Source: Devosia sp. RR2S18 (GTDB lineage: Bacteria; Pseudomonadota; Alphaproteobacteria; Rhizobiales; Devosiaceae). From it: DNA of 64,000 bases. The notes beneath the pieces were generated by a model. It saw nothing but the letters and a program-made list of their open reading frames with translations. It was not told where the DNA came from and did not search any database. This document shows positions 1 to 64,000 of this stretch, piece by piece (positions within the stretch are counted from its first letter, which is position 1; the number at the start of each line of letters is the position of its first letter). Both the position numbers and the translations under genes were made by a program. The stretch is taken from positions 248,001-312,000 of the forward strand of contig NZ_CP126539.1 of NCBI RefSeq assembly GCF_030177755.1, in the 5' to 3' direction.

Positions 1-648
1 GAACATCAAGAACAGCGGCGTTAGGATTGAGGGCGGCATGGTTGGGCCGTCGGCTCGGAACACGCTTGCCGGTTGATGAAGGGTCGACCACCAATCCACC
101 GAGAATTTGATGATGGGGATGTTAACAGCGCCCACAAGGGTAAAAACGGCGACCACGCGTGCCGCCCGGAGCTGGTCGTCGAAGGCGCGCCACAAGGCGA
201 TGATGCCCAAATAAATGAAGAGGAGCACCAGAGTGGAGGTCATGCGACCGTCCCACTCCCAGAACGTCCCCCAGGTCGGGCGACCCCAAAGAGCGCCGGT
301 AAAGAGCGCCAACGCGGTAAAGAGCGCGCCCAGCGGTGCAGCCGACTTCATGGAGACATCGGCCATGGGATGGCGCCAGACCAAGGTGCCGATGGCCGAG
401 ATGGACATCACCACATAGGTGAACTGGCTGAGCCAGGCGTTGGGCACGTGAATATACATGATCCGGACGGTGTGGCCCATCTGGTAGTCCTCGGGCGAAC
501 CGAAAAACGAGAACCACAAACCCACGGCGAAGAGGATGGCGGTCAGCGCCACCAAAGGCCAGAGCAGGGGACGCGTCCAGGCGACGAATTGGCCGGGATG
601 GGCGATCCGGTTCCACCAGCGCTGCTTGGGTGCGGTTTCGATGCTCAT
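1..648 (-). CDS. ccmC: Heme exporter protein CcmC (partial, C-terminus beyond window)
   Basis: Integral membrane component of cytochrome c maturation system I; it handles heme at the periplasmic face and delivers it to CcmE. The frame is open from ATG at 648 to the left edge, giving the first 216 residues. Direct evidence is the tryptophan-rich heme-handling motif WGRPTWGTFWEWD (residues 121-133), a histidine just ahead of it in MYIHVPNAW (H67), and several hydrophobic segments. It follows ccmB after 11 bases on the same strand, the usual ccmA-ccmB-ccmC order. The last helices and any ccmD gene lie outside the window. Confidence 0.95.
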   Translation of the reverse strand, partial: MSIETAPKQRWWNRIAHPGQFVAWTRPLLWPLVALTAILFAVGLWFSFFGSPEDYQMGHTVRIMYIHVPNAWLSQFTYVVMSISAIGTLVWRHPMADVSMKSAAPLGALFTALALFTGALWGRPTWGTFWEWDGRMTSTLVLLFIYLGIIALWRAFDDQLRAARVVAVFTLVGAVNIPIIKFSVDWWSTLHQPASVFRADGPTMPPSILTPLFLMF

Positions 649-659
649 GGAAACTGGCT

Positions 660-1313
660 CTAGTCTTCAGCCGAGCTTATCGCAAGGGCGGCGGCAAAGG
701 GAGACAGCGCGACTGCCATGAGGCTCAATGCCGCAAGAAAGAGCAGTGCCGCACCCGCTTGCGGATTGCCGATAGCGCCGACCCCGAAGATGAGCACCGG
801 GATGGAAAGCGGGGCGATGAGGATGGGCGCGACCAGGCCGCCGCGCCGAATCGCAACGGTCACGGCCGCACCAACGGCCCCAAAGGCTGCCAGTGCGGGG
901 GTCCCCACTAATAGCGAGAGGAAAGTGCGCCAGAAGGTTGGGACATCCATGGCGAGCAGCATCGCCAGGAAGGGAGAGGCGATGATCAGGGGCAGGGCCG
1001 AAACAATCCAATGCGCCATCACTTTTGCGGCAATGGTGGCCGATAGCGGCAGATCGGCCTGCCGCAGCAGGACCAGCGTGCCATCGTCGTGATCGGGGCC
1101 AAAGAGCCGGTCGAGGCCCAGCAGCATGGCCAAAAAGGCCGCGATCCAGACGATGCCTGGCGCCACGGTCGCCAGCAAGACCTGATCGGGGCCAACAGCA
1201 AAGGGCACCAGAGCACCGACGATGACAAAGAAGAGGACCAGCGTCAGTACGTTGCCGCCGCCTCGCAGCGAGAGCTGCAGGTCCCGCCGGAGCACCGCCC
1301 AGAACGCCCTCAT
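660..1313 (-). CDS. ccmB: Heme exporter protein CcmB
   Basis: Membrane subunit of the CcmAB ABC complex, which drives release of holo-CcmE from CcmC during c-type cytochrome assembly. The 217-residue protein has the family length and about six hydrophobic helices, starting with a short basic N-terminus (RAFWAVLRRDLQLSLR) followed by a first helix near residues 22-45. The motif LFGPDHDDGTLVLL follows the second helix, as in CcmB proteins. Its start overlaps the end of ccmA by four bases (ATGA), consistent with translational coupling in one ccmABC transcript. Confidence 0.95.
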   Translation of the reverse strand: MRAFWAVLRRDLQLSLRGGGNVLTLVLFFVIVGALVPFAVGPDQVLLATVAPGIVWIAAFLAMLLGLDRLFGPDHDDGTLVLLRQADLPLSATIAAKVMAHWIVSALPLIIASPFLAMLLAMDVPTFWRTFLSLLVGTPALAAFGAVGAAVTVAIRRGGLVAPILIAPLSIPVLIFGVGAIGNPQAGAALLFLAALSLMAVALSPFAAALAISSAED

Positions 1314-1960
1314 GCTGCAGCCTTGAGGCTGAGGATTTCAAGCTGGCTGGTGGGAGCGAGGTCGATGGGGTCATGGGTGGCGACAATGGCAAGTCCGCCT
1401 CGGGCCAGATGCCCGTCGAGCAAGCGCGCGACCAGGGTGTGGCCCTGGCTGTCGAGCGCAGCGGTGGGTTCATCAAGGAGCCAGACCGGTCGAAGGCTGA
1501 CGAGCAGCCGCGCCAGAGCCAGGCGACGGGACTGTCCCGCAGACAGATGGCCGGCGTCGAGCCGGGCAAGCGAGCCCAGCCCAACTTCCTCTAGGGCTGC
1601 TTGGGGCGAAACGCCGGTTTCGCCATTAAGTTGTGCCCAGAAGGAGAGATTTTCGAGCACGCTCAGCCGTGGCTTGATGGCGTTGCGATGGCCGCAATAG
1701 TGCAGCTGCGGACCTGCGTCGGCATCGGCTCCATCAATGACCATTGCGCCGGCGAGCGGCGGCACCACGCCTGCCAGGGTCAGCAGCAGCGTGGTCTTGC
1801 CGGTGCCGTTTGGCCCGCGCAGCAGAAGGCAAGTGCCCCCGGCGACGGCGAAATCGAGGTTATCGACGAGGGTCAATCCGGCTCGGCCACAGGCAAGCCC
1901 CTGAGCGCGCAGCTCCAGCGGCGGAAAGGCTGGCGGTGGAAAGACTTGCCGATCGGTCAT
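1310..1960 (-). CDS. ccmA: Heme exporter ATP-binding protein CcmA
   Basis: Cytoplasmic ATPase of the CcmAB complex for cytochrome c maturation. The 216-residue protein has a complete ABC core: Walker A GPNGTGKT (residues 49-56), signature LSAGQ (139-143), Walker B VWLLDEP (159-165) and the switch histidine in VATHD (about 196). The short length without extra domains is typical of CcmA. It is the first gene of the minus-strand ccm group and is divergent from acnA; the 165-base space between them should hold both promoters, but I could not identify a convincing -35/-10 pair. Confidence 0.95.
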   Translation of the reverse strand: MTDRQVFPPPAFPPLELRAQGLACGRAGLTLVDNLDFAVAGGTCLLLRGPNGTGKTTLLLTLAGVVPPLAGAMVIDGADADAGPQLHYCGHRNAIKPRLSVLENLSFWAQLNGETGVSPQAALEEVGLGSLARLDAGHLSAGQSRRLALARLLVSLRPVWLLDEPTAALDSQGHTLVARLLDGHLARGGLAIVATHDPIDLAPTSQLEILSLKAAA

Positions 1961-2125
1961 GGCCCCATCTCGTATTGAACGAAAGGCAAGGCTGGCAAGG
2001 CCAAACTCGATTGGCTATAAGCCGTCCAGATTGGAGTCATTCCAGGAAAGGCGACGCTTTTCGAGAAGTTCTCCGGGCTTTCCCCCGTAAGCGTCAGCAC
2101 CATAAGCAAAAGGGCGGGACCAAAC

Positions 2126-4798
<2,673 letters not shown>

Positions 4799-4823
4799 GG
4801 GCACCTCGCTCGATCAAGCTTAG

Positions 4824-4853
4824 AATGGCGGCCCATGAGGGCTGCCATTTTTG
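4824..4853 (+). terminator. Intrinsic terminator after acnA
   Basis: An 11-base stem (4824-4834 with 4839-4849, one G-T wobble) closes an ATGA loop and is followed by a run of T. It lies 26 bases after the acnA stop codon. Confidence 0.85.
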
Positions 4854-4959
4854 TTTGTGCGGTGCTGTGTGACCGAACGTACACCCGTGGCAGCGGATTC
4901 ACTGTCTCACCCCTTTTTGACTAGCGGGGGCCCTCGCGGCGGGCTTACAACTTCGGTCC

Positions 4960-5700
4960 ATGACCCTTCGTCCCCTTCTTGCCGCCTCGCTCGGCCTTGT
5001 TGCGCTTGCCCTATCGTCCTCTTTTGCCGGGGCCGAGCACTATCGCATCCGGCCCAAGGCGGTGGTTGAGCTGTTTACCAGCCAGGGCTGCGCCCAGTGC
5101 CCCCCCGCTGACGCCCTGCTCACGAGCCTCGCCGAGAGCGGGGATGTCGTGGCGCTCGCCTACCATGTCGACTATTGGGACTATGTGGGTTGGGAAGACA
5201 CTTTCGGCGACGGCATGTTCTCGGACCGGCAGCGTGCTTACGCAGAAAGCTGGGGCTCCTCGCGCATCTATACTCCGCAGATGGTGGTCAATGGCGCCAA
5301 GGGCGTTGTAGGCTCAAAGCGTCATGAAGTGCATGGCGCCTTGAGCGGGGTGAGCCTGCCCCTTTCGGTGGAGCTCGAGCGCGACGGCGACATGCTCAAG
5401 GTCAGTGTGCCGGCCGATCCGCAGCTGGGTGACGCAGTGGTGTGGCTGGTTACCTATCGCGACCGTGCCGAAGTGATGATCGACAAGGGCGAGAATGCCG
5501 GCAAGACCATGGCCTATACCCAGGTCGTGACCGGGCGACAGGCGCTGGGCATGTGGGAAGCCGAAACCGGTGCGGATCTCAAGCTGCCGCTCCACGAGGT
5601 GATGGCCGACGAGGCCACGGGGATTGCCGTACTCGTGCAGCAAGAACGCGAAGGTTTGCCCGGACCTATTTTGGGAGCCGCCGCCTACGAGCAGCATTGA
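4960..5700 (+). CDS. DUF1223 family exported thioredoxin-fold-like protein
   Basis: Member of the DUF1223 family; no enzyme function is established. The 246-residue product opens with a hydrophobic signal-like segment (residues 4-24, SSSFAGA before the mature chain), followed by VELFTSQGCAQCPPAD with a CxxC pair at C44 and C47, the family hallmark, which resembles a redox-active thioredoxin-fold site. A second family motif, YHVDYWDYVGWEDTF, lies near residue 70. It stands between acnA and a DUF2794 gene, an arrangement common in Rhizobiales. A role in periplasmic thiol chemistry is inference from the CxxC and signal peptide. Confidence 0.85.
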   Translation: MTLRPLLAASLGLVALALSSSFAGAEHYRIRPKAVVELFTSQGCAQCPPADALLTSLAESGDVVALAYHVDYWDYVGWEDTFGDGMFSDRQRAYAESWGSSRIYTPQMVVNGAKGVVGSKRHEVHGALSGVSLPLSVELERDGDMLKVSVPADPQLGDAVVWLVTYRDRAEVMIDKGENAGKTMAYTQVVTGRQALGMWEAETGADLKLPLHEVMADEATGIAVLVQQEREGLPGPILGAAAYEQH

Positions 5701-5998
5701 TCGCAACCATGCAAAGAAAGCCCGCCCTTGGGGGCAAGGGCGGGACGGTCTGACTGACTGGTCAACTTAGAAAAGGGCGGCTGGTGTCCAAACGTTTCGG
5801 TTGGGGGCTCGGTCTGCCTGGGCACCAGCCACTGGAGGCAACGATCACAAGATCGTGGGCTAATCGGGCGGGCTGAGGGACAAAGTATGACCGAATTGGG
5901 GTATTTCGTTACCTGAGCGTTAAGCGTGCGACCGCTTGCATCGGGGACTGAAAGCCGCAACTATGACACTACGTTGACATCGGAGGGCCACCCCAAAG
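5701..5998. other. 298-base gene-free stretch with hairpins
   Basis: No credible coding frame. It holds a 9-base-stem hairpin just after the DUF1223 gene (5721-5744: CCCGCCCTT paired with AAGGGCGGG), which could end transcription although no T run follows on the plus strand. A long-range inverted repeat follows (5779-5789 with 5820-5830, one mismatch), then a small hairpin (5841-5856: ACGATC, loop ACAA, GATCGT). The rest, up to the GTG of the DUF2794 gene, shows nothing I recognise. Confidence 0.4.
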
Positions 5999-6388
5999 GT
6001 GCAGGGCCGGACATCGAAAGACAACAAAGTTAGCCTTTCCCTGGTGCAGGGTGGGGAGGGATCGCCACCGACTGGTGGCGGCAAGCCGCTCGCCATCGTG
6101 CCCTTTGATCGCAAGGAACTGGCGACGATCCTCTCGGTCTATGGCCGCAAGGTGGGGCAGGGCGAATGGCGCGACTACGCCATGGATTTCCTTAAGGACC
6201 GTGCGCTCTTTTCAATCTATGCGCGCGTTTCTGAGCGGCCGCTCTTTATCATCGAAAAGGCGCCTCGCCTGCGCAACCGGCAGGGGCAGTATTCGGTGAC
6301 CAATCAGCAGGGCCGTATCCTCAAGCGCGGGCATGACCTCGCGCAGGTGCTGCGAGTGCTTGATCCGCAGCTTGCAGTGGTGAGCTAG
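5999..6388 (+). CDS. DUF2794 domain protein
   Basis: Conserved alphaproteobacterial protein of unknown function (DUF2794). The 129 residues include the recognisable block FDRKELATILSVYGR followed by GEWRDYAMDFLKD, and a later VSERPLFIIEK segment. I placed the start at GTG 5999 because the purine-rich stretch CGGAGG lies about 13 bases upstream and no ATG is available; the conserved domain begins near residue 35, so a later start is possible. No signal peptide or membrane segment. It follows acnA and DUF1223, as in related genomes. Confidence 0.75.
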   Translation: MQGRTSKDNKVSLSLVQGGEGSPPTGGGKPLAIVPFDRKELATILSVYGRKVGQGEWRDYAMDFLKDRALFSIYARVSERPLFIIEKAPRLRNRQGQYSVTNQQGRILKRGHDLAQVLRVLDPQLAVVS

Positions 6389-6391
6389 CGC

Positions 6392-6889
6392 CTAGAGCGC
6401 CAGCTGCATGTGGACGATGTCCAGCCAGCGGTCGAATTTGAGACCGAGCTTCTCGTGCCGCCCGATGTGGCGGAAACCGAGTTTTTCGTGCAGGGCAATG
6501 GAGCGGTCCTGCTCCCCGGTGATGACGGCGATCATCTGCTTGAAGCCGAAGGTGCGGGACTGGACGATGAGCTCGGTCAGGAGCGTTCGGCCCAGGCCGG
6601 AGCCAATGGCATCCTCGCGCAAATAGATCGAATCCTCGCAGGTAAAGCGATAGGCGGGCCGGGGCCGGTAAGTCGAGGCATAGGCGTAGCCGATGACCTC
6701 ACCCCCGCGCTCGGCGATGATTACTGGATGCCCCGCATCAAGCATGTGGCCGAACTTTTCGGCGAGATAGGTATGGCCAGGTGCCTCAAGGTCGAAGGTG
6801 GCCGTCGATGTCTCGACATAGTGCCGGTAGATGGCGGTGATCGCGGGGATATCACCCCAGGAAAAGGGGCGCAGGACGAGGTCGGACAC
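6392..6889 (-). CDS. GNAT acetyltransferase, phosphinothricin acetyltransferase-like
   Basis: Acetyl-CoA dependent N-acetyltransferase of the PAT/bar-like branch; the natural substrate is unknown and methionine-derivative or amino-acid detoxification is only a family-level guess. Visible motifs are LRPFSWGDIPAITAIYRHYV at the N-terminus, the acetyl-CoA loop region AIGSGLGRTLL and the C-terminal HEKLGFRHIGRH. The open frame reaches back to 6958, but that would place the terminator hairpin of the upstream gene (6908-6944) inside the coding sequence, so I prefer GTG 6889 (VSDLVLRPF, 165 residues). A TTG four codons earlier is an alternative start. Confidence 0.85.
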   Translation of the reverse strand: MSDLVLRPFSWGDIPAITAIYRHYVETSTATFDLEAPGHTYLAEKFGHMLDAGHPVIIAERGGEVIGYAYASTYRPRPAYRFTCEDSIYLREDAIGSGLGRTLLTELIVQSRTFGFKQMIAVITGEQDRSIALHEKLGFRHIGRHEKLGLKFDRWLDIVHMQLAL

Positions 6890-6907
6890 TTGAGGGCGCA
6901 ACTCGAC

Positions 6908-6944
6908 AAAAGAAAAGGACCGCAGCCTTTCTAAGCTGCGGTCC
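6908..6944 (-). terminator. Intrinsic terminator of the Bax inhibitor-1 family gene
   Basis: Perfect 10-base stem (6917-6926 with 6935-6944) with an 8-base loop; on the minus strand it is followed by TTTTCTTT. It lies 32 bases beyond the stop codon of the gene at 6977-7711. Confidence 0.85.
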
Positions 6945-6976
6945 CGATATTCGTCCAACCAAATTCTTGGTGCTGG

Positions 6977-7711
6977 TTACTCGCGAGTGCCGAACAGGCG
7001 GAGCAGCATCAGGAAGAGGTTGATGAAGTCGAGGTAGAGGCTCAGCGCGCCCATGATGGCGCCCTTGGCCAGCGTGTCGGCACCAAGCGTCTCGGAGTAG
7101 CCTTCCTTGATCTTCTGGGTGTCGTAGGCGGTGAGGCCCACAAAGATCAGCACGCCAACGGCAGAGATCGCAAATTCAAGCATCGAAGACTGCATGAAGA
7201 TGTTGACCACCGAGGCGATGATCAGGCCGATCAGGCCCATGAACAGGAAGCTGCCCATGCCGGTGAGGTCACGCTTGGTGGTGTAGCCGTAAAGGCTCAT
7301 GGCACCGAACGTAGCGGCCGTGATGAAGAACACCTTGGCGATCGAGGCGTCGGTGTAGACCATGAAGATGGAGGACAGCGACAGGCCCATGATGGCCGAG
7401 AACGCCCAGAAGGTGCCTTGCGCGGCAGTCACGGAAAGCTTGTTGATGCCAAAGCTCAGCACCATTACAAAAGCGAGTGGCGCCAGGGCCACAACCCACA
7501 TCAGGGGCGTGGTGTAAAGCAGCGCACCCCAGGCGGTCAGCTCGCCATTGCTCACGGCGGCGGCATTGGAGAAGTAGGCGACGACACCCGTCACTACCAG
7601 TCCGATACCCATATAGTTGTAGACGCGCAGCATATAGCTGCGCAGGCCCTCGTCGATGGCCAAGGCCGAGCCGGCCCGCGCACCGAGGGTCTGACGGTCA
7701 TATTCAGCCAT
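6977..7711 (-). CDS. Bax inhibitor-1 / YccA family membrane protein
   Basis: Seven-helix inner-membrane protein of the BI-1/YccA (TMBIM) superfamily. Family members include a pH-sensitive Ca2+ leak channel and E. coli YccA, a modulator of FtsH; the role here is not determinable. The 244 residues show seven hydrophobic segments separated by short loops and the conserved C-terminal GLTAYDTQKIKEGY, which carries the family aspartates. A cytosolic N-terminus (MAEYDRQTLGARAG) precedes the first helix. It is a single gene with its own terminator and is divergent from thpR. Confidence 0.9.
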   Translation of the reverse strand: MAEYDRQTLGARAGSALAIDEGLRSYMLRVYNYMGIGLVVTGVVAYFSNAAAVSNGELTAWGALLYTTPLMWVVALAPLAFVMVLSFGINKLSVTAAQGTFWAFSAIMGLSLSSIFMVYTDASIAKVFFITAATFGAMSLYGYTTKRDLTGMGSFLFMGLIGLIIASVVNIFMQSSMLEFAISAVGVLIFVGLTAYDTQKIKEGYSETLGADTLAKGAIMGALSLYLDFINLFLMLLRLFGTRE

Positions 7712-7909
7712 TTAATCGGTTTCCTTTCCCAATATGAGAGCGGTCTCTAACCGCCGGTGGGCATTGCTTGCCACTTGCACAACAATATGGATGCCACGCC
7801 CTTGGTTTACAAGTGATCTCGGGGCGCTGCGACGAATGGACTGGCTGCGGCTTAAGGTTGTGTTACGGTCCGGGGCGAATCTGATGCTGACCTGCACGAG
7901 GAGGGCCCC

Positions 7910-8449
7910 ATGCCCCGGCTCTTTACCGGCCTCGAAATCCCGACAGATGTGGGATTTGCGCTTTCTCTCAAGCGCGGTGGCCTCAGCGGCGCCCGCTGGA
8001 TCGACCCCGAGAATTACCATATCACCCTGCGCTTCATCGGTGATGTCGACGGGCAGACCGCCGACGAGGTGGCCGATAGCCTCGATCGGCTCTCCAATTC
8101 GATGCGGTTCGAGGTGCGGCTCACCCATCTAGGGACATTTGGTGGCGATAAGCCGCGGGCGCTTTATGCGGGGGTGGATCCGAGCGAAGCTCTAACCCGG
8201 TTGCAAGCCGCCCAGGAGCGGGTGCTACAACGGGCGGGACTACCCGCCGAGGGGCGCAAATTCGTGCCGCATGTGACACTGGCGCGGCTGCGCGGAGCCG
8301 GCGCCGAAGAGGTGGCGCGCTTTATTGCCGATGCCGGGCGGTTCGAACCGCTGAGCTTTCCGGTGGGCCGGTTCGTGCTCTATTCCAGCAAGGACTCGGT
8401 GGGCGGTGGGCCCTATGTGGTCGAGCAGAGCTACCCCCTGGCCGCCTAA
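7910..8449 (+). CDS. thpR: RNA 2',3'-cyclic phosphodiesterase ThpR
   Basis: 2H phosphoesterase of the LigT/ThpR family; hydrolyses 2',3'-cyclic phosphate ends of RNA to 2'-phosphate. Both signature HxTx motifs are intact: HITL (residues 37-40) and HVTL (121-124). The length of 179 residues and the opening RLFTGLEIP are typical. ATG 7910 follows a strong ribosome binding site (GGAGGG, 4 bases upstream). It is divergent from the Bax inhibitor-like gene. Confidence 0.93.
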   Translation: MPRLFTGLEIPTDVGFALSLKRGGLSGARWIDPENYHITLRFIGDVDGQTADEVADSLDRLSNSMRFEVRLTHLGTFGGDKPRALYAGVDPSEALTRLQAAQERVLQRAGLPAEGRKFVPHVTLARLRGAGAEEVARFIADAGRFEPLSFPVGRFVLYSSKDSVGGGPYVVEQSYPLAA

Positions 8450-8652
8450 AGGTCACTCAAGTGTTAGCGCATTGGTAACGCTGAGCGTAGCTTGAAGCGC
8501 TGGGCGCCAAATTGCCGCCGCCTTTGCCTCGCATTTGAAGTGAATTGGTCCGGTGCAGGGCGGCGCTTGACTTCTTGGTAACCATGTTGGGGCAGAGTCG
8601 CGCGGGCAGCTCTTCCGAGCATGGACCACATAGACGAGAGGAAGAATTGGCG

Positions 8653-9174
8653 ATGACGAAGAAAACCGGTGGCCTTATCCTTGGGCTCGCGGTCGGCGCG
8701 GTCATGGCTCTCGCTCCTGCCGCCCAGGCGCAGCAGGCGACCGAGCTCGGCACTTTCAGTGCCTGGACCGCCTGGCAGGCGACCGATGCCTCGGGCACGA
8801 TCTGCTATGTCTCTGGCACGCCGCAATCGAGCGAGCCGGCCGGGGCCAATCGCGATCCGATCCATTTCATGATCATCCACCGCAAGGGGATGGGCACCAA
8901 GAACGAAGTCCAGACCATTATTGGCTATCCCTTCAACACCACCGACGCCAAGGCCAGTGCGACGATCGACGGGCGCAGCTACCCCATGGTGACCGAGGGT
9001 TCGGCCGCCTGGCTCGCCTCGACAGGTGATGAAGCCGGCTTCGTGCAGGCCTTCAAGGCTGGCAGCCAGCTGGTGGTGCGCGGCACCTCGCAGCGTGGAA
9101 CCAATACAGTGGACACCTATTCCCTGTCGGGTGCCACGGCGGCGGTGAACGCGATCGACGGCGCCTGCGCCTGA
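8653..9174 (+). CDS. IalB-like (invasion-associated locus B) secreted protein, copy 1
   Basis: Secreted or periplasmic protein resembling the IalB family, named for a Bartonella invasion factor but widespread in free-living Rhizobiales; its molecular function is unknown. The start is ATG 8653, with GAGAGGAAG upstream; it opens a clear signal peptide (MTKKTGGLILGLAVGAVMALAPAAQA) giving a mature chain of about 147 residues. The core contains ICYVSGTP, WLASTGDE and a C-terminal DTYSLSGATAAVNAIDGAC. It pairs with a similar gene 98 bases downstream, and both precede rlmN. Confidence 0.8.
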   Translation: MTKKTGGLILGLAVGAVMALAPAAQAQQATELGTFSAWTAWQATDASGTICYVSGTPQSSEPAGANRDPIHFMIIHRKGMGTKNEVQTIIGYPFNTTDAKASATIDGRSYPMVTEGSAAWLASTGDEAGFVQAFKAGSQLVVRGTSQRGTNTVDTYSLSGATAAVNAIDGACA

Positions 9175-9272
9175 TCACCCTTTCGGGTTGCCCCCTAGGG
9201 GCGATCCGCCATAATCGGGCGGCGGGCCGCGAGGCCCACGCCCTTTTTGTTGTTTGTCCAGAGAGGCCCTTC

Positions 9273-9776
9273 ATGACCAAGCCCGTCCTTGCGCTTGCCT
9301 TGCTCGCCACCCTAGTTCTGCCCGCCAGCGCCCAGGCGCAGCAGGTACGGCTCTTGGGAGAGCATCGCGCCTGGTCGAGCTATGCGGCAAATGATGCGGC
9401 GGGCGAAGTGTGCTTTGCGATGGCCGAACCCGAAAGCGTCGAGCCGACGCCGGACGACTACAGCCAGGCCTATGCCTATGTGACCAACCGGCCGGCCGAG
9501 ACTGTCAGCAACGAATTCAACCTCGTGGCTGGCTTTGCTTTCCAGCCCGATAGCCAGGCCACCGTGACGGTGGACGGCCAGACCTTTAATCTCTTCACCC
9601 AGAACGACGCGGCCTGGCTCGACGATGCCAGCCAGTCTGGAGCGCTGGCCAGCGCCATCCGCGCCGGATCTTCCATGGTGATCGAGGGCACGACAGCCGC
9701 CGGCATCAAGGTGACGCAGACCTATTCGCTCTCGGGCGCCACCGCTGCGCAGCAATCGATCGACGCGGAGTGTTGA
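9273..9776 (+). CDS. IalB-like secreted protein, copy 2
   Basis: Diverged tandem paralogue of the preceding gene. Signal peptide MTKPVLALALLATLVLPASAQA, then a mature chain of about 145 residues with the same layout: an early W.....A.D..G..C segment, the AAWLDD block and the nearly identical ending TYSLSGATAAQQSIDAEC. The two cysteines (one early, one at the last position) are in the same places in both copies, suggesting one disulfide. Separate or shared transcription cannot be decided from the sequence. Confidence 0.75.
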   Translation: MTKPVLALALLATLVLPASAQAQQVRLLGEHRAWSSYAANDAAGEVCFAMAEPESVEPTPDDYSQAYAYVTNRPAETVSNEFNLVAGFAFQPDSQATVTVDGQTFNLFTQNDAAWLDDASQSGALASAIRAGSSMVIEGTTAAGIKVTQTYSLSGATAAQQSIDAEC

Positions 9777-9917
9777 GTCGTTCCGCTCGCGCAGACGTGA
9801 CAGAGAAGGGCGAATAGCAGGCCTGCATCCGGCAAACGGACCCATGACTTTGCGCAAAGGGCACCCATATGGTATGGGCTTCGCCACTTCCCGCATTTCC
9901 GGACTCTTGCCACGCCC

Positions 9918-11126
9918 ATGAGCATTGCGCTGAACCTCGACCATTCGACTGCCGTGCGCCCTGCCGCCGCCAGCCGGCCGTCGCTGATCGGTCTTTCCAA
10001 GCCGCAGCTCGCTGCCTCGTTGTTGGACGCGGGAATTGCGACGGAAAAGGAAAGCCGCATGCGGGCGAGTCAGCTGTGGAACTGGCTCTATGTGAACGGC
10101 GTCACCGATTTCGAGCGGATGACCAATGTGGCCAAGCCGGTGCGCCAGAAGCTCGCCGACGCGTTTATTCTCGACCGGCCCGAAATCGTCTCCGAGCAGG
10201 TTTCGAGCGATGGGACCCGCAAATGGCTGTTCCGCTTCCGCGACCCGGCCAATCCGAACTATCCGCCCGTCGAGGTGGAAACCGTCTATATCCCCGAGGC
10301 GGATCGTGGCACGCTCTGCGTGTCGAGTCAGGTCGGCTGTACGCTCACCTGCTCGTTCTGCCATACCGGCACGCAAAAGCTGGTGCGCAATCTCACTGCC
10401 GGCGAGATCCTGGGCCAGGTGCTGATGGCACGCGAGCGCCTGGGCGACTTTCCCGGCGGCCAGCGTCCGGATGACGGCGGACTCGTGCCCGGCGGCGAGA
10501 GCCGCGCCATCACCAATATCGTGATGATGGGCATGGGCGAGCCGCTCTACAATTACGAGAACGTCAAGCAGGCCCTGCTGATCGCTTCGGCCGGTGATGG
10601 CATGAGCCTGTCCAGGCGCCGCATCACGCTTTCGACCTCCGGTGTCGTGCCCTTTATCGAGCCGACCGGGCGCGAGATCGACGTGATGCTCGCCATTTCG
10701 CTCCATGCCACCAATAATGATCTGCGCGACGTGCTGGTGCCGATCAACAAGAAGTGGCCTTTGGAAGAGCTGCTCGAGGCCTGCCGGAACTATCCCGGCC
10801 TCTCCAATGCCCGCCGCATCACCTTCGAATATGTGATGCTCGACGGGATCAATGACAGCGACGCCGAGGCACGCGAACTGGTGCGGCTCTTGGCGGGCAT
10901 TCCCGCCAAGATCAACCTCATTCCGTTCAACCCCTGGCCGGGCTCGAACTATGGCACCTCGCCCTCCTCGCGGATCGAGCGCTTTGCCGACATCGTCAAT
11001 CGCGCGGGCTATGCCAGCCCTGTTCGCACGCCACGCGGCCGCGATATCTTCGCCGCCTGCGGGCAGCTCAAGAGCGAGAGCGAACGGCTGAGCAAGAAAG
11101 ACCGCGAGGCGCTGGCGGTGCTGTGA
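9918..11126 (+). CDS. rlmN: Dual-specificity 23S rRNA/tRNA adenine C2-methyltransferase RlmN
   Basis: Radical SAM enzyme that methylates C2 of A2503 in 23S rRNA and of A37 in some tRNAs. The [4Fe-4S] cluster motif is C141-x3-C145-x2-C148 (CTLTCSFC). The catalytic cysteines of the mechanism match C134 in [10 protein letters not shown] and C381 in [10 protein letters not shown]. The N-terminal substrate-binding region ([13 protein letters not shown]) and the [12 protein letters not shown] motif are present. At 402 residues the protein is full length. Its stop overlaps the GTG of the following HNH gene by four bases. Confidence 0.97.
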
Positions 11127-11503
11127 GCCCGTCGGCGCGACGCGTCGAAGCGGCCCTGGCCGCAGTGGAAGCTGCAGCCGCGCGGCGCCACCCCGATATC
11201 TGCCCGCTCTGCGAGCGACCCATTCCGCCCGAGGCGAAATCAAGCCGGCATCATCTAACGCCCCGGCTCAAGGGCGGCACGCATAAGGGTACGGTGCGCC
11301 TCCATCAGGTCTGCCACAGCGCCATCCACGCCCGGTTCTCGGAAGCCGAGATCGCCACCCGGCTGGCAGATGTGGAAAGCCTGCGCAGCGATCCGGAGAT
11401 GGCGGCCTTTATCACCTGGATCCGCGACAAGCCGCCGACCTTCCATGCGCCCACCCGCATGACGCGCGAGCGGCGGCAAACCAAGCGGGAGCGCAACCGG
11501 TGA
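11123..11503 (+). CDS. Short HNH-motif protein
   Basis: Small HNH nuclease-like protein of 126 residues. It has a CPLC knuckle (about residue 28), the [10 protein letters not shown] segment matching the first H of an HNH core, then [13 protein letters not shown] with the Asn position replaced (Q-V-C-H), so the metal site may be built from the two CxxC/CHxxxH clusters. The start at GTG 11123 overlaps the rlmN stop (GTGA), and its own end overlaps the next GTG, so it is probably translated from the rlmN message. It is not accompanied by a methylase, so it does not look like a restriction enzyme. Substrate unknown. Confidence 0.7.
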
Positions 11504-11919
11504 GCATCACCGTCCGGCGCATGGCCCCTGACGATTCGGCGGCCTTCGCCAGAATTGCCGGTGGGGTGTTCGACCAGCCCATCGACCCGGTCCGCCTCCG
11601 CGACTATCTCGCCACGCCAGGGCATCTACTGGTGCTGGCCTTTGACGGTGACCTGATCGTGGGACAGTGCGCTGGGGTGCTGCACCGGCATCCCGACAAG
11701 GTGACAGAGCTCTATGTCGATGAGGTGGGAACAGGTGATAACTATCTGCGGCGCGGCGTCGCTTCCTTGATGCTGGGAGAGCTCTTTGCATGGGGGAGGG
11801 AGCTGGGCTGCGCGGAGGCGTGGCTGGGCACCGAGCTCGACAATGAGGCGGCCAACGGCTTTTATCGCCGCTGGGGCGGCGCCGAAGACACGATCAAATA
11901 CTACGAGTTCAAGCTCTAG
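11500..11919 (+). CDS. GNAT family N-acetyltransferase
   Basis: Acetyl-CoA dependent acetyltransferase of 139 residues, similar in architecture to aminoglycoside 6'-N-acetyltransferase-like GNATs, although the substrate cannot be assigned. It opens with ITVRRMAPDDSAAF, has the strand TELYVDEVGTGDNYLRRGVASLML with the acetyl-CoA loop (L/RRGVAS), and ends with NEAANGFYRRWGGAEDTIKYYEFKL. GTG 11500 overlaps the preceding stop by four bases, so rlmN, the HNH gene and this gene form a coupled trio. Confidence 0.85.
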   Translation: MSITVRRMAPDDSAAFARIAGGVFDQPIDPVRLRDYLATPGHLLVLAFDGDLIVGQCAGVLHRHPDKVTELYVDEVGTGDNYLRRGVASLMLGELFAWGRELGCAEAWLGTELDNEAANGFYRRWGGAEDTIKYYEFKL

Positions 11920-11922
11920 CTG

Positions 11923-12081
11923 CTATTTGCGCAGGATGACCCAGACGGCGTGGATGAGCCCGGGGAAATAGCCCAGCAGCGTCAAAAGGATGTTGAGCCA
12001 GAAGTGCAGCCCCAATCCCACCTGCAGGAACACCCCGATGGGTGGGATGATAACCGATAGGATGATGCGGAGGACGTCCAT
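11923..12081 (-). CDS. YqaE/Pmp3 family small membrane proteolipid
   Basis: A 52-residue, two-helix membrane peptide of the YqaE/Pmp3 family (the plant and yeast homologues affect membrane potential and salt tolerance). The sequence has the diagnostic order: a first helix RIILSVIIPPIGVFLQVG with the conserved PPIGVF, a short polar LHFWLNI turn, then ILLTLLGYFPGLIHAVWVIL. The ATG at 12081 has GGGAG about 9 bases upstream. It is convergent with the acetyltransferase gene (three bases between stops) and precedes nothing on its own strand, so it is probably monocistronic. Confidence 0.85.
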   Translation of the reverse strand: MDVLRIILSVIIPPIGVFLQVGLGLHFWLNILLTLLGYFPGLIHAVWVILRK

Positions 12082-12132
12082 GGCTTGCTCCCAATGCTCA
12101 GGGAGAACAACGGGCAGCTCAGGGCAGAGTTC

Positions 12133-12981
12133 CTATTCGCCCGCCACCCACTCGATCCGGTAGCCGCCACGACCCTCTTCGGCAAGCCGCTCGGCAAGGG
12201 CGGGCAGCAGCACTTGCATTTCCCCTTCTAGCGCAAAGGGCGGGTTCACCACGATCATGCCGGTGCCGTGGAGGCGCGGCGGGGCGGACGGCGCGCGAAT
12301 GGTGAGCTCAAGGCGGAGGATCTTGCCAATGTTGCTCGTGCGGAGGTCGGCCATGTAGGCCTCGACGTCGCGCGGTTCCTTGATGGGATACCAGAAGGCG
12401 TAGATACCGGTGGGCCAACGGCAATGCGCCTTGACCAAGGCCGCCGCCATGCGGGCGAACTCGCCCTTTTCCTCGAACGGCGGATCGACCAAGACAAGCC
12501 CGCGCTTTTCCTTGGGCGGCAAATGCGTGCCCATGGCGGCCCAGCCATCGAGGTGGGTGACGCGGGTTTGGATGTCGCCGGCGAAGTTCTCGCTGAGAGC
12601 CTCAGCATCCTGAGGGTGCAGCTCGAGGGCAAAGAGCCGGTCCTGTTCCCTCAAGAGCTGGCGGGTGAGCAGCGGGGAGCCGGGGTAGAAGCGCAGGGTG
12701 CCGTCTGAGTTCTGCGCCCGGACGGCCCTGAGGTAGGTCGCTGCGAGGTTACCAGCCTCGCCGGCCAAGCCCTCGGCGACGAGCCGCCCGATGCCGTCCA
12801 CCCACTCGCCGGTGCGCCCGGCTTCGTCGCCCTGGAGGTCATAAAGGCCGATCCCGGCATGCGTATCAAGCACGCGAAACGGCGTTTCCTTGCGCTTCAA
12901 ATATTCCAGTATCCGCACCAGGATCAGGTGCTTGACCACATCGGCGAAATTGCCGGCGTGAAAGGCGTGGCGATAGTTCAC
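12133..12981 (-). CDS. rlmJ: 23S rRNA (adenine(2030)-N6)-methyltransferase RlmJ
   Basis: SAM-dependent methyltransferase modifying A2030 of 23S rRNA. The 282-residue protein has the family start NYRHAFHAGNFADVVKHLIL, the SAM-binding DTHAGIGLYDLQ and the catalytic DPPF motif (VLVDPPFEEKGEF), followed by GIYAFWYPIK. I chose GTG 12981, directly before the conserved NYRHAF; it overlaps the stop of the LysE gene in GTGA. The open frame extends further upstream but lacks family similarity there. Confidence 0.93.
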   Translation of the reverse strand: MNYRHAFHAGNFADVVKHLILVRILEYLKRKETPFRVLDTHAGIGLYDLQGDEAGRTGEWVDGIGRLVAEGLAGEAGNLAATYLRAVRAQNSDGTLRFYPGSPLLTRQLLREQDRLFALELHPQDAEALSENFAGDIQTRVTHLDGWAAMGTHLPPKEKRGLVLVDPPFEEKGEFARMAAALVKAHCRWPTGIYAFWYPIKEPRDVEAYMADLRTSNIGKILRLELTIRAPSAPPRLHGTGMIVVNPPFALEGEMQVLLPALAERLAEEGRGGYRIEWVAGE

Positions 12982-13625
12982 TTGCGGCCTTCGGCTAGGA
13001 GGATGGTGGCGGCAAAAGCCATGAACACCGCCGCGAAGCTCCAGTTGAGAAGCTTGCTGACCCAGGGGCGCTCCCGCAGGGTGGTGGTCAGCCACTCGGC
13101 GAACAAGACGATCGCGATCACCACTGGCAGCGAGACCAGCACGAATTCGGCGCCCAAGAACAGGAGCTTGCCGGCGGCGGCCGGATCGGCAGCCGAGACG
13201 AACTGGGGCAGGAAGGTCACGAAGAAGAGCGCGATCTTGGGATTAGTGAGGTTGATGCCCAAGCCCGTCATATAACTTTGGGCGAAGCTTGGCTGCTTGC
13301 CGGCGGCGCGGCTCACCAGCAGGCCGCCGCCGCTGCGAATGGCGCCGATAGCCAGCCACACGAGATAGAGCGCGCCCACGATCTTGAGGACCCAGAAGGC
13401 GGCGGGCGCGGTGACGATCAGAACCGAAATACCGAAGGCGACAAGGCTGGTGTGGATGGCGATGCCGGTCAGGGCTCCGAGCACCGTGGCAAAGCCATGC
13501 ACCCGCCCCCAGTTCATGGTGCGTGAAATAAAGAGCGCCATGTCCGGTCCTGGAGTCACCGCCAGCACTAAGGCGGCCAGCGCGAAGGTGAGGATAACAG
13601 AGAGATCGGGGAGAAAGGCGGGCAT
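12978..13625 (-). CDS. LysE/RhtB family amino-acid exporter
   Basis: Inner-membrane exporter of the LysE/RhtB superfamily, usually for amino acids or homoserine lactone-like compounds. The 215 residues contain about six helices, the N-terminal signature AVTPGPDMALFISRTMNWGR and the later NLTNPKIALFFVTFLPQFV. It lies 27 bases downstream of an Lrp/AsnC-type regulator on the same strand, a pairing that suggests amino-acid responsive control. It shares four bases with rlmJ downstream. Confidence 0.9.
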   Translation of the reverse strand: MPAFLPDLSVILTFALAALVLAVTPGPDMALFISRTMNWGRVHGFATVLGALTGIAIHTSLVAFGISVLIVTAPAAFWVLKIVGALYLVWLAIGAIRSGGGLLVSRAAGKQPSFAQSYMTGLGINLTNPKIALFFVTFLPQFVSAADPAAAGKLLFLGAEFVLVSLPVVIAIVLFAEWLTTTLRERPWVSKLLNWSFAAVFMAFAATILLAEGRK

Positions 13626-13652
13626 GATCGTTCCGGCTTTGGGCCTCGCCGC

Positions 13653-14138
13653 CTAAAGGGGCAGCTCGTAGCTTCGCTTGATGGTTTCCATCGGGACGTC
13701 GGTCTTGACGCTCTGCACGCTTGGAATACGGGTCAATCGGTCCGATTGGAAGCGCCAATAGGCGTGGAGGTCCGCGGTGACGACGCGCATGATCGCATCG
13801 CATTCGCCCGTGGTGAGGTAACATTCCACCACTTCAGGGAAGCTGCGGACGGTCTCGGCGAACTGATGGGTGATGGCAGCATCCTGCGTCTTGAACCAGA
13901 CTCGCACAAAAACCGTCAGGCCCGCGCCGACTTTGGCGCCGTTGAGTACGGCCACATAGCGATCGATTACGCCGGCTTCCTCGAGAAGCTTGACGCGCCG
14001 CAGGCAGGGGGAGGGCGAGAGCCCAACTTCATTTGCCAGCTCCACGTTGGAGATGCGACCATTGCGCTGGAGGGCCTTGAGGATGCGCCGGTCAATGGGA
14101 TCAAGCTTGTCTGGCATTCCGAGCTTCTTCTGCGACAC
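13653..14138 (-). CDS. Lrp/AsnC family transcriptional regulator
   Basis: Feast/famine-type DNA-binding regulator. N-terminal winged HTH (DPIDRRILKALQRNGRISN, then VELANEVGLSPSPCLRRVKLLEEAGVI) is followed by the AsnC ligand-binding domain with VVECYLTTGECDAIMRVV. The C-terminal IPSVQSVKTDVPMETIKRSYELPL is typical of the leucine-responsive subgroup. Start at GTG 14138 gives 161 residues; the ATG seven codons later (14117, MPDKLDPIDRR) is equally plausible. It probably controls the LysE exporter downstream and is divergent from argG. Confidence 0.9.
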   Translation of the reverse strand: MSQKKLGMPDKLDPIDRRILKALQRNGRISNVELANEVGLSPSPCLRRVKLLEEAGVIDRYVAVLNGAKVGAGLTVFVRVWFKTQDAAITHQFAETVRSFPEVVECYLTTGECDAIMRVVTADLHAYWRFQSDRLTRIPSVQSVKTDVPMETIKRSYELPL

Positions 14139-14245
14139 TCATTGGCATTATGTGCCAAGACCTGCTTCATTCCTGATGCATTTGCAAGATTGTTGCGTCG
14201 GCGCTGCTCTATCCTGTCGCCAGCTTGAAACCGGAACGGAACACC

Positions 14246-15469
14246 ATGGCTAAAGACATCAAGAAGGTCGTGCTCGCCTATTCGGGCGGCCTCGACACCT
14301 CGATCATCCTCAAATGGCTGCAGGAAACCTATGAATGCGAGGTGGTGACCTTCACCGCCGATTTGGGGCAGGGCGAAGAGCTGGAGCCCGCCCGCAAGAA
14401 AGCCGAGATGCTGGGCATCAAGGAGATTCATATCGAGGATCTGCGCGAGGAGTTTGTCCGGGACTTCGTCTTCCCTATGTTCCGCGCCAATGCACTCTAT
14501 GAGGGCGTCTACCTGCTCGGCACCTCGATTGCCCGGCCGCTGATTGCCAAACGCCTAGTCGAGATCGCGCAGGCCAGCGGCGCCGATGCGATTTCCCATG
14601 GCGCTACCGGCAAGGGCAATGACCAAGTCCGCTTCGAGCTCACCGCCAATGCGCTCGACCCTTCGATCAGGGTCATTGCGCCCTGGCGCGAGTGGGATCT
14701 GCGCTCGCGCACCAAGCTGCTCGAATATGCCGAGATGCACCAGATCCCGATCGCCAAGGACAAGCGCGGTGAAGCCCCGTTCTCGGTGGATTCCAATCTG
14801 CTGCACACCTCATCGGAAGGTCGCGTGCTGGAGGATCCCGGGGTCGAGGCGCCTGATTACGTCTACCAGCGCACGGTGGACCCTGAGCAGGCGCCCGGCG
14901 AAGCCGAATACATCACCATTGGCTTTGAGAAAGGTGATGCCATCTCGGTCAATGGCGATGCGCTTTCTCCGGCAGCGCTGCTCACCAAGCTCAACGAGCT
15001 GGGCGGCAAGCATGGCGTGGGGCGGCTCGACCTCGTCGAAAACCGCTTTGTCGGCATGAAGTCGCGCGGTGTCTATGAGACCCCCGGCGGCACCATTCTC
15101 CTCCACGCGCATCGGGGCATCGAGTCCATCACGCTCGATCGTGGCGCAGCCCATCTCAAGGACGAGATCATGCCGCGCTATGCCGAGATCATTTACAATG
15201 GCTTTTGGTATTCACCAGAACGCGAGATGCTGCAGGCGCTGATCGACAAATCCCAGGAGTTCGTTGCCGGCGAAGTGACGCTTAAGCTCTATAAGGGCTC
15301 GGCCAATGTGGTAGCGCGCACCTCGCCCAATACGCTCTATTCGGAAGACCTCGTGACCTTCGAAGAGGGCGCGGTGGCCTATGACCACAAGGATGCCGAG
15401 GGCTTCATCCGCCTCAACGGCCTGCGTCTCAAGACCTGGGCGGCGCGCAATCGCAAAGCTGGTCGGTAA
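14246..15469 (+). CDS. argG: Argininosuccinate synthase
   Basis: Condenses citrulline and aspartate with ATP to argininosuccinate, the penultimate step of arginine synthesis. The ATP pyrophosphatase P-loop AYSGGLDTS lies at residues 12-20; further family motifs are [26 protein letters not shown] and [16 protein letters not shown] 14246 gives 407 residues and has GGAACGGAA upstream; an in-frame TTG at 14225 would add seven residues without support. The gene is followed by a terminator hairpin at 15482-15510 and is transcribed alone. Confidence 0.97.
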
Positions 15470-15481
15470 GATCCTCTATGG

Positions 15482-15510
15482 AACGGTCCGGAGGGTTCCG
15501 GACCGTTTCG
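15482..15510 (+). terminator. Terminator hairpin after argG
   Basis: Perfect 11-base stem (15482-15492 with 15497-15507) with a GGGT loop, ending in TTTCG, 12 bases after the argG stop. Confidence 0.75.
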
Positions 15511-15585
15511 TGACTCTTGGATGACGCGCTTAACACGCTCTTAACACGATGCTCTTAGCCTCCCGTGGCGCCGTAATGCGGTGCC

Positions 15586-17730
15586 ATGGGGGATGCAGCG
15601 GTGCGTGCACAAGATGCTGTCAGCGTAAGCGAAATGGCCGAGACGCTGCTACTCGATGCAGCGCTTGAGAATATCCCCAGCGGCTTTGTCGTCTGGTCGC
15701 CGCAGTTCCGTCTCGTGATGTGGAACAAGCACTGGCAGGACCTCTATGGCTTCTCAGACTCGGCCATAAAGCGGGGGATGAGCCTGGAAGAGGTGGTGGA
15801 ACTCTCGGCCAAGCTCGGCAATCATCCCGGGCAGGACGCCACCACTTTCTACGAAAACTACACCGAGATTCTGCTCGCCAATAGGAGCGGTGCCCGGACC
15901 AAGTCCCAGGAGGTGCTCCGCGGCGGGCGCACCATTGAGACAGCGCTGATCTATTCGGAGGCGCTGGGCTGGATCGTCAGCCACGAGGACATCACCGACG
16001 AGATCGCGCGCACCGAAAATGTCGCCAAGCGGAAGCTCGAACTTGAGCGGCAGAATATCCGGCTCGACGCGGCGGTGAACAATATCTCCATTGGCCTTTG
16101 CATGTGCGACCCCAAGGGGCGGCTGGTCATCTGCAACGAGCCCTATGCGCGCATCTACAATTTGCCTTCGGCCCTGCTGCGGCCGGGAACGCAGCTCGAG
16201 GACATTCTCGCGCACCTTTTCGAGCAGGGAATGAGCGCGGGTTCGACTACCGAAGAGTATTTCGCCTGGCGCCGCGACGTGATCGCGCGCCGCGAATACG
16301 GCAAGAACATCCACGAGCTCAACGGCCGCACCATCATGATGCAGCATCATCCCATGAAGGATGGCGGCTGGGTCACCACCCACGAGGACATCACCGAGCA
16401 GCGGCAAAACGAGGCGCGTATCCGCCATCTGGCGCGGCATGATGCGCTCACCGATCTGCCCAACCGGATCGAATTTCTCGAACAGATGGCCAAAACCGAG
16501 GCCGGGCTGGCCCGCGGCGAGATGGCTGCGGTGCTTTATATCGATCTCGATCACTTCAAGGCGGTGAATGACACGCTCGGCCACGCCGTTGGCGACGAGG
16601 TCATCAAGCAGGCGTCCGCCCGCCTTTGGGGGACGACGCGCGAAACCGACGTGCTGGCGCGGCTGGGTGGTGATGAATTCGCCCTGTTGTTGCGGCCCAT
16701 CGAGAGCGCTGCCGACGCGGCCAAGGTGGCCGACCGCATCATCAAGGCCATGTGCGCGCCCATGAATATTGGCGGGCAGCAGGTCGAGATCGGCGCCAGC
16801 GTCGGCATTGCTGTTGGGCCCGGCGACGGCGTGAAGACCGATACCCTGGTCAAGAATGCCGATCTGGCGCTCTACAAGGCCAAGAGCGAAGGACGCTCGA
16901 CCTACCATTTCTTCGAGGCGGGCATGGACGCGGATCTCCAGCAGCGCCGGTCCATCGAGGCGGGCTTGCGCCTCGCACTGGCGCGGGGCGAGTTGCGCCT
17001 CGTGTTCCAGCCCCTGCTGGGCCTGCCGGAGGATCGCATCACCTGCGTCGAAGCGTTGTTGCGCTGGGACCATGATGACCGCACCATCTCGCCCAATGAG
17101 TTTATCCCCATCGCCGAGGAAACCGGGCTGATCGTGGCCATTGGGGAATGGGTGCTGCGCGAGGCCTGTCAGACCGCCGTTACCTGGCCCGACGATGTGC
17201 GGGTGGCGGTCAATCTCTCACCCATTCAGTTCAAGAATCGCGATCTGGTCGGCGTCGTGCAGGCAGCGCTGAGCGACGCGGGATTGGCTCCGACGCGGCT
17301 GGAACTCGAGATCACCGAATCCCTGCTGCTCGCCGAGAACGAGACGACGCTCAAGGCGCTGCATGATCTGCGTGCAATGGGGGTGCGCATCTCCATGGAT
17401 GATTTCGGCACCGGCTATTCATCGCTGAGCTATTTGCGATCTTTCCCCTTCGACAAGATCAAGATCGACCGCTCGTTCATGGCAGACCTCACCAGCCGTG
17501 ATGATAGCCAAGCCATCATCAAGGCCATCATCGGGCTGGGCCAATCGCTGGGCATGACGACCACGACCGAGGGCGTCGAAACCGCAGAGCAACTGGCGCT
17601 GGTACGCGAGCATGGTGCCTCGGAAGTGCAAGGTTTCCTCTTCTCCCCGCCGCTGCCGCCCGGTGCCCTGGCCAACCTCCTCCATTCTGACGCCGCCAAG
17701 GCCCAGACGACCGGCAAGAAGGCCAGCTGA
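15586..17730 (+). CDS. PAS-PAS-GGDEF-EAL cyclic-di-GMP signalling protein
   Basis: Bifunctional-type diguanylate cyclase/phosphodiesterase of 714 residues with no membrane segment, so presumably cytoplasmic. Two PAS-like sensor segments (about residues 20-130 and 150-275, each ending in a HEDIT motif) precede a GGDEF domain with intact GGDEF (361-365) and an inhibitory-site RETD (352-355). The EAL domain has intact EAL (489-491), NLSPIQF and DDFGTGYSS (605-613). Both catalytic signatures are complete, so either or both activities are possible. Single gene, 116 bases after argG. Confidence 0.95.
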   Translation: MGDAAVRAQDAVSVSEMAETLLLDAALENIPSGFVVWSPQFRLVMWNKHWQDLYGFSDSAIKRGMSLEEVVELSAKLGNHPGQDATTFYENYTEILLANRSGARTKSQEVLRGGRTIETALIYSEALGWIVSHEDITDEIARTENVAKRKLELERQNIRLDAAVNNISIGLCMCDPKGRLVICNEPYARIYNLPSALLRPGTQLEDILAHLFEQGMSAGSTTEEYFAWRRDVIARREYGKNIHELNGRTIMMQHHPMKDGGWVTTHEDITEQRQNEARIRHLARHDALTDLPNRIEFLEQMAKTEAGLARGEMAAVLYIDLDHFKAVNDTLGHAVGDEVIKQASARLWGTTRETDVLARLGGDEFALLLRPIESAADAAKVADRIIKAMCAPMNIGGQQVEIGASVGIAVGPGDGVKTDTLVKNADLALYKAKSEGRSTYHFFEAGMDADLQQRRSIEAGLRLALARGELRLVFQPLLGLPEDRITCVEALLRWDHDDRTISPNEFIPIAEETGLIVAIGEWVLREACQTAVTWPDDVRVAVNLSPIQFKNRDLVGVVQAALSDAGLAPTRLELEITESLLLAENETTLKALHDLRAMGVRISMDDFGTGYSSLSYLRSFPFDKIKIDRSFMADLTSRDDSQAIIKAIIGLGQSLGMTTTTEGVETAEQLALVREHGASEVQGFLFSPPLPPGALANLLHSDAAKAQTTGKKAS

Positions 17731-17772
17731 AGGCGCTTGTGGGTGGCGCGGAGGTCTGACACCTTCAACCCC

Positions 17773-18360
17773 ATGCGCACCCAGCTCTACACCCAACTCC
17801 TCGCAATTGCCTGCCGGCATGCCGGTCCGTTAGCCGCGGAAGACGTGGTGCAAGACGCCATGGTTGCAGCGGTCCGTGCAGGTCGCATGGACCTCGCCAA
17901 ACCCGGAACGGCGCGGTGGCTTACCGGCGTAGTGCGCAACCGCGCACGCATGACGGCTCGCTCCAGTTGGCGGCGGCAGATGCGGGAAACGCGATGGCAG
18001 GCCGATGACGTTGCTGAAGCCGAGCGCGATGGACATGAGGCCGATCAGATCTTTGCCGGCTTATCCAAGCCCCTTCGGGTGGTGGCCGCCTTGACCCTTA
18101 CTGGGCACAACCGGCGAGAGATCGCCCATCTCTTGAGCTTGTCCGACGCCGCGCTGCGGCAGCGGATCAAAAGCCTCAAGAGACACATGGCGCACAAGGG
18201 ACTAGCCGCTCCCGACGAGTTGCGGGGCCTCCATCTCGATCTCGCCTATGGGCGCATACGCGATGCGCTTTCTGCAGCGCTCAAGCAGCAGGACGCCTTT
18301 CTTGGTAGCCATGATCCGGACGGGCACCTTTTTCTGGTCCGCCGCTCACAAAAAGGCTGA
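17773..18360 (+). CDS. RNA polymerase sigma-70/ECF-like factor
   Basis: Sigma-factor-like protein of 195 residues. Region 2 resembles ECF sigmas (residues 22-29, AEDVVQDA, then RWLTGVVRNRAR), and region 4 has a helix-turn-helix (about 108-137, LTGHNRREIAHLLSLSDAALRQRIKSLKR, quoted in parts). A roughly 45-residue tail follows. ATG 17773 was preferred over GTG 17737, which adds a basic stretch without homology. No anti-sigma gene is next to it; a VOC-family gene follows 60 bases downstream on the same strand. Promoter targets unknown. Confidence 0.75.
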   Translation: MRTQLYTQLLAIACRHAGPLAAEDVVQDAMVAAVRAGRMDLAKPGTARWLTGVVRNRARMTARSSWRRQMRETRWQADDVAEAERDGHEADQIFAGLSKPLRVVAALTLTGHNRREIAHLLSLSDAALRQRIKSLKRHMAHKGLAAPDELRGLHLDLAYGRIRDALSAALKQQDAFLGSHDPDGHLFLVRRSQKG

Positions 18361-18420
18361 TCACGGCAATGATCATCTGGGCCGCAGCAAGCGGCCGATC
18401 TCCGCGAGGGAAAAATCTCC

Positions 18421-18804
18421 ATGGGCTTAAAGCCGAAAAGCGCCAGCATTGTCTTCTACGTCAGCGACATTGCACGCACCGAAAACTTCTACAGCAGCAC
18501 CCTGGGACTGGATCTTGAACGCATGGAGGGCGCCGAGCCCTTCTGGCTGCAAGGTCGGCTCGATAATGGGCTGGAGCTGATCTTTTTCGAGATGGACGGA
18601 GTGCGCGGCAACACGCCCGCCCTCATATTCGACGTCACCGAAGGCGGCATCGACGACATTGTCGCCGAACTCGCCGAGAAGGGTGTCACCATCGTTACCC
18701 CGGTATCCGAGGCTCCCGGAGGGTGGAGCGCCGACTTCCTGGACCCCGATGGCTTTGGCCTAGGGCTTTGGCAATCTGGTGAACTGCCGCGAACCCACAG
18801 GTAG
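18421..18804 (+). CDS. VOC (glyoxalase/bleomycin-resistance fold) protein
   Basis: Vicinal oxygen chelate superfamily protein of 127 residues, one complete pair of beta-alpha-beta-beta-beta modules: [26 protein letters not shown] at the N-terminus and a C-terminal [16 protein letters not shown]. Candidate metal ligands are few (no histidine in the first strand), so catalytic activity is uncertain. A strong ribosome binding site (GAGGGAAAA) precedes ATG 18421. It probably shares a transcript with the sigma-factor-like gene upstream. Substrate not assignable. Confidence 0.8.
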
Positions 18805-19034
18805 CAGCCGCCCTGGGCAGGCCGAGCTCCGGTCCGGCTTGCCCTAACGGAGACGTGCAACCCACCCCTGCGCCTGCGGGGATTGTGAGATTGCCCGTCT
18901 TCCTGTAAGGACCGCGACAAATTGCACCAGCCTGCCTTGAGCGGTTGGCGTTCACCATTTCCTGCATGGTCCAGCCGTTTGCAGCCGCACTCGCGGTTCC
19001 CGGCCGTGGATCATGCCAAAGAGGCCGGTTTCCT

Positions 19035-20849
19035 ATGTCCTTGCGCAATATCGCCATCATCGCCCACGTTGACCACGGCAAGACCACGCTGATCGACGTT
19101 TTGCTCAAGCAATCCGGTTCCTTCCGCGAGAACGAGCGCGTTGAAGAACGCGCGATGGACAGCAACGATATCGAGCGCGAGCGCGGTATCACCATTCTGG
19201 CCAAGGTCACTTCGCTGATGTGGAACGACACCCGCATCAATATCGTCGACACCCCCGGACACGCCGACTTCGGCGGCGAAGTGGAACGCATCCTCTCGAT
19301 GGTCGACGGCGTGGTGATCCTGGTGGACGCTGCCGAAGGCCCGATGCCGCAGACCAAGTTCGTGCTCGGCAAGGCGCTGGCCCAGGGCCTGCGCCCAATC
19401 GTTGCTATCAACAAGATCGACAAGTCCGACGAGCGGCACCTCGAAGTACTCGAGGAGATCTTCGACCTCTTCATCGCCCTTGATGCTTCCCCTGAACAGC
19501 TCGATTTCCCGGTCCTCTACGGTTCGGCAAAGCAGGGCTGGATGGCGCTCGAGCCCGAAGGTCCGAAGGAAACGCTCGCCCCGCTGCTCGATAAGGTGGT
19601 CGAGCACGTGCCAGAGCCGACCGTCGAAGAAGGCGCCTTCCGCATGCTCGTGACCACCATCGAGCGCAACCCGTTCCTGGGTCGTATTTTGACCGGTCGT
19701 ATCACTTCGGGCACGGTCAAAGCGAACGATGCCATCCACACCCTCAACCGTGAGGGCAAGGAAGTCGAAAAGGGCCGCATCTCCAAGGTGCTGGCCTTCC
19801 GTGGCCTCGAGCGTACCCCGGTCGACCAGGGCGAAGCGGGCGACATCGTCGCCATTGCCGGTCTTGTCACCTCCACGGTGGCCGACACGCTGTGTGCCAC
19901 CTCGGTGACGCAGCCGATCGCCTCCAAGCCCATCGATCCCCCGACCCTGTCGGTCACCTTCCGCATCAATGACGGCCCCCTGGCCGGCCGCGAAGGCGAC
20001 AAGGTGCAGTCGCGCGTCATCCGCGAGCGCCTGATGCGCGAAGCCGAGGGCAACGTCGCTATCCGCGTCACCCCCGGCGATGACAATGACAGCTATGACG
20101 TGGCCGGCCGTGGCGAATTGCAGCTGGCGGTTCTGATCGAGAACATGCGCCGCGAAGGGTTCGAGCTGACCATCGGTCGCCCCAAGGTGCTGTTCAAGGA
20201 AGAGAACGGCCAGCGCCTCGAGCCCATCGAGGAAGTGATCATCGACGTCGATGACGAGCACACCGGCACGGTCGTGCAGAAGCTCACCGAGCGCAAGGGC
20301 GAGCTGACCGACATGCGCCCCTCGGGCGTGGGCCGCACCCGTATTCAGTTGCTGGTCCCCACCCGCTCGCTGATCGGCTACCAGCCTGAACTCTTGAGCG
20401 ATACGCGCGGCACGGCAATCTTCAACCGCCTGTTCCACTCCTTCGTGCCGTTCAAGGGCGAACTGCCCACCCGCCGCACCGGCGTCCTGATTTCCAACGG
20501 CACCGGCCAGTCCGTGGCCTTTGCGCTGTGGAACCTGGAAGACCGTGGCGCCATCATGATCGACGCTGGCGTCGACATCTATGAAGGCATGATCATCGGC
20601 GAGCACTCCCGCGAGAATGACCTCGAGGTCAACGCGCTCAAGGGCAAGCAGCTTACCAATATCCGCACGACGTCCAAGGATGAAGCGGTGCGCCTGACCA
20701 CGCCCAAGAAGCTGACGCTGGAGCAGTCGCTGGGCTATATCGCCGAAGACGAATATGTCGAGGTGACCCCCAAGTCGATCCGCCTGCGCAAGATCTGGCT
20801 GGACCCCAACGACCGCAAGCGCATGAGCCGCGCCTCCAAGTCGGCTTAA
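19035..20849 (+). CDS. typA: Translational GTPase TypA/BipA
   Basis: Ribosome-associated GTPase that helps 50S assembly and stress adaptation. The 604-residue protein starts at the conserved [21 protein letters not shown] (quoted in part; ATG 19035). G motifs are AHVDHGKT (G1), ERGITI (G2), [11 protein letters not shown] (G3) and NKIDKSDE (G4). The BipA C-terminal domain with [12 protein letters not shown] is present. A 230-base leader lies between the VOC gene and this start, with one stem (18815-18824 with 18835-18844) but no recognised riboswitch. Confidence 0.97.
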
Positions 20850-20859
20850 TCCCAACTAG

Positions 20860-20880
20860 CCTCCCCCTGAAAGGGGGAGG
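20860..20880. repeat. Extragenic palindrome (CCTCCCCCT type)
   Basis: Perfect 9-base inverted repeat, CCTCCCCCT, loop GAA, AGGGGGAGG, directly after typA. Related palindromes occur at 56341-56361 and 56405-56422 in this window. No T run follows on either strand. Confidence 0.7.
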
Positions 20881-20953
20881 TATCTCACGGGGTGTGGCAG
20901 GAATTGCTCGCCCCACGCTTCTCCGCCCGACAGAGGGTCTCTGGAGGCGCCGC

Positions 20954-21562
20954 ATGAGCGACTGGATCATCAGCACCATCGAGGCGACCGGGTATACCGG
21001 CATTTTTCTCCTCATGGTCCTCGAGAACGTCTTCCCCCCCATACCCTCGGAACTGATCATGCCCTTTGCCGGCTATGTCGCGGCCAATGGGCAACTCAAT
21101 ATCTACGGAGTACTTCTGGCCGGAACGCTAGGATCGCTCTTGGGTACCTCGATCTGGTATTTCGCCGCGCGGCTCTTGGGCATTCACCGCTTTACCTGGC
21201 TCTGCAACAGGTTGGGGCGGGTGGCGACCATCAGCGAGGACGATATCGACCAGGCAGTGCACTGGTTTAATAAGTATGGACCAGCGGCCGTGTTCCTGGG
21301 CCGTCTCGTTCCCGCCATCCGCACGCTGATTTCGGTGCCGGCGGGTCTGGCCGCGATGCCATTTGGCAAATTCCTCCTGATCTCCTCGGCCGGAACGCTG
21401 CTCTGGACTGCGTTGCTGACCGCTGCCGGCCTCCTGCTGCATGAAAACTATCACGCCGTGGAAGCCTGGGTGGACCCGGTCTCGACCGGTGTCGTGGTCT
21501 TGGCCGTCGTGATCTATATCTATCGCTTCGCCACCTGGAAGCCGATCAAGGACATCGGCTGA
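20954..21562 (+). CDS. DedA family membrane protein
   Basis: Inner-membrane protein of the DedA/SNARE-associated (VTT) superfamily; recent work on relatives supports phospholipid or undecaprenyl-phosphate translocation, but the subtype here is unknown. The 202 residues contain the signature ENVFPPIPSELIMPFAGY near residue 24 and GRLVPAIRTLISVPAGLAAMP with the conserved arginines. Four to five hydrophobic segments. ATG 20954 is chosen because the first helix begins right after it and GGAGGCG lies upstream. Confidence 0.92.
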   Translation: MSDWIISTIEATGYTGIFLLMVLENVFPPIPSELIMPFAGYVAANGQLNIYGVLLAGTLGSLLGTSIWYFAARLLGIHRFTWLCNRLGRVATISEDDIDQAVHWFNKYGPAAVFLGRLVPAIRTLISVPAGLAAMPFGKFLLISSAGTLLWTALLTAAGLLLHENYHAVEAWVDPVSTGVVVLAVVIYIYRFATWKPIKDIG

Positions 21563-21853
21563 GCGTTTCCTCGCGCTGCATTCGCATTTTGCGAAAGCCT
21601 CGCATTCTGCGAGGCGCTTCCATGGTGCAAAATGCATGAATTTACCGGCGCTTAATCTCTGCCCCAGCGTTTGCGGGCACCTCGGTCTGGCACGCATTCT
21701 GCACTGGTAGTGGTGTCCGGAGTTCTATGTTGCGTACCGGATGTCAGTCATTGGCCTCGCTTCGTGCGACCGAAGCGGGGCCTGTGCTTGTCAGGCTTGT
21801 GGGTGGGCATCCCAACCACTAGATAGTCCAGCAGTATTCAACCGGAGACGCCC
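21563..21853. other. 291-base gene-free stretch with hairpins and a possible sigma-54 promoter
   Basis: No coding frame. Just after the DedA gene are two adjacent hairpins (21581-21595 TTCGCA-TTT-TGCGAA, and 21597-21615 GCCTCGC-ATTCT-GCGAGGC). A sigma-54-like element follows at 21688-21703, then a 12-base-stem hairpin at 21753-21782, then the leader of the YggT gene. The arrangement could define a small RNA of about 70-80 bases or a structured leader. Confidence 0.4.
21688..21703 (+). promoter_or_regulatory. Candidate sigma-54 (-24/-12) promoter
   Basis: TGGCACGCATTCTGCA matches the RpoN consensus TGGCACG-N4-TTGCW at all but one position, with the required GG-N10-GC spacing. It lies 150 bases upstream of the YggT gene and 50 bases before a hairpin. 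Confidence 0.45.
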
Positions 21854-22156
21854 ATGCGCGCCGTGCTCGACATCATCCTTTTGATCCTCCAGCTGTACTG
21901 GTGGGTCGTGCTGGCCATGATCATCATGAGCTGGCTGATCTCGTTCAACGTGATCAATACGCGCAACCAGTTCGTGGCGTCGCTCTGGCGCATCCTCAAC
22001 CAGTTGACCGATCCGGTTCTGGGTCCGATCCGGCGGATGATGCCGAACTTTTCTGGGCTCGATATCAGCCCGATTATCCTGTTCATCATCATCTTCTTTA
22101 TCCAGCAGATCATTGGCTATTACCTTTATCCGGCGGTAATCCGCGCCGGCATCTGA
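21854..22156 (+). CDS. YggT family membrane protein
   Basis: Small inner-membrane protein (100 residues) of the YggT family, related to proteins implicated in cell-division or osmotic functions; no defined activity. Two hydrophobic helices (about residues 3-27 and 72-95) flank the conserved amphipathic stretch NQLTDPVLGPIRRMMPNFSGLDISP (quoted from residue 52 on, in part). A GGAG ribosome binding site precedes ATG 21854. It is directly followed by the DUF167 gene, as in many bacteria. Confidence 0.92.
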   Translation: MRAVLDIILLILQLYWWVVLAMIIMSWLISFNVINTRNQFVASLWRILNQLTDPVLGPIRRMMPNFSGLDISPIILFIIIFFIQQIIGYYLYPAVIRAGI

Positions 22157-22160
22157 GGCC

Positions 22161-22490
22161 TTGGACACTGCCAAGTGTTACCGGCTCAGCCCCGAGGGGC
22201 TGAGCCTTTTTGTTCGGGTAACGCCTAATGCCGGGCGCGACGCCATTGAAGGCGTCGAAAAGCGAGACGACGGCAGCGTCGTGCTGCGGGTTCGGGTCAA
22301 GGCCGTGCCCGACAAGGGCAGGGCGAACGCCGCCGTGGTGAGCCTGCTCGCCAAACTTCTGGGGCTGGCGAAATCGGATCTCAGCGTCGCCGCGGGGGAG
22401 ACGGCCCGCCTCAAGACCATTGCTGTCCGGGGCGACGGCGGAGCCCTTGCCGCCAAGCTGAGGGCATACTGCGACAATTCACCGCAATAG
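22161..22490 (+). CDS. DUF167 (YggU) family protein
   Basis: Small soluble protein of the DUF167/YggU family, function unknown, typically next to yggT. The 109 residues carry the family core LFVRVTPNAGRDAIEG, VRVKAVPDKGRANAAVV and LSVAAGETARLKTIAV. I placed the start at TTG 22161 because no ATG or GTG precedes the conserved first strand and GAGG lies just upstream. The odd point is that a perfect terminator-shaped hairpin with five T (22183-22211) sits inside codons 8-17. Confidence 0.85.
   Translation: MDTAKCYRLSPEGLSLFVRVTPNAGRDAIEGVEKRDDGSVVLRVRVKAVPDKGRANAAVVSLLAKLLGLAKSDLSVAAGETARLKTIAVRGDGGALAAKLRAYCDNSPQ
22183..22211 (+). terminator. Terminator-like hairpin within the start of the DUF167 gene
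   Basis: Inverted repeat GGCTCAGCCCC (22183-22193) and GGGGCTGAGCC (22196-22206) followed by TTTTT, 27 bases after the YggT stop. It looks like an intrinsic terminator for yggT but is overlapped by coding sequence. Confidence 0.7.
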
Positions 22491-22623
22491 CCATTGCCTC
22501 GCGCCCCAATCCAGCTAATCATCGGCGCTGGAGGGGCTCGATAGGAGGGTGGTGCCAAGCCGATTGGAGGATCGGTCCGCATCGCGCGAGCCCCGGAGGA
22601 AACACCGGTTAGGGGCATATCTC

Positions 22624-24768
22624 ATGAGTTTGGCACTCTGGCTGATCGTCGCATGCGGCGCTCTGTCCATCGTATATGGCGTTGTTACCACCAAGGGGCT
22701 GATGGCGGCCGATGCCGGCACGCCGCGAATGCAGGAGATTTCGGCGGCCGTGCGCGAGGGGGCCTCGGCCTATCTCAAGCGGCAATACACCACGATCGGC
22801 ATCGTGGGGGCGGTGATCTTGATCGCCGCCTTTTTCCTTTTGGGCATCTATGCCGCGATCGGCTTTCTCTTGGGAGCCGTGCTCTCGGGCGCGGCCGGTT
22901 TCATCGGGATGAACGTGTCGGTGCGGGCCAATGTGCGCGTGGCGCAGGCGGCGACATCCTCACTCGCGCGCGGGCTCGACCTCGCCTTCAAGTCGGGTGC
23001 CGTCACCGGCATGCTGGTGGCAGGGCTGGGGCTCCTGGGCGTGACGCTCTATTTCATCGTGCTCGTGCAGTTCCTGGGCTTTGACCCGATCAGCCGCACG
23101 GTGATCGACGGCCTTGTGGCGTTGAGCTTTGGCGCTTCGCTGATTTCCATCTTTGCCCGGCTCGGCGGCGGCATCTTCACCAAGGGAGCCGATGTGGGCG
23201 GCGACATGGTGGGCAAGGTGGAGGCGGGCATTCCCGAGGACGACCCGCGCAACCCCGCGACCATTGCGGACAATGTGGGCGATAATGTCGGGGACTGCGC
23301 CGGCATGGCGGCCGACCTTTTCGAGACCTATGTGGTGACCATCGTCGCCACCATGGTGCTGGCTGCCATCATCCTGCCCGAGCCGGTCAAGCTCATCGGC
23401 ATGGTGCTGCCACTCGCGATCGGCGGCGCCTGCGTGGTGACCTCGATCATCGGCACCTATTTCGTCAAGCTGGGGCCTAGCAACAACATCATGGGCGCGC
23501 TCTACAAGGGCGTCATCGCGACGGGTGTCTTGTCGTTGGTGGCGCTGTTGCCGGTGCTGTGGCTGATGTTTGGCGACATGAACCTTGCCATCGTGGCGAG
23601 CGACCACACCTTCACCCCCTGGGGCCTTTTCTGGTGCGGCGCGGTTGGCCTTGTCATCACCGGGCTCATCATCGTCATCACCGAATACTATACCGGCACC
23701 AATCGGCGGCCGGTCAATTCCATTGCCGAGGCCTCGGTCACCGGTCACGGCACCAACGTGATCCAGGGACTCGCAGTTAGCCTCGAGTCCACTGCACTAC
23801 CGGCGCTGGTGATCATTGCCGGAATTATCGTCACCTATTCGCTGGCTGGGCTCTTCGGGATCGCCGTTGCCGTTGCGACCATGCTGGCGCTGGCCGGCAT
23901 CATCGTGGCGCTCGACGCCTTTGGGCCGGTGACCGACAATGCGGGCGGCATCGCCGAAATGGCCGGTCTGCCCGAAGAAGTGCGGCACAATACCGACGCA
24001 CTCGATGCGGTGGGCAACACCACCAAGGCCGTAACCAAGGGCTATGCCATTGGTTCGGCCGGCTTGGGTGCGCTGGTGCTCTTTGCTGCTTATACGCAGG
24101 ACCTCATCTACTTCGCCGCGCTTCCCAATGCACCGGCGATCTTTGCCGGCATGGGCAATCTGACCTTCTCGCTGGCCGATCCTTATGTGGTGGTGGGCCT
24201 GCTGTTCGGCGGGCTGCTGCCCTTCCTCTTTGGGGGCATGAGCATGACCGCGGTGGGGCGCGCCGCGCAGTCCGTCGTGGTGGAGGTTCGCCGTCAGTTC
24301 AAGGCCGATCCGGGGATCATGGCGGGCACCTCGAAGCCGGACTATGCGCGGGCCGTGGACATGCTGACCAAAGCGGCGATCCGCGAGATGATCGTCCCCT
24401 CGCTGTTGCCGGTGCTCAGTCCCATCCTCGTCTTCTTCCTCATCAACTGGATTGCCGGCCCGGCAGCCGGGTTCTCGGCGCTGGGTGCCATGCTGATGGG
24501 CGTCATTGTGACCGGGCTCTTTGTGGCCATTTCCATGACCGCCGGCGGCGGCGCCTGGGACAACGCCAAAAAGAGCTTCGAGGATGGGTTTACCGACAGC
24601 CACGGCGTCACCCATTACAAGGGCGGTGACGCGCACAAGGCCTCGGTCACCGGCGACACCGTCGGCGACCCCTACAAGGACACCGCCGGCCCGGCGGTCA
24701 ATCCGATGATCAAGATCACCAATATCGTCGCACTGCTGCTGCTCGCGGTGCTGGCGCATTGGGGGTGA
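22624..24768 (+). CDS. hppA: Membrane-bound proton-pumping pyrophosphatase, K+-independent type
   Basis: Couples hydrolysis of pyrophosphate to proton export across the inner membrane. The 714-residue protein has about 16 hydrophobic helices and the catalytic block [21 protein letters not shown] with [19 protein letters not shown] (quoted in two parts). The site that separates potassium-dependent from independent enzymes reads GNTTKA, with Lys at 468, the K+-independent type by family knowledge. ATG 22624 follows AGGGGC; a longer frame upstream lacks homology. A terminator follows at 24795-24820. Confidence 0.96.
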
Positions 24769-24794
24769 GTGGCAGCGCTCCAGCTGCAATGAGG

Positions 24795-24820
24795 AGGCCC
24801 GGAGAAAGCGGGCCTTCTTC
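24795..24820 (+). terminator. Intrinsic terminator after hppA
   Basis: Seven-base stem AGGCCCG / CGGGCCT with a 7-base loop, followed by TCTTC; 26 bases after the hppA stop and 14 bases before the convergent P450 gene ends. Confidence 0.65.
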
Positions 24821-24834
24821 ACTACAGGTCAGCC

Positions 24835-26103
24835 TCAGCCTTCCGTAGCCCGTCGCACATTCCGCATTCGAAAGCCTTGCTTCGGCCGGGTTGGCAGGCG
24901 GTCGCGGGGGAGGGCGAGGTCCTGCTCGGGCACCTCGTAGCGCATCTCCCGGGTGAGAAGGCGAATGGCGCTGGTCATCATGCCCACGGTCAGCCGCTCG
25001 CCCGGGCAGCGGTGGTCGACATGGGCGTCGCCAGCGCCCTGTGGCATGAAGCGGAAGTCCTGGTCGCGCCAGCTATGCGCCCGTTCGGGGCGAAGGCTCT
25101 CGGGGTCGGGATAGAGAAGAGGGTCGCGGTTGGTGCTGAAAAGATCGAGCAGCACCCACTGGCCTGTGGGATAGCTCTTGCCGCACCAGGTGAAAGGGAC
25201 CTTGGCGACGCCGCCGATAACCGGGAAAAACGGATAGATGCGTCGCACTTCCTCGGCAAAGGGCTCCATCATGGCATCGTCGCCGGCAGCGAAGCGGTCA
25301 GCCCATTGCCGGTGCTCGTTGAGCGCCATGCCGCAATAGAGCACCCAGCGTCCGATCGCCACGATGGGGCGCAGGAGATTGATCAGCTCGACACTGGCGA
25401 TGGTCTTGGGCAGGAACTTGCCGTCGCGATCACGATGGGTGGCGATGGCCACAGCCGGCGCATCATAGGGCAGATCGAGGGTGCCGTTGCGGATGCGCTC
25501 TATACAGCGCTCCAACTGCCGCTCCGTGCCCGAGCGTCGTGCCAGTTCGCGCCACATGCGCGGTCCGACTTTGCCGGCGTTTTCGACCATGCCGACGAGG
25601 CGGCCACACATGTCCTCGTCGTCGAGTTCGCTCAAGGGCAGCCCGGCCCACTCCCAAGCCGCCCGGGTCAGCACCAGATTGGAGGCACTGAAGAGTTCCA
25701 TCTCCCCCTGCCGCTCCCAGCCGGTGAGCGCCTCGCGCCAGTGCCGTTCGAACAGCTGCACCATGCGATCGGGCGCACTATCCATCAGCAGGGCCGTAAA
25801 GAGCGCCTTGCGGTGCCGGTGCGCCACGCCGTCCAGAGATTGCACGCTGCCCTTGTCCTGCAACAGACGAAGCGTCGTGGGTGGCATGGCGCCCTTCCGG
25901 GTGAAGAGCCCCTTGCCGTAAAAAAGCTGGGCGGCCTTGGCGCCGCGCAGACACAGCACCGGGCGCAGCATCAGTCGAGTTTCAAAGCCGTCACTGCCCA
26001 AGTGTTGGCAGCGATTACCGATGAAATCATAGCCCTCGCGCAAGAGGCTGACGGTGTTGTCGAAGCCTGATGCCTTGGGCACGGGTGCGGGATCATGAGC
26101 CAT
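24835..26103 (-). CDS. CYP152-type cytochrome P450 fatty-acid peroxygenase
   Basis: Heme-thiolate enzyme of the CYP152 branch (P450 SP-alpha, BS-beta, OleT), which uses H2O2 to hydroxylate or decarboxylate fatty acids without a reductase. From ATG 26103 it has 422 residues, the family length. It shows the heme-ligand motif HRCPGE with C366, the ExxR pair E285/R288 (EEVRRIYPF) and the peroxygenase-specific Arg245-Pro246 in LLRPIVAIGRW that binds the fatty-acid carboxylate. The position that is His85 in OleT and Gln in BS-beta aligns with Gln88 (SVQSLDG), which favours hydroxylation over alkene formation. Single gene, divergent from an ABC importer. Confidence 0.9.
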   Translation of the reverse strand: MAHDPAPVPKASGFDNTVSLLREGYDFIGNRCQHLGSDGFETRLMLRPVLCLRGAKAAQLFYGKGLFTRKGAMPPTTLRLLQDKGSVQSLDGVAHRHRKALFTALLMDSAPDRMVQLFERHWREALTGWERQGEMELFSASNLVLTRAAWEWAGLPLSELDDEDMCGRLVGMVENAGKVGPRMWRELARRSGTERQLERCIERIRNGTLDLPYDAPAVAIATHRDRDGKFLPKTIASVELINLLRPIVAIGRWVLYCGMALNEHRQWADRFAAGDDAMMEPFAEEVRRIYPFFPVIGGVAKVPFTWCGKSYPTGQWVLLDLFSTNRDPLLYPDPESLRPERAHSWRDQDFRFMPQGAGDAHVDHRCPGERLTVGMMTSAIRLLTREMRYEVPEQDLALPRDRLPTRPKQGFRMRNVRRATEG

Positions 26104-26259
26104 GCCCCGGCAACGTGGAGACTGGATGCTTGTTCCCCCGACTACGGGCGGTGAAGAGCGAGCTGCGAGAAGCACGGCTTTGTGCCTGACAGGGAGGGTA
26201 GCATCCGAGCCGGAGGAGTGCTTAATGGCAGCGAAACTCCCCCGATCCGGAGCAATGCC

Positions 26260-27237
26260 GTGCGCCTCCTCGCCTCTCTTCTCGCCCTGCTGGTGTCCAT
26301 CAGCCCCGTTGCTGCAGCGGAAGAACAGCTGACGCTGACGGTGGGCGTCCAGGAATCGGGCACGGTGCAATGGGAAATCGAAACCATCCAAGCGCGTGGC
26401 CTTGATGCCGAACATGGGCTGGACCTCCAGATCCGGCCGCTGGCCGATAGCCGTGCGGGGCAGATTGCGCTCCAGGCCGGCGCTGCCGATGTGATCTTGT
26501 CCGATTTTGTCTGGGTGAGCCTGCAGCGTGAGGCCGGCAACGAAGTTGCCATGGTGCCCCATTCCCTAGCCGTTGGTGGGTTGATGGTGCCAGCGGATGG
26601 CGATTTGACTGAGCTGACCGATCTGGCGGGGCGCACGATCGGAATTGCCGGCGGTCCAGTCGACAAGAGCTGGGTGATCCTCCAGGCCTATTACAACAAG
26701 CAGACCGGCGAGGTGCTGGCCGAAGATGTGCGGGCCAATTTCGGGGCACCGCCTCTGATCAACGAACTCCTCGCCAATGGCGGGGTCGATGCGGCGCTTA
26801 ATTTTTGGCAGTGGAATGCCCGGGCCAAGGCGGCGGGCGCCACCGAACTGGTTTCGGTCGCAACTATGCTCGAGGAACTGGGTGTCGACGAGCAGCCGCC
26901 CCTCCTGGGCTGGACGTTCTCCAAAGATACGGCCCAAACCAAACAGGAGGCCCTGACCGCATTCCTCGATGCATCCTTCGCCGCCAAGCGAACCCTTCTT
27001 GAGGATGACGATACCTGGGAAGCGCTCCGCCCGCTGATGGGCGCCGAGGCGGACGACGCCCTTTTCACTCAATTGCGGGACGATTATCGCGCTGGCATTG
27101 TCGCGCAGTATGATCCCGGCGCCATGCAAGCGGCCGAGGACGCCTTTGCGCTCCTGGCGGCGTTTGGCGGTAGTGAACTGGTGGGGGAGGCCGAAACACT
27201 GGCTCCCGGCACCTTCTGGCCGGGCTACAGCAAATAG
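26260..27237 (+). CDS. ABC transporter substrate-binding protein, SsuA/NMT1-like
   Basis: Periplasmic binding protein of the nitrate/sulfonate/taurine-type (NMT1/SsuA) superfamily. GTG 26260 has GGAG eight bases upstream and opens a signal peptide (MRLLASLLALLVSISPVAAA); the mature chain is about 305 residues. Features are LTVGVQESGTVQWEIETI, then IALQAGAADVILSDFVWV and GRTIGIAGGPVDKSWVILQAYY. It is the first gene of a three-gene importer (binding protein, permease, ATPase). The ligand cannot be read from the sequence. Confidence 0.85.
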   Translation: MRLLASLLALLVSISPVAAAEEQLTLTVGVQESGTVQWEIETIQARGLDAEHGLDLQIRPLADSRAGQIALQAGAADVILSDFVWVSLQREAGNEVAMVPHSLAVGGLMVPADGDLTELTDLAGRTIGIAGGPVDKSWVILQAYYNKQTGEVLAEDVRANFGAPPLINELLANGGVDAALNFWQWNARAKAAGATELVSVATMLEELGVDEQPPLLGWTFSKDTAQTKQEALTAFLDASFAAKRTLLEDDDTWEALRPLMGAEADDALFTQLRDDYRAGIVAQYDPGAMQAAEDAFALLAAFGGSELVGEAETLAPGTFWPGYSK

Positions 27238-27317
27238 GCTCCTCAAGTTCCAGCCATGAGGCGAAGGGCAGGGCGCTCGAAGCGCTTTCGCTGCCGCTGC
27301 TGCTTGCCCTCTGGCAG

Positions 27318-28010
27318 GTGTTGGCCCTTATTTTCGCCCATCGCCTGTTTCCCACACCCCTGGCCGTTGCCCTGGAGATGTGGGATGCGGCGAGCTCCGG
27401 GCCGCTGCTGGCAGATTTGAGCAAGACCCTCCTCCGGGCCGGTACCGCCTTCCTGGTCGCTATGGTGGTCGGCACAGTGTTGGGGATCGTCCTGGGCCGG
27501 GTGCGGTGGCTCGACCGCCTGTTCTCGGGCTGGCTGCTGGTGGGTCTCAACGTGCCGGCCATCGTCACCGCCATCGTGCTCTATATCTGGCTGGGACTAA
27601 CCGAGTTCGCGCTGATCCTGGCGGTGACGATCAACAAACTGCCGCTGGTCACCGCCACCATCAGGGAAGGTGTCCGCAGTTTTGCCACCGACTACGACGA
27701 GCTGGGTACGGTGTTTCGCATGTCACTGGTGCGGCGGCTGCGGCTGATCTTCCTGCCCCAATTGCTGCCCTTTCTGTTGGCCGCAGCCCGCACCGGGCTC
27801 TCGCTGATCTGGAAGATCGTGCTGGTCTTTGAAGTGCTGGGCAGTGACGGCGGTGTGGGGTATCGGGTGGCGGTGATGTTCCAGTTCTTCGATATCGCCG
27901 GCATCCTGGCCTACACCACAGCCTTTATCCTAGTGGTACTGGCCTTTGAATATGGGGCCCTGCGGCCGCTGGAGCGACGGGTGTTGCGTTGGCGACCAGC
28001 CCAGAGTTGA
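27318..28010 (+). CDS. ABC transporter permease, SsuC/TauC-like (start uncertain)
   Basis: Membrane permease (BPD_transp_1) of the same importer. The EAA-like loop is visible as ATDYDELGTVFRMS...RLIFLPQLLPFLLAAAR, quoted in parts. From GTG 27318 the product is 230 residues, but the same frame continues upstream without a stop and encodes the first half of a typical N-terminal helix (LEALSLPLLLALWQ) with no start codon. The only nearby ATG (27256) is in another frame. So the true start is unclear: a non-standard start, or a one-base frameshift between 27256 and 27290. It overlaps the ATPase gene by 22 bases. Confidence 0.8.
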   Translation: MLALIFAHRLFPTPLAVALEMWDAASSGPLLADLSKTLLRAGTAFLVAMVVGTVLGIVLGRVRWLDRLFSGWLLVGLNVPAIVTAIVLYIWLGLTEFALILAVTINKLPLVTATIREGVRSFATDYDELGTVFRMSLVRRLRLIFLPQLLPFLLAAARTGLSLIWKIVLVFEVLGSDGGVGYRVAVMFQFFDIAGILAYTTAFILVVLAFEYGALRPLERRVLRWRPAQS

Positions 28011-28729
28011 GCATCGATATTGCTGAAAAGCTTTTCCCCGGTGCGGCGGAGCCGCTCTTTGCCGATGTGCGGTTGACCGTGGTGCCGGGAAGCGTCGTGG
28101 CGATAGTGGGCCCATCGGGGATCGGCAAATCCACTCTGCTGCGCATGGTGGCCGGCATCGATGGCGATTTTACCGGAAGCATCAGGGTTGGCGGTGTTCT
28201 GGCCCGGGAGGCGCCGCCACCCGGCTTCGTGTTTCAGGATGCCCGGCTGCTGCCCTGGCTCTCCGCTGGCGAGAATATCCGCGCGGCAGCTCCGACGATT
28301 TCTGCGGAAGACGCAGGAGCGGCCCTGCGCTTGGTCGGGTTGGGCGATGCCGCCCATCTCTATCCGTACCAGCTCTCGGGCGGCATGCAGCGCCGCGTCG
28401 CCATTGCGCGGGCTTTGGCCGTCAACGCCCGCCTCTTGCTGCTCGACGAGCCTTTCGTGTCGCTCGACCGGGTGCTGCTGGGAGAAATCCAGCAGCTCTT
28501 CAGCCAGGTGGTCGCCGAGAGCCGCCCGACCGTCTTGTTCGTGTCGCACCTCACCGATGACGCAGCCCGGCTTGCCGACCGCGCCATCCTGCTCGACCAT
28601 CGGCCAGCAGACATCATTGCCGATCTCGCGTTCGAGGTGCCGCCGAGGGAACGCAATGCCGCCTGCGTTGCCGGCTATCGCGCCCAATTGGATCGGCACT
28701 TTGGCGGCGGTGCTGTGGTCGAGCCCTAA
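27989..28729 (+). CDS. ABC transporter ATP-binding protein, SsuB/TauB-like
   Basis: Cytoplasmic ATPase of the importer, 246 residues. Walker A GPSGIGKST, Q-loop FVFQDARLLPW, signature LSGGMQRR, Walker B LLLLDEPF and the H-loop FVSHLTDDA are intact. The start is set at TTG 27989, inside the end of the permease gene, because the first strand (LSIDIAEKLF) needs it; there is no ATG. With the binding protein and permease it makes a complete import system. Confidence 0.88.
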   Translation: MATSPELSIDIAEKLFPGAAEPLFADVRLTVVPGSVVAIVGPSGIGKSTLLRMVAGIDGDFTGSIRVGGVLAREAPPPGFVFQDARLLPWLSAGENIRAAAPTISAEDAGAALRLVGLGDAAHLYPYQLSGGMQRRVAIARALAVNARLLLLDEPFVSLDRVLLGEIQQLFSQVVAESRPTVLFVSHLTDDAARLADRAILLDHRPADIIADLAFEVPPRERNAACVAGYRAQLDRHFGGGAVVEP

Positions 28730-28816
28730 CTCCCGGGCACATCGTCTGCGGCAACACGCTTGCTCGCCCCCTCACTTGCGGCTCTAATCACGCAAGACCA
28801 GCAACGAGACCCGATC

Positions 28817-29230
28817 ATGCGTTCCTTGTTTCACCTCGCCTACCACGTCACCGATCTCGATGCCGCCCGCCGGTTCTATGGTGACGTCCTTGGCTGCGCC
28901 GAGGGTCGCAGCACCGACACTTGGGTGGACTTCGACTTCTTTGGCCACCAGATTTCGCTGCATCTGGGCAAACCCTTCGAGACCACCCGCACCGGCAAGG
29001 TTGGCGACCACATGGTGCTGATGCCGCATCTGGGTGTGGTTCTGCCGCTGAACGAATGGCTGGAATTGTCCGACAGGCTCGAGGGCAAGGGCGTGGCGTT
29101 TGACATTCCCCCGGTCGTCCGCTTTGCCGGCGAGCCAGGTGAACAGCGCACCATGTTCTTCCGAGATCCGAGCGGCAATCCCATTGAGGTCAAGGGTTTT
29201 GCGGACTTCGAGGGCGTCTTCGCGCGCTGA
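28817..29230 (+). CDS. VOC family (glyoxalase-like) protein
   Basis: Vicinal oxygen chelate protein of 137 residues starting MRSLFHLAYHVTDLDAARRFYGDVLGC. Candidate metal ligands are H10 in AYHVTD, H48 or H53 in FGHQISLHLG and a C-terminal Glu in GNPIEVKGF, so a metal-dependent enzyme is plausible. ATG 28817 has GAGAC upstream; the frame extends earlier but has no homology there. It lies 87 bases after the ABC ATPase and may be read through from it. Substrate unknown. Confidence 0.85.
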   Translation: MRSLFHLAYHVTDLDAARRFYGDVLGCAEGRSTDTWVDFDFFGHQISLHLGKPFETTRTGKVGDHMVLMPHLGVVLPLNEWLELSDRLEGKGVAFDIPPVVRFAGEPGEQRTMFFRDPSGNPIEVKGFADFEGVFAR

Positions 29231-29244
29231 GCATTTCCGGAACG

Positions 29245-29276
29245 AAAAGAGCTCCGCAGGTAACCCGGCGGAGCTC
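29245..29276 (-). terminator. Terminator between convergent VOC and sorbosone dehydrogenase genes
   Basis: Perfect 9-base stem GAGCTCCGC (29249-29257) with GCGGAGCTC (29268-29276). On the minus strand it is followed by TTTTCG, so it mainly serves the gene at 29303-30604. Confidence 0.8.
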
Positions 29277-29302
29277 GATTGGCTGAAGCAAAGTGTTAGC
29301 GC

Positions 29303-30604
29303 CTAGGCGCCAGTGACGCGCCAGATGACGTCGCCGACATCGTCCGCCATCAACACGGCCCCGTCCGCCGCAAGCGCCACACCCACCGGTCGGCCATAGG
29401 AGTACTTCTCGTCCGGCGACAGGAACCCGGTGAGGATTTCGCGCGGCATGCCGGTGGGCTTGCCGTTCTCGAACGGGACGAAAGCCAGCTTGTAGCCCGA
29501 CAGCTTGGAGCGGTTCCACGAGCCGTGCTGCCCTATGGCCATGCCAGCGGGGAACCCGGGCAGGGTGCCCGCGGGAAGCCAGCAGAGCCCCAAGGATGCT
29601 GTGTGGCCGCCTAGCGCGTAATCGGGCTGCAGCGCCGAAGCGACCTTTGCTGCGTCCTGCGGGACGCGGTCATCCACAACCCGGTTCCAGTAGCAATAGG
29701 GCCAGCCATAAAAGCCGCCGTCGCGGACCGAGGTCAGATAATCGGGCGGTGTCTCGTCGCCGAGCCCGTCGCGTTCGTTGACGACGGTCCAGAGCATTCC
29801 ACCTTCGGGCTCCCAGGCCATGCCGACCGGATTGCGCAGGCCACCGGCGAAGATGCGCGACTGGCCGGTGGCGATGTCGTATTCGTGGATGCAGGCGCGG
29901 TCTTTCTCCGCTTCCATGCCGGAATCGCCGATATTGCTGAGCGAACCCACGGCGACATAGAGCTTGGTGCCGTCCTTGCTGGCGATCAGATTGCGCGTCC
30001 AGTGCCCGCCTGGCACCAGATCCATCAGTTTCTTGCCTGGCGTGGTGATCTTGGTCGCGCCCGCGTCATAGGGATAGGCCAGGAGCGCATCGCTGGCGCC
30101 GACATAGAGGGTGTCGCCCACCAGGACAATACCAAAGGGCTGGCGCACATTTTCGATATAGGCGTGGCTTACTTCGGCAACGCCATCGCCGTCAGCGTCG
30201 CGGAGCAGGGTCACCCGGTTGGGGCTGTCACCCGAGGCGCGCGCCCGCTGCATGGTGGCAGACATGGCGTGGTCGAACAGGGATTTGGGATTGCCCGACT
30301 CGCCCATGGATTCGGCCACAAGCACATCGCCATTGGGCAGCACATGCATGTTGCGGGGATGGACGAGCCCGCGGGCAAAGGCATTCACCTTGAGACCGGG
30401 CGCCGGGGTGGGCTTGTGATCGCCTTCCCAACCCTTCGCCGTGGGCATCTTGAGGGTTGGGATTTTGCCCTGCGGCTTGGCCTCGGGAATGGCAGGCGCG
30501 GTGCCATAAACCGGGGATCGTTGCGGATCGCCCGAATGGCGCAGCGCAACGGCACCTTGACCGACAAGGGCGACTAGGCGGGCGAGAAGGGAAGGCTCGG
30601 TCAT
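29303..30604 (-). CDS. Sorbosone dehydrogenase / PQQ-dependent sugar dehydrogenase family protein
   Basis: Six-bladed beta-propeller of the soluble glucose/sorbosone dehydrogenase family, whose studied members use PQQ to oxidise aldoses. The 433 residues include GLVHPRNMHVLPNGDVLVAE, the propeller motif GLRNPVGMAWEPEGG and RDGGFYGWPYCYWN, all characteristic of the family. ATG 30604 was chosen; the upstream frame adds 14 residues without homology. The N-terminus (LLARLVALVGQGAVALR) is moderately hydrophobic but not a clear signal peptide, so location is uncertain. No pqq synthesis genes are in the window. Confidence 0.85.
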   Translation of the reverse strand: MTEPSLLARLVALVGQGAVALRHSGDPQRSPVYGTAPAIPEAKPQGKIPTLKMPTAKGWEGDHKPTPAPGLKVNAFARGLVHPRNMHVLPNGDVLVAESMGESGNPKSLFDHAMSATMQRARASGDSPNRVTLLRDADGDGVAEVSHAYIENVRQPFGIVLVGDTLYVGASDALLAYPYDAGATKITTPGKKLMDLVPGGHWTRNLIASKDGTKLYVAVGSLSNIGDSGMEAEKDRACIHEYDIATGQSRIFAGGLRNPVGMAWEPEGGMLWTVVNERDGLGDETPPDYLTSVRDGGFYGWPYCYWNRVVDDRVPQDAAKVASALQPDYALGGHTASLGLCWLPAGTLPGFPAGMAIGQHGSWNRSKLSGYKLAFVPFENGKPTGMPREILTGFLSPDEKYSYGRPVGVALAADGAVLMADDVGDVIWRVTGA

Positions 30605-30754
30605 AGGTGGTGTCCGACGATGTTGATGGTGTGAAGAGAACACCACGATAAGACCTTCAGGCCGGGAGCACTAGGGTGTTCACGAGCGGTCTTCTGCTTG
30701 CATCACCAAGATCAGGCGAACAGTCGGACCGGAGGTGAGGGGTCAGGGAATTAG

Positions 30755-30844
30755 TGGCGGAGAGAGAGGGATTCGAACCCCCGATGGAGTTGCCCCCATG
30801 CCGCATTTCGAGTGCGGTGCATTCAACCACTCTGCCATCTCTCC
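30755..30844 (-). tRNA. tRNA-Ser (CGA)
   Basis: Class II tRNA of 90 bases including an encoded CCA (30755-30757). The acceptor stem pairs GGAGAGA with TCTCTCC; the anticodon loop reads CTCGAAA, giving anticodon CGA (serine UCG codons). The long variable arm of tRNA-Ser and the GGTTCGAATCC T-arm are clear. Confidence 0.95.
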
Positions 30845-31070
30845 GCGAGATCGATGAGGGCGCCTCGCGGGCGCGGCTGGTCGATACGAGGCGGGCTTAT
30901 GGCACAGCAAAAGGACGGCTGCAACACCTGTGATGGTTCTGGCCGGCGGCTACCGCCGTCAAGCTCGGGAAGGTTGCGGCCTTGTTCATCACATCTTCGT
31001 GGGTGCTGATCCGGCTGCCTGCGGTCGGCGTTGCGGTTGCGCAATCAAACATTAGCCTTGGGAGAAGACC

Positions 31071-31847
31071 ATGATGAAGCGCCGCACCGTCGTTGCTGGC
31101 ATCGCCTCGCTGCCCCTTGTTATCTGGGGTGCCGGTGCCTTTGGGATATTCGCGCAGGAGGGGACGAGCTTGGAAGGCGATACTGTGACCACTTCGGAGG
31201 GCGATCTCGTCATCCACCCCATCGAGCATGCCAGCATGCTGCTGGGCTATGGCGACGAGGTCATCTATGTCGACCCGGTCGGTGGCGCTGCGGCCTATGA
31301 GGGCCTGCCCGAACCCACGGCCATCCTCATCACCCATGGCCATGGCGATCACTATGACCTGCCCACGCTGGAGGCGATTGCCGGATCGGTGCCGATCATC
31401 GCCAATGGCGAGGTCTATGACCAGCTGCCCGAAAGCCTCAAGGCCAATGCGACCTCGATGGCCAATGGCGACGCGGGCGAGATCGTGGGGCTCAGCATCC
31501 GTGCGGTGCCAGCCTACAACACGACCGAAGAGCGGCTGCAATACCACCCCGAGGGCGTGGGCAATGGCTATGTCGTTACCTTTGGCGACAAACAGGTCTA
31601 TATCGCCGGCGATACCGAGCCGACCGAGGAAATGCTGGCATTGACCGATATCGACGTCGCGTTCCTGCCGATGAACCTCCCCTATACCATGACGGTCGAG
31701 CAGGCCGCCGAGGCGGTCAACACCTTCAAGCCCGCCATCGTCTACCCCTACCATTATGGTGACAGCGATCTCGATGCCTTCGAAGCCGGGGTCGAAGAGG
31801 GGACCGAAGTGCGCCGCGGCAACTGGTATCCCGAAGGCCAGGGTTGA
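31071..31847 (+). CDS. Exported metallo-beta-lactamase-fold hydrolase
   Basis: MBL-fold protein of the UPF0173/UlaG-like type, 258 residues. The zinc site motif HGHGDH is at residues 89-94, with further ligands expected in AGDTEPTEEM and the final histidine in YPYHYGDSD. The N-terminus MMKRRTVVAGIASLPLVIWGAG (quoted in part) has the two Arg and hydrophobic stretch of an export signal, possibly Tat-like although the strict twin-arginine motif is incomplete. Single gene 226 bases from the tRNA. Substrate unknown; lack of class B lactamase features argues against antibiotic hydrolysis. Confidence 0.82.
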   Translation: MMKRRTVVAGIASLPLVIWGAGAFGIFAQEGTSLEGDTVTTSEGDLVIHPIEHASMLLGYGDEVIYVDPVGGAAAYEGLPEPTAILITHGHGDHYDLPTLEAIAGSVPIIANGEVYDQLPESLKANATSMANGDAGEIVGLSIRAVPAYNTTEERLQYHPEGVGNGYVVTFGDKQVYIAGDTEPTEEMLALTDIDVAFLPMNLPYTMTVEQAAEAVNTFKPAIVYPYHYGDSDLDAFEAGVEEGTEVRRGNWYPEGQG

Positions 31848-31857
31848 CGCATAAGCC

Positions 31858-31886
31858 TTGACTCTGCGGGGCTTTGGCACGATAAG
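31858..31886 (+). promoter_or_regulatory. Candidate housekeeping promoter for rplU-rpmA
   Basis: TTGACT (31858-31863), 17-base spacer, GATAAG (31881-31886). It stands about 180 bases upstream of the rplU start; a stem built on GGCGCGC repeats follows it in the leader. Confidence 0.45.
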
Positions 31887-32069
31887 CCCACCCGGAAGGC
31901 GCGCTGGCATCACTGGCGCGCTTGCCGTTATTGGAAAGACGCTGTTCGAGGCTGCCCGCCGGTTCGCCGGTACGCATGACGAAGACCGCAGGCCTATCGG
32001 GCTTTTACCTGCGGCGCCATAGGAGCGCGACAGAAAGGGACCGAGCGTATCATGCGCTCGGCAGTGAGT

Positions 32070-32615
32070 ATGACTTTTGCCGTGATCAAGACCGGTGGCA
32101 AGCAGTACAAGGTTGCCGCCAACGACGTTCTCAAGATCGAAAAGCTCGACGCCGAGGCTGGCGACATCGTGACCTTTGACCAGGTTCTCATGGTCGGTGA
32201 CGAAGTCGGTGCGCCGCTCGTCGAAGGCGCCCTGGTGGCTGCCGAACTGATCGAGACGCGCAAGCAGAAGACGGTCATCATCTTCAAGAAGAACCGTCGT
32301 CACAATTACCGTCGTCGCAATGGTCACCGCCAGCTGCTCTCGACTGTCCGCATCACCGAGATCCTGACCGGCGGCGCCAAGCCATCCGTCAAGGCCGCTG
32401 CTGCTGCCGGCTCGACCGAGACCGTGACCGAGAAGGCCCCGGCCAAGAAGGCTGCGCCCAAGGCTGAGGCTGCCGAGGGCACCGAGGCTCCGGCCAAGGC
32501 GAAGAAGGCTCCGGCCAAGAAGGCTGCTGCCGACACCAACACCGAAGCCGCTGCTGAAAAGCCGGCGAAGAAGGCCCCGGCCAAAAAGGCCGCACCCAAG
32601 GCCGACCAGGAATAA
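32070..32615 (+). CDS. rplU: Ribosomal protein L21 with Lys/Ala-rich C-terminal tail
   Basis: 50S subunit protein. Residues 1-102 form a complete L21 ([15 protein letters not shown], then [17 protein letters not shown] and a terminal TVRITEI). Residues 103-181 form a low-complexity tail made of repeated APAKKA-type units with interspersed acidic spacers, resembling histone H1 tails. ATG 32070 is selected because the family sequence begins there; an in-frame ATG at 32052 is possible. It is followed 11 bases later by rpmA. Confidence 0.95.
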
Positions 32616-32626
32616 GGAGCTAGAAG

Positions 32627-32893
32627 ATGGCACACAAGAAAGCAGGCGGCTCGTCCCGCAACGGTCGCGATACCGCTGGCCGTCGTCTTGGCGTCAAGAA
32701 GTTCGGTGGCGAAGCTGTCGTTGCCGGCAACATCCTCGTGCGTCAGCGCGGCACCAAGTGGCATCCCGGCACCGGCGTTGGCCTGGGCAAGGATCACACC
32801 ATTTTTGCGCTGGTCGACGGCAAGGTTGCGTTCCGCACCCGTCAGAACAACAAAGTATTTGTTTCCGTCGATCCGGCAGAGGCCGCCGAATAA
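32627..32893 (+). CDS. rpmA: Ribosomal protein L27
   Basis: 50S subunit protein whose N-terminus reaches the peptidyl transferase centre. The 88 residues are the complete family: [20 protein letters not shown], then [20 protein letters not shown] and the VSVDPAE ending. No cleavable N-terminal extension like that of Firmicutes is present. It shares a transcript with rplU and ends before a strong hairpin terminator. Confidence 0.98.
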
Positions 32894-32954
32894 CCCGGCC
32901 GGTCTGACCAACCCCGCCGGTGACCAGTTCCCCGGCGAGGCGTTCCGCGACACC

Positions 32955-33000
32955 AAGCGAAATCTTCAGGGGAACCGGTCCGCCGGTTCCCCTTTCGCTT
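32955..33000 (+). terminator. Intrinsic terminator after rpmA
   Basis: Perfect 10-base stem GGGGAACCGG / CCGGTTCCCC (32969-32978, 32983-32992) with TCCG loop and TTTCGCTTTT downstream. An outer stem AAGCGAAA / TTTCGCTT (32955-32962, 32993-33000) extends it. Confidence 0.88.
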
Positions 33001-33014
33001 TTGGAGTCACGACA

Positions 33015-33545
33015 ATGGATAGCCTGCGCGACCACCTCGATCCCACCATCACCACCGAGCGCCTCACCCTGGCGACCCCGGCGCTGGCGCATGTGGCCGA
33101 GATGGCGGCGTTGGCCAACAATCCGCGGATCTATCAGGTTCTGGCGCGGCTGCCCCACCCTTACGAGGAACAACACGGGCGGGAATTCGTCGAGAAAATC
33201 GCGCGCGGGCCAGAAGAGTTTGCCTGGTCCATCCTGTTTGAGGGGCGGTTCATCGGCGTTGTTGGGCTGCATCTGCTCCCCGGCAAGCTGCCCGAGCTCG
33301 GCTATTGGCTGGGGGAGCCGTTCTGGGGGAAGGGCTATGCGACCGAGGCGGCACGAGCGGTGGTCGCGGCCGCAGTGCGGGCAGGGGCGACCGGCTTGGG
33401 CTCGCGGGCTCTTCTCACCAATCGCGGGTCACGCAACGTCCTGCTTAAATCCGGCTTTGCCGAAATTGGCGAAGCGCTGGACGAGACCGGCACGCTGGTC
33501 GGGCAGCGCGTCATGCTTATGCGATGGGAACCGGATCATGGTTGA
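33015..33545 (+). CDS. GNAT acetyltransferase, RimJ/RimL-like (1 of 4)
   Basis: First of four consecutive acetyltransferase genes. The 176 residues have the RimJ/RimL (Acetyltransf_3) plan: TERLTLATPALAHVAEMAAL at the N-terminus, ELGYWLGEPFWGKGYATEAARAV with the acetyl-CoA loop (quoted in part), and the C-terminal NVLLKSGFAEIGE. ATG 33015 has GGAG upstream and follows the rpmA terminator by 15 bases, so a promoter must lie within or just before the terminator region, or some read-through occurs. Substrate unknown; ribosomal-protein N-termini are the usual targets of the RimJ/L group. Confidence 0.88.
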   Translation: MDSLRDHLDPTITTERLTLATPALAHVAEMAALANNPRIYQVLARLPHPYEEQHGREFVEKIARGPEEFAWSILFEGRFIGVVGLHLLPGKLPELGYWLGEPFWGKGYATEAARAVVAAAVRAGATGLGSRALLTNRGSRNVLLKSGFAEIGEALDETGTLVGQRVMLMRWEPDHG

Positions 33546-34059
33546 GCTCAGGACCGAACGGCTGCTGCTGCGCGACGCCACGCTTGAGGATGCGCCGCGC
33601 TACTGCCTGGGCATCAGTGACTATCAGGTGGCGCGCTTCCTGACGCCCTTGCCCTATCCCTATACACTGGGCATGGCGATCGACTGGCTGCGCCAGGCGC
33701 CCCCGACTTCGGCCGAGCGCTGCATGCTGGTGATCGAGCTGCCCGGCCAGGGATTGATCGGCTCGGTGGCACTGCTTGACGAACTAGGCTTCTGGATCGC
33801 CCGGCCGCATTGGAACCGAGGCTACGCCACCGAGGCGGCTACGGCGCTATTGAGCTGGCACTTTCAGGGGACGAGCCGCCCCAGCGTTGTCTCCAGCGCG
33901 CAGCATAACAATGCTGCTTCGCTCGCCGTGCAGCGCCGGCTCGGCTTTGTCGAGGCGCGGCGGGAGCTCCGTTTCTCCCAGGCGCTCCAGCACAATGTCC
34001 AGCATGTGGTGACTGAACTAAACCGCGCCGACTGGCTGAACCATAAAGGTGCGGCATGA
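33538..34059 (+). CDS. GNAT acetyltransferase, RimJ/RimL-like (2 of 4)
   Basis: 173 residues beginning MVELRTERLLLRDATLEDAP, with LGFWIARPHWNRGYATEAATALL (quoted in part) as acetyl-CoA loop and NNAASLAVQRRLGFVEARRE at the end. It overlaps the first GNAT gene by eight bases and the third by four, so translation is coupled. The protein is as complete as its neighbours and shows no frameshift. Substrate unknown. Confidence 0.87.
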   Translation: MVELRTERLLLRDATLEDAPRYCLGISDYQVARFLTPLPYPYTLGMAIDWLRQAPPTSAERCMLVIELPGQGLIGSVALLDELGFWIARPHWNRGYATEAATALLSWHFQGTSRPSVVSSAQHNNAASLAVQRRLGFVEARRELRFSQALQHNVQHVVTELNRADWLNHKGAA

Positions 34060-34580
34060 AGTTGCGCGACGACCTTCCCAGCAGCATCATATCGGATCGG
34101 GTTACCCTGCGGCCGGTCACCGAAGCCGATTTGCCTACCTTTGTGGCGCTGGCCAACAATTGGAACGTCATCGAGCCCACCGCCGCCATGCCCTTCCCCT
34201 ATCTGGAAGAGCATGGGCGTGCCTTCCTGGCCGATGCCCGCGCCAATGCGCAGCAGCATCCTTATGGGCTGGAGAACGAGGCCGGTGCATTTATTGGCGT
34301 GCTCGGCCTCAAAGCTGTCGAGGACCAGCTGCCCGAGCTCGGCTACTGGCTGGGCGAGCCCTATTGGGGGCGCGGCTATGCCACCGAAGCGGTGCGCGCG
34401 GTGCTCGGCACCGTGGCGCAATGCGGCATCAAGCGCATCGCTGCGCGGGTGCTGCAAAGCAACCCTGCTTCGCAGCGGGTGTTGGAAAGCTGCGGGTTCG
34501 GGGTGGTCGAACAGACGCTTAGCGTGGTTGAGCGCCACCGCGGCAAGCCGCTGGTCATTCTGCAATGGAGCGCGCCATGA
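34056..34580 (+). CDS. GNAT acetyltransferase, RimJ/RimL-like (3 of 4)
   Basis: 174 residues: SDRVTLRPVTEADLPTFVAL, ELGYWLGEPYWGRGYATEAV and NPASQRVLESCGFGVVEQ. Its acetyl-CoA loop is nearly identical to that of the first copy (GYWLGEP.WG.GYATEA), suggesting duplication of these two from one ancestor. ATGA overlaps join it to both neighbours. Confidence 0.88.
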   Translation: MKLRDDLPSSIISDRVTLRPVTEADLPTFVALANNWNVIEPTAAMPFPYLEEHGRAFLADARANAQQHPYGLENEAGAFIGVLGLKAVEDQLPELGYWLGEPYWGRGYATEAVRAVLGTVAQCGIKRIAARVLQSNPASQRVLESCGFGVVEQTLSVVERHRGKPLVILQWSAP

Positions 34581-35113
34581 TAGCCGTTCTGCGCACCCCG
34601 CGCTTTCTCCTGCGCCAACCCCAGCTTGGCGACGCCGAGCTGATCGCCCGTTACCTCAACGATTACGATGTGGCGGGTAACCTTGCGCGGGTGCCTTATC
34701 CTTACCATCTCTCCGATGCGAAAGCCTGGCTGCGCACGCGCGTGCCCGGACTGCCGGTGGAGGAGACGAACTTTTCCATCGAGCTGGCGGGGGAAGGCTT
34801 CGCCGGCCATGTGGGGTTCCATCGTGGACCGCAGGGGCCGATCATCGGCTATTGGCTGGGCAAGCCCTTTTGGGGCCGCGGCATTATGAGCGAGGCAGTC
34901 GAGGCCAGTCTCGACTGGTTCTTTTCGGCATCGGCGGCGCCCGTAGTCTACTCGGGCGTGTTCCACTTCAACGCTGCCTCGCTTGCCATTCAAACCAAGC
35001 TCGGATTTACCGAAACCGGGCGCTCAACCCTGCTCTGTCTTGCGCGTGGCGCCGAGCTGGAGCATATCGACACGCAATTGACGCGCAGCGTCTGGAAGGC
35101 CCGGCACACATGA
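34577..35113 (+). CDS. GNAT acetyltransferase, RimJ/RimL-like (4 of 4)
   Basis: 178 residues from ATG 34577, whose ATGA overlaps the previous stop (an ATG at 34565 would add four residues). It has [40 protein letters not shown] and [19 protein letters not shown]. The loop reads GRGIMSEA instead of GRGYATEA, the most diverged of the four. Its stop overlaps the obgE start (ATGA), tying the GNAT run to the GTPase. Confidence 0.88.
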
Positions 35114-36153
35114 AATTCCTTGATCAGGCCAAGATCTATGTCCGCTCTGGCGATGGCGGCGCGGGTGCGGTCTCCTTCCTGCGCGAAAAGTTCGTTGAAT
35201 TCGGCGGACCCAATGGCGGCAGTGGTGGCCGTGGCGGCGACGTCGTTATCGAATGCGTCGACGGGCTCAATACCCTTATCGACTATCGTTACCAGCAGCA
35301 CTTCAAGGCCAAGACCGGCACCCACGGCATGGGCAAGAACCGCACGGGCGCCGATGGCACCGATGTTGTGCTGCGCGTTCCGGTGGGCACCCAGGTCTTT
35401 GAAGACGACAATGAGACGCTGATCGCCGACCTCACCGAGGTCGGGCAGCGCGTGGTGCTGCTTTCGGGTGGCAATGGCGGCTTTGGCAATGCCCATTTCA
35501 AGACCAGCTCCAACCAGGCGCCCCGCCATGCCAATCCGGGCCAGGTGGGCACGGAAAAATGGATCTGGCTGCGGTTGAAGCTCATCGCCGATGCCGGGCT
35601 TGTGGGGCTGCCCAATGCGGGCAAGTCTACCTTCCTTGCGGCTGTGTCCGCCGCCAAGCCCAAGATCGCCGACTATCCCTTCACCACGCTCCATCCCAAT
35701 TTGGGCGTGGTCTCCATTGGTGAGCGCGATTTCGTGCTGGCCGATATTCCCGGGCTTATTGAAGGGGCGAGCGAAGGGGCTGGTATTGGTGACCGGTTCC
35801 TGGGCCATATCGAGCGGTGCGGCGTGTTGATCCATCTCATCGATGGCACCCAGGAGGACATCAAGGGCGCCTACACCACCATCCGTGGCGAGCTCGAAGC
35901 CTATGACGAGCGGCTGATCGAAAAGCCCGAGATCGTGGTGCTAAACAAGATCGATGCCATCGAACCCGAGGCGCTCAAGGAAAAGCTCAAGGTGCTCAAG
36001 CGGGTGAGCAAGGCCGATGTGCTGACCGTTTCGGGCGTGACGGGGCAGGGGGTCGACATGGTGCTCTACGCGGTTGTCGGTGTGCTCGACGCCGGCAAGG
36101 CCGAAAAGGCCGAGGCAGAGCGCCGCAAGATCGAACCCGACTGGGCCCCCTGA
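35110..36153 (+). CDS. obgE: GTPase ObgE/CgtA
   Basis: Essential GTPase acting in 50S subunit maturation and the stringent response. The 347-residue protein has the glycine-rich Obg fold ([33 protein letters not shown]), G1 GLPNAGKS (166-173), G3 [10 protein letters not shown] and G4 NKID. A long acidic C-terminal tail found in some homologues is absent. Its start shares four bases with the last GNAT gene, and its stop overlaps the proB start by one base. Confidence 0.97.
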
Positions 36154-37295
36154 TGAACGCGCTGGCGCCCTATCGCAGCCTCACCATCAAGATCGGCTCG
36201 GCCCTGTTGGTCGATAAGGCCGGCAAGCTCCGGAGCGCTTGGCTCGCTGGCTTGGCCGAGGACGTCGCGGCGCTCAAGGCGAATGGCTGTGATGTGGTGG
36301 TGGTCTCCTCCGGCGCTATTGCCTTAGGGCGCGGCCTCCTCGGGCTCGACGCAATTTCGCTGACGCTGGAGCAGTCGCAGGCAGCGGCTAGCGCTGGGCA
36401 GATCGCTCTGTCGCAGGCCTGGGCCGAGGCGCTGGGGCGGCACGGGATTGTCACCGGACAGATCCTCATCACACCCAATATCACCGAGGAGCGGCGTTAC
36501 TATCTTAATGCCCGCACGACCATTGCAACGCTGCTGTCGCTGGGTGCGGTCCCCATCATCAATGAGAACGACTCGGTAGCAACGGCCGAGATCCGCTATG
36601 GCGACAATGACCGGCTCTCGGCGCGCGTCGCCACCATGGTGGAGTCCGATTGCCTGGTTCTGCTATCGGATATCGATGGGCTATATACCGCGCCCCCAGC
36701 CAAGGACCCCGGTGCCGAGCACATTCCTATGGTCAAGGCCATCACCCCGGCCATCGAGGCTATGGCTGGCGGCGCTGCCAGCCACCTGTCGCGCGGCGGC
36801 ATGACCACTAAGATGGAGGCCGGTAAGATCGCGACCCTTGCCGGCACCGCCATGATCATCGCCAAGGGCACCGAACCACATCCGCTGCGGGCTCTGACCG
36901 AGGGTGGCCGGCACACGCTGTTCCAGCCGTCGCAAAGCCGCGCCCAAGCGCGTAAACGCTGGATCATGGGCTCGCTCGCCGTTGCCGGGACGCTGCAGGT
37001 GGACGCGGGGGCGGCGCGGGCGCTGCTCACCGGCAAGTCCCTCCTGCCCATCGGCGTGACCAAGGTGAGCGGCGAGTTCGAGCGCGGCGACGCGATCGCC
37101 GTGCTCAATCCTGACGGCGCGGAGATTGCGCGCGGTTTGGCTGGTCTCGACAGCGACGAGGCTCGGCTGGTGATGGGCAAAAGGAGCGATGCGGTGCTGG
37201 AGCTGCTGGGTGCAGGCAACCGCTCGGCTATGGTCCACCGCGACAATCTGGTGCTGGTGGGCGCGCAAGAGGAGGTAGATCATGAGCTTGGCTGA
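36153..37295 (+). CDS. proB: Glutamate 5-kinase
   Basis: Phosphorylates glutamate in the first step of proline synthesis. The 380 residues contain the amino-acid kinase domain ([38 protein letters not shown] and [13 protein letters not shown]) and a C-terminal PUA domain (about residues 275-365, with [19 protein letters not shown]). Start ATG 36153 overlaps the obgE stop (TGATG) and its end overlaps proA by 14 bases. Feedback inhibition by proline is usual in the family. Confidence 0.97.
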
Positions 37296-38565
37296 AGCCA
37301 TCGGCGAGGACGTTCCCGCCATCATGCTGGCAATGGGGCGCAAGGCCCGCGCCGCGGCCGCGAAACTTGCAACGGCGACGGCCGAGCGCAAACATGCCGC
37401 CCTGATCGGCGCCGCCGAAGCGGTGTCCCGTCATCGCGCCGACATCCTTCTCGCCAACCAGCGCGACATGGAAGCCGCCAAGAGCAAGGGCATTTCCAAG
37501 GCCTTTCTCGATCGGCTGCAGCTCACCGATGCGCGGCTCGAGGACATCGTTTCGGCCCTGCGCACTATTGCTGAACTGCGCGATCCCGTGGGCGCCATTA
37601 TCGCCGAATGGGACCGCCCCAACGGCCTTCACATCGAGCGGGTTCGCACGCCGCTCGGCGTCATCGGCGTCATTTATGAATCTCGCCCCAATGTCACGGC
37701 CGATGCCGGTGCCCTCTGCCTCAAGTCGGGCAATGCGGTGATCCTGCGCGGGGGCAGCGACAGCGTTCATTCCTCGCAGGCACTGGTTTCCTGCCTGCGG
37801 GAGGGGCTCCGATCGGCCGGCCTGCCCGAGGACGGCGTGCAATTGGTGCCCACCACCGACCGCGCCGCCGTCGGCGAGATGCTGCGGGGCCTGGGCGGCA
37901 GTATCGACGTCATCGTCCCCCGCGGCGGCAAGACGTTGGTAGCCCGGGTGCAGGAGGAGGCGCGCGTCCCGGTCTTCGCGCACCTAGAAGGCCTCGTCCA
38001 CGTTTACATCGACCGCTCGGCCGACCTCGACAAGGCGGTCAAGGTCACTCTCAATGCCAAGATGCGCCGCACCGGCATTTGCGGTGCCGCCGAGACGCTC
38101 CTGGTCCACAAGGACGTGGTGGACACCCACCTGGCGCCCATTCTCGACAGTTTACGGGCAAAGGGTTGTGAAGTGCGGGGCGATGCGGCGGTTCTGCGCA
38201 ACAGTCCGGGAACAGTTTTGGCTACCGAACAGGACTGGCGCACCGAATATGAGGACGCCATTATCTCGGTCAAGATCGTCGACAGCCTCGAGGAAGCTAT
38301 CGCCCATATCGAGCACTATTCCAGCCACCATACCGAAGCAATCATCGCTGAAGATCCTGTCGCCGTTGAGAAATTCTTCAACGAGATCGACTCGGCAATC
38401 CTGATGCACAACGCCTCGACCCAGTTTGCCGATGGCGGTGAATTCGGTTTTGGCGGTGAAATCGGCATCGCCACCGGCAAGATGCACGCCCGCGGCCCGG
38501 TCGGGGTCGAACAACTCACCAGCTTCAAATACCGCGTCCGCGGCGACGGCCAGACCAGGCCCTAG
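37282..38565 (+). CDS. proA: Gamma-glutamyl phosphate reductase
   Basis: NADPH-dependent reductase giving glutamate semialdehyde, the second step of proline synthesis. The 427 residues show the aldehyde-dehydrogenase-like fold with [35 protein letters not shown], the catalytic cysteine in [14 protein letters not shown], and the C-terminal [20 protein letters not shown] (quoted in part). The product feeds P5C formation; proC is not in this window. Confidence 0.97.
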
Positions 38566-38571
38566 CAGCAG

Positions 38572-39198
38572 TTGACCCGTCGCCCACGTCTTCGCCTGCC
38601 GGGGATTACCGCGCTGCCGACTTCCGGGTCCGGCATGCGCATTGGCCTGTTCGGTGGCAGCTTCAATCCGGTGCATGACGGCCATCGCCTGGTTGCCGAA
38701 GAGATGCTGCGGCGGCTGGAGCTGGACGCCCTGTGGGTTCTGGTATCGCCCGGTAATCCGCTCAAGGATCAATCCGAGCTCCAGCCACTAAGCATGCGGG
38801 TGACAGCCGCCCGCGAACTGCTGGACCATCCGCGCATTCGCGTCACTGGCTTTGAAGCCGCGCATGGTTTTACCTACACGTGGCAGACCATCGACTTTCT
38901 CACCCGCAGCCTGCGTGACCGGCGCTTTGTGTGGATCATGGGGGCCGACAGTCTCGCCGGCTTCCACCATTGGGAGCGCTGGCGCGAGATCGCAGCCATG
39001 GTGCCAATGGCGGTATATGTGCGCCCCAGTTCACTCCGCGCGCCAGTTTCCCTAGCCGCAACGGCACTGTCCAAATGGCGGCTGGACGAGGATCAGGCGG
39101 GGGTGCTTGCCCTGCGGAAGCCGCCCGCCTGGGTTTACCTCCACGGGCGCCAATCGCCGCTTTCATCGAGCGCTTTGCGGGCGCTCAAGCAGCGGTGA
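38572..39198 (+). CDS. nadD: Nicotinate-nucleotide adenylyltransferase
   Basis: Adenylates nicotinate mononucleotide in NAD synthesis. The nucleotidyltransferase signature GGSFNPVHDGHR and the later WIMGADSLAGFHHWERW are present; the C-terminal SSSALRAL corresponds to the ISSTxxR motif. Two starts are possible: TTG 38572 (208 residues, with a 21-residue lead RRPRLRLPGITALP that resembles N-terminal extensions of alphaproteobacterial homologues) and ATG 38635 (187 residues, MRIGLFGGSF). I kept the longer one. Six bases after proA. Confidence 0.93.
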   Translation: MTRRPRLRLPGITALPTSGSGMRIGLFGGSFNPVHDGHRLVAEEMLRRLELDALWVLVSPGNPLKDQSELQPLSMRVTAARELLDHPRIRVTGFEAAHGFTYTWQTIDFLTRSLRDRRFVWIMGADSLAGFHHWERWREIAAMVPMAVYVRPSSLRAPVSLAATALSKWRLDEDQAGVLALRKPPAWVYLHGRQSPLSSSALRALKQR

Positions 39199-39389
39199 AA
39201 ACTGGAATCTTCGCCAAACCTTGCGAAACTGTCATTGAGCGCGCATATTGTGTCTCGTGTGATGTTAATCACCCAGAATAGGAACATCTGCTTGCCGTTT
39301 TACCGAACGCCTGCACATTCCGATCAACAACCAAGGATGCTGACCCCACGCATGACCCATGCACGAGCATGGGCGGAAGGCCGTTGCTA

Positions 39390-39779
39390 ATGGCTTTGCT
39401 GCCCGAGAATTCCATGTCCTCCTCTCAGGCGCCGATCGCGCCGGAGCGCCCCATAGTCGATGTGATCCTCGATTGCCTCGATGACGCCAAGGCCGAGGAG
39501 ACCGTTTCCGTCGACATTACCGGCAAGTCTTCGCTGGCTGACCACATGGTGGTGACCTCGGGTCGCTCGCAGCGTCACGTCGGCGCTGTTGCCGATCAGC
39601 TGATCACCGCGCTGCGCGATGCCGGCTACGGCAAGCCACGCGTCGAGGGCCTGCCTCATTGCGATTGGGTGTTGGTGGATGCGGGCGACGTGATCGTTCA
39701 TATTTTCCGCCCTGAAGTGCGCGAGTTCTATAACATCGAGAAGATGTGGCAGGCGGATTTCGCCGCTGACGCGCACTAA
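39390..39779 (+). CDS. rsfS: Ribosome silencing factor RsfS
   Basis: Binds ribosomal protein L14 and blocks 30S-50S joining under starvation (Iojap/DUF143 family). Core motifs are VDITGKSSLADHMVVTSGRS, GLPHCDWVLVDAGDVIVHIF and REFYNIEKMW. The start is uncertain among ATG codons at 39369, 39390 and 39414; the conserved domain starts near IVDVILDCLDDAKAE, so all keep it. It sits 170-190 bases after nadD and 8 bases before rlmH. Confidence 0.93.
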   Translation: MALLPENSMSSSQAPIAPERPIVDVILDCLDDAKAEETVSVDITGKSSLADHMVVTSGRSQRHVGAVADQLITALRDAGYGKPRVEGLPHCDWVLVDAGDVIVHIFRPEVREFYNIEKMWQADFAADAH

Positions 39780-39787
39780 GCGCGGAA

Positions 39788-40270
39788 ATGCGCATTGTCG
39801 TTGCGGCCGTTGGCCGGATGAAAACCGGGCCCGAGCGAGAGCTCGTGGCCCGTTATCTTGAACGGGCGAGCGGTAGCGGCAAGCCACTGGCTTTAACGGG
39901 TTTCGAGGTCACTGAGCTGACCGAATCGCGCGCCGGTTCGGCCGCCAGTCGCAAGAGCGAAGAGGCCAAGTCCCTCCGATCTGCCTTGCCGGATGGCATC
40001 GTCGTGGCGCTCGATGAACGCGGCAAGTCCATCGGATCGGAGACTTTCGCCCATCAGCTCGGCCGTTGGCGGGATGATGGACGTCCCGCTGCAAGTTTTG
40101 TGATCGGCGGGGCCGATGGCCTGGACCCCGATTTCGTCCGCAGCGCCGATCTGGTGTTAAGCTTTTCGCCCCTCACTTGGCCCCATCAATTGGTGCGCAT
40201 CATGCTGGCCGAGCAGCTCTACCGCGCCACCACCATCCTTTCGGGGCATCCCTATCACCGTGGCGACTGA
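39788..40270 (+). CDS. rlmH: 23S rRNA pseudouridine(1915)-N3-methyltransferase RlmH
   Basis: SPOUT-class SAM methyltransferase acting on pseudouridine 1915 of 23S rRNA. The 160-residue protein starts MRIVVAAVGRMKTGPERELV and has LDERGKSIGSETFA, the SAM-binding knot FVIGGADGLD, LSFSPLTWPHQLVRIMLAEQLYRA (quoted in part) and the conserved C-terminus GHPYHRGD. Directly after rsfS, the standard pairing. Confidence 0.96.
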   Translation: MRIVVAAVGRMKTGPERELVARYLERASGSGKPLALTGFEVTELTESRAGSAASRKSEEAKSLRSALPDGIVVALDERGKSIGSETFAHQLGRWRDDGRPAASFVIGGADGLDPDFVRSADLVLSFSPLTWPHQLVRIMLAEQLYRATTILSGHPYHRGD

Positions 40271-40376
40271 GCCATATTCTCGCAACATGGTTAAGCATCG
40301 TTAACCTGCGGTTTCCGAGGCGCTTGTTAAGGTGCCCGGACTGATTCGGGCGCGGGCGCGCCAGTGTGGAGTGCTG

Positions 40377-41822
40377 ATGGCTGTTTGGCCGGGCAAGACG
40401 TGGAGTGGGGCATTGGCCGGCTTGGCGCTGGCGGGTGCGTGCACCGTGCCATTGTTAGCGCAAACCGTAGATGGTCCGGCGACGAACACGGCCGCTGAGC
40501 AGGACAATGCAGCGCCACAGCCCGCCGTCACCGCTGGGGAAGTGCCGGCTGGAGAGACGCCCGCTCAGCAGGTGCCTTCCCTGTCAGAACCTCAGGCTAC
40601 ACCAGCGGCCTCGACCGCTGAAGATCCGGCTGCGGCCGAAGCATCCTTGGATGAAATCGAAGCGAGCATAGGCCTCAGCCGGGAACGCATGGAGGCGCTG
40701 CGCGCCGAGATCGCCGAAATGGAGGGTGACCGTGCTCGCCAGAACGCTGCGCTGATCGCAGCGGCCCAGCGCGTCAAACTGGCCGAGATCGAGATCGCCG
40801 ATGTCGAAGAGCGGTTGGATGCACTGATCGTCTCCGAGATGGAAGTTCGGGGTCGGCTGGATGGCGCCGATGCCGAGATCGCCAATGTGTTGGCTGCGCT
40901 CGAGCGCATTTCCCTTAATCCACCGCCGGCGCTGATCGTTGATCCCGATGATGCGCTTGGATCGGCCCGGAGCGCGATGTTGATTTCGGCGATTGTGCCG
41001 CAATTGCGCGCCAAGGCCGATACTGTCACGGCCGATCTTCAGGCATTGACCGACATCAAGGCAGCCGCTCTCGCCGAAGAGGAGGTGCTGCGCGCCAACT
41101 ATGCGGTGCTCGAGGAAGAGCAGTTGCGCATTGCTACTCTGATCGCTGCCCGCAAGCAGGGAGTCGAAACGCGAACGGCTGAACTAGCGGCTGAAGAGCA
41201 GGAGGCTTTGCAGCTCGCGGCACGGGCTGGAGATTTGCGCGAATTGATCTCCAGCCTAACCGCGCGTGCCAATGCCGTGAGCACCCAAGGGGCGACACTA
41301 GAGCCGATCGATCCGGACGCGCCGACGATGTCGCCCGAAGTCATACAGACCGCGTTGGCAAATAGTGCCCGTACCGAGCCCGCCATGCCGTTCGTGCTGG
41401 CGCGCGGCTACCTGACCATGCCCGCCAATGGCGTAACCGTCGTGGATTATGGCGCCAGCGACGGGTTTGGCGGCATCAGCCAGGGCATGTCCATTGTGAC
41501 GCGCGCCGAAGCCCAGGTGGTGGCCCCGGCTGATGGCTGGGTGCTCTACAAGGGGCCTTACCTCAATTACGGCCAAATCGTCATCCTCAATACCGGTCAG
41601 AACTATACCGCGCTTCTGGCTGGACTGGAGACTATATCCGTTGATATCGGCCAATTCGTGCAGATGGGAGAGCCCTTGGGAACCATGGGATCACGCACAA
41701 TTGGGCGCACGGTGACCACCAACGCTGGAACAGACCAGCCGACCCTCTATATTGAACTGCGACAAGCCAACGAGCCTATCGATCCAACCGGATGGTGGGC
41801 CAATCAGACACAGAGTGGATAG
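40377..41822 (+). CDS. EnvC-like murein hydrolase activator with degenerate LytM domain
   Basis: Periplasmic coiled-coil protein that in related systems activates amidases for septal peptidoglycan splitting. From ATG 40377 (GGAG upstream) it has 481 residues: a signal peptide ending near LLAQT, an Ala/Pro/Glu-rich linker, a long coiled coil (about 85-310) and a C-terminal M23/LytM fold (about 345-480, with VVAPADGWVLYKGPYLNYGQIVILN, quoted in part). The catalytic H-x-H of active M23 enzymes is replaced (TLYIELR), so it is probably a non-enzymatic activator like EnvC. It is followed by ctpA. Confidence 0.88.
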   Translation: MAVWPGKTWSGALAGLALAGACTVPLLAQTVDGPATNTAAEQDNAAPQPAVTAGEVPAGETPAQQVPSLSEPQATPAASTAEDPAAAEASLDEIEASIGLSRERMEALRAEIAEMEGDRARQNAALIAAAQRVKLAEIEIADVEERLDALIVSEMEVRGRLDGADAEIANVLAALERISLNPPPALIVDPDDALGSARSAMLISAIVPQLRAKADTVTADLQALTDIKAAALAEEEVLRANYAVLEEEQLRIATLIAARKQGVETRTAELAAEEQEALQLAARAGDLRELISSLTARANAVSTQGATLEPIDPDAPTMSPEVIQTALANSARTEPAMPFVLARGYLTMPANGVTVVDYGASDGFGGISQGMSIVTRAEAQVVAPADGWVLYKGPYLNYGQIVILNTGQNYTALLAGLETISVDIGQFVQMGEPLGTMGSRTIGRTVTTNAGTDQPTLYIELRQANEPIDPTGWWANQTQSG

Positions 41823-41829
41823 AACCCTC

Positions 41830-43266
41830 ATGCGCTTTACGCCTCTCCGTACCGCTGCAGTCGCTCTTGCGCTGCTGCTGCCGGCTTCCTTGCTGATTGC
41901 TCAGGAGGAGCCGGTTCCTGTCCAGACGGAGGAAACCCCAGTTCCGGCGCCTGACCAATCGCCTGGTCAAGCACCCGACGTCGAGCCGGCGCCGAGCGGG
42001 GAACAGCCCGAGCCCACGCCCGAAGAGGCGGCAGCAGCGCCACGCGACCCGCTTGAAGTCTACGCCGATCTCAATCTCTTCGGAGAAATTTTCGACCGCA
42101 TCCGCGCCGAATATGTAGATCCGCCGGACGAGCAGGAACTGGTTCGCGCTGCCATCCAAGGTATGCTCACCTCGCTCGACCCCCATTCGGGCTATCTGCC
42201 GCCGGCTGATTACGACGAGATGCGCGAAGATACATCGGGCGAGTTCGGTGGCTTGGGCATCGAGGTGACCCAGGAAGAGGGTGTCATCAAAGTGGTGTCG
42301 CCCATCGATGAGACACCTGCTGCCCGGGCCGGTATCCTGGCCAATGACTTCATCATCGAGATCGATGGCGAGCCCCTCCAGGGCGTGACGCTCGACGAGG
42401 CGGTCAGCCGGATGCGGGGGCCGATCGGCACTTCGATCACTATCACGGTGCTGCGCGAGGGGGTTGAAGAGCCTCTCCAGTTTGAGCTTACCCGCGAAAT
42501 CATCGCCATGCGCGCTGTTCGCTGGTCGATGGAAGGCGATATTGGCGTGCTGCGCCTCTCGCGCTTCTCCGAACAAGCGTTTGTCGGCATCGAGAACGCG
42601 ATCGAGGATATCTTCGAAGAGCGTGACGGCGTCGCGCCTAAGGGCCTGATCCTCGACCTGCGCAACAATCCGGGCGGCCTGGTAGACCAGTCGGTCTATG
42701 TGGCCGACGCCTTCCTCAAACAGGGTGCAGTGGTGTTGACGCGCGGGCGCATTCCCCAGGAATCGGCGCGCTATGACGCTCAACCCGATGCACTCGACGC
42801 TCGTATCGCTGACGTGCCTGTCGTGGTGCTGATCAATGGCGGCTCGGCTTCGGCTTCAGAGATCGTCGCGGGTGCTCTGCAGGACCACAAGCGTGCAACC
42901 GTCGTGGGGACCCGTTCCTTCGGCAAAGGCTCGGTGCAGTCGATCATCTCGCTGGGGCCAGATGGCGCCATGCGGCTGACCACCGCCCGATATTATACGC
43001 CTGACAACCGGTCCATTCAGGCCCTGGGCATCACGCCCGACATCGAAGTGCGTCAGGTCGTGCCCGAAGAGTTCCAGGGCCGCGACGAGATCATCGGCGA
43101 GGCCGGTCTTGCTGGCCATATTACCATCGAGGGCCAGGAGGAGAACACCGTGGGCTCATCGGTCTATGTGCCGACCGAGAAAGAAGAGGATGCGCAACTG
43201 CAATACGCCATCCGCCTCATCAATGGCGAAGAAACCGATCCAGCCTATCCGCCGAAGGCGGAATAA
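41830..43266 (+). CDS. ctpA: C-terminal processing peptidase, S41 family (CtpA)
   Basis: Exported serine protease of 478 residues. Signal peptide MRFTPLRTAAVALALLLPAS, a Pro/Glu-rich linker, the conserved MLTSLDPHSGYLPP, a PDZ domain (about 115-200, with GGLGIEV and PAARAGILANDFI), and the S41 catalytic core with NGGSASASEIVAGAL (Ser) and GTRSFGKGSVQ (Lys). ATG 41830 gives the signal peptide; an earlier in-frame ATG lies within the upstream gene. Only seven bases after the EnvC-like gene. A hairpin follows at 43296-43330. Confidence 0.95.
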   Translation: MRFTPLRTAAVALALLLPASLLIAQEEPVPVQTEETPVPAPDQSPGQAPDVEPAPSGEQPEPTPEEAAAAPRDPLEVYADLNLFGEIFDRIRAEYVDPPDEQELVRAAIQGMLTSLDPHSGYLPPADYDEMREDTSGEFGGLGIEVTQEEGVIKVVSPIDETPAARAGILANDFIIEIDGEPLQGVTLDEAVSRMRGPIGTSITITVLREGVEEPLQFELTREIIAMRAVRWSMEGDIGVLRLSRFSEQAFVGIENAIEDIFEERDGVAPKGLILDLRNNPGGLVDQSVYVADAFLKQGAVVLTRGRIPQESARYDAQPDALDARIADVPVVVLINGGSASASEIVAGALQDHKRATVVGTRSFGKGSVQSIISLGPDGAMRLTTARYYTPDNRSIQALGITPDIEVRQVVPEEFQGRDEIIGEAGLAGHITIEGQEENTVGSSVYVPTEKEEDAQLQYAIRLINGEETDPAYPPKAE

Positions 43267-43295
43267 CGGCACCGGGTCTATGCTATCACAGCAAT

Positions 43296-43330
43296 AGGGG
43301 CGGGGCGGCTGATTCGCCGCCTCGCCCCTT
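43296..43330 (+). terminator. Hairpin after ctpA
   Basis: Fourteen-base stem (43296-43309 with 43316-43329, one wobble) with TGATTC loop. Few T follow, so it may only attenuate transcription into the next gene. Confidence 0.5.
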
Positions 43331-43369
43331 GTCTGTGCGGTGGCCAGGCGAAAGCCAGTACAGGGAAAC

Positions 43370-44482
43370 ATGGCGGACGATCTTTCCACTCCATTGACGG
43401 GCCGCCGCCGCAAGCCGGCGGAACCGCGCAGTTTTCCCGTCGCTCGCATTCTGTTTGCGCTGGTGTTGTTGATCGGTGGTGCCTTCATCTTGCGGATTCT
43501 GTTGACGGACGAGCCCGATGGGGGCCGCCCCAGCCAGGAAGTCGCGATCACCAGCACGCGCAACGGTAATGAACTGGCGAGCACCGTCAGCACCGGCCCT
43601 GTCACGATAACAGCGGATCCGCAGCAATATCCGGCCGGAACAGCACCAGCCGCGGAAGCCGCGGGTGAGGAGCCCGGCACGGCTGCAGGGCTGTTCGCGA
43701 CTTTGCCGGACCTCGTTGAAGAGACAGAACTGGGCGCCATTCCCCGGATGTCGGCTTCTGGAGATACGCCCTTCTCAGCCTATTTGCGGCCTGCTGACCA
43801 AGCCGCTGCAAGTGGACAGCCGCTGGTGTCCATCATCATGGTAGGGCTCGGCATCAATGAGCAAGGTTCGCTGGAGGCGATCGACCAATTGCCCGAGGAT
43901 GTGACGCTGGCCTTCGCACCCTACGGGAAATCCCTCGGCAACACGGTTGCTGCGGCCCGGCAGCAGGGGCACGAAGTGTTGCTGGAGGTGCCGCTCGAAC
44001 CCTTCGATTACCCTCAGAACGATCCTGGTCCGCACACGCTGCTCACCGGCGAAGTGCCCCGGGCCAATCTCGACAAGCTGTTCTGGCTAATGTCCCGGTT
44101 CGGCGGCTACATCGGCGTCATCAACAATATGGGGGCTCGCTTCACCGCGGCCGCCGCCGATTTTTCGCCAGTGATGGAAGAGCTCGGCGCTCGGGGCTTG
44201 GGTTATGTTGATGATGGCTCGTCCAACCGCTCCGTCGCTCCGCAACTGGCCGATGGCAATGAGGTGCCCTACGCACGGGCGGACCTGATGATCGATACCA
44301 ATCCGTCCCGGACGGCTATTCTCGAGGCGCTTGCCAGCCTTGAAGCCAAGGCAGTGGAGAATGGCCGGGCGATGGGTATTGTAACTGCGCTGCCGATTTC
44401 CATCGCGGCGATCAGCGAATGGTCCAGCGCGCTCGAAAGCCGGGGCATTACGCTCGTGCCTGCCAGCGCCCTCATGCAATAG
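43370..44482 (+). CDS. Divergent polysaccharide deacetylase family protein (DUF610/YibQ-like)
   Basis: Membrane-anchored periplasmic protein with a divergent polysaccharide deacetylase fold (YibQ/DUF610). From ATG 43370, after AGGGAAA, it has 370 residues: a cytoplasmic basic stretch, one helix (about 22-44), a linker, and the domain with PLVSIIMVGLGINEQ, EVLLEVPLEPFDYPQNDPGP (quoted in part) and INNMGARFTA. The metal triad of true deacetylases is not clearly retained. Located between ctpA and rppH, as in related genomes; a cell-wall role is inferred from position. Confidence 0.88.
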   Translation: MADDLSTPLTGRRRKPAEPRSFPVARILFALVLLIGGAFILRILLTDEPDGGRPSQEVAITSTRNGNELASTVSTGPVTITADPQQYPAGTAPAAEAAGEEPGTAAGLFATLPDLVEETELGAIPRMSASGDTPFSAYLRPADQAAASGQPLVSIIMVGLGINEQGSLEAIDQLPEDVTLAFAPYGKSLGNTVAAARQQGHEVLLEVPLEPFDYPQNDPGPHTLLTGEVPRANLDKLFWLMSRFGGYIGVINNMGARFTAAAADFSPVMEELGARGLGYVDDGSSNRSVAPQLADGNEVPYARADLMIDTNPSRTAILEALASLEAKAVENGRAMGIVTALPISIAAISEWSSALESRGITLVPASALMQ

Positions 44483-44491
44483 AGAACACAA

Positions 44492-45031
44492 ATGAACAAG
44501 CCGCTTCCCAACCGACAGAGCATGCCGTACCGGGACTGCGTTGGGGTGGCGGTATTCAATCGCGAGGGCGGGGTTTTTCTGGGACGGCGCAAGCCGGCAG
44601 ACGACCCCGAGGATTCAGCCGAACTGGGCTCCCCTTGGCAAATGCCGCAGGGCGGCATCGATCCGGGCGAGGATCCTCTGAAAGCCGCGTTGCGGGAGTT
44701 GCACGAAGAGACCAGCATCACCTCGGCAAGTCTGCTCGCTGAGGCGCCCGAATGGATCTACTACGATTTGCCGGATGAGGCGCTCGGCATCGCCCTGCAT
44801 GGAAAGTACCGCGGGCAGCGGCAGCGCTGGTTTGCCTTTGCCTTTACGGGCGACGAGAGCGAGATCGACGTGCTGCAGCCGGGCGGTGGCAAGTTCAAGG
44901 CTGAGTTCGATGTGTGGCGGTGGGAAGACTTGAAGCGCACCCCATCCCTCATCGTGCCGTTCAAGAAGGACGCCTATGAGCGGGTGGTTGCCGCCTTTGC
45001 CGATATTCCACAGCGCTTCTCGGAGAGTTGA
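44492..45031 (+). CDS. rppH: RNA pyrophosphohydrolase RppH
   Basis: Nudix enzyme that removes pyrophosphate from 5'-triphosphorylated mRNA and so starts RNase E dependent decay. The 179 residues include YRDCVGVAVFNREGGVFLGRR, WQMPQGGIDPGEDP and the Nudix box continuing REL-HEE-TSI, plus YDLPDEALGIALHGKYRGQ, all typical of RppH. ATG 44492 is nine bases after the deacetylase gene. Confidence 0.96.
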   Translation: MNKPLPNRQSMPYRDCVGVAVFNREGGVFLGRRKPADDPEDSAELGSPWQMPQGGIDPGEDPLKAALRELHEETSITSASLLAEAPEWIYYDLPDEALGIALHGKYRGQRQRWFAFAFTGDESEIDVLQPGGGKFKAEFDVWRWEDLKRTPSLIVPFKKDAYERVVAAFADIPQRFSES

Positions 45032-45034
45032 GCA

Positions 45035-45721
45035 ATGAGGACCATTGGCCTCATCGGTGGGATGAGCTGGGAATCGACGGCTCACTATTACCGCGTGATC
45101 AATCAGGAGACCGCCAGCCGGCTCGGCGGGCTCCATTCCGCGCCGCTGTTGCTGCATTCGGTGGATTTCGCGCCTATCGCCCAGATGCAAGCGGATGGTG
45201 ACTGGCACCGTGCGGGAGAGCAATTGGGCAGTATCGCCAAGGGGCTGGAGCAGGCCGGCGCGGAGGTGATCGGCCTGGCAACCAACACCATGCATGTCGT
45301 TGCCGAGCAGGTGACTGCTGAGCTGACAGCGCCGTTCCTCCACATCGGTGACCCGACGAGCCAAGCACTGCTGGACGACGGCTTTCGCACCGTTGGCTTG
45401 CTGGGGACCCGCTTCACCATGGAAATGGGGTTTTATCGCGAGCGGCTGGAGGAGCGTGGTCTTCAGGTGCTGGTGCCCGAGGTCGACCAAACCAATCTCA
45501 ACGGCATTATCTATGAAGAGCTGTGCCGGGGATTCGTGCGCGAGGAGTCACGGCAGGTCTATGTCCGGGCGATCGAGCGGTTGGCTGCGAGTGGTGCGGA
45601 GGCGGTGATTCTTGGGTGCACCGAGATCGGCATGCTGATCGACGATGATGTCAGTCCCTTGCCGGTCTACGACACCACCGACTTGCACGCCAAGGCTCTG
45701 GTAAGCGCCGCTCTGGCTTAG
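45035..45721 (+). CDS. Aspartate/glutamate racemase family protein, YgeA-like
   Basis: Broad-type amino-acid racemase. The 228 residues start MRTIGLIGGMSWESTAHYYR and align well with E. coli YgeA. The catalytic pair is Thr83 (LATNTMH) and Cys195 (GCTEIG), the Thr/Cys arrangement of YgeA, rather than the Cys/Cys pair of classical aspartate racemase. It follows rppH after three bases and ends before the bidirectional terminator region. Substrate range must be inferred from YgeA. Confidence 0.9.
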   Translation: MRTIGLIGGMSWESTAHYYRVINQETASRLGGLHSAPLLLHSVDFAPIAQMQADGDWHRAGEQLGSIAKGLEQAGAEVIGLATNTMHVVAEQVTAELTAPFLHIGDPTSQALLDDGFRTVGLLGTRFTMEMGFYRERLEERGLQVLVPEVDQTNLNGIIYEELCRGFVREESRQVYVRAIERLAASGAEAVILGCTEIGMLIDDDVSPLPVYDTTDLHAKALVSAALA

Positions 45722-45732
45722 AGCTACCAACG

Positions 45733-45764
45733 AAAAGGGCGCCTGCGATCTCCGCAAGCGCCCT
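45733..45764 (-). terminator. Terminator of the atpHAGDC operon
   Basis: Stem AGGGCGC-TGCG / CGCA-GCGCCCT (45736-45764, one mismatch). On the minus strand it is followed by TTTTCG. It lies 24 bases past the atpC stop and separates convergent genes. Confidence 0.8.
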
Positions 45765-45787
45765 CAATGTTTGCATGTTCTATTTGC

Positions 45788-46213
45788 CTAGAGCACGTGA
45801 GTGCCGGTCATCTGCCCGGCTTCGCCGGCGAGGTTCTGTAGCGCGCTCAGCACCTGCTGGGCGGTCGTCCGGTCGTCCGGTGTCTGCGCCCGGTTGAGCT
45901 CTTCTTCTGCGCCCCGGATGCGGCCCTGAAGCTCTTCGTGGCTGAACTCGGAGAAGGGCGAGGCTTGTTCGGCAAGGATGGTCAGCCCCTCGGGGGACAC
46001 ATCTGCAAAACCACCCTGCACGAAGAAGATGTCGGAAGCGCCGCTGGTGGTCGTCACGGTGATGAAGCCGTGACGCAGCGTTGTCATGAACGGCGCATGG
46101 TTTTCCATGACCGTGAAGTACCCTTCAGTGCCCGGAACAGTGACGGACTGAACCGTGTCAGAGAGCACCAGACGCTCGGGCGACACAATCTCAATCTTGA
46201 GGCCTTCAGCCAT
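45788..46213 (-). CDS. atpC: F1F0 ATP synthase subunit epsilon
   Basis: Rotor subunit of F1. The 141 residues show the N-terminal beta-sandwich (KIEIVSPERLVLSDTVQSV, VPGTEGYFTVMENHAPFMT) and a shortened alpha-helical C-terminal domain. It is the last gene of the operon, 89 bases after atpD, and precedes the terminator at 45733-45764. Confidence 0.96.
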   Translation of the reverse strand: MAEGLKIEIVSPERLVLSDTVQSVTVPGTEGYFTVMENHAPFMTTLRHGFITVTTTSGASDIFFVQGGFADVSPEGLTILAEQASPFSEFSHEELQGRIRGAEEELNRAQTPDDRTTAQQVLSALQNLAGEAGQMTGTHVL

Positions 46214-46302
46214 TCTCTTGGTCCTTTGGCAGTGGAGCCGGGACGTGACATCCAGGCTCCATTACGAGATGAGGGCGGGCCCGCGAGGACCCGCTCCAGT
46301 CC

Positions 46303-47754
<1,452 letters not shown>

Positions 47755-47762
47755 CTAATGCG

Positions 47763-48656
47763 TTAGAGCGCTTCGGCGCCCGAGATGATTTCGATAAGTT
47801 CTTTGGTGATCTGGGCCTGGCGCTGGCGATTGTAGCTCAGCTGCAGCTTGTTGATCATTTCGCCGGCATTACGGGTCGCGTTATCCATCGCGCTCATCTG
47901 CGCACCGTAGAAGGACGCGCCATTTTCGAGCAGCGCCCGGAAGATCTGAACGCTCACATTGCGGGGCAGGAGGTCGGCAACAATGGCCTCCTCGCTTGGC
48001 TCGTATTCGTACTGAACCGTGCCCGTGTCGAGCTGACCCTCGCCTTCACCGTCTGGCATCACCAGCTTGGCCGGGATGATCTGCTGAGCGGTTGGCACCT
48101 GGCTAATCACCGAATTGAACTTGGCAAAGAACAGGGTGGCGATGTCGAACTCGCCGGCCGCGTACATCGACTGGACCTTCTCCGAGATCTGGGATGCCTG
48201 TGCAAAGCCGACATTCTTGATTTCGCGGAAGGTGATGTAGTCGACGATGTTGGCCGAGAACTGCCGCTTGAGGATGTCGTTGCCCTTGCGGCCAACGGTC
48301 AGGATCTTGACCGTCTTGCCTTCGGACAACAGGCGGTTGGCGTGGTCGCGTGCCAGACGCGCAATGGAGGAGTTGAAGCCGCCAGCCAGTCCGCGTTCGC
48401 CCGTTGCGACGATCAGAAGATGCACCTGATCGTTGCCGGTCCCGGCCAGTAGCGCAGGGGCATCGGCCTGGCCCTCGTAAACGGCGCCAAGGCTTGCCAG
48501 CACCCCGCCCATGCGTTCGGCATAAGGGCGGGCCGCTTCGGCTGCTTCTTGGGCGCGGCGAAGCTTGGCCGCCGCAACCATCTGCATGGCCTTGGTGATC
48601 TTCTGGGTCGACTTGACCGAGTCGATGCGGTTCTTGAGATCCTTTAACGACGGCAT
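47763..48656 (-). CDS. atpG: F1F0 ATP synthase subunit gamma
   Basis: Central stalk subunit, 297 residues. Typical N-terminus [20 protein letters not shown] and C-terminal helix [31 protein letters not shown] (quoted in part). Between atpA and atpD with 24- and 20-base gaps. Confidence 0.97.
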
Positions 48657-48680
48657 GAGCCTGGCGTCTCCTTGATGCCC

Positions 48681-50216
<1,536 letters not shown>

Positions 50217-50813
50217 TTATCCGACCTCTTTCATGGCGATCTTCATCGCGGTCAATTTCGTCTTGAGAGAAGAATCGATCAGCTGTGATCCGACCTTCAC
50301 CTGAAGGCCTCCGATCAGCGAGGGATCGACGAACTGGTTGAGCGTCACGGTCTTGCCGACCCGCGCCTTGAGTGTTTCGCTGAGCGCGGCGACCTGCTCG
50401 GCGGTGAGCGGAGTTGCCGAGGTCACATCGGCGGTCATCTCGCCACGGGCCTTAGCGGCGATCTCGCGGAATTCCGAAATGATTGCGTCCAGGGCAAACA
50501 AGCGACCGTTGCGGGCGATGAGGCGAAGAAAGTTCGCGACGAGCCCGTTGGTCGAGGTCCGGCTCAAAATAGCGTTGAGAGCATCAGCCTTCTCGTCCGT
50601 GCTGATGACAGGTGAGCGCAAGAAGCTGGAGAAGTCAGCGCTTTCCCCGATCAGGCGGGAGACGTCGGACAGCGAAGTCTCGACCTGGGCCAGCTGGTTC
50701 TCGCTTTGCGCGAGGTCGAACAGAGCCGACGCATATGGTCGCGCAATCTGGGATAGCACCGAATTCTGCGCTGCCAATGCCGCTACACCCTCTTGGTTGC
50801 CCGCCTGCTTCAC
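50217..50813 (-). CDS. atpH: F1F0 ATP synthase subunit delta
   Basis: Peripheral stalk connector (OSCP), 198 residues. N-terminal domain ARPYASALFDLAQSENQL and C-terminal VDPSLIGGLQVKVGSQLIDSS (quoted in part) are typical. The start is GTG 50813. It opens the operon; the 187-base space to priA must contain the promoter. The a, b and c subunit genes are not in this window, consistent with the split F0/F1 operons of alphaproteobacteria. Confidence 0.96.
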   Translation of the reverse strand: MKQAGNQEGVAALAAQNSVLSQIARPYASALFDLAQSENQLAQVETSLSDVSRLIGESADFSSFLRSPVISTDEKADALNAILSRTSTNGLVANFLRLIARNGRLFALDAIISEFREIAAKARGEMTADVTSATPLTAEQVAALSETLKARVGKTVTLNQFVDPSLIGGLQVKVGSQLIDSSLKTKLTAMKIAMKEVG

Positions 50814-51000
50814 CGCCAGTTTTCGCTAGGGAAAACTCGGCTGGTCGCCGACGCTTGTTCTTTTAGGGAAGAAGGGCTTCACGCGCCCCTCTGAAATCGC
50901 GCAGGCTCTAGCACAAGGCTTGGCGCGCATGCAAGGCTTGGGGTCGCGAAACGGCCGATGCGAAAGTGTCGCAGGCAGTAAATGGAAGCAGCTCGCGCGA

Positions 51001-53190
51001 TCACATGAAGCTCATCGGGTCGATGTCGACCTGCACCTTGAGATTGCCGGTTGTCTTCTCGCCCATGGCAAGCCAGAACCGGACATAGCCGGAAAGGTCG
51101 AAATCTTTCCCCGATTGGGCGAGGAGACGCACCCGGTAGCGCCCGCGGATCTGCGACACGGGTGCATCAGCTGGCCCGAAGAGGCGCAGCCCGTCGGCTT
51201 GCGGGGCTGAGGCGAGCAGGCGCTTGGCATAGTCCATGGCGGCTGCATGCTCATTGGCGGAAACAATCAGAGCTGCGAGCCGGCCGAAGGGCGGCAGGCC
51301 CCCGGCCTCGCGGGCGGTGAGTTCATGGGCATAGAAGGCCTCCCGGTCACCGGTCACCATCGCCCGCATCACCGGGTGATCGGGGTGATAGGTCTGGAGG
51401 AAGGCCTTGCCCGAGCGGGAGGCACGCCCAGCGCGCCCGGCGACCTGGGTCAGGATCTGGAAGGTCTTTTCGGCGGCACGTGGGTCGCCATGGGCAAGGC
51501 CAAGATCGGCGTCGAGCACACCCACCACCGAGAGCTTTTCGAAGTGGTGCCCCTTGGACACCAATTGGGTGCCGATGATGAGGTCATACTCACCGCGTTC
51601 GACTTCGGTGAAGCGTTCGCGCAGATGGGAATGGCTGCCCATGTCGGACGAGAGGATCACCCGCCGGGCATTGGGGAAGCGCTTGGCAGCCTCCTCGGCC
51701 ACCCGTTCAATGCCGGGCCCTACCGCCACGAGGCTGTCGGTATCGCCGCATTCTCCACAGGACTTCGGGGTTTTTACCTCATGTCCGCAATGGTGGCACA
51801 TGAGGACGCCGCGGAAGCGGTGCTCCACCATCCAGGCAGAACAGTCCGGGCATTTATATTGATGCCCGCAGGATTGGCAGAGCGTCAGCGGGGCATAGCC
51901 GCGCCGATTGAGGAACAGGAGTGCCTGCTCACCGCGGTCGAGCGCACCGAAGATCTCCCGGGCCAGAGTCGGTGCGATCCACTCGCCGCGCTCCGGGCCC
52001 TCGGTCCGCATGTCGAGCGCAGTGATGTTGGGCAATGCCGCCTCGGCGAAGCGGGAGGTGAGCAGCACATGCTCATAGCGGCCGACATTGGCATTGTTGC
52101 GTGTCTCGACCGACGGCGTGGCGGAGGAGAGGATAACCCGGGCATTACAGAGATGGGCGCGGACCACCGCCATGTCCCGGGCGTGATAGGTGATGCCGTC
52201 GGCCTGCTTATAGGCGCCGTCATGCTCTTCATCGAGCACCAGCATCCCCAGTTCGCGGAAGGGCAGGAAGAGCGCCGAACGGGCGCCGACCACGGCGCGC
52301 ACCGTGCCCTCGAGCACGCCGCGCCAGACCTTGGCGCGCTGTGACGGCGTCATGTCGGAGTGCCACTCGGCGGGACGGGCGCCGAACCTGCGGGTAAAGC
52401 GATCGATGAAGGTGTTGGTAAGGGCGATCTCGGGCAGGAGAATCAGTGCTTGCCGTCCCGCCCGCAGCGTATCGGCGACGGCCTCGAAGAACACTTCGGT
52501 TTTACCGCCGCCCGTTACGCCATCGAGCAGGGCTACACCGAACTGGTGCGGGTCGAGGCGGGTGATCTGCTCGAGTGCCAGCTGCTGGGCTTCCGAGAGC
52601 TTGGCGATGGCGGCGTCGGGGTCTGGGGGCAGGACCACGGGTGGCGCCGGCATCTCCAGCCGTTCAATTGCGCCGACTCGTTCGAGGCCTTCCACCACCG
52701 AAGCGGACACCCCTGTGGCGCCGAGCAGTGCCGGCTTGGGCCAGGCCATGCCGTCCATCAGCGCATCCAATACTCGCAGGCGGGCCGGTGTCAGCTTCTC
52801 CGGCTCGTGCCCGGTGCTCCTGAACGCAATCACCGGCTTGGGGGGATCGAGCGCTTCGGTCGAGCGCAGCACCGAGCGGACCACCTGGCCGGGTACCGCC
52901 AAGGTGTAGCGCGCCACCCAGTCCACGAGCTTGAGCAGTTCTTCGGAAAGCGGCGGGACGTCATAGACATGGGCGATATCGCGCAGGCGATTGTGAGCGA
53001 TGGTGTCGCGGGGCGGGCCCCAGACCACGCCATGGGTCAGCCTTGGTCCCAATGGCACCGCAACGATCGAGCCGCGCGCTACCGACACGCCGGGTGGTAC
53101 GCGGTAGCTATAGGGGCCTTCGACGGCGACCCCCACCATGACGGCGACAATGTCGGATGATGCGTGCATTTGTGCCCGTTCTGTTCGCAT
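51001..53190 (-). CDS. priA: Primosomal replication protein N' (PriA helicase)
   Basis: 3'-5' DNA helicase that restarts stalled replication forks. The 729 residues have the N-terminal 3'BD (VEGPYSYRVPPGVSVARGSIV, quoted in part), Walker A GVTGGGKTEVF, DEEH box, and the zinc module of eight cysteines (CQSCGHQYKCPDC, then CHHCGHE and SCGECG). The start is ATG 53190 or ATG 53169, neither with a clear ribosome binding site. Divergent from xerC. Confidence 0.96.
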   Translation of the reverse strand: MRTERAQMHASSDIVAVMVGVAVEGPYSYRVPPGVSVARGSIVAVPLGPRLTHGVVWGPPRDTIAHNRLRDIAHVYDVPPLSEELLKLVDWVARYTLAVPGQVVRSVLRSTEALDPPKPVIAFRSTGHEPEKLTPARLRVLDALMDGMAWPKPALLGATGVSASVVEGLERVGAIERLEMPAPPVVLPPDPDAAIAKLSEAQQLALEQITRLDPHQFGVALLDGVTGGGKTEVFFEAVADTLRAGRQALILLPEIALTNTFIDRFTRRFGARPAEWHSDMTPSQRAKVWRGVLEGTVRAVVGARSALFLPFRELGMLVLDEEHDGAYKQADGITYHARDMAVVRAHLCNARVILSSATPSVETRNNANVGRYEHVLLTSRFAEAALPNITALDMRTEGPERGEWIAPTLAREIFGALDRGEQALLFLNRRGYAPLTLCQSCGHQYKCPDCSAWMVEHRFRGVLMCHHCGHEVKTPKSCGECGDTDSLVAVGPGIERVAEEAAKRFPNARRVILSSDMGSHSHLRERFTEVERGEYDLIIGTQLVSKGHHFEKLSVVGVLDADLGLAHGDPRAAEKTFQILTQVAGRAGRASRSGKAFLQTYHPDHPVMRAMVTGDREAFYAHELTAREAGGLPPFGRLAALIVSANEHAAAMDYAKRLLASAPQADGLRLFGPADAPVSQIRGRYRVRLLAQSGKDFDLSGYVRFWLAMGEKTTGNLKVQVDIDPMSFM

Positions 53191-53269
53191 CGGAACATAG
53201 GGAGCGCAAGTGATTCTGCAAAAGCTGTAGGGCTACGGTTTCGTTACCGAGATGCGCTAGAGTGTGGCC

Positions 53270-54199
53270 ATGGTCGATTCCGCTTTTGCCACCGACGAGT
53301 TCGTTCGCACCCAGATCGCCGCCTGGCAGCGGGAGCTCGCCTCGGTGCGGCGCCTCGCGCTCGCTACGCTCGAGGCCTATGGCCGCGACGTCGATCAGTT
53401 TTTCGGCTTCCTTGCCGGACATACCGGTGGTCCGGTGAGCCTTGCCACGCTCAAGGCTCTGCGCGGCGCCGACGTGCGCTCCTTTATGGCGCAGCGGCGC
53501 AATGAAAGCCTTGGGGCACGCTCGCTGGCGCGGGTGCTCTCGGCGCTCAAGAGTTTCTTCCGGTTTCTCGAACGCGAGGGAGTGGTCGCAACCGAGGCGC
53601 TGAACGTTATTCGCACCCCTAAGCTGCCGAAAGCGCTGCCGAAAGCGCTGACGGTCCTGGAAGCCAAGCGCACGATCTCCACGACCGAGGAGATGGAGGA
53701 GCGGCCCTGGGTCGCGGCGCGGGACATGGCCGTTCTGTCACTCTGCTATGGTGCGGGGCTGCGTATTTCGGAGGCCTTGGCGCTGACCAAGGGAGACCTT
53801 GAAGGCGAGGTGCTGCGGGTGACCGGCAAGGGCGGAAAGGTGCGGCTGGTGCCGCTGATCCAACCGGTGCGGCGGTCCATCGAGCTGTACCTCGAACTCT
53901 GTCCGTTTAACGTCTGGCCCGAAGAACCGTTGTTCCGGGGGGTAAAAGGAGGCGTGCTGTCGCCGCGTTTGATCCAGTATCGAGTTGCGCAATTGCGCGG
54001 GGTGCTGGGACTACCGCCATCCGCAACGCCGCACGCTTTGCGGCATTCCTTTGCCACCCATTTGCTCGGGCGAGGCGGCGATCTGCGGGCCATCCAGGAA
54101 TTGCTGGGGCACGCATCCCTTTCGACGACGCAGATCTATACCGCCGTGGATACCGACCGGCTGCTGGAAAGCTATCGCAAAGCGCATCCCCGCGGATGA
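53270..54199 (+). CDS. xerC: Tyrosine recombinase XerC
   Basis: Chromosome dimer resolution recombinase acting at dif with XerD. The 309 residues carry the N-terminal SAM-like domain and the catalytic residues in GAGLRISEA (Arg), GKGGKVR (Lys), HALRHSFATHL (His, Arg) and LGHASLSTTQIYT (His, Tyr). I use ATG 53270; GTG 53264 is two codons earlier. Position next to priA and the atp operon, and lack of phage genes, support the housekeeping role. Confidence 0.93.
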   Translation: MVDSAFATDEFVRTQIAAWQRELASVRRLALATLEAYGRDVDQFFGFLAGHTGGPVSLATLKALRGADVRSFMAQRRNESLGARSLARVLSALKSFFRFLEREGVVATEALNVIRTPKLPKALPKALTVLEAKRTISTTEEMEERPWVAARDMAVLSLCYGAGLRISEALALTKGDLEGEVLRVTGKGGKVRLVPLIQPVRRSIELYLELCPFNVWPEEPLFRGVKGGVLSPRLIQYRVAQLRGVLGLPPSATPHALRHSFATHLLGRGGDLRAIQELLGHASLSTTQIYTAVDTDRLLESYRKAHPRG

Positions 54200-54353
54200 G
54201 CAGCAGGCCACTCGGTCCCGTAGCACATCCAGCCGAACCGATATCGTGTGGGCGGACTTGCCTGCCGCAGGTTGGGAGGGCAAGCAGGTGCAAGGAACTG
54301 ACATCCCACGCTTTCTTTGCAACGACGACGTAACCGGCGCCCTGGGGACGAAC

Positions 54354-55292
54354 ATGTCCAGCACCATAGTGGCCAAGACCACCCCATTGGACCCGGTCGG
54401 CTACGGCTTTGCCGTCATGGGGGCGGTGCTCTTCTCCACCAAGGGCATCTTCATCAAGCTCGCCTACGGTGCGGGGGTCTCCACCGAGCTGCTGCTCAGC
54501 CTTCGTATGCTGGTTGCCCTGCCGATCTATCTCGTCATTTTAGCGCTGGTTCTGTGGCGCGAAGACAAGTGGCGCGCAGCGCTCACGGCCCGGGTGGTGC
54601 TGGTCAGCATGGCCGTCGGCATCCTGGGCTATTACGTATCGAGCTACCTCGATTTCCTGGGATTGAGCTTCGTCTCGGCACAGTACGAGCGGCTGGTGCT
54701 CTTCACCTATCCGTTTTTTGTCCTCTTGTTCGGCGTCTGGTTCTTCGGTGACCGAATGGTCTGGCGCGTTGTTCCGGCGATGGCGCTTTCCTATGGCGGG
54801 CTCCTCGTCATCTTCGGCTGGAACTTGGCCGTAGCGCCGGAAGGATTGCTGGCGGGTACGCTGCTGGTGCTCGGCTCCGCAGCGACTTTCGCCCTCTACC
54901 AGCACTTGGCTAAGCGACAGATGGTGGTGATCGGCGCGAGCCTTTTTACCTGCATCGGCATGTCGACGGCGGCCCTTTGCGCCATCGGGCAGAATCTAGC
55001 GTTGGCGGGGCCACCGAGCTACTTCAATCTTCCGCCCGAAATTTGGCTTTATGGGCTCGCATTGGGAGTGCTCGGCACAGTGCTGCCCTCGTTCTTCATG
55101 AATGTCGGGATGGCGCGGATCGGCGCGCGGGCGGCGTCGTCGACGGCAGCTTTTGGCCCGGTGGTGACCATCGCTTTGGCGGTGATGATCCTCGGTGAGC
55201 CGTTTACGCCGTTCCACGCTATCGGCACGGCGTTGGTACTGCTCGGCTCACTGTGGTTTGCCAAAGCGGAGCGGGGTGCGCGAGCGGCATAA
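54354..55292 (+). CDS. DMT superfamily transporter (EamA)
   Basis: Ten-helix drug/metabolite transporter of 312 residues with two EamA repeats; first repeat includes TKGIFIKLAYGAGVSTELLL and the second ends in LGEPFTPFHAIGTALVLLGS (quoted in part). ATG 54354 is chosen since helix 1 starts shortly after it; the frame upstream overlaps xerC without homology. Substrate (amino acid, metabolite or nucleotide sugar export) cannot be told. Single gene. Confidence 0.88.
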   Translation: MSSTIVAKTTPLDPVGYGFAVMGAVLFSTKGIFIKLAYGAGVSTELLLSLRMLVALPIYLVILALVLWREDKWRAALTARVVLVSMAVGILGYYVSSYLDFLGLSFVSAQYERLVLFTYPFFVLLFGVWFFGDRMVWRVVPAMALSYGGLLVIFGWNLAVAPEGLLAGTLLVLGSAATFALYQHLAKRQMVVIGASLFTCIGMSTAALCAIGQNLALAGPPSYFNLPPEIWLYGLALGVLGTVLPSFFMNVGMARIGARAASSTAAFGPVVTIALAVMILGEPFTPFHAIGTALVLLGSLWFAKAERGARAA

Positions 55293-55367
55293 ATCCGCGC
55301 TTGTGCGGCTACAAAGCCGAGGTAAGGTGCGGCGCAACTAAGCGGAACATGGGGAGAAACAGCGGAA

Positions 55368-56312
55368 ATGACCACTAAAAACAAACTGTGGGGCTGTGCT
55401 GCCGCGAGCCTGATCCTCGCATCGGGTCTGGTGACGCCCGCCTGGGCCGACAAGATCACGCGCGAGGGCGCGTCCCCGCTAGACCCGGCAGAGATTTCTG
55501 CCCCGGGCAGCGCGTCCGAGATCGATTTCGGCGATGATAGTGGCGAATGGACCAATGACGGGGAGTGCGATGACCCCCGCTTCAGCGGCGAAGGCGCGGC
55601 CGATGAACTGGTCGAGGCGGATCGCATGAAAGACGCGACGGATTGCCGGGCGGCTTTGGAAGCCGGGACCATTACCTTCACCGGGGACGCTGAGGCCACC
55701 ACGCTTGTCGCTCCAGAGATCGATTTTGGCGATGACACCAGCGAGTGGGCCAATGATGGAGAATGCGATGACCCCCGCTTTGCGGGGCCTGGTGCGGCAG
55801 AAGAGCTGGTTGGCGCAGACCTTTTGAAGGACGCCACTGACTGCAGGGCGGCCTATGAAGCGGGAACGGTGACCTATACCGGCGACCAGACGCCGATCGA
55901 TAGTTCGGCGCCCGGGGCATTCGATTATGGCGGCGACACCAGCGCATGGGCCAAGGACGGGGAGTGCGACGACCCCCGGTTTACCGGGTACGGCATGGCC
56001 AAGAAACTCCTCAGCGAAGACAGCTATGCCGACGCAACCGATTGCCGGACGCTGGAGGCTGAGGGCAAGGTTTCTATTCGCACCGTCTATACGCCTGAAT
56101 ATGCCGCAGGCGCGCCCTATGACAGCGATGGGGTCGAATTTGGGGATAACAGCTCAAGCTTTGCCAATGACGATACCTGCGACGACCCACGTTTCGAGGG
56201 TCCCGGTGCTGCGGCACTGCTTTTGGAAGGAGATCGGCTCCGCGACGCCAATGACTGTCGCGTAGCCTATGAGGCCGGGACTGTGATGCTGATCGAATCT
56301 GAGCGAGGGTGA
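55368..56312 (+). CDS. Secreted protein with four Cys-paired tandem repeats
   Basis: I do not recognise a named family. The 314-residue product has a signal peptide (residues 1-27, ASGLVTPAWA) and then four repeats of 66-71 residues, each with an acidic head (FGDD.S.W), the core NDGECDDPRF, a small-residue GxGxA stretch and DATDCR followed by EAGTV. Each repeat holds two cysteines exactly 26 residues apart: C67/C93, C133/C159, C200/C226 and C271/C297. There are no other mature cysteines, so one disulfide per repeat is likely. The acidic DxxxD pattern hints at calcium binding (inference). Single gene after the DMT transporter, followed by palindromes. Confidence 0.85.
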   Translation: MTTKNKLWGCAAASLILASGLVTPAWADKITREGASPLDPAEISAPGSASEIDFGDDSGEWTNDGECDDPRFSGEGAADELVEADRMKDATDCRAALEAGTITFTGDAEATTLVAPEIDFGDDTSEWANDGECDDPRFAGPGAAEELVGADLLKDATDCRAAYEAGTVTYTGDQTPIDSSAPGAFDYGGDTSAWAKDGECDDPRFTGYGMAKKLLSEDSYADATDCRTLEAEGKVSIRTVYTPEYAAGAPYDSDGVEFGDNSSSFANDDTCDDPRFEGPGAAALLLEGDRLRDANDCRVAYEAGTVMLIESERG

Positions 56313-56448
56313 GTGGCAGGGGTATAGTACCCCAACCCGACCTCCCCCTGGTAAAGGGAGGAGTTGGCTCAGCGCCATACTGTGACGCGGTCACAATCCC
56401 GACGCCCCCTTGTAGGGGGAGGCTAGGAGGGGGTAACCCCAAGATCGA
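56313..56448. repeat. Extragenic palindromes between the repeat protein and sdhB
   Basis: Two CCTCCCC-type inverted repeats: 56341-56361 (CCTCCC and GGGAGG) with an outer CCAAC/GTTGG pair, and 56405-56419 (CCCCCT-TGT-AGGGGG). They resemble the palindrome at 20860-20880 and lie downstream of both convergent genes, where they may form 3' hairpins. Confidence 0.6.
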
Positions 56449-57231
56449 CTACGCCGCCTTGCGCTCCACCATCATCTTCTTGATTTCGGCGATGGCCTTG
56501 GCCGGGTTCAATCCCTTGGGGCAGACCTTGGCGCAGTTCATGATGGTGTGGCAGCGGTAGAGCTTAAAGGGGTCTTCGAGATTGTCGAGCCGCTCTGGCG
56601 TGGTCTCGTCGCGCGAGTCGATCAGCCAGCGATAGGCCTGGAGCAGCGCTGCGGGCCCAAGATACTTCTCCCCATTCCACCAATAGCTCGGGCACGAGGT
56701 TGAGCAGCAGGCACAGAGAATGCACTCGTAAAGCCCATCGAGCTTGGCGCGGCTCTCGACCGACTGCGTCCATTCCTTTTCAGGCGTGGGTGAAGTGGTC
56801 TTGAGCCATGGCTCGATGGCGCGGTGCTGAGCGTAGAAGGTGGTGAGGTCGGGCACGAGATCCTTAACCACCGGCATGTGCGGCAGCGGGTAGATCTTGA
56901 TGGCGCCAGAGCTGTCATCCATGCCTTTGGTGCAGGCCAGGGTATTCAGCCCGTTGATGTTCATCGAGCACGAGCCACAAATGCCCTCGCGGCAAGAGCG
57001 GCGCAGTGTCAGCGTGGCATCGACATTGTTTTTGATCCACAGCAGGCCATCGAGGATCATCGGCCCGCAATCGTCGAGATCGACGAAGTAGGTGTCGATA
57101 CGCGGATTGGCATCCTGGTCGGGATCGTAGCGATAGACCTGGTATTCGCGCAGGCGCTTGGCATTGGCAGGCTTGGGCCAAGTCTTGCCCTTGGTGGGCC
57201 GGTCGGCCTTGGCGAGCATCAGTTCGACCAT
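56449..57231 (-). CDS. sdhB: Succinate dehydrogenase iron-sulfur subunit
   Basis: Electron-transfer subunit of complex II. From ATG 57231 (GGAAG eight bases upstream) it has 260 residues with the [2Fe-2S] motif CREGICGSC and the [4Fe-4S]/[3Fe-4S] motifs [16 protein letters not shown] and [17 protein letters not shown]. Last gene of the sdhCDAB operon but separated from sdhA by a small extra gene. Confidence 0.97.
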
Positions 57232-57274
57232 TGGTCGCTTCCTTCTCAATTGGACCCAAAAGGTCCAAGGATCG

Positions 57275-57577
57275 TCAGTAGTTCGGTTTGCAGACGCGGT
57301 TCGACTGGGCGACGTACGCGTTGTAGCGTGGGTAGTCGGCGGCGGCGGGCGATCCGCCCTTCATCGAGACGATAACCACGTTCATGAAGCGTTCGTCGAT
57401 TAGGGTCATGGCGGCATCGGCCTTGCAGGAACAGAGCGTCTGGTCCTGCGAGATGCCCATGCAGACGGCATAGAACTCTGCCTTCTGCTCGGCAGTAGGC
57501 GAGGCCATTGTCGGGGTGACGGCTAGCGCCGGCACCGTCAAAACGCCGAGCACCGCGGTGAGAGCAAGCTTGCGCAT
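57275..57577 (-). CDS. Small cysteine-rich exported protein inside the sdh operon
   Basis: Unrecognised 100-residue protein. A signal peptide ([20 protein letters not shown], quoted in part; cleavage near TMA-SP) is followed by about 75 residues with four cysteines: C39, C49, C51 and C96, including a CxC pair. The distance pattern and [12 protein letters not shown] resemble small periplasmic proteins annotated as hypothetical in Rhizobiales. Its start codon overlaps the sdhA stop by one base (57577) and it ends 44 bases before sdhB. A role in complex II or heme/Fe-S handling is only suggested by position. Confidence 0.75.
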
Positions 57578-59388
57578 CAGTAAACGCGAGCCTTGGGCGC
57601 GATTTTCTTGAGATCGATCCCGCCTTGGTCCTGCGGCGTCAGCGGCTCGGTGTGTACCGGGCGATAGCCCAGGCGCACGGCACCGGTGTCGGTGTCGATC
57701 CAGCTGAGTGTGTGCTTGCGCCAGTTCTCGTCGTCGCGGCTCGGATAGTCCTCATGGGCGTGGGCGCCGCGGGATTCGTGGCGTGCTTCGGCCGAAACCA
57801 CGGTGACCATGGCGTTGGCCATGAGGTTTTCGAGTTCTAGGGTTTCGACCAGGTCCGAGTTCCAGACCAGAGAGCGATCCGTAACCTGCACGTCATGGAG
57901 ACGTCCATAGATCTCGTTCATGCCATTGACGCCGCTCTTTAGCGAGTCCGACGTGCGGAACACGGCGGCATCCTGCTGCATCGTCCGCTGCATCTGGTCG
58001 CGCAGCTTGGCCGTGGGCTGGGAGCCCTTGGCGTTGCGGAGACGATCAAAGCGGGCCAGGATCTTTTCGTCCTGGGCGCGATTGACCGGCGGCACGGGCG
58101 TTGACTTGTCGAGCACCTTGCCGGCGCGGATGGCCGCGGCGCGGCCAAAGACCACAAGATCGGTGAGGGAGTTGGAGCCCAGGCGATTGGCGCCATGCAC
58201 CGAAGCACAGGCTGCCTCGCCAACGGCCATGAGGCCAGCCACGATGCGGTCGGGGTCAGCCTCGGTTGGATTCAAGACCTCGCCGTGATAGTTCGCGGGA
58301 ATGCCGCCCATGTTGTAATGCACTGTCGGCAGCACGGGAATCGGCTCACGGGTGAGGTCGACGCCCGCGAAGATCTTGGCGCTCTCGGTGATACCCGGCA
58401 GGCGCTCATGCAGCACCTTGGGATCGAGGTGATCCAGATGGAGGAAGATATGGTCCTTCTTGGGACCGACGCCGCGGCCTTCACGAATCTCGAGCGTCAT
58501 GCAGCGGCTCACCACATCGCGGCTCGCCAGGTCCTTGGCGTTGGGGGCATAGCGCTCCATGAAGCGCTCGCCTTCCGAATTGGTGAGATAGCCGCCCTCG
58601 CCACGCGCCCCTTCGGTGATAAGGACGCCGGCACCATAGATGCCAGTGGGGTGGAACTGGACGAACTCCATGTCCTGCAGGGGCAGCCCGGCGCGCGCTA
58701 CCATGCCATTGCCGTCACCGGTACAGGTATGGGCTGACGTTGCTGAGAAATAGGCGCGGCCATAACCGCCAGTCGCCAGCACCACGAGCTTGGCACGGAA
58801 GCGGTGAAGCGTACCGTCGTCGAGCTTCCAGGCGATCACCCCCTGGCAGGCGCCATCGTCGCCCATGATCAAATCGAGCGCGAAATACTCGATGAAGAAC
58901 TGGGCGTCGTTGCGTAGCGACTGACCGTACAGCGTGTGAAGGATAGCGTGGCCGGTACGATCGGCGGCGGCGCAGGTGCGCTGCACCGGTGGGCCTTCGC
59001 CGAATTCGGTCATGTGCCCGCCAAAGGGGCGCTGGTAGATCTTGCCGGTCTCGGTGCGGCTGAAGGGCACGCCGTAATGTTCGAGCTCGTAGATGGCAGC
59101 CGGTGCCTCGCGCGCCAAATATTCCATGGCGTCGTTGTCGCCCAGCCAGTCCGACCCTTTAACGGTGTCGTACATGTGCCACTGCCAGGAATCAGGGCCC
59201 ATGTTCTGGAGCGAAGCGGCAATGCCGCCCTGCGCCGCCACGGTGTGGCTGCGGGTGGGAAACACCTTGGTGATGCAGGCGGTGTTGAAGCCCTGCTCGG
59301 CCATGCCTAGCGTTGCGCGCAGACCCGCGCCGCCGGCGCCCACCACGACCACGTCGAATTCGTGGTCGATGATTTCGTATGAAGGCAT
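57577..59388 (-). CDS. sdhA: Succinate dehydrogenase flavoprotein subunit
   Basis: Oxidises succinate to fumarate; carries covalent FAD. The 603 residues include the Rossmann motif [20 protein letters not shown] (quoted in part), the FAD-linking histidine in [10 protein letters not shown], and the active-site HPTGIYGAG and [10 protein letters not shown]. Starts ATG 59388, five bases after sdhD. Confidence 0.98.
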
Positions 59389-59393
59389 CAGGT

Positions 59394-59789
59394 CTAACCC
59401 CAGAAGACGAGCTTGAGAATGGAGAGGACGCCGACCAGGCCAACAAGGACACAGAAGACGACGTTAGCCGTGTTGGCGAGCCGGTTGGTCCCATGCTCGT
59501 GCACATAGTCCTCGATGATGTCGTGCATGCCGATGCGCATGTGGAAGCAGACGACGGCAAAGAGCACCGCAAATGGTAGGCCCACCAGCGGATTGCCAAT
59601 GGTCTGGACCATGTCGACGCGGTCCTGTCCCGCCAGACGCGTGATGATGAAAACCAAAAAGGCGATGAACAGGATGTTGAAGCCGCCGGAAAGGCGCTGG
59701 AGGCGGAAGCTGCGGGTGGCCGCCTTGCCATTGCCGTAGTGGGTAAGAGGATCGGCGACGACGCTACGCGTAACGGGTTTGTCGGCCAT
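59394..59789 (-). CDS. sdhD: Succinate dehydrogenase membrane anchor SdhD
   Basis: Small three-helix membrane subunit, 131 residues, with the conserved [17 protein letters not shown] and [20 protein letters not shown] (quoted in part) whose His takes part in heme b/quinone binding. ATG 59789 overlaps the last base of the sdhC stop. Confidence 0.93.
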
Positions 59790-60175
59790 TATGCCACCCA
59801 CACAAAGACGGCCCAGACCAGCAGGGTCAGGATTATGGAAGCGATGAGATTGCCCCAGGCGAGTGCCTCGCGCTGGCCGGGTTCGAAGCCGTTGATCGAA
59901 TCCCAGACAAAGTAGCGCAGACCCCCCATCATATGGTGGAGGAGACTCCAGGTGTAGGCAAACAGCACTAGCTGCCCTAGCCAACTGCCATAGAGTGAAT
60001 TGACGGCGTTGAGCGCTTCCTGGCTCCAGCCGGCTGCCACCAGCCAGATGGCCAGAAACAGCATGCCGGCATAATTCGCGACACCGGTGATGCGGTGGAT
60101 AATCGACATCGCCATGGTGATGGTGAAGCGATAGATCTGGAGATGGGGAGAAAGGGGGCGGGAACGAACCGTCAT
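59789..60175 (-). CDS. sdhC: Succinate dehydrogenase cytochrome b556 subunit SdhC
   Basis: Heme-binding membrane subunit, 128 residues and three helices. Conserved RPLSPHLQIYRFTITMAMSI, SIIHRITGVANYAG and the heme-ligand histidine in SLLHHMMGGLRYFVWD. First gene of sdhCDAB, divergent from a Nudix gene; the 248-base space shows no recognised regulator site except the palindrome at 60395-60412. Confidence 0.95.
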   Translation of the reverse strand: MTVRSRPLSPHLQIYRFTITMAMSIIHRITGVANYAGMLFLAIWLVAAGWSQEALNAVNSLYGSWLGQLVLFAYTWSLLHHMMGGLRYFVWDSINGFEPGQREALAWGNLIASIILTLLVWAVFVWVA

Positions 60176-60394
60176 TGCGCCTCGCTGGCGGGCAGGAAGA
60201 GCCCTGCAGTTTGGAATGGTTCGAGACTTCTAGCGCCCAAAGGTTACGAAATCCAAGAGCCAATGCTGCTCCGGACAAGTACTTTTGGCGCATTCCGCAC
60301 TTTGTTCGTATATCGCACAAGGTGTTCGCTGCCCGCCGCTCGTTGCAATGTTAGGCTCGGGATGCTTGTGCCCTTGGCAGCCGCGACTTATCAA

Positions 60395-60412
60395 CACAGG
60401 GATATCTCTGTG
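60395..60412. promoter_or_regulatory. 18-base palindrome ahead of the Nudix gene
   Basis: CACAGGGATATCTCTGTG is an inverted repeat with one wobble pair, 11 bases upstream of the Nudix TTG start and in the sdhC divergent spacer. Its position suggests an operator or a hairpin over the ribosome binding site. Confidence 0.35.
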
Positions 60413-60423
60413 AGAACCTCCGA

Positions 60424-61011
60424 TTGACCCAGACCATCACCATCGACGGCGTCACGCCCCTCGCTAACAACTGGGGACGCTTCGACAGCTACAAGGTCAC
60501 CCATTCTCGCCGCGATGGCTCGACGCAGACCATCGAGCGCGAGGTTTATGACCACGGCTGTGCCGCAGCGGTGCTGCTTTATGCACCCGCGACCAAGACG
60601 GTGATCCTGACGCGGCAATTTCGCCTGCCGCCGCACCTCAATGGCGACCCTGCCTGGATGATCGAGGTGCCCGCTGGGATGCTGGACGGGGAGGCGCCGG
60701 CAATCGCAATCCGCCGCGAGGCCATCGAGGAGACAGGCTATGAGCCTGAGGCGCTGGAATTTCTCTTTGAGTGCTATGCCAGCCCGGGGTCGGTGACTGA
60801 GAAGTTCGCCTGCTATCTTGCGCGCTACACGCCCGGCCAGCAGGTCGGCGAAGGCGGCGGGCTGGCGCAGGAGGGCGAAGACATTGAGGTGTTCGAGCTC
60901 GCCTTCGACCGGGCGTTCGAGCTGATCGGCACTGGCGAGATTGCCGATGCCAAGACCATATTGCTGCTGCAAGCGCTGGCGCTACGCCGGAATGAACTCC
61001 TCGGCGCCTGA
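60424..61011 (+). CDS. Nudix hydrolase, NudK/ADP-ribose pyrophosphatase-like
   Basis: Nudix enzyme of 195 residues. The Nudix box is PAGMLDGEAPAIAIRREAIEE followed by TGY (quoted in parts), close to the GDP-mannose pyrophosphatase NudK subgroup, which often carries REAIEETGY. The frame ahead, VILTRQFRLPPHLNGDPAWM, fits nucleoside-diphosphate sugar hydrolases. Start TTG 60424 is the first candidate in frame; no ATG is available. Eighty bases upstream of deoD, so the pair may serve nucleotide salvage or housecleaning. Confidence 0.85.
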   Translation: MTQTITIDGVTPLANNWGRFDSYKVTHSRRDGSTQTIEREVYDHGCAAAVLLYAPATKTVILTRQFRLPPHLNGDPAWMIEVPAGMLDGEAPAIAIRREAIEETGYEPEALEFLFECYASPGSVTEKFACYLARYTPGQQVGEGGGLAQEGEDIEVFELAFDRAFELIGTGEIADAKTILLLQALALRRNELLGA

Positions 61012-61073
61012 AGCTTGCCGTTGATCCGGCCAGTGGCAATGCTGGCGCAACAGCCCAGAAAAACGAGGCCACC

Positions 61074-61784
61074 ATGACTCCCCACAACCATGCCCAGCCG
61101 GGCGACTATGCCGAAGCCGTGCTCCTGCCTGGCGATCCGCTGCGGGCCAAATGGATCGCTGATACCTTTTTCGAGGACGCGCAACTGGTCAACTCGGTGC
61201 GCAATTGTCTGGGCTATACCGGCACCTACAAAGGCAAGCGCGTTTCCGTGCAGGCGAGCGGCATGGGGCAGCCATCGCTGGGCATCTATGTGCACGAACT
61301 GATTAATGTGTACGGGGTCAAAACACTGATCCGGGTGGGCACCTGTGGCGGGCTCAATGCCAAGGTCAAGGTGCGCGACCTCGTGCTGGCGCAGGGCGCT
61401 TCCACCGACAGCGCTATCGTGCGCGACCGGTTTGGTCCCTATAATTTCGCGCCCATCGCCGATTTCGGCCTTTTGCGCGCTGCCGCGGCCAAGGCCGAGG
61501 AAAAGGGCATGCGCTACCATGCCGGCAACATGCTCTCCTCAGACATCTTCTATCATGCCGATGGCTTTGCCGGCTATGACAAGCTCCCCGACCATGGGGT
61601 CATCGGGGTCGAGATGGAAGCGGCGGCGCTCTATACGCTGGCGGCGCGCTTTGGCGTCCGGGCGCTGACCATCTGCACCATGACCGATTGCCTGATCACC
61701 CACGAGGAGATCAATGCCGACGAGCGGCAAACGTCCCTAAAGGATATGGTGACGGTGGCGCTGGATGTGGCGATCGAGGCCTAG
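61074..61784 (+). CDS. deoD: Purine-nucleoside phosphorylase DeoD-type
   Basis: Phosphorolysis of purine (deoxy)nucleosides to base and (deoxy)ribose-1-phosphate. The 236 residues start MTPHNHAQPGDYAEAVLLPG and have the phosphate-binding GDPLRAK, the SGMGQPSLGIY loop, VGTCGGL, VEMEAAALY and the catalytic Asp in CTMTDCLITHEE. The length matches the hexameric DeoD group. Confidence 0.95.
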   Translation: MTPHNHAQPGDYAEAVLLPGDPLRAKWIADTFFEDAQLVNSVRNCLGYTGTYKGKRVSVQASGMGQPSLGIYVHELINVYGVKTLIRVGTCGGLNAKVKVRDLVLAQGASTDSAIVRDRFGPYNFAPIADFGLLRAAAAKAEEKGMRYHAGNMLSSDIFYHADGFAGYDKLPDHGVIGVEMEAAALYTLAARFGVRALTICTMTDCLITHEEINADERQTSLKDMVTVALDVAIEA

Positions 61785-61894
61785 AGCGCACGGGGCCTCC
61801 ATTAACCCTCCCGTTTTTGTGCCTCCTTGTTGCCGCCATCGCTGTGTTAACCTCCCCTTAAAGGTCCGTTGAGGACGTCCGGGGTCGTTTCTTC

Positions 61895-63235
61895 ATGCAG
61901 CTCAAGCCGAACGCCTATCGTCTTCATGAAACCGCCAAGGGCGTCGAGACGATGACCCGTTTCGCCCTGGCGGTGCTGGCGCTTGCCTCAGGCGTCTACA
62001 CATATCTGGGGGTTCGCGGGCTGCTCGATGGGTCGGCGACCTTCGTCTTTTTTGCCGCTATCATCTATTCGGCCGCGGTGTCGGTTGCGATCTATGCCTT
62101 CTGGACGTTCATGATGCGCTTCGTGCCGCTGGTCACGAGCGGGGTGCAGCGGGCTTCGCTTTTTCTTACCATGGCGATCGGTTGCGGCATGATCATCGCA
62201 ATGTCCAGCTGGCTCAATGCGGCGGCGCTGGCGGGGTCGGCGGCGCTCGAGCAGCATATGGCGGTGACCCTTCAGGGCTATGCGGAAGACCTCGATGACG
62301 CCCATGCCAATGCGTTGGCGGCTCAGTCGCTGCTGCCCGACGTACAGCGCGCCGCTGAGCGCTTTGCAGCTCTGGCCGCCGATGAACGAGAGCAGGGGGC
62401 GCTCACCGGTTCCATGGGCTCGGGCAGCGTGGTGCAGTTGCTCAGCCAGATGAGCACGCAGATGAACCAGCTGGCGGCGACCATTTCGGGCAGTCGCGAG
62501 GAAGTGGCCGGACTTTTCGAGCAGGGGTCGAACCGGCTCGCCACGATGCGCGAACTGGTCTCTACCCCCGGCACCATTGCGCCGCGGTCGGACAGTTTCC
62601 AAGCCGAAGCCGTGCAGCTGTCCGCTATCATTGCTGCGCTGCAGCAGACGGATGTGGCGGCCTCGGTGGCGCGAGCGTCGGAAGACCTGTCGGCTGGCTT
62701 CATTGCGCCGGTGGCGGATGGGCGCTCGGCCGACCTCGTCAACCGGCAGGACCAGGTGATGGAAACCGTGCGGGCCGCCGTCGCCGTTCAGTCGGCAGCC
62801 CTGACGGCAGCAGCGGACGAGATCCTTGCGACCCCCGCCGTGGAGCAGCGGCGGTTCGTGCCACTGTCGAGCGCCGAGGCCGTCTTGCGCTACTGGCAGG
62901 ACTTTATCCCGTCCTGGGCGGGCGCCATTTCGATAGACCTGTTGCCGGTGGTGCTGGTGCTGGTGCTGATGATCGTCAACGACGCCATGCGCCGCGACTC
63001 GCAATCGCTGGAGGAGGCGGAGAACATCACGGCCGCCGAAATGCTGCGCGCCATGACGCTTTATCGCAAGATGGAGGCGGCGGGCGTGTCGGTGGAAGCG
63101 CCAGTCCCGCTTGCCGAATTCGCAGGGCCGCCCACTGAAAAGCCTGCCGCGGCTGATAACACACCTGAAGAGGCGACGGTCACCCCGATCGACAGTGCCC
63201 AGCGCAAGCGGACCGACGGCCCGCGCCCGGCATGA
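61895..63235 (+). CDS. Four-helix membrane protein with large alanine-rich domain, unknown function
   Basis: Not a family I recognise. The 446 residues have three N-terminal hydrophobic helices (about 22-42, 49-73, 88-110), a helical Ala/Gln-rich domain of about 230 residues (QLLSQMSTQMNQLAATISGS) with no cysteine, a fourth helix (about 340-362), and a polar tail of about 85 residues ending in TDGPRPA. The helix-domain-helix topology recalls membrane sensors or chemoreceptors, but no catalytic or signalling domain is visible. Its stop overlaps the next gene (ATGA). Confidence 0.7.
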   Translation: MQLKPNAYRLHETAKGVETMTRFALAVLALASGVYTYLGVRGLLDGSATFVFFAAIIYSAAVSVAIYAFWTFMMRFVPLVTSGVQRASLFLTMAIGCGMIIAMSSWLNAAALAGSAALEQHMAVTLQGYAEDLDDAHANALAAQSLLPDVQRAAERFAALAADEREQGALTGSMGSGSVVQLLSQMSTQMNQLAATISGSREEVAGLFEQGSNRLATMRELVSTPGTIAPRSDSFQAEAVQLSAIIAALQQTDVAASVARASEDLSAGFIAPVADGRSADLVNRQDQVMETVRAAVAVQSAALTAAADEILATPAVEQRRFVPLSSAEAVLRYWQDFIPSWAGAISIDLLPVVLVLVLMIVNDAMRRDSQSLEEAENITAAEMLRAMTLYRKMEAAGVSVEAPVPLAEFAGPPTEKPAAADNTPEEATVTPIDSAQRKRTDGPRPA

Positions 63236-64000
63236 GTGCGGCCGCGAGCTCCACGCCAGGGAAGGTCAAGACGCGCCGCCGCGGCCTGGTCGAGTGGCTG
63301 GCTGGGTTGGAAGACGGCGCCATCATGCGCTTTGCCTTTTTCGGTTTGCTGATCGGTACCGTTGCGGTGCTCTACGTGGACTATCATGAACTTACTGCCG
63401 GGGAAGGGGCGGGCCTAAGTATCCCTAGCCGCCCCATTCTGCCGCCCGCCAGCACCGACGGGCCGGCTGATGGAGCCATGCCGCGGATCACCACCAGCCC
63501 CGAATTGCTCGAGCAATCATTGCAGATTGCCCTGGGGAGCGGCGGAGCCTTGCACCTCACCGGCACCTTCGACATCGGGTCCGCCGACCGTTTTGCGGCC
63601 GAGATCGCAGCGCGCGGCGAATATGTCGAAACAGTTGTGCTCGACTCCCCCGGTGGATCGGTGTTCGATGCGCTGGCGATCGGGCGCCTGATCAAGGAGC
63701 GGGAGCTCACGACCCGGGTGGAGGCGGGGTCCCTCTGCGCCTCGTCGTGCCCCATTGTCTTTGCCTCGGGTGCCGAGCGAATCGCGAGCGCCAATGCTGC
63801 AATCGGGTTGCACCAGATGTATGCGGCCGCCATCTCCGCCGAGCCGCTCGAAGCTCTGCGCGTCGCGGGCACCGCCATGGCCGACGCGCAGACGACCACT
63901 GGGCAGATCATTGCCCACCTGACGAAGGTGGGGGTCGATCCCGCTCTCTGGCTGCACGCGCTCGAAACCCCGCCGGACCGGCTCTACTACCTCTCCCCCG
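63232..64000 (+). CDS. COG3904-type membrane-anchored ClpP/SppA-like protein (partial, C-terminus beyond window)
   Basis: First 256 codons of a protein with the ClpP/crotonase fold of the COG3904 group, often called predicted periplasmic protein. One N-terminal helix (31-50) follows a basic start, so the rest probably faces the periplasm. Motifs: LDSPGGSVFDALAIG (137-151), SLCASSCPIVFASG (167-180) with a candidate catalytic Ser (S171 or S172), and GLHQMYA with a candidate catalytic His (H194), spaced as in ClpP. Its start overlaps the stop of the preceding membrane-protein gene (ATGA), so the two are translated together. Protease activity is inference. Confidence 0.75.
   Translation, partial: MSAAASSTPGKVKTRRRGLVEWLAGLEDGAIMRFAFFGLLIGTVAVLYVDYHELTAGEGAGLSIPSRPILPPASTDGPADGAMPRITTSPELLEQSLQIALGSGGALHLTGTFDIGSADRFAAEIAARGEYVETVVLDSPGGSVFDALAIGRLIKERELTTRVEAGSLCASSCPIVFASGAERIASANAAIGLHQMYAAAISAEPLEALRVAGTAMADAQTTTGQIIAHLTKVGVDPALWLHALETPPDRLYYLSP

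Follow-up and report, generated by a model that had tools for sequence, protein, structure and literature searches.

An exported-looking array of four unnamed cysteine-paired modules encoded in Devosia sp. RR2S18

Examination of the window, the whole 64,000-nucleotide stretch of Devosia sp. RR2S18 DNA analysed here, indicated that the gene located at 55368..56312 on the forward strand probably encodes an exported array of four unnamed modules, each clasped by a disulfide and probably binding Ca2+, which would act as a stalk or a multivalent binding module. The module itself, ~55 residues in length, is by sequence criteria so far unnamed. The acidic loop on the N-terminal side of a unit (xFGDDSSxWxNDGxCDDPRF) would be clasped via the cysteines termed C2 and C4 to a C-terminal helix starting at DxxDC, with one Ca2+ most likely chelated by the invariant acidic residues of DGxCD[D/E] and DxxDC. 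The disulfide clasp, probably with Ca2+, would give rise to a small robust extracytoplasmic domain, so that full folding would be expected only outside the cytoplasm. With flexible linkers between them, the units would be strung like beads into a flexible multivalent rod. This suggested role draws on the architecture of the protein and on the protease fusions of its relatives, and for the stand-alone array an extracytoplasmic, Ca2+-stabilised stalk or multivalent binding module is our guess.

The reading frame comprises 314 codons plus a stop, in agreement with the coordinates, strand and length given in a first-pass annotation of the same DNA, and its translation bore out the accompanying description of an exported-looking protein built of repeats. 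Residues 1-27 (ending TPAWA|DK; 55368..55448, +) were judged by eye to be a signal peptide, and an extra cysteine at residue 10 lies inside this signal-peptide-like start; the protein is thus presumably exported to an extracytoplasmic location. The mature protein is very acidic (69 D+E versus 21 K+R, pI 4.05). A 262-residue antisense reading frame (55049-55837, -) overlaps the gene and appears to mirror its repeats as a shadow frame.

Profile matches placed Repeat 1 at residues 52-104 (55521..55679, +; C67/C93; 103.8 bits), Repeat 2 at residues 118-170 (55719..55877, +; C133/C159; 108.1 bits), Repeat 3 at residues 185-237 (55920..56078, +; C200/C226; 97.5 bits) and Repeat 4 at residues 256-308 (56133..56291, +; C271/C297; 97.6 bits), with successive periods of 66, 67 and 71. 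The four cysteine pairs, as originally reported, were confirmed: among 20000 shuffled versions of the mature protein, none contained four pairs at a spacing of 26 and 5 contained three. Pairwise identities ranged from 23 to 41 of 53 residues, Repeats 1 and 2 being the most alike (41/53) and pairs involving Repeat 3 or 4 sharing 23-33/53. Several details of the earlier description needed amendment. The core NDGECDDPRF, said to be present in each repeat, is found in Repeats 1 and 2, the equivalent segments being KDGECDDPRF in Repeat 3 and NDDTCDDPRF in Repeat 4, and the common ending DATDCR...EAGTV was overstated, the endings varying between DATDCRAALEAGTI, DATDCRAAYEAGTV, DATDCRTLEAEGKV and DANDCRVAYEAGTV in Repeats 1 to 4 respectively. 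Nor does the protein consist of nothing but repeats after the signal peptide: ~24 residues precede Repeat 1 and the units are separated by variable linkers, of which the one after Repeat 3 contains PEYAAGAP.

From 8000 scored candidates, a protein search conducted with the window protein recovered at least 1532 relatives with E values no higher than 0.001, among them a close homologue (P0023) that is 93% identical across 100% of the query. The best 120 of these, where named, were nearly all from Devosia or Pelagibacterium, carried 4 to 8 units per protein by profile and, apart from one UniRef label of 'protease ydgD', were recorded as hypothetical. The cysteine spacing of 26, claimed as invariant, holds for all four window repeats but not for these homologues, in whose 570 core motifs it was 26 in 539, 20 in 21, 25 in 9 and 27 in 1; in a wider aligned set it was 26 in 1178/1281 two-Cys rows and mostly 20 or 19 in the four-Cys units described below. 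When individual units were compared in 115 of the best 120 relatives (the remaining five, having fewer than three units found by regular expression, were dropped), the penultimate unit was nearest to window Repeat 3 in 109 and the last unit nearest to Repeat 4 in 96. The identity of the two C-terminal units is therefore largely conserved, whereas copy number differs from one relative to another.

The earlier statement that no named domain could be recognised was upheld. No Pfam match to the window protein lay above cut-off, and the two that fell below it, HMA (PF00403; 14.5 bits versus a cut-off of 24.8) and Acetyltransf_CG, were set aside, as were scattered precomputed labels on relatives (PF17810, for example), which were below cut-off or sporadic. 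NCBIfam returned no match to the protein, and PDB searches with the two-Cys and four-Cys unit profiles were likewise negative; one PDB sequence match of the window protein, to an ATP synthase epsilon chain (E 0.059), was taken as chance. Fold searches with the whole window model yielded a single, non-significant match against pdb (E 5), ten matches up to E 10 against the viral set, none of them at E 0.001, and none against VIA; the VIA search made with the model of a four-Cys relative (L013) covered residues 212-439, which correspond to its protease and lie outside the units. Literature searches by motif and topic found, among the papers listed and as judged by title, no description of the repeat, matches to the six letters CDDPRF being papers on hCG and an hCG-based vaccine and taken as chance, and topic matches including papers on Notch or PAPP-A.

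The gene is single in its own genome. Unit profile A1 matched 74/75 genomes of the genus and 68/68 of the good ones, the sole miss being 55% complete, and in a sample of the family it matched 59/101 genomes and 5/16 genera. Across the class sample the two-Cys profile matched 12/385 genomes and, in a scan of the phylum, the four-Cys profile matched 13/398, the source genome being counted in both (in the second via its two-Cys units); the module is therefore patchy in its occurrence. On named genome contigs, 229/291 pattern matches encode relatives, from which 78 loci were kept, each truncated 4 kb away from its match or by the end of its contig, so that all neighbour counts are lower bounds. 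A xerC-like gene, resembling the integrase-family gene of the window (Pfam Phage_integrase), lies upstream in at least 54/78 loci and an EamA-family gene upstream in at least 51/78, while sdhB (Fer2_3 and Fer4 domains), adjoined by sdhA, lies downstream on the other strand in at least 31/78. The order xerC-EamA-repeat gene occurs in at least 48/78 loci, and is extended by sdhB in at least 26/78.

Array size ranged from 1 to 17 units across the 89 repeat reading frames of these loci. Single-frame arrays of 17 (L071:3206-6838) and 16 units (L084:1691-4987) were observed in alphaproteobacterial MAGs, the contigs of which also carry further two-unit frames, and one of 13 units accompanied by an EamA-like gene at 41% was observed under a Kofleriaceae label (L076) which may reflect a misbinned contig. 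Two other features of the neighbourhood may be recorded. Between sdhA and sdhB lies a gene (57275-57577, -) for a small exported-looking, cysteine-containing protein of 100 residues with no Pfam match, which occurs beside sdhB in at least 26/78 loci. Between the repeat gene and sdhB, at 56344-56422, lies a pair of palindromic elements, of which one reads CCCCCTTGTAGGGGGAGG and the other has 3 mismatches; a search of the source genome that allowed up to 2 mismatches gave 37 matches over the two strands, a figure in which certain palindromic sites appear twice, versus 0 for the reversed control. The palindromes belong to an interspersed REP-like family.

A distant form of the repeat, new here, contains four cysteines (SCxWAxDGECDE...GTGxC...GTDxxDC), and comparison of the two-Cys profile A1 with the four-Cys profile A3 gave an hhalign probability of 98.4 (E 4.9e-15 for one comparison). 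In an alignment drawing on 355 protein entries, which combine database proteins and locus reading frames with possible overlap, and comprising 2118 units, 1873 of them distinct, C2 was present in 2118/2118 and C4 in 2117, the exception being one gapped row; the units were gathered by profiles and search words that emphasise C2 and C4, such that units without these would be under-represented. The C1 and C3 columns were both filled in 829 rows, both empty in 1281, and C1 alone was filled in 8. Each of these 8 rows also contains exactly four cysteines, a gap having shifted the third, and 837/837 rows with C1 therefore have four; further cysteines occurred in 4/1281 two-Cys rows, and none of the 355 entries mixed the two forms. 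The joint presence or absence of C1 and C3 argues for C2-C4 as the likely disulfide of each window repeat and C1-C3 as an additional one, and thereby supports the original suggestion of one disulfide per repeat as probable. On the simplest reading, the four-Cys form would be paired C1-C3 and C2-C4, and the window form would have dropped, or never gained, C1-C3. A unit tree gave three changes for the co-loss with one being possible, 0/83 inner branches being starred as the units are too short to resolve them; the co-loss may thus reflect one to three events.

An AF2 model built for the window protein from 46 rows (mean pLDDT 82.2, pTM 0.46, 209/314 residues at pLDDT 90 or more) comprised four confident separate domains, confidence being low in the linkers at 109-114 and 176-182. 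In all four units the first cysteine is predicted to be a strand-or-bridge residue and the second to be the fourth residue of a nine-residue helix (90-98, in which C93 is the fourth residue, 156-164, 223-231 and 294-302). An equivalent model of the four-Cys protease L013 (48 rows) placed the last cysteine of all three units (121, 160 and 200) at the same helix position (helices 118-125, 157-166 and 197-200), giving 7/7 modelled units overall. Mean-field coevolution, for which pairs with invariant columns were discarded as artefacts, yielded matching contacts in the two forms, in favour of the proposed unit: the two-Cys pairs D6-T40 and N12-T40 have the counterparts D2-T29 and N8-T29 among the four-Cys units, above the highest of 20 column permutations in either set. 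Against it, the strongest four-Cys pair, D13-T19, is not shared by the two-Cys form.

Relatives carrying catalytic domains were identified by Pfam in several sets. Ten fusion candidates chosen by eye from 109 loci comprised five with PPC and caspase domains, three with PPC alone and two with nothing, and for four of the five PPC+caspase proteins the contig bore the label Gammaproteobacteria or that of a lineage within it. Ten other proteins comprised four trypsin-like, one with PPC above cut-off and five with nothing above cut-off, and eight more comprised two with trypsin, one with PPC and five with nothing. The expectation that relatives would occur in exported alphaproteobacterial enzymes was accordingly borne out for trypsin-like proteins, with the PPC+caspase proteins of mostly gammaproteobacterial label as a further class. 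With the unit region of L013 as query, trypsin-family labels were present in 113 of the best 120 of 407 relatives, a result favoured by the query length and its protease nature, and with a unit of the caspase-type protein L092, the best 120 of 512 relatives were mostly arrays without a domain label and included one caspase label (P0273). Among eleven distant-type reading frames from the genome scans, in seven of which four-Cys units were read by eye, five contained trypsin domains (L009, L010, L012, L013, L110) and six had no match above the Pfam cut-off (L011, L019, L111, L113, L115, L117); with only 5/11 so equipped, the idea that the four-Cys form resides mainly in proteases was dropped. 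A Pseudomonadales MAG contig carries a tandem cluster of four consecutive reading frames with two or three units each (L101:789-5599), three of which contain PPC domains, the fourth being cut by the contig end.

The acidic cluster remarked upon in the first-pass annotation proved to extend around both C2 and C4 in both forms. The D of DGxC is retained in 97% of two-Cys and 96% of four-Cys units, the D after C2 in 99% and 89%, the D or E next to it in 100% and 98%, and both Asp of DxxDC in 99% or more of each. These five common positions suggest a Ca2+ site, and the balance of the sequence evidence favours a unit that binds metal, probably Ca2+. A rather unlikely alternative is that no metal is bound, the acidic residues having structural tasks (helix N-cap, salt bridges, solubility) within an array serving simply as a spacer, in the manner of other exported repeat proteins of low pI. 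The low pI and acid excess of the mature protein would be consistent with that reading, as would the coevolving pair D6-T40 (T or S accompanying D, and A, N or D accompanying N), which resembles a helix-cap contact. However, retention of five acidic positions across forms which differ in loop length and cysteine number exceeds the needs of solubility, and a calcium-stabilised unit is preferred.

Two readings would assign the module to an established family. A faint resemblance to the Lin12-Notch repeat (LNR), noted at the outset as possibly coincidental, reduced to shared motif spacing. LNR units contain six cysteines, paired first-fifth, second-fourth and third-sixth, and bind Ca2+ by acidic residues. 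As a divergent bacterial LNR, C1-x-DG-x-C2-D...C4-DxxD-C5, the repeat would have lost a single disulfide to give the four-Cys form and two to give the window form, which we consider improbable. The DGxCD and DxxDC spacing does look alike and, with cysteine columns fixed, only 6/200 shuffles reached the two-Cys profile score, but 10 to 23/200 scored as high in the other three shuffle sets, hhalign probabilities were 5.4% and 4.8% over 7-8 columns, the unit profiles found nothing in PDB, and neither the window protein nor any of 15 four-Cys units gave a Pfam Notch match (HMMER, with its filters in force, reported no PF00066 hit up to E 10). Moreover, LNR pairing would predict loss of cysteine pairs other than the C1/C3 observed, and membership was rejected as unsupported by profile or cysteine count. 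Still less credible is a reading that spans the junction between two units, in which the module would be a circularly permuted relative of Excalibur (helix with Cys ... DxDxDGxxCE). Both do have a cysteine next to a helix-like stretch rich in Ala, together with an acidic cysteine loop, as judged from two Excalibur sequences (L140, L141), but Excalibur matched neither the window genome (G000; E 0.001) nor the window protein, the junction profile compared with those two sequences gave an hhalign probability of 0.4% with 29/100 shuffles as high, and single-unit proteins exist (L092). Membership was rejected, PF05901 being unmatched and the order of DxDxDGxxCE after the helix cysteine being reversed within the unit. 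LDLa membership was likewise rejected, there being no PF00057 match to the window protein or four-Cys units, and two or four cysteines rather than six.

An undescribed bacterial family of disulfide-plus-calcium mini-domains with its own fold can tentatively be proposed, as a possibility somewhat short of probable, in which the four-Cys form would guide or regulate secreted trypsin-like proteases, the two-Cys form would have become widespread both in long stand-alone arrays and as an addition to exported PPC+caspase proteins, and the two would be related by joint loss (or gain) of C1-C3. The module is present in every good genome sampled from the genus and fused elsewhere to caspase-like and trypsin-like domains, yet gave no Pfam, NCBIfam or structural match in these searches. 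A name for it would supply an annotation for many records of 'hypothetical protein' and give two classes of bacterial secreted proteases a common accessory part, and its two forms constitute a natural experiment in dropping or adding one disulfide in a small domain.

Of known systems, the glutamyl endopeptidase and YdgD-type serine proteases (1p3c, 7uxg) have a catalytic domain which the window protein lacks. The LNR (PF00066; Notch1 3eto, 3i08) resembles the repeat as a small extracellular module in tandem copies with DGxCD and DxxDC segments, but has six cysteines versus two in window units and four in distant ones, whereas the repeat has a predicted helix bearing its last cysteine and an implied pairing of another kind. 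LDL-receptor class A modules (PF00057) share the logic of disulfide plus calcium in tandem extracellular units, and differ in having six cysteines and a DGSDE box as opposed to two or four cysteines. Excalibur (PF05901) is likewise a bacterial module with a cysteine pair and an acidic loop beside a cysteine, although its helix and loop follow the opposite order within the unit and profile support is absent. Although its membership of these families is not supported, the repeat module may work like LNR, LDLa or Excalibur.
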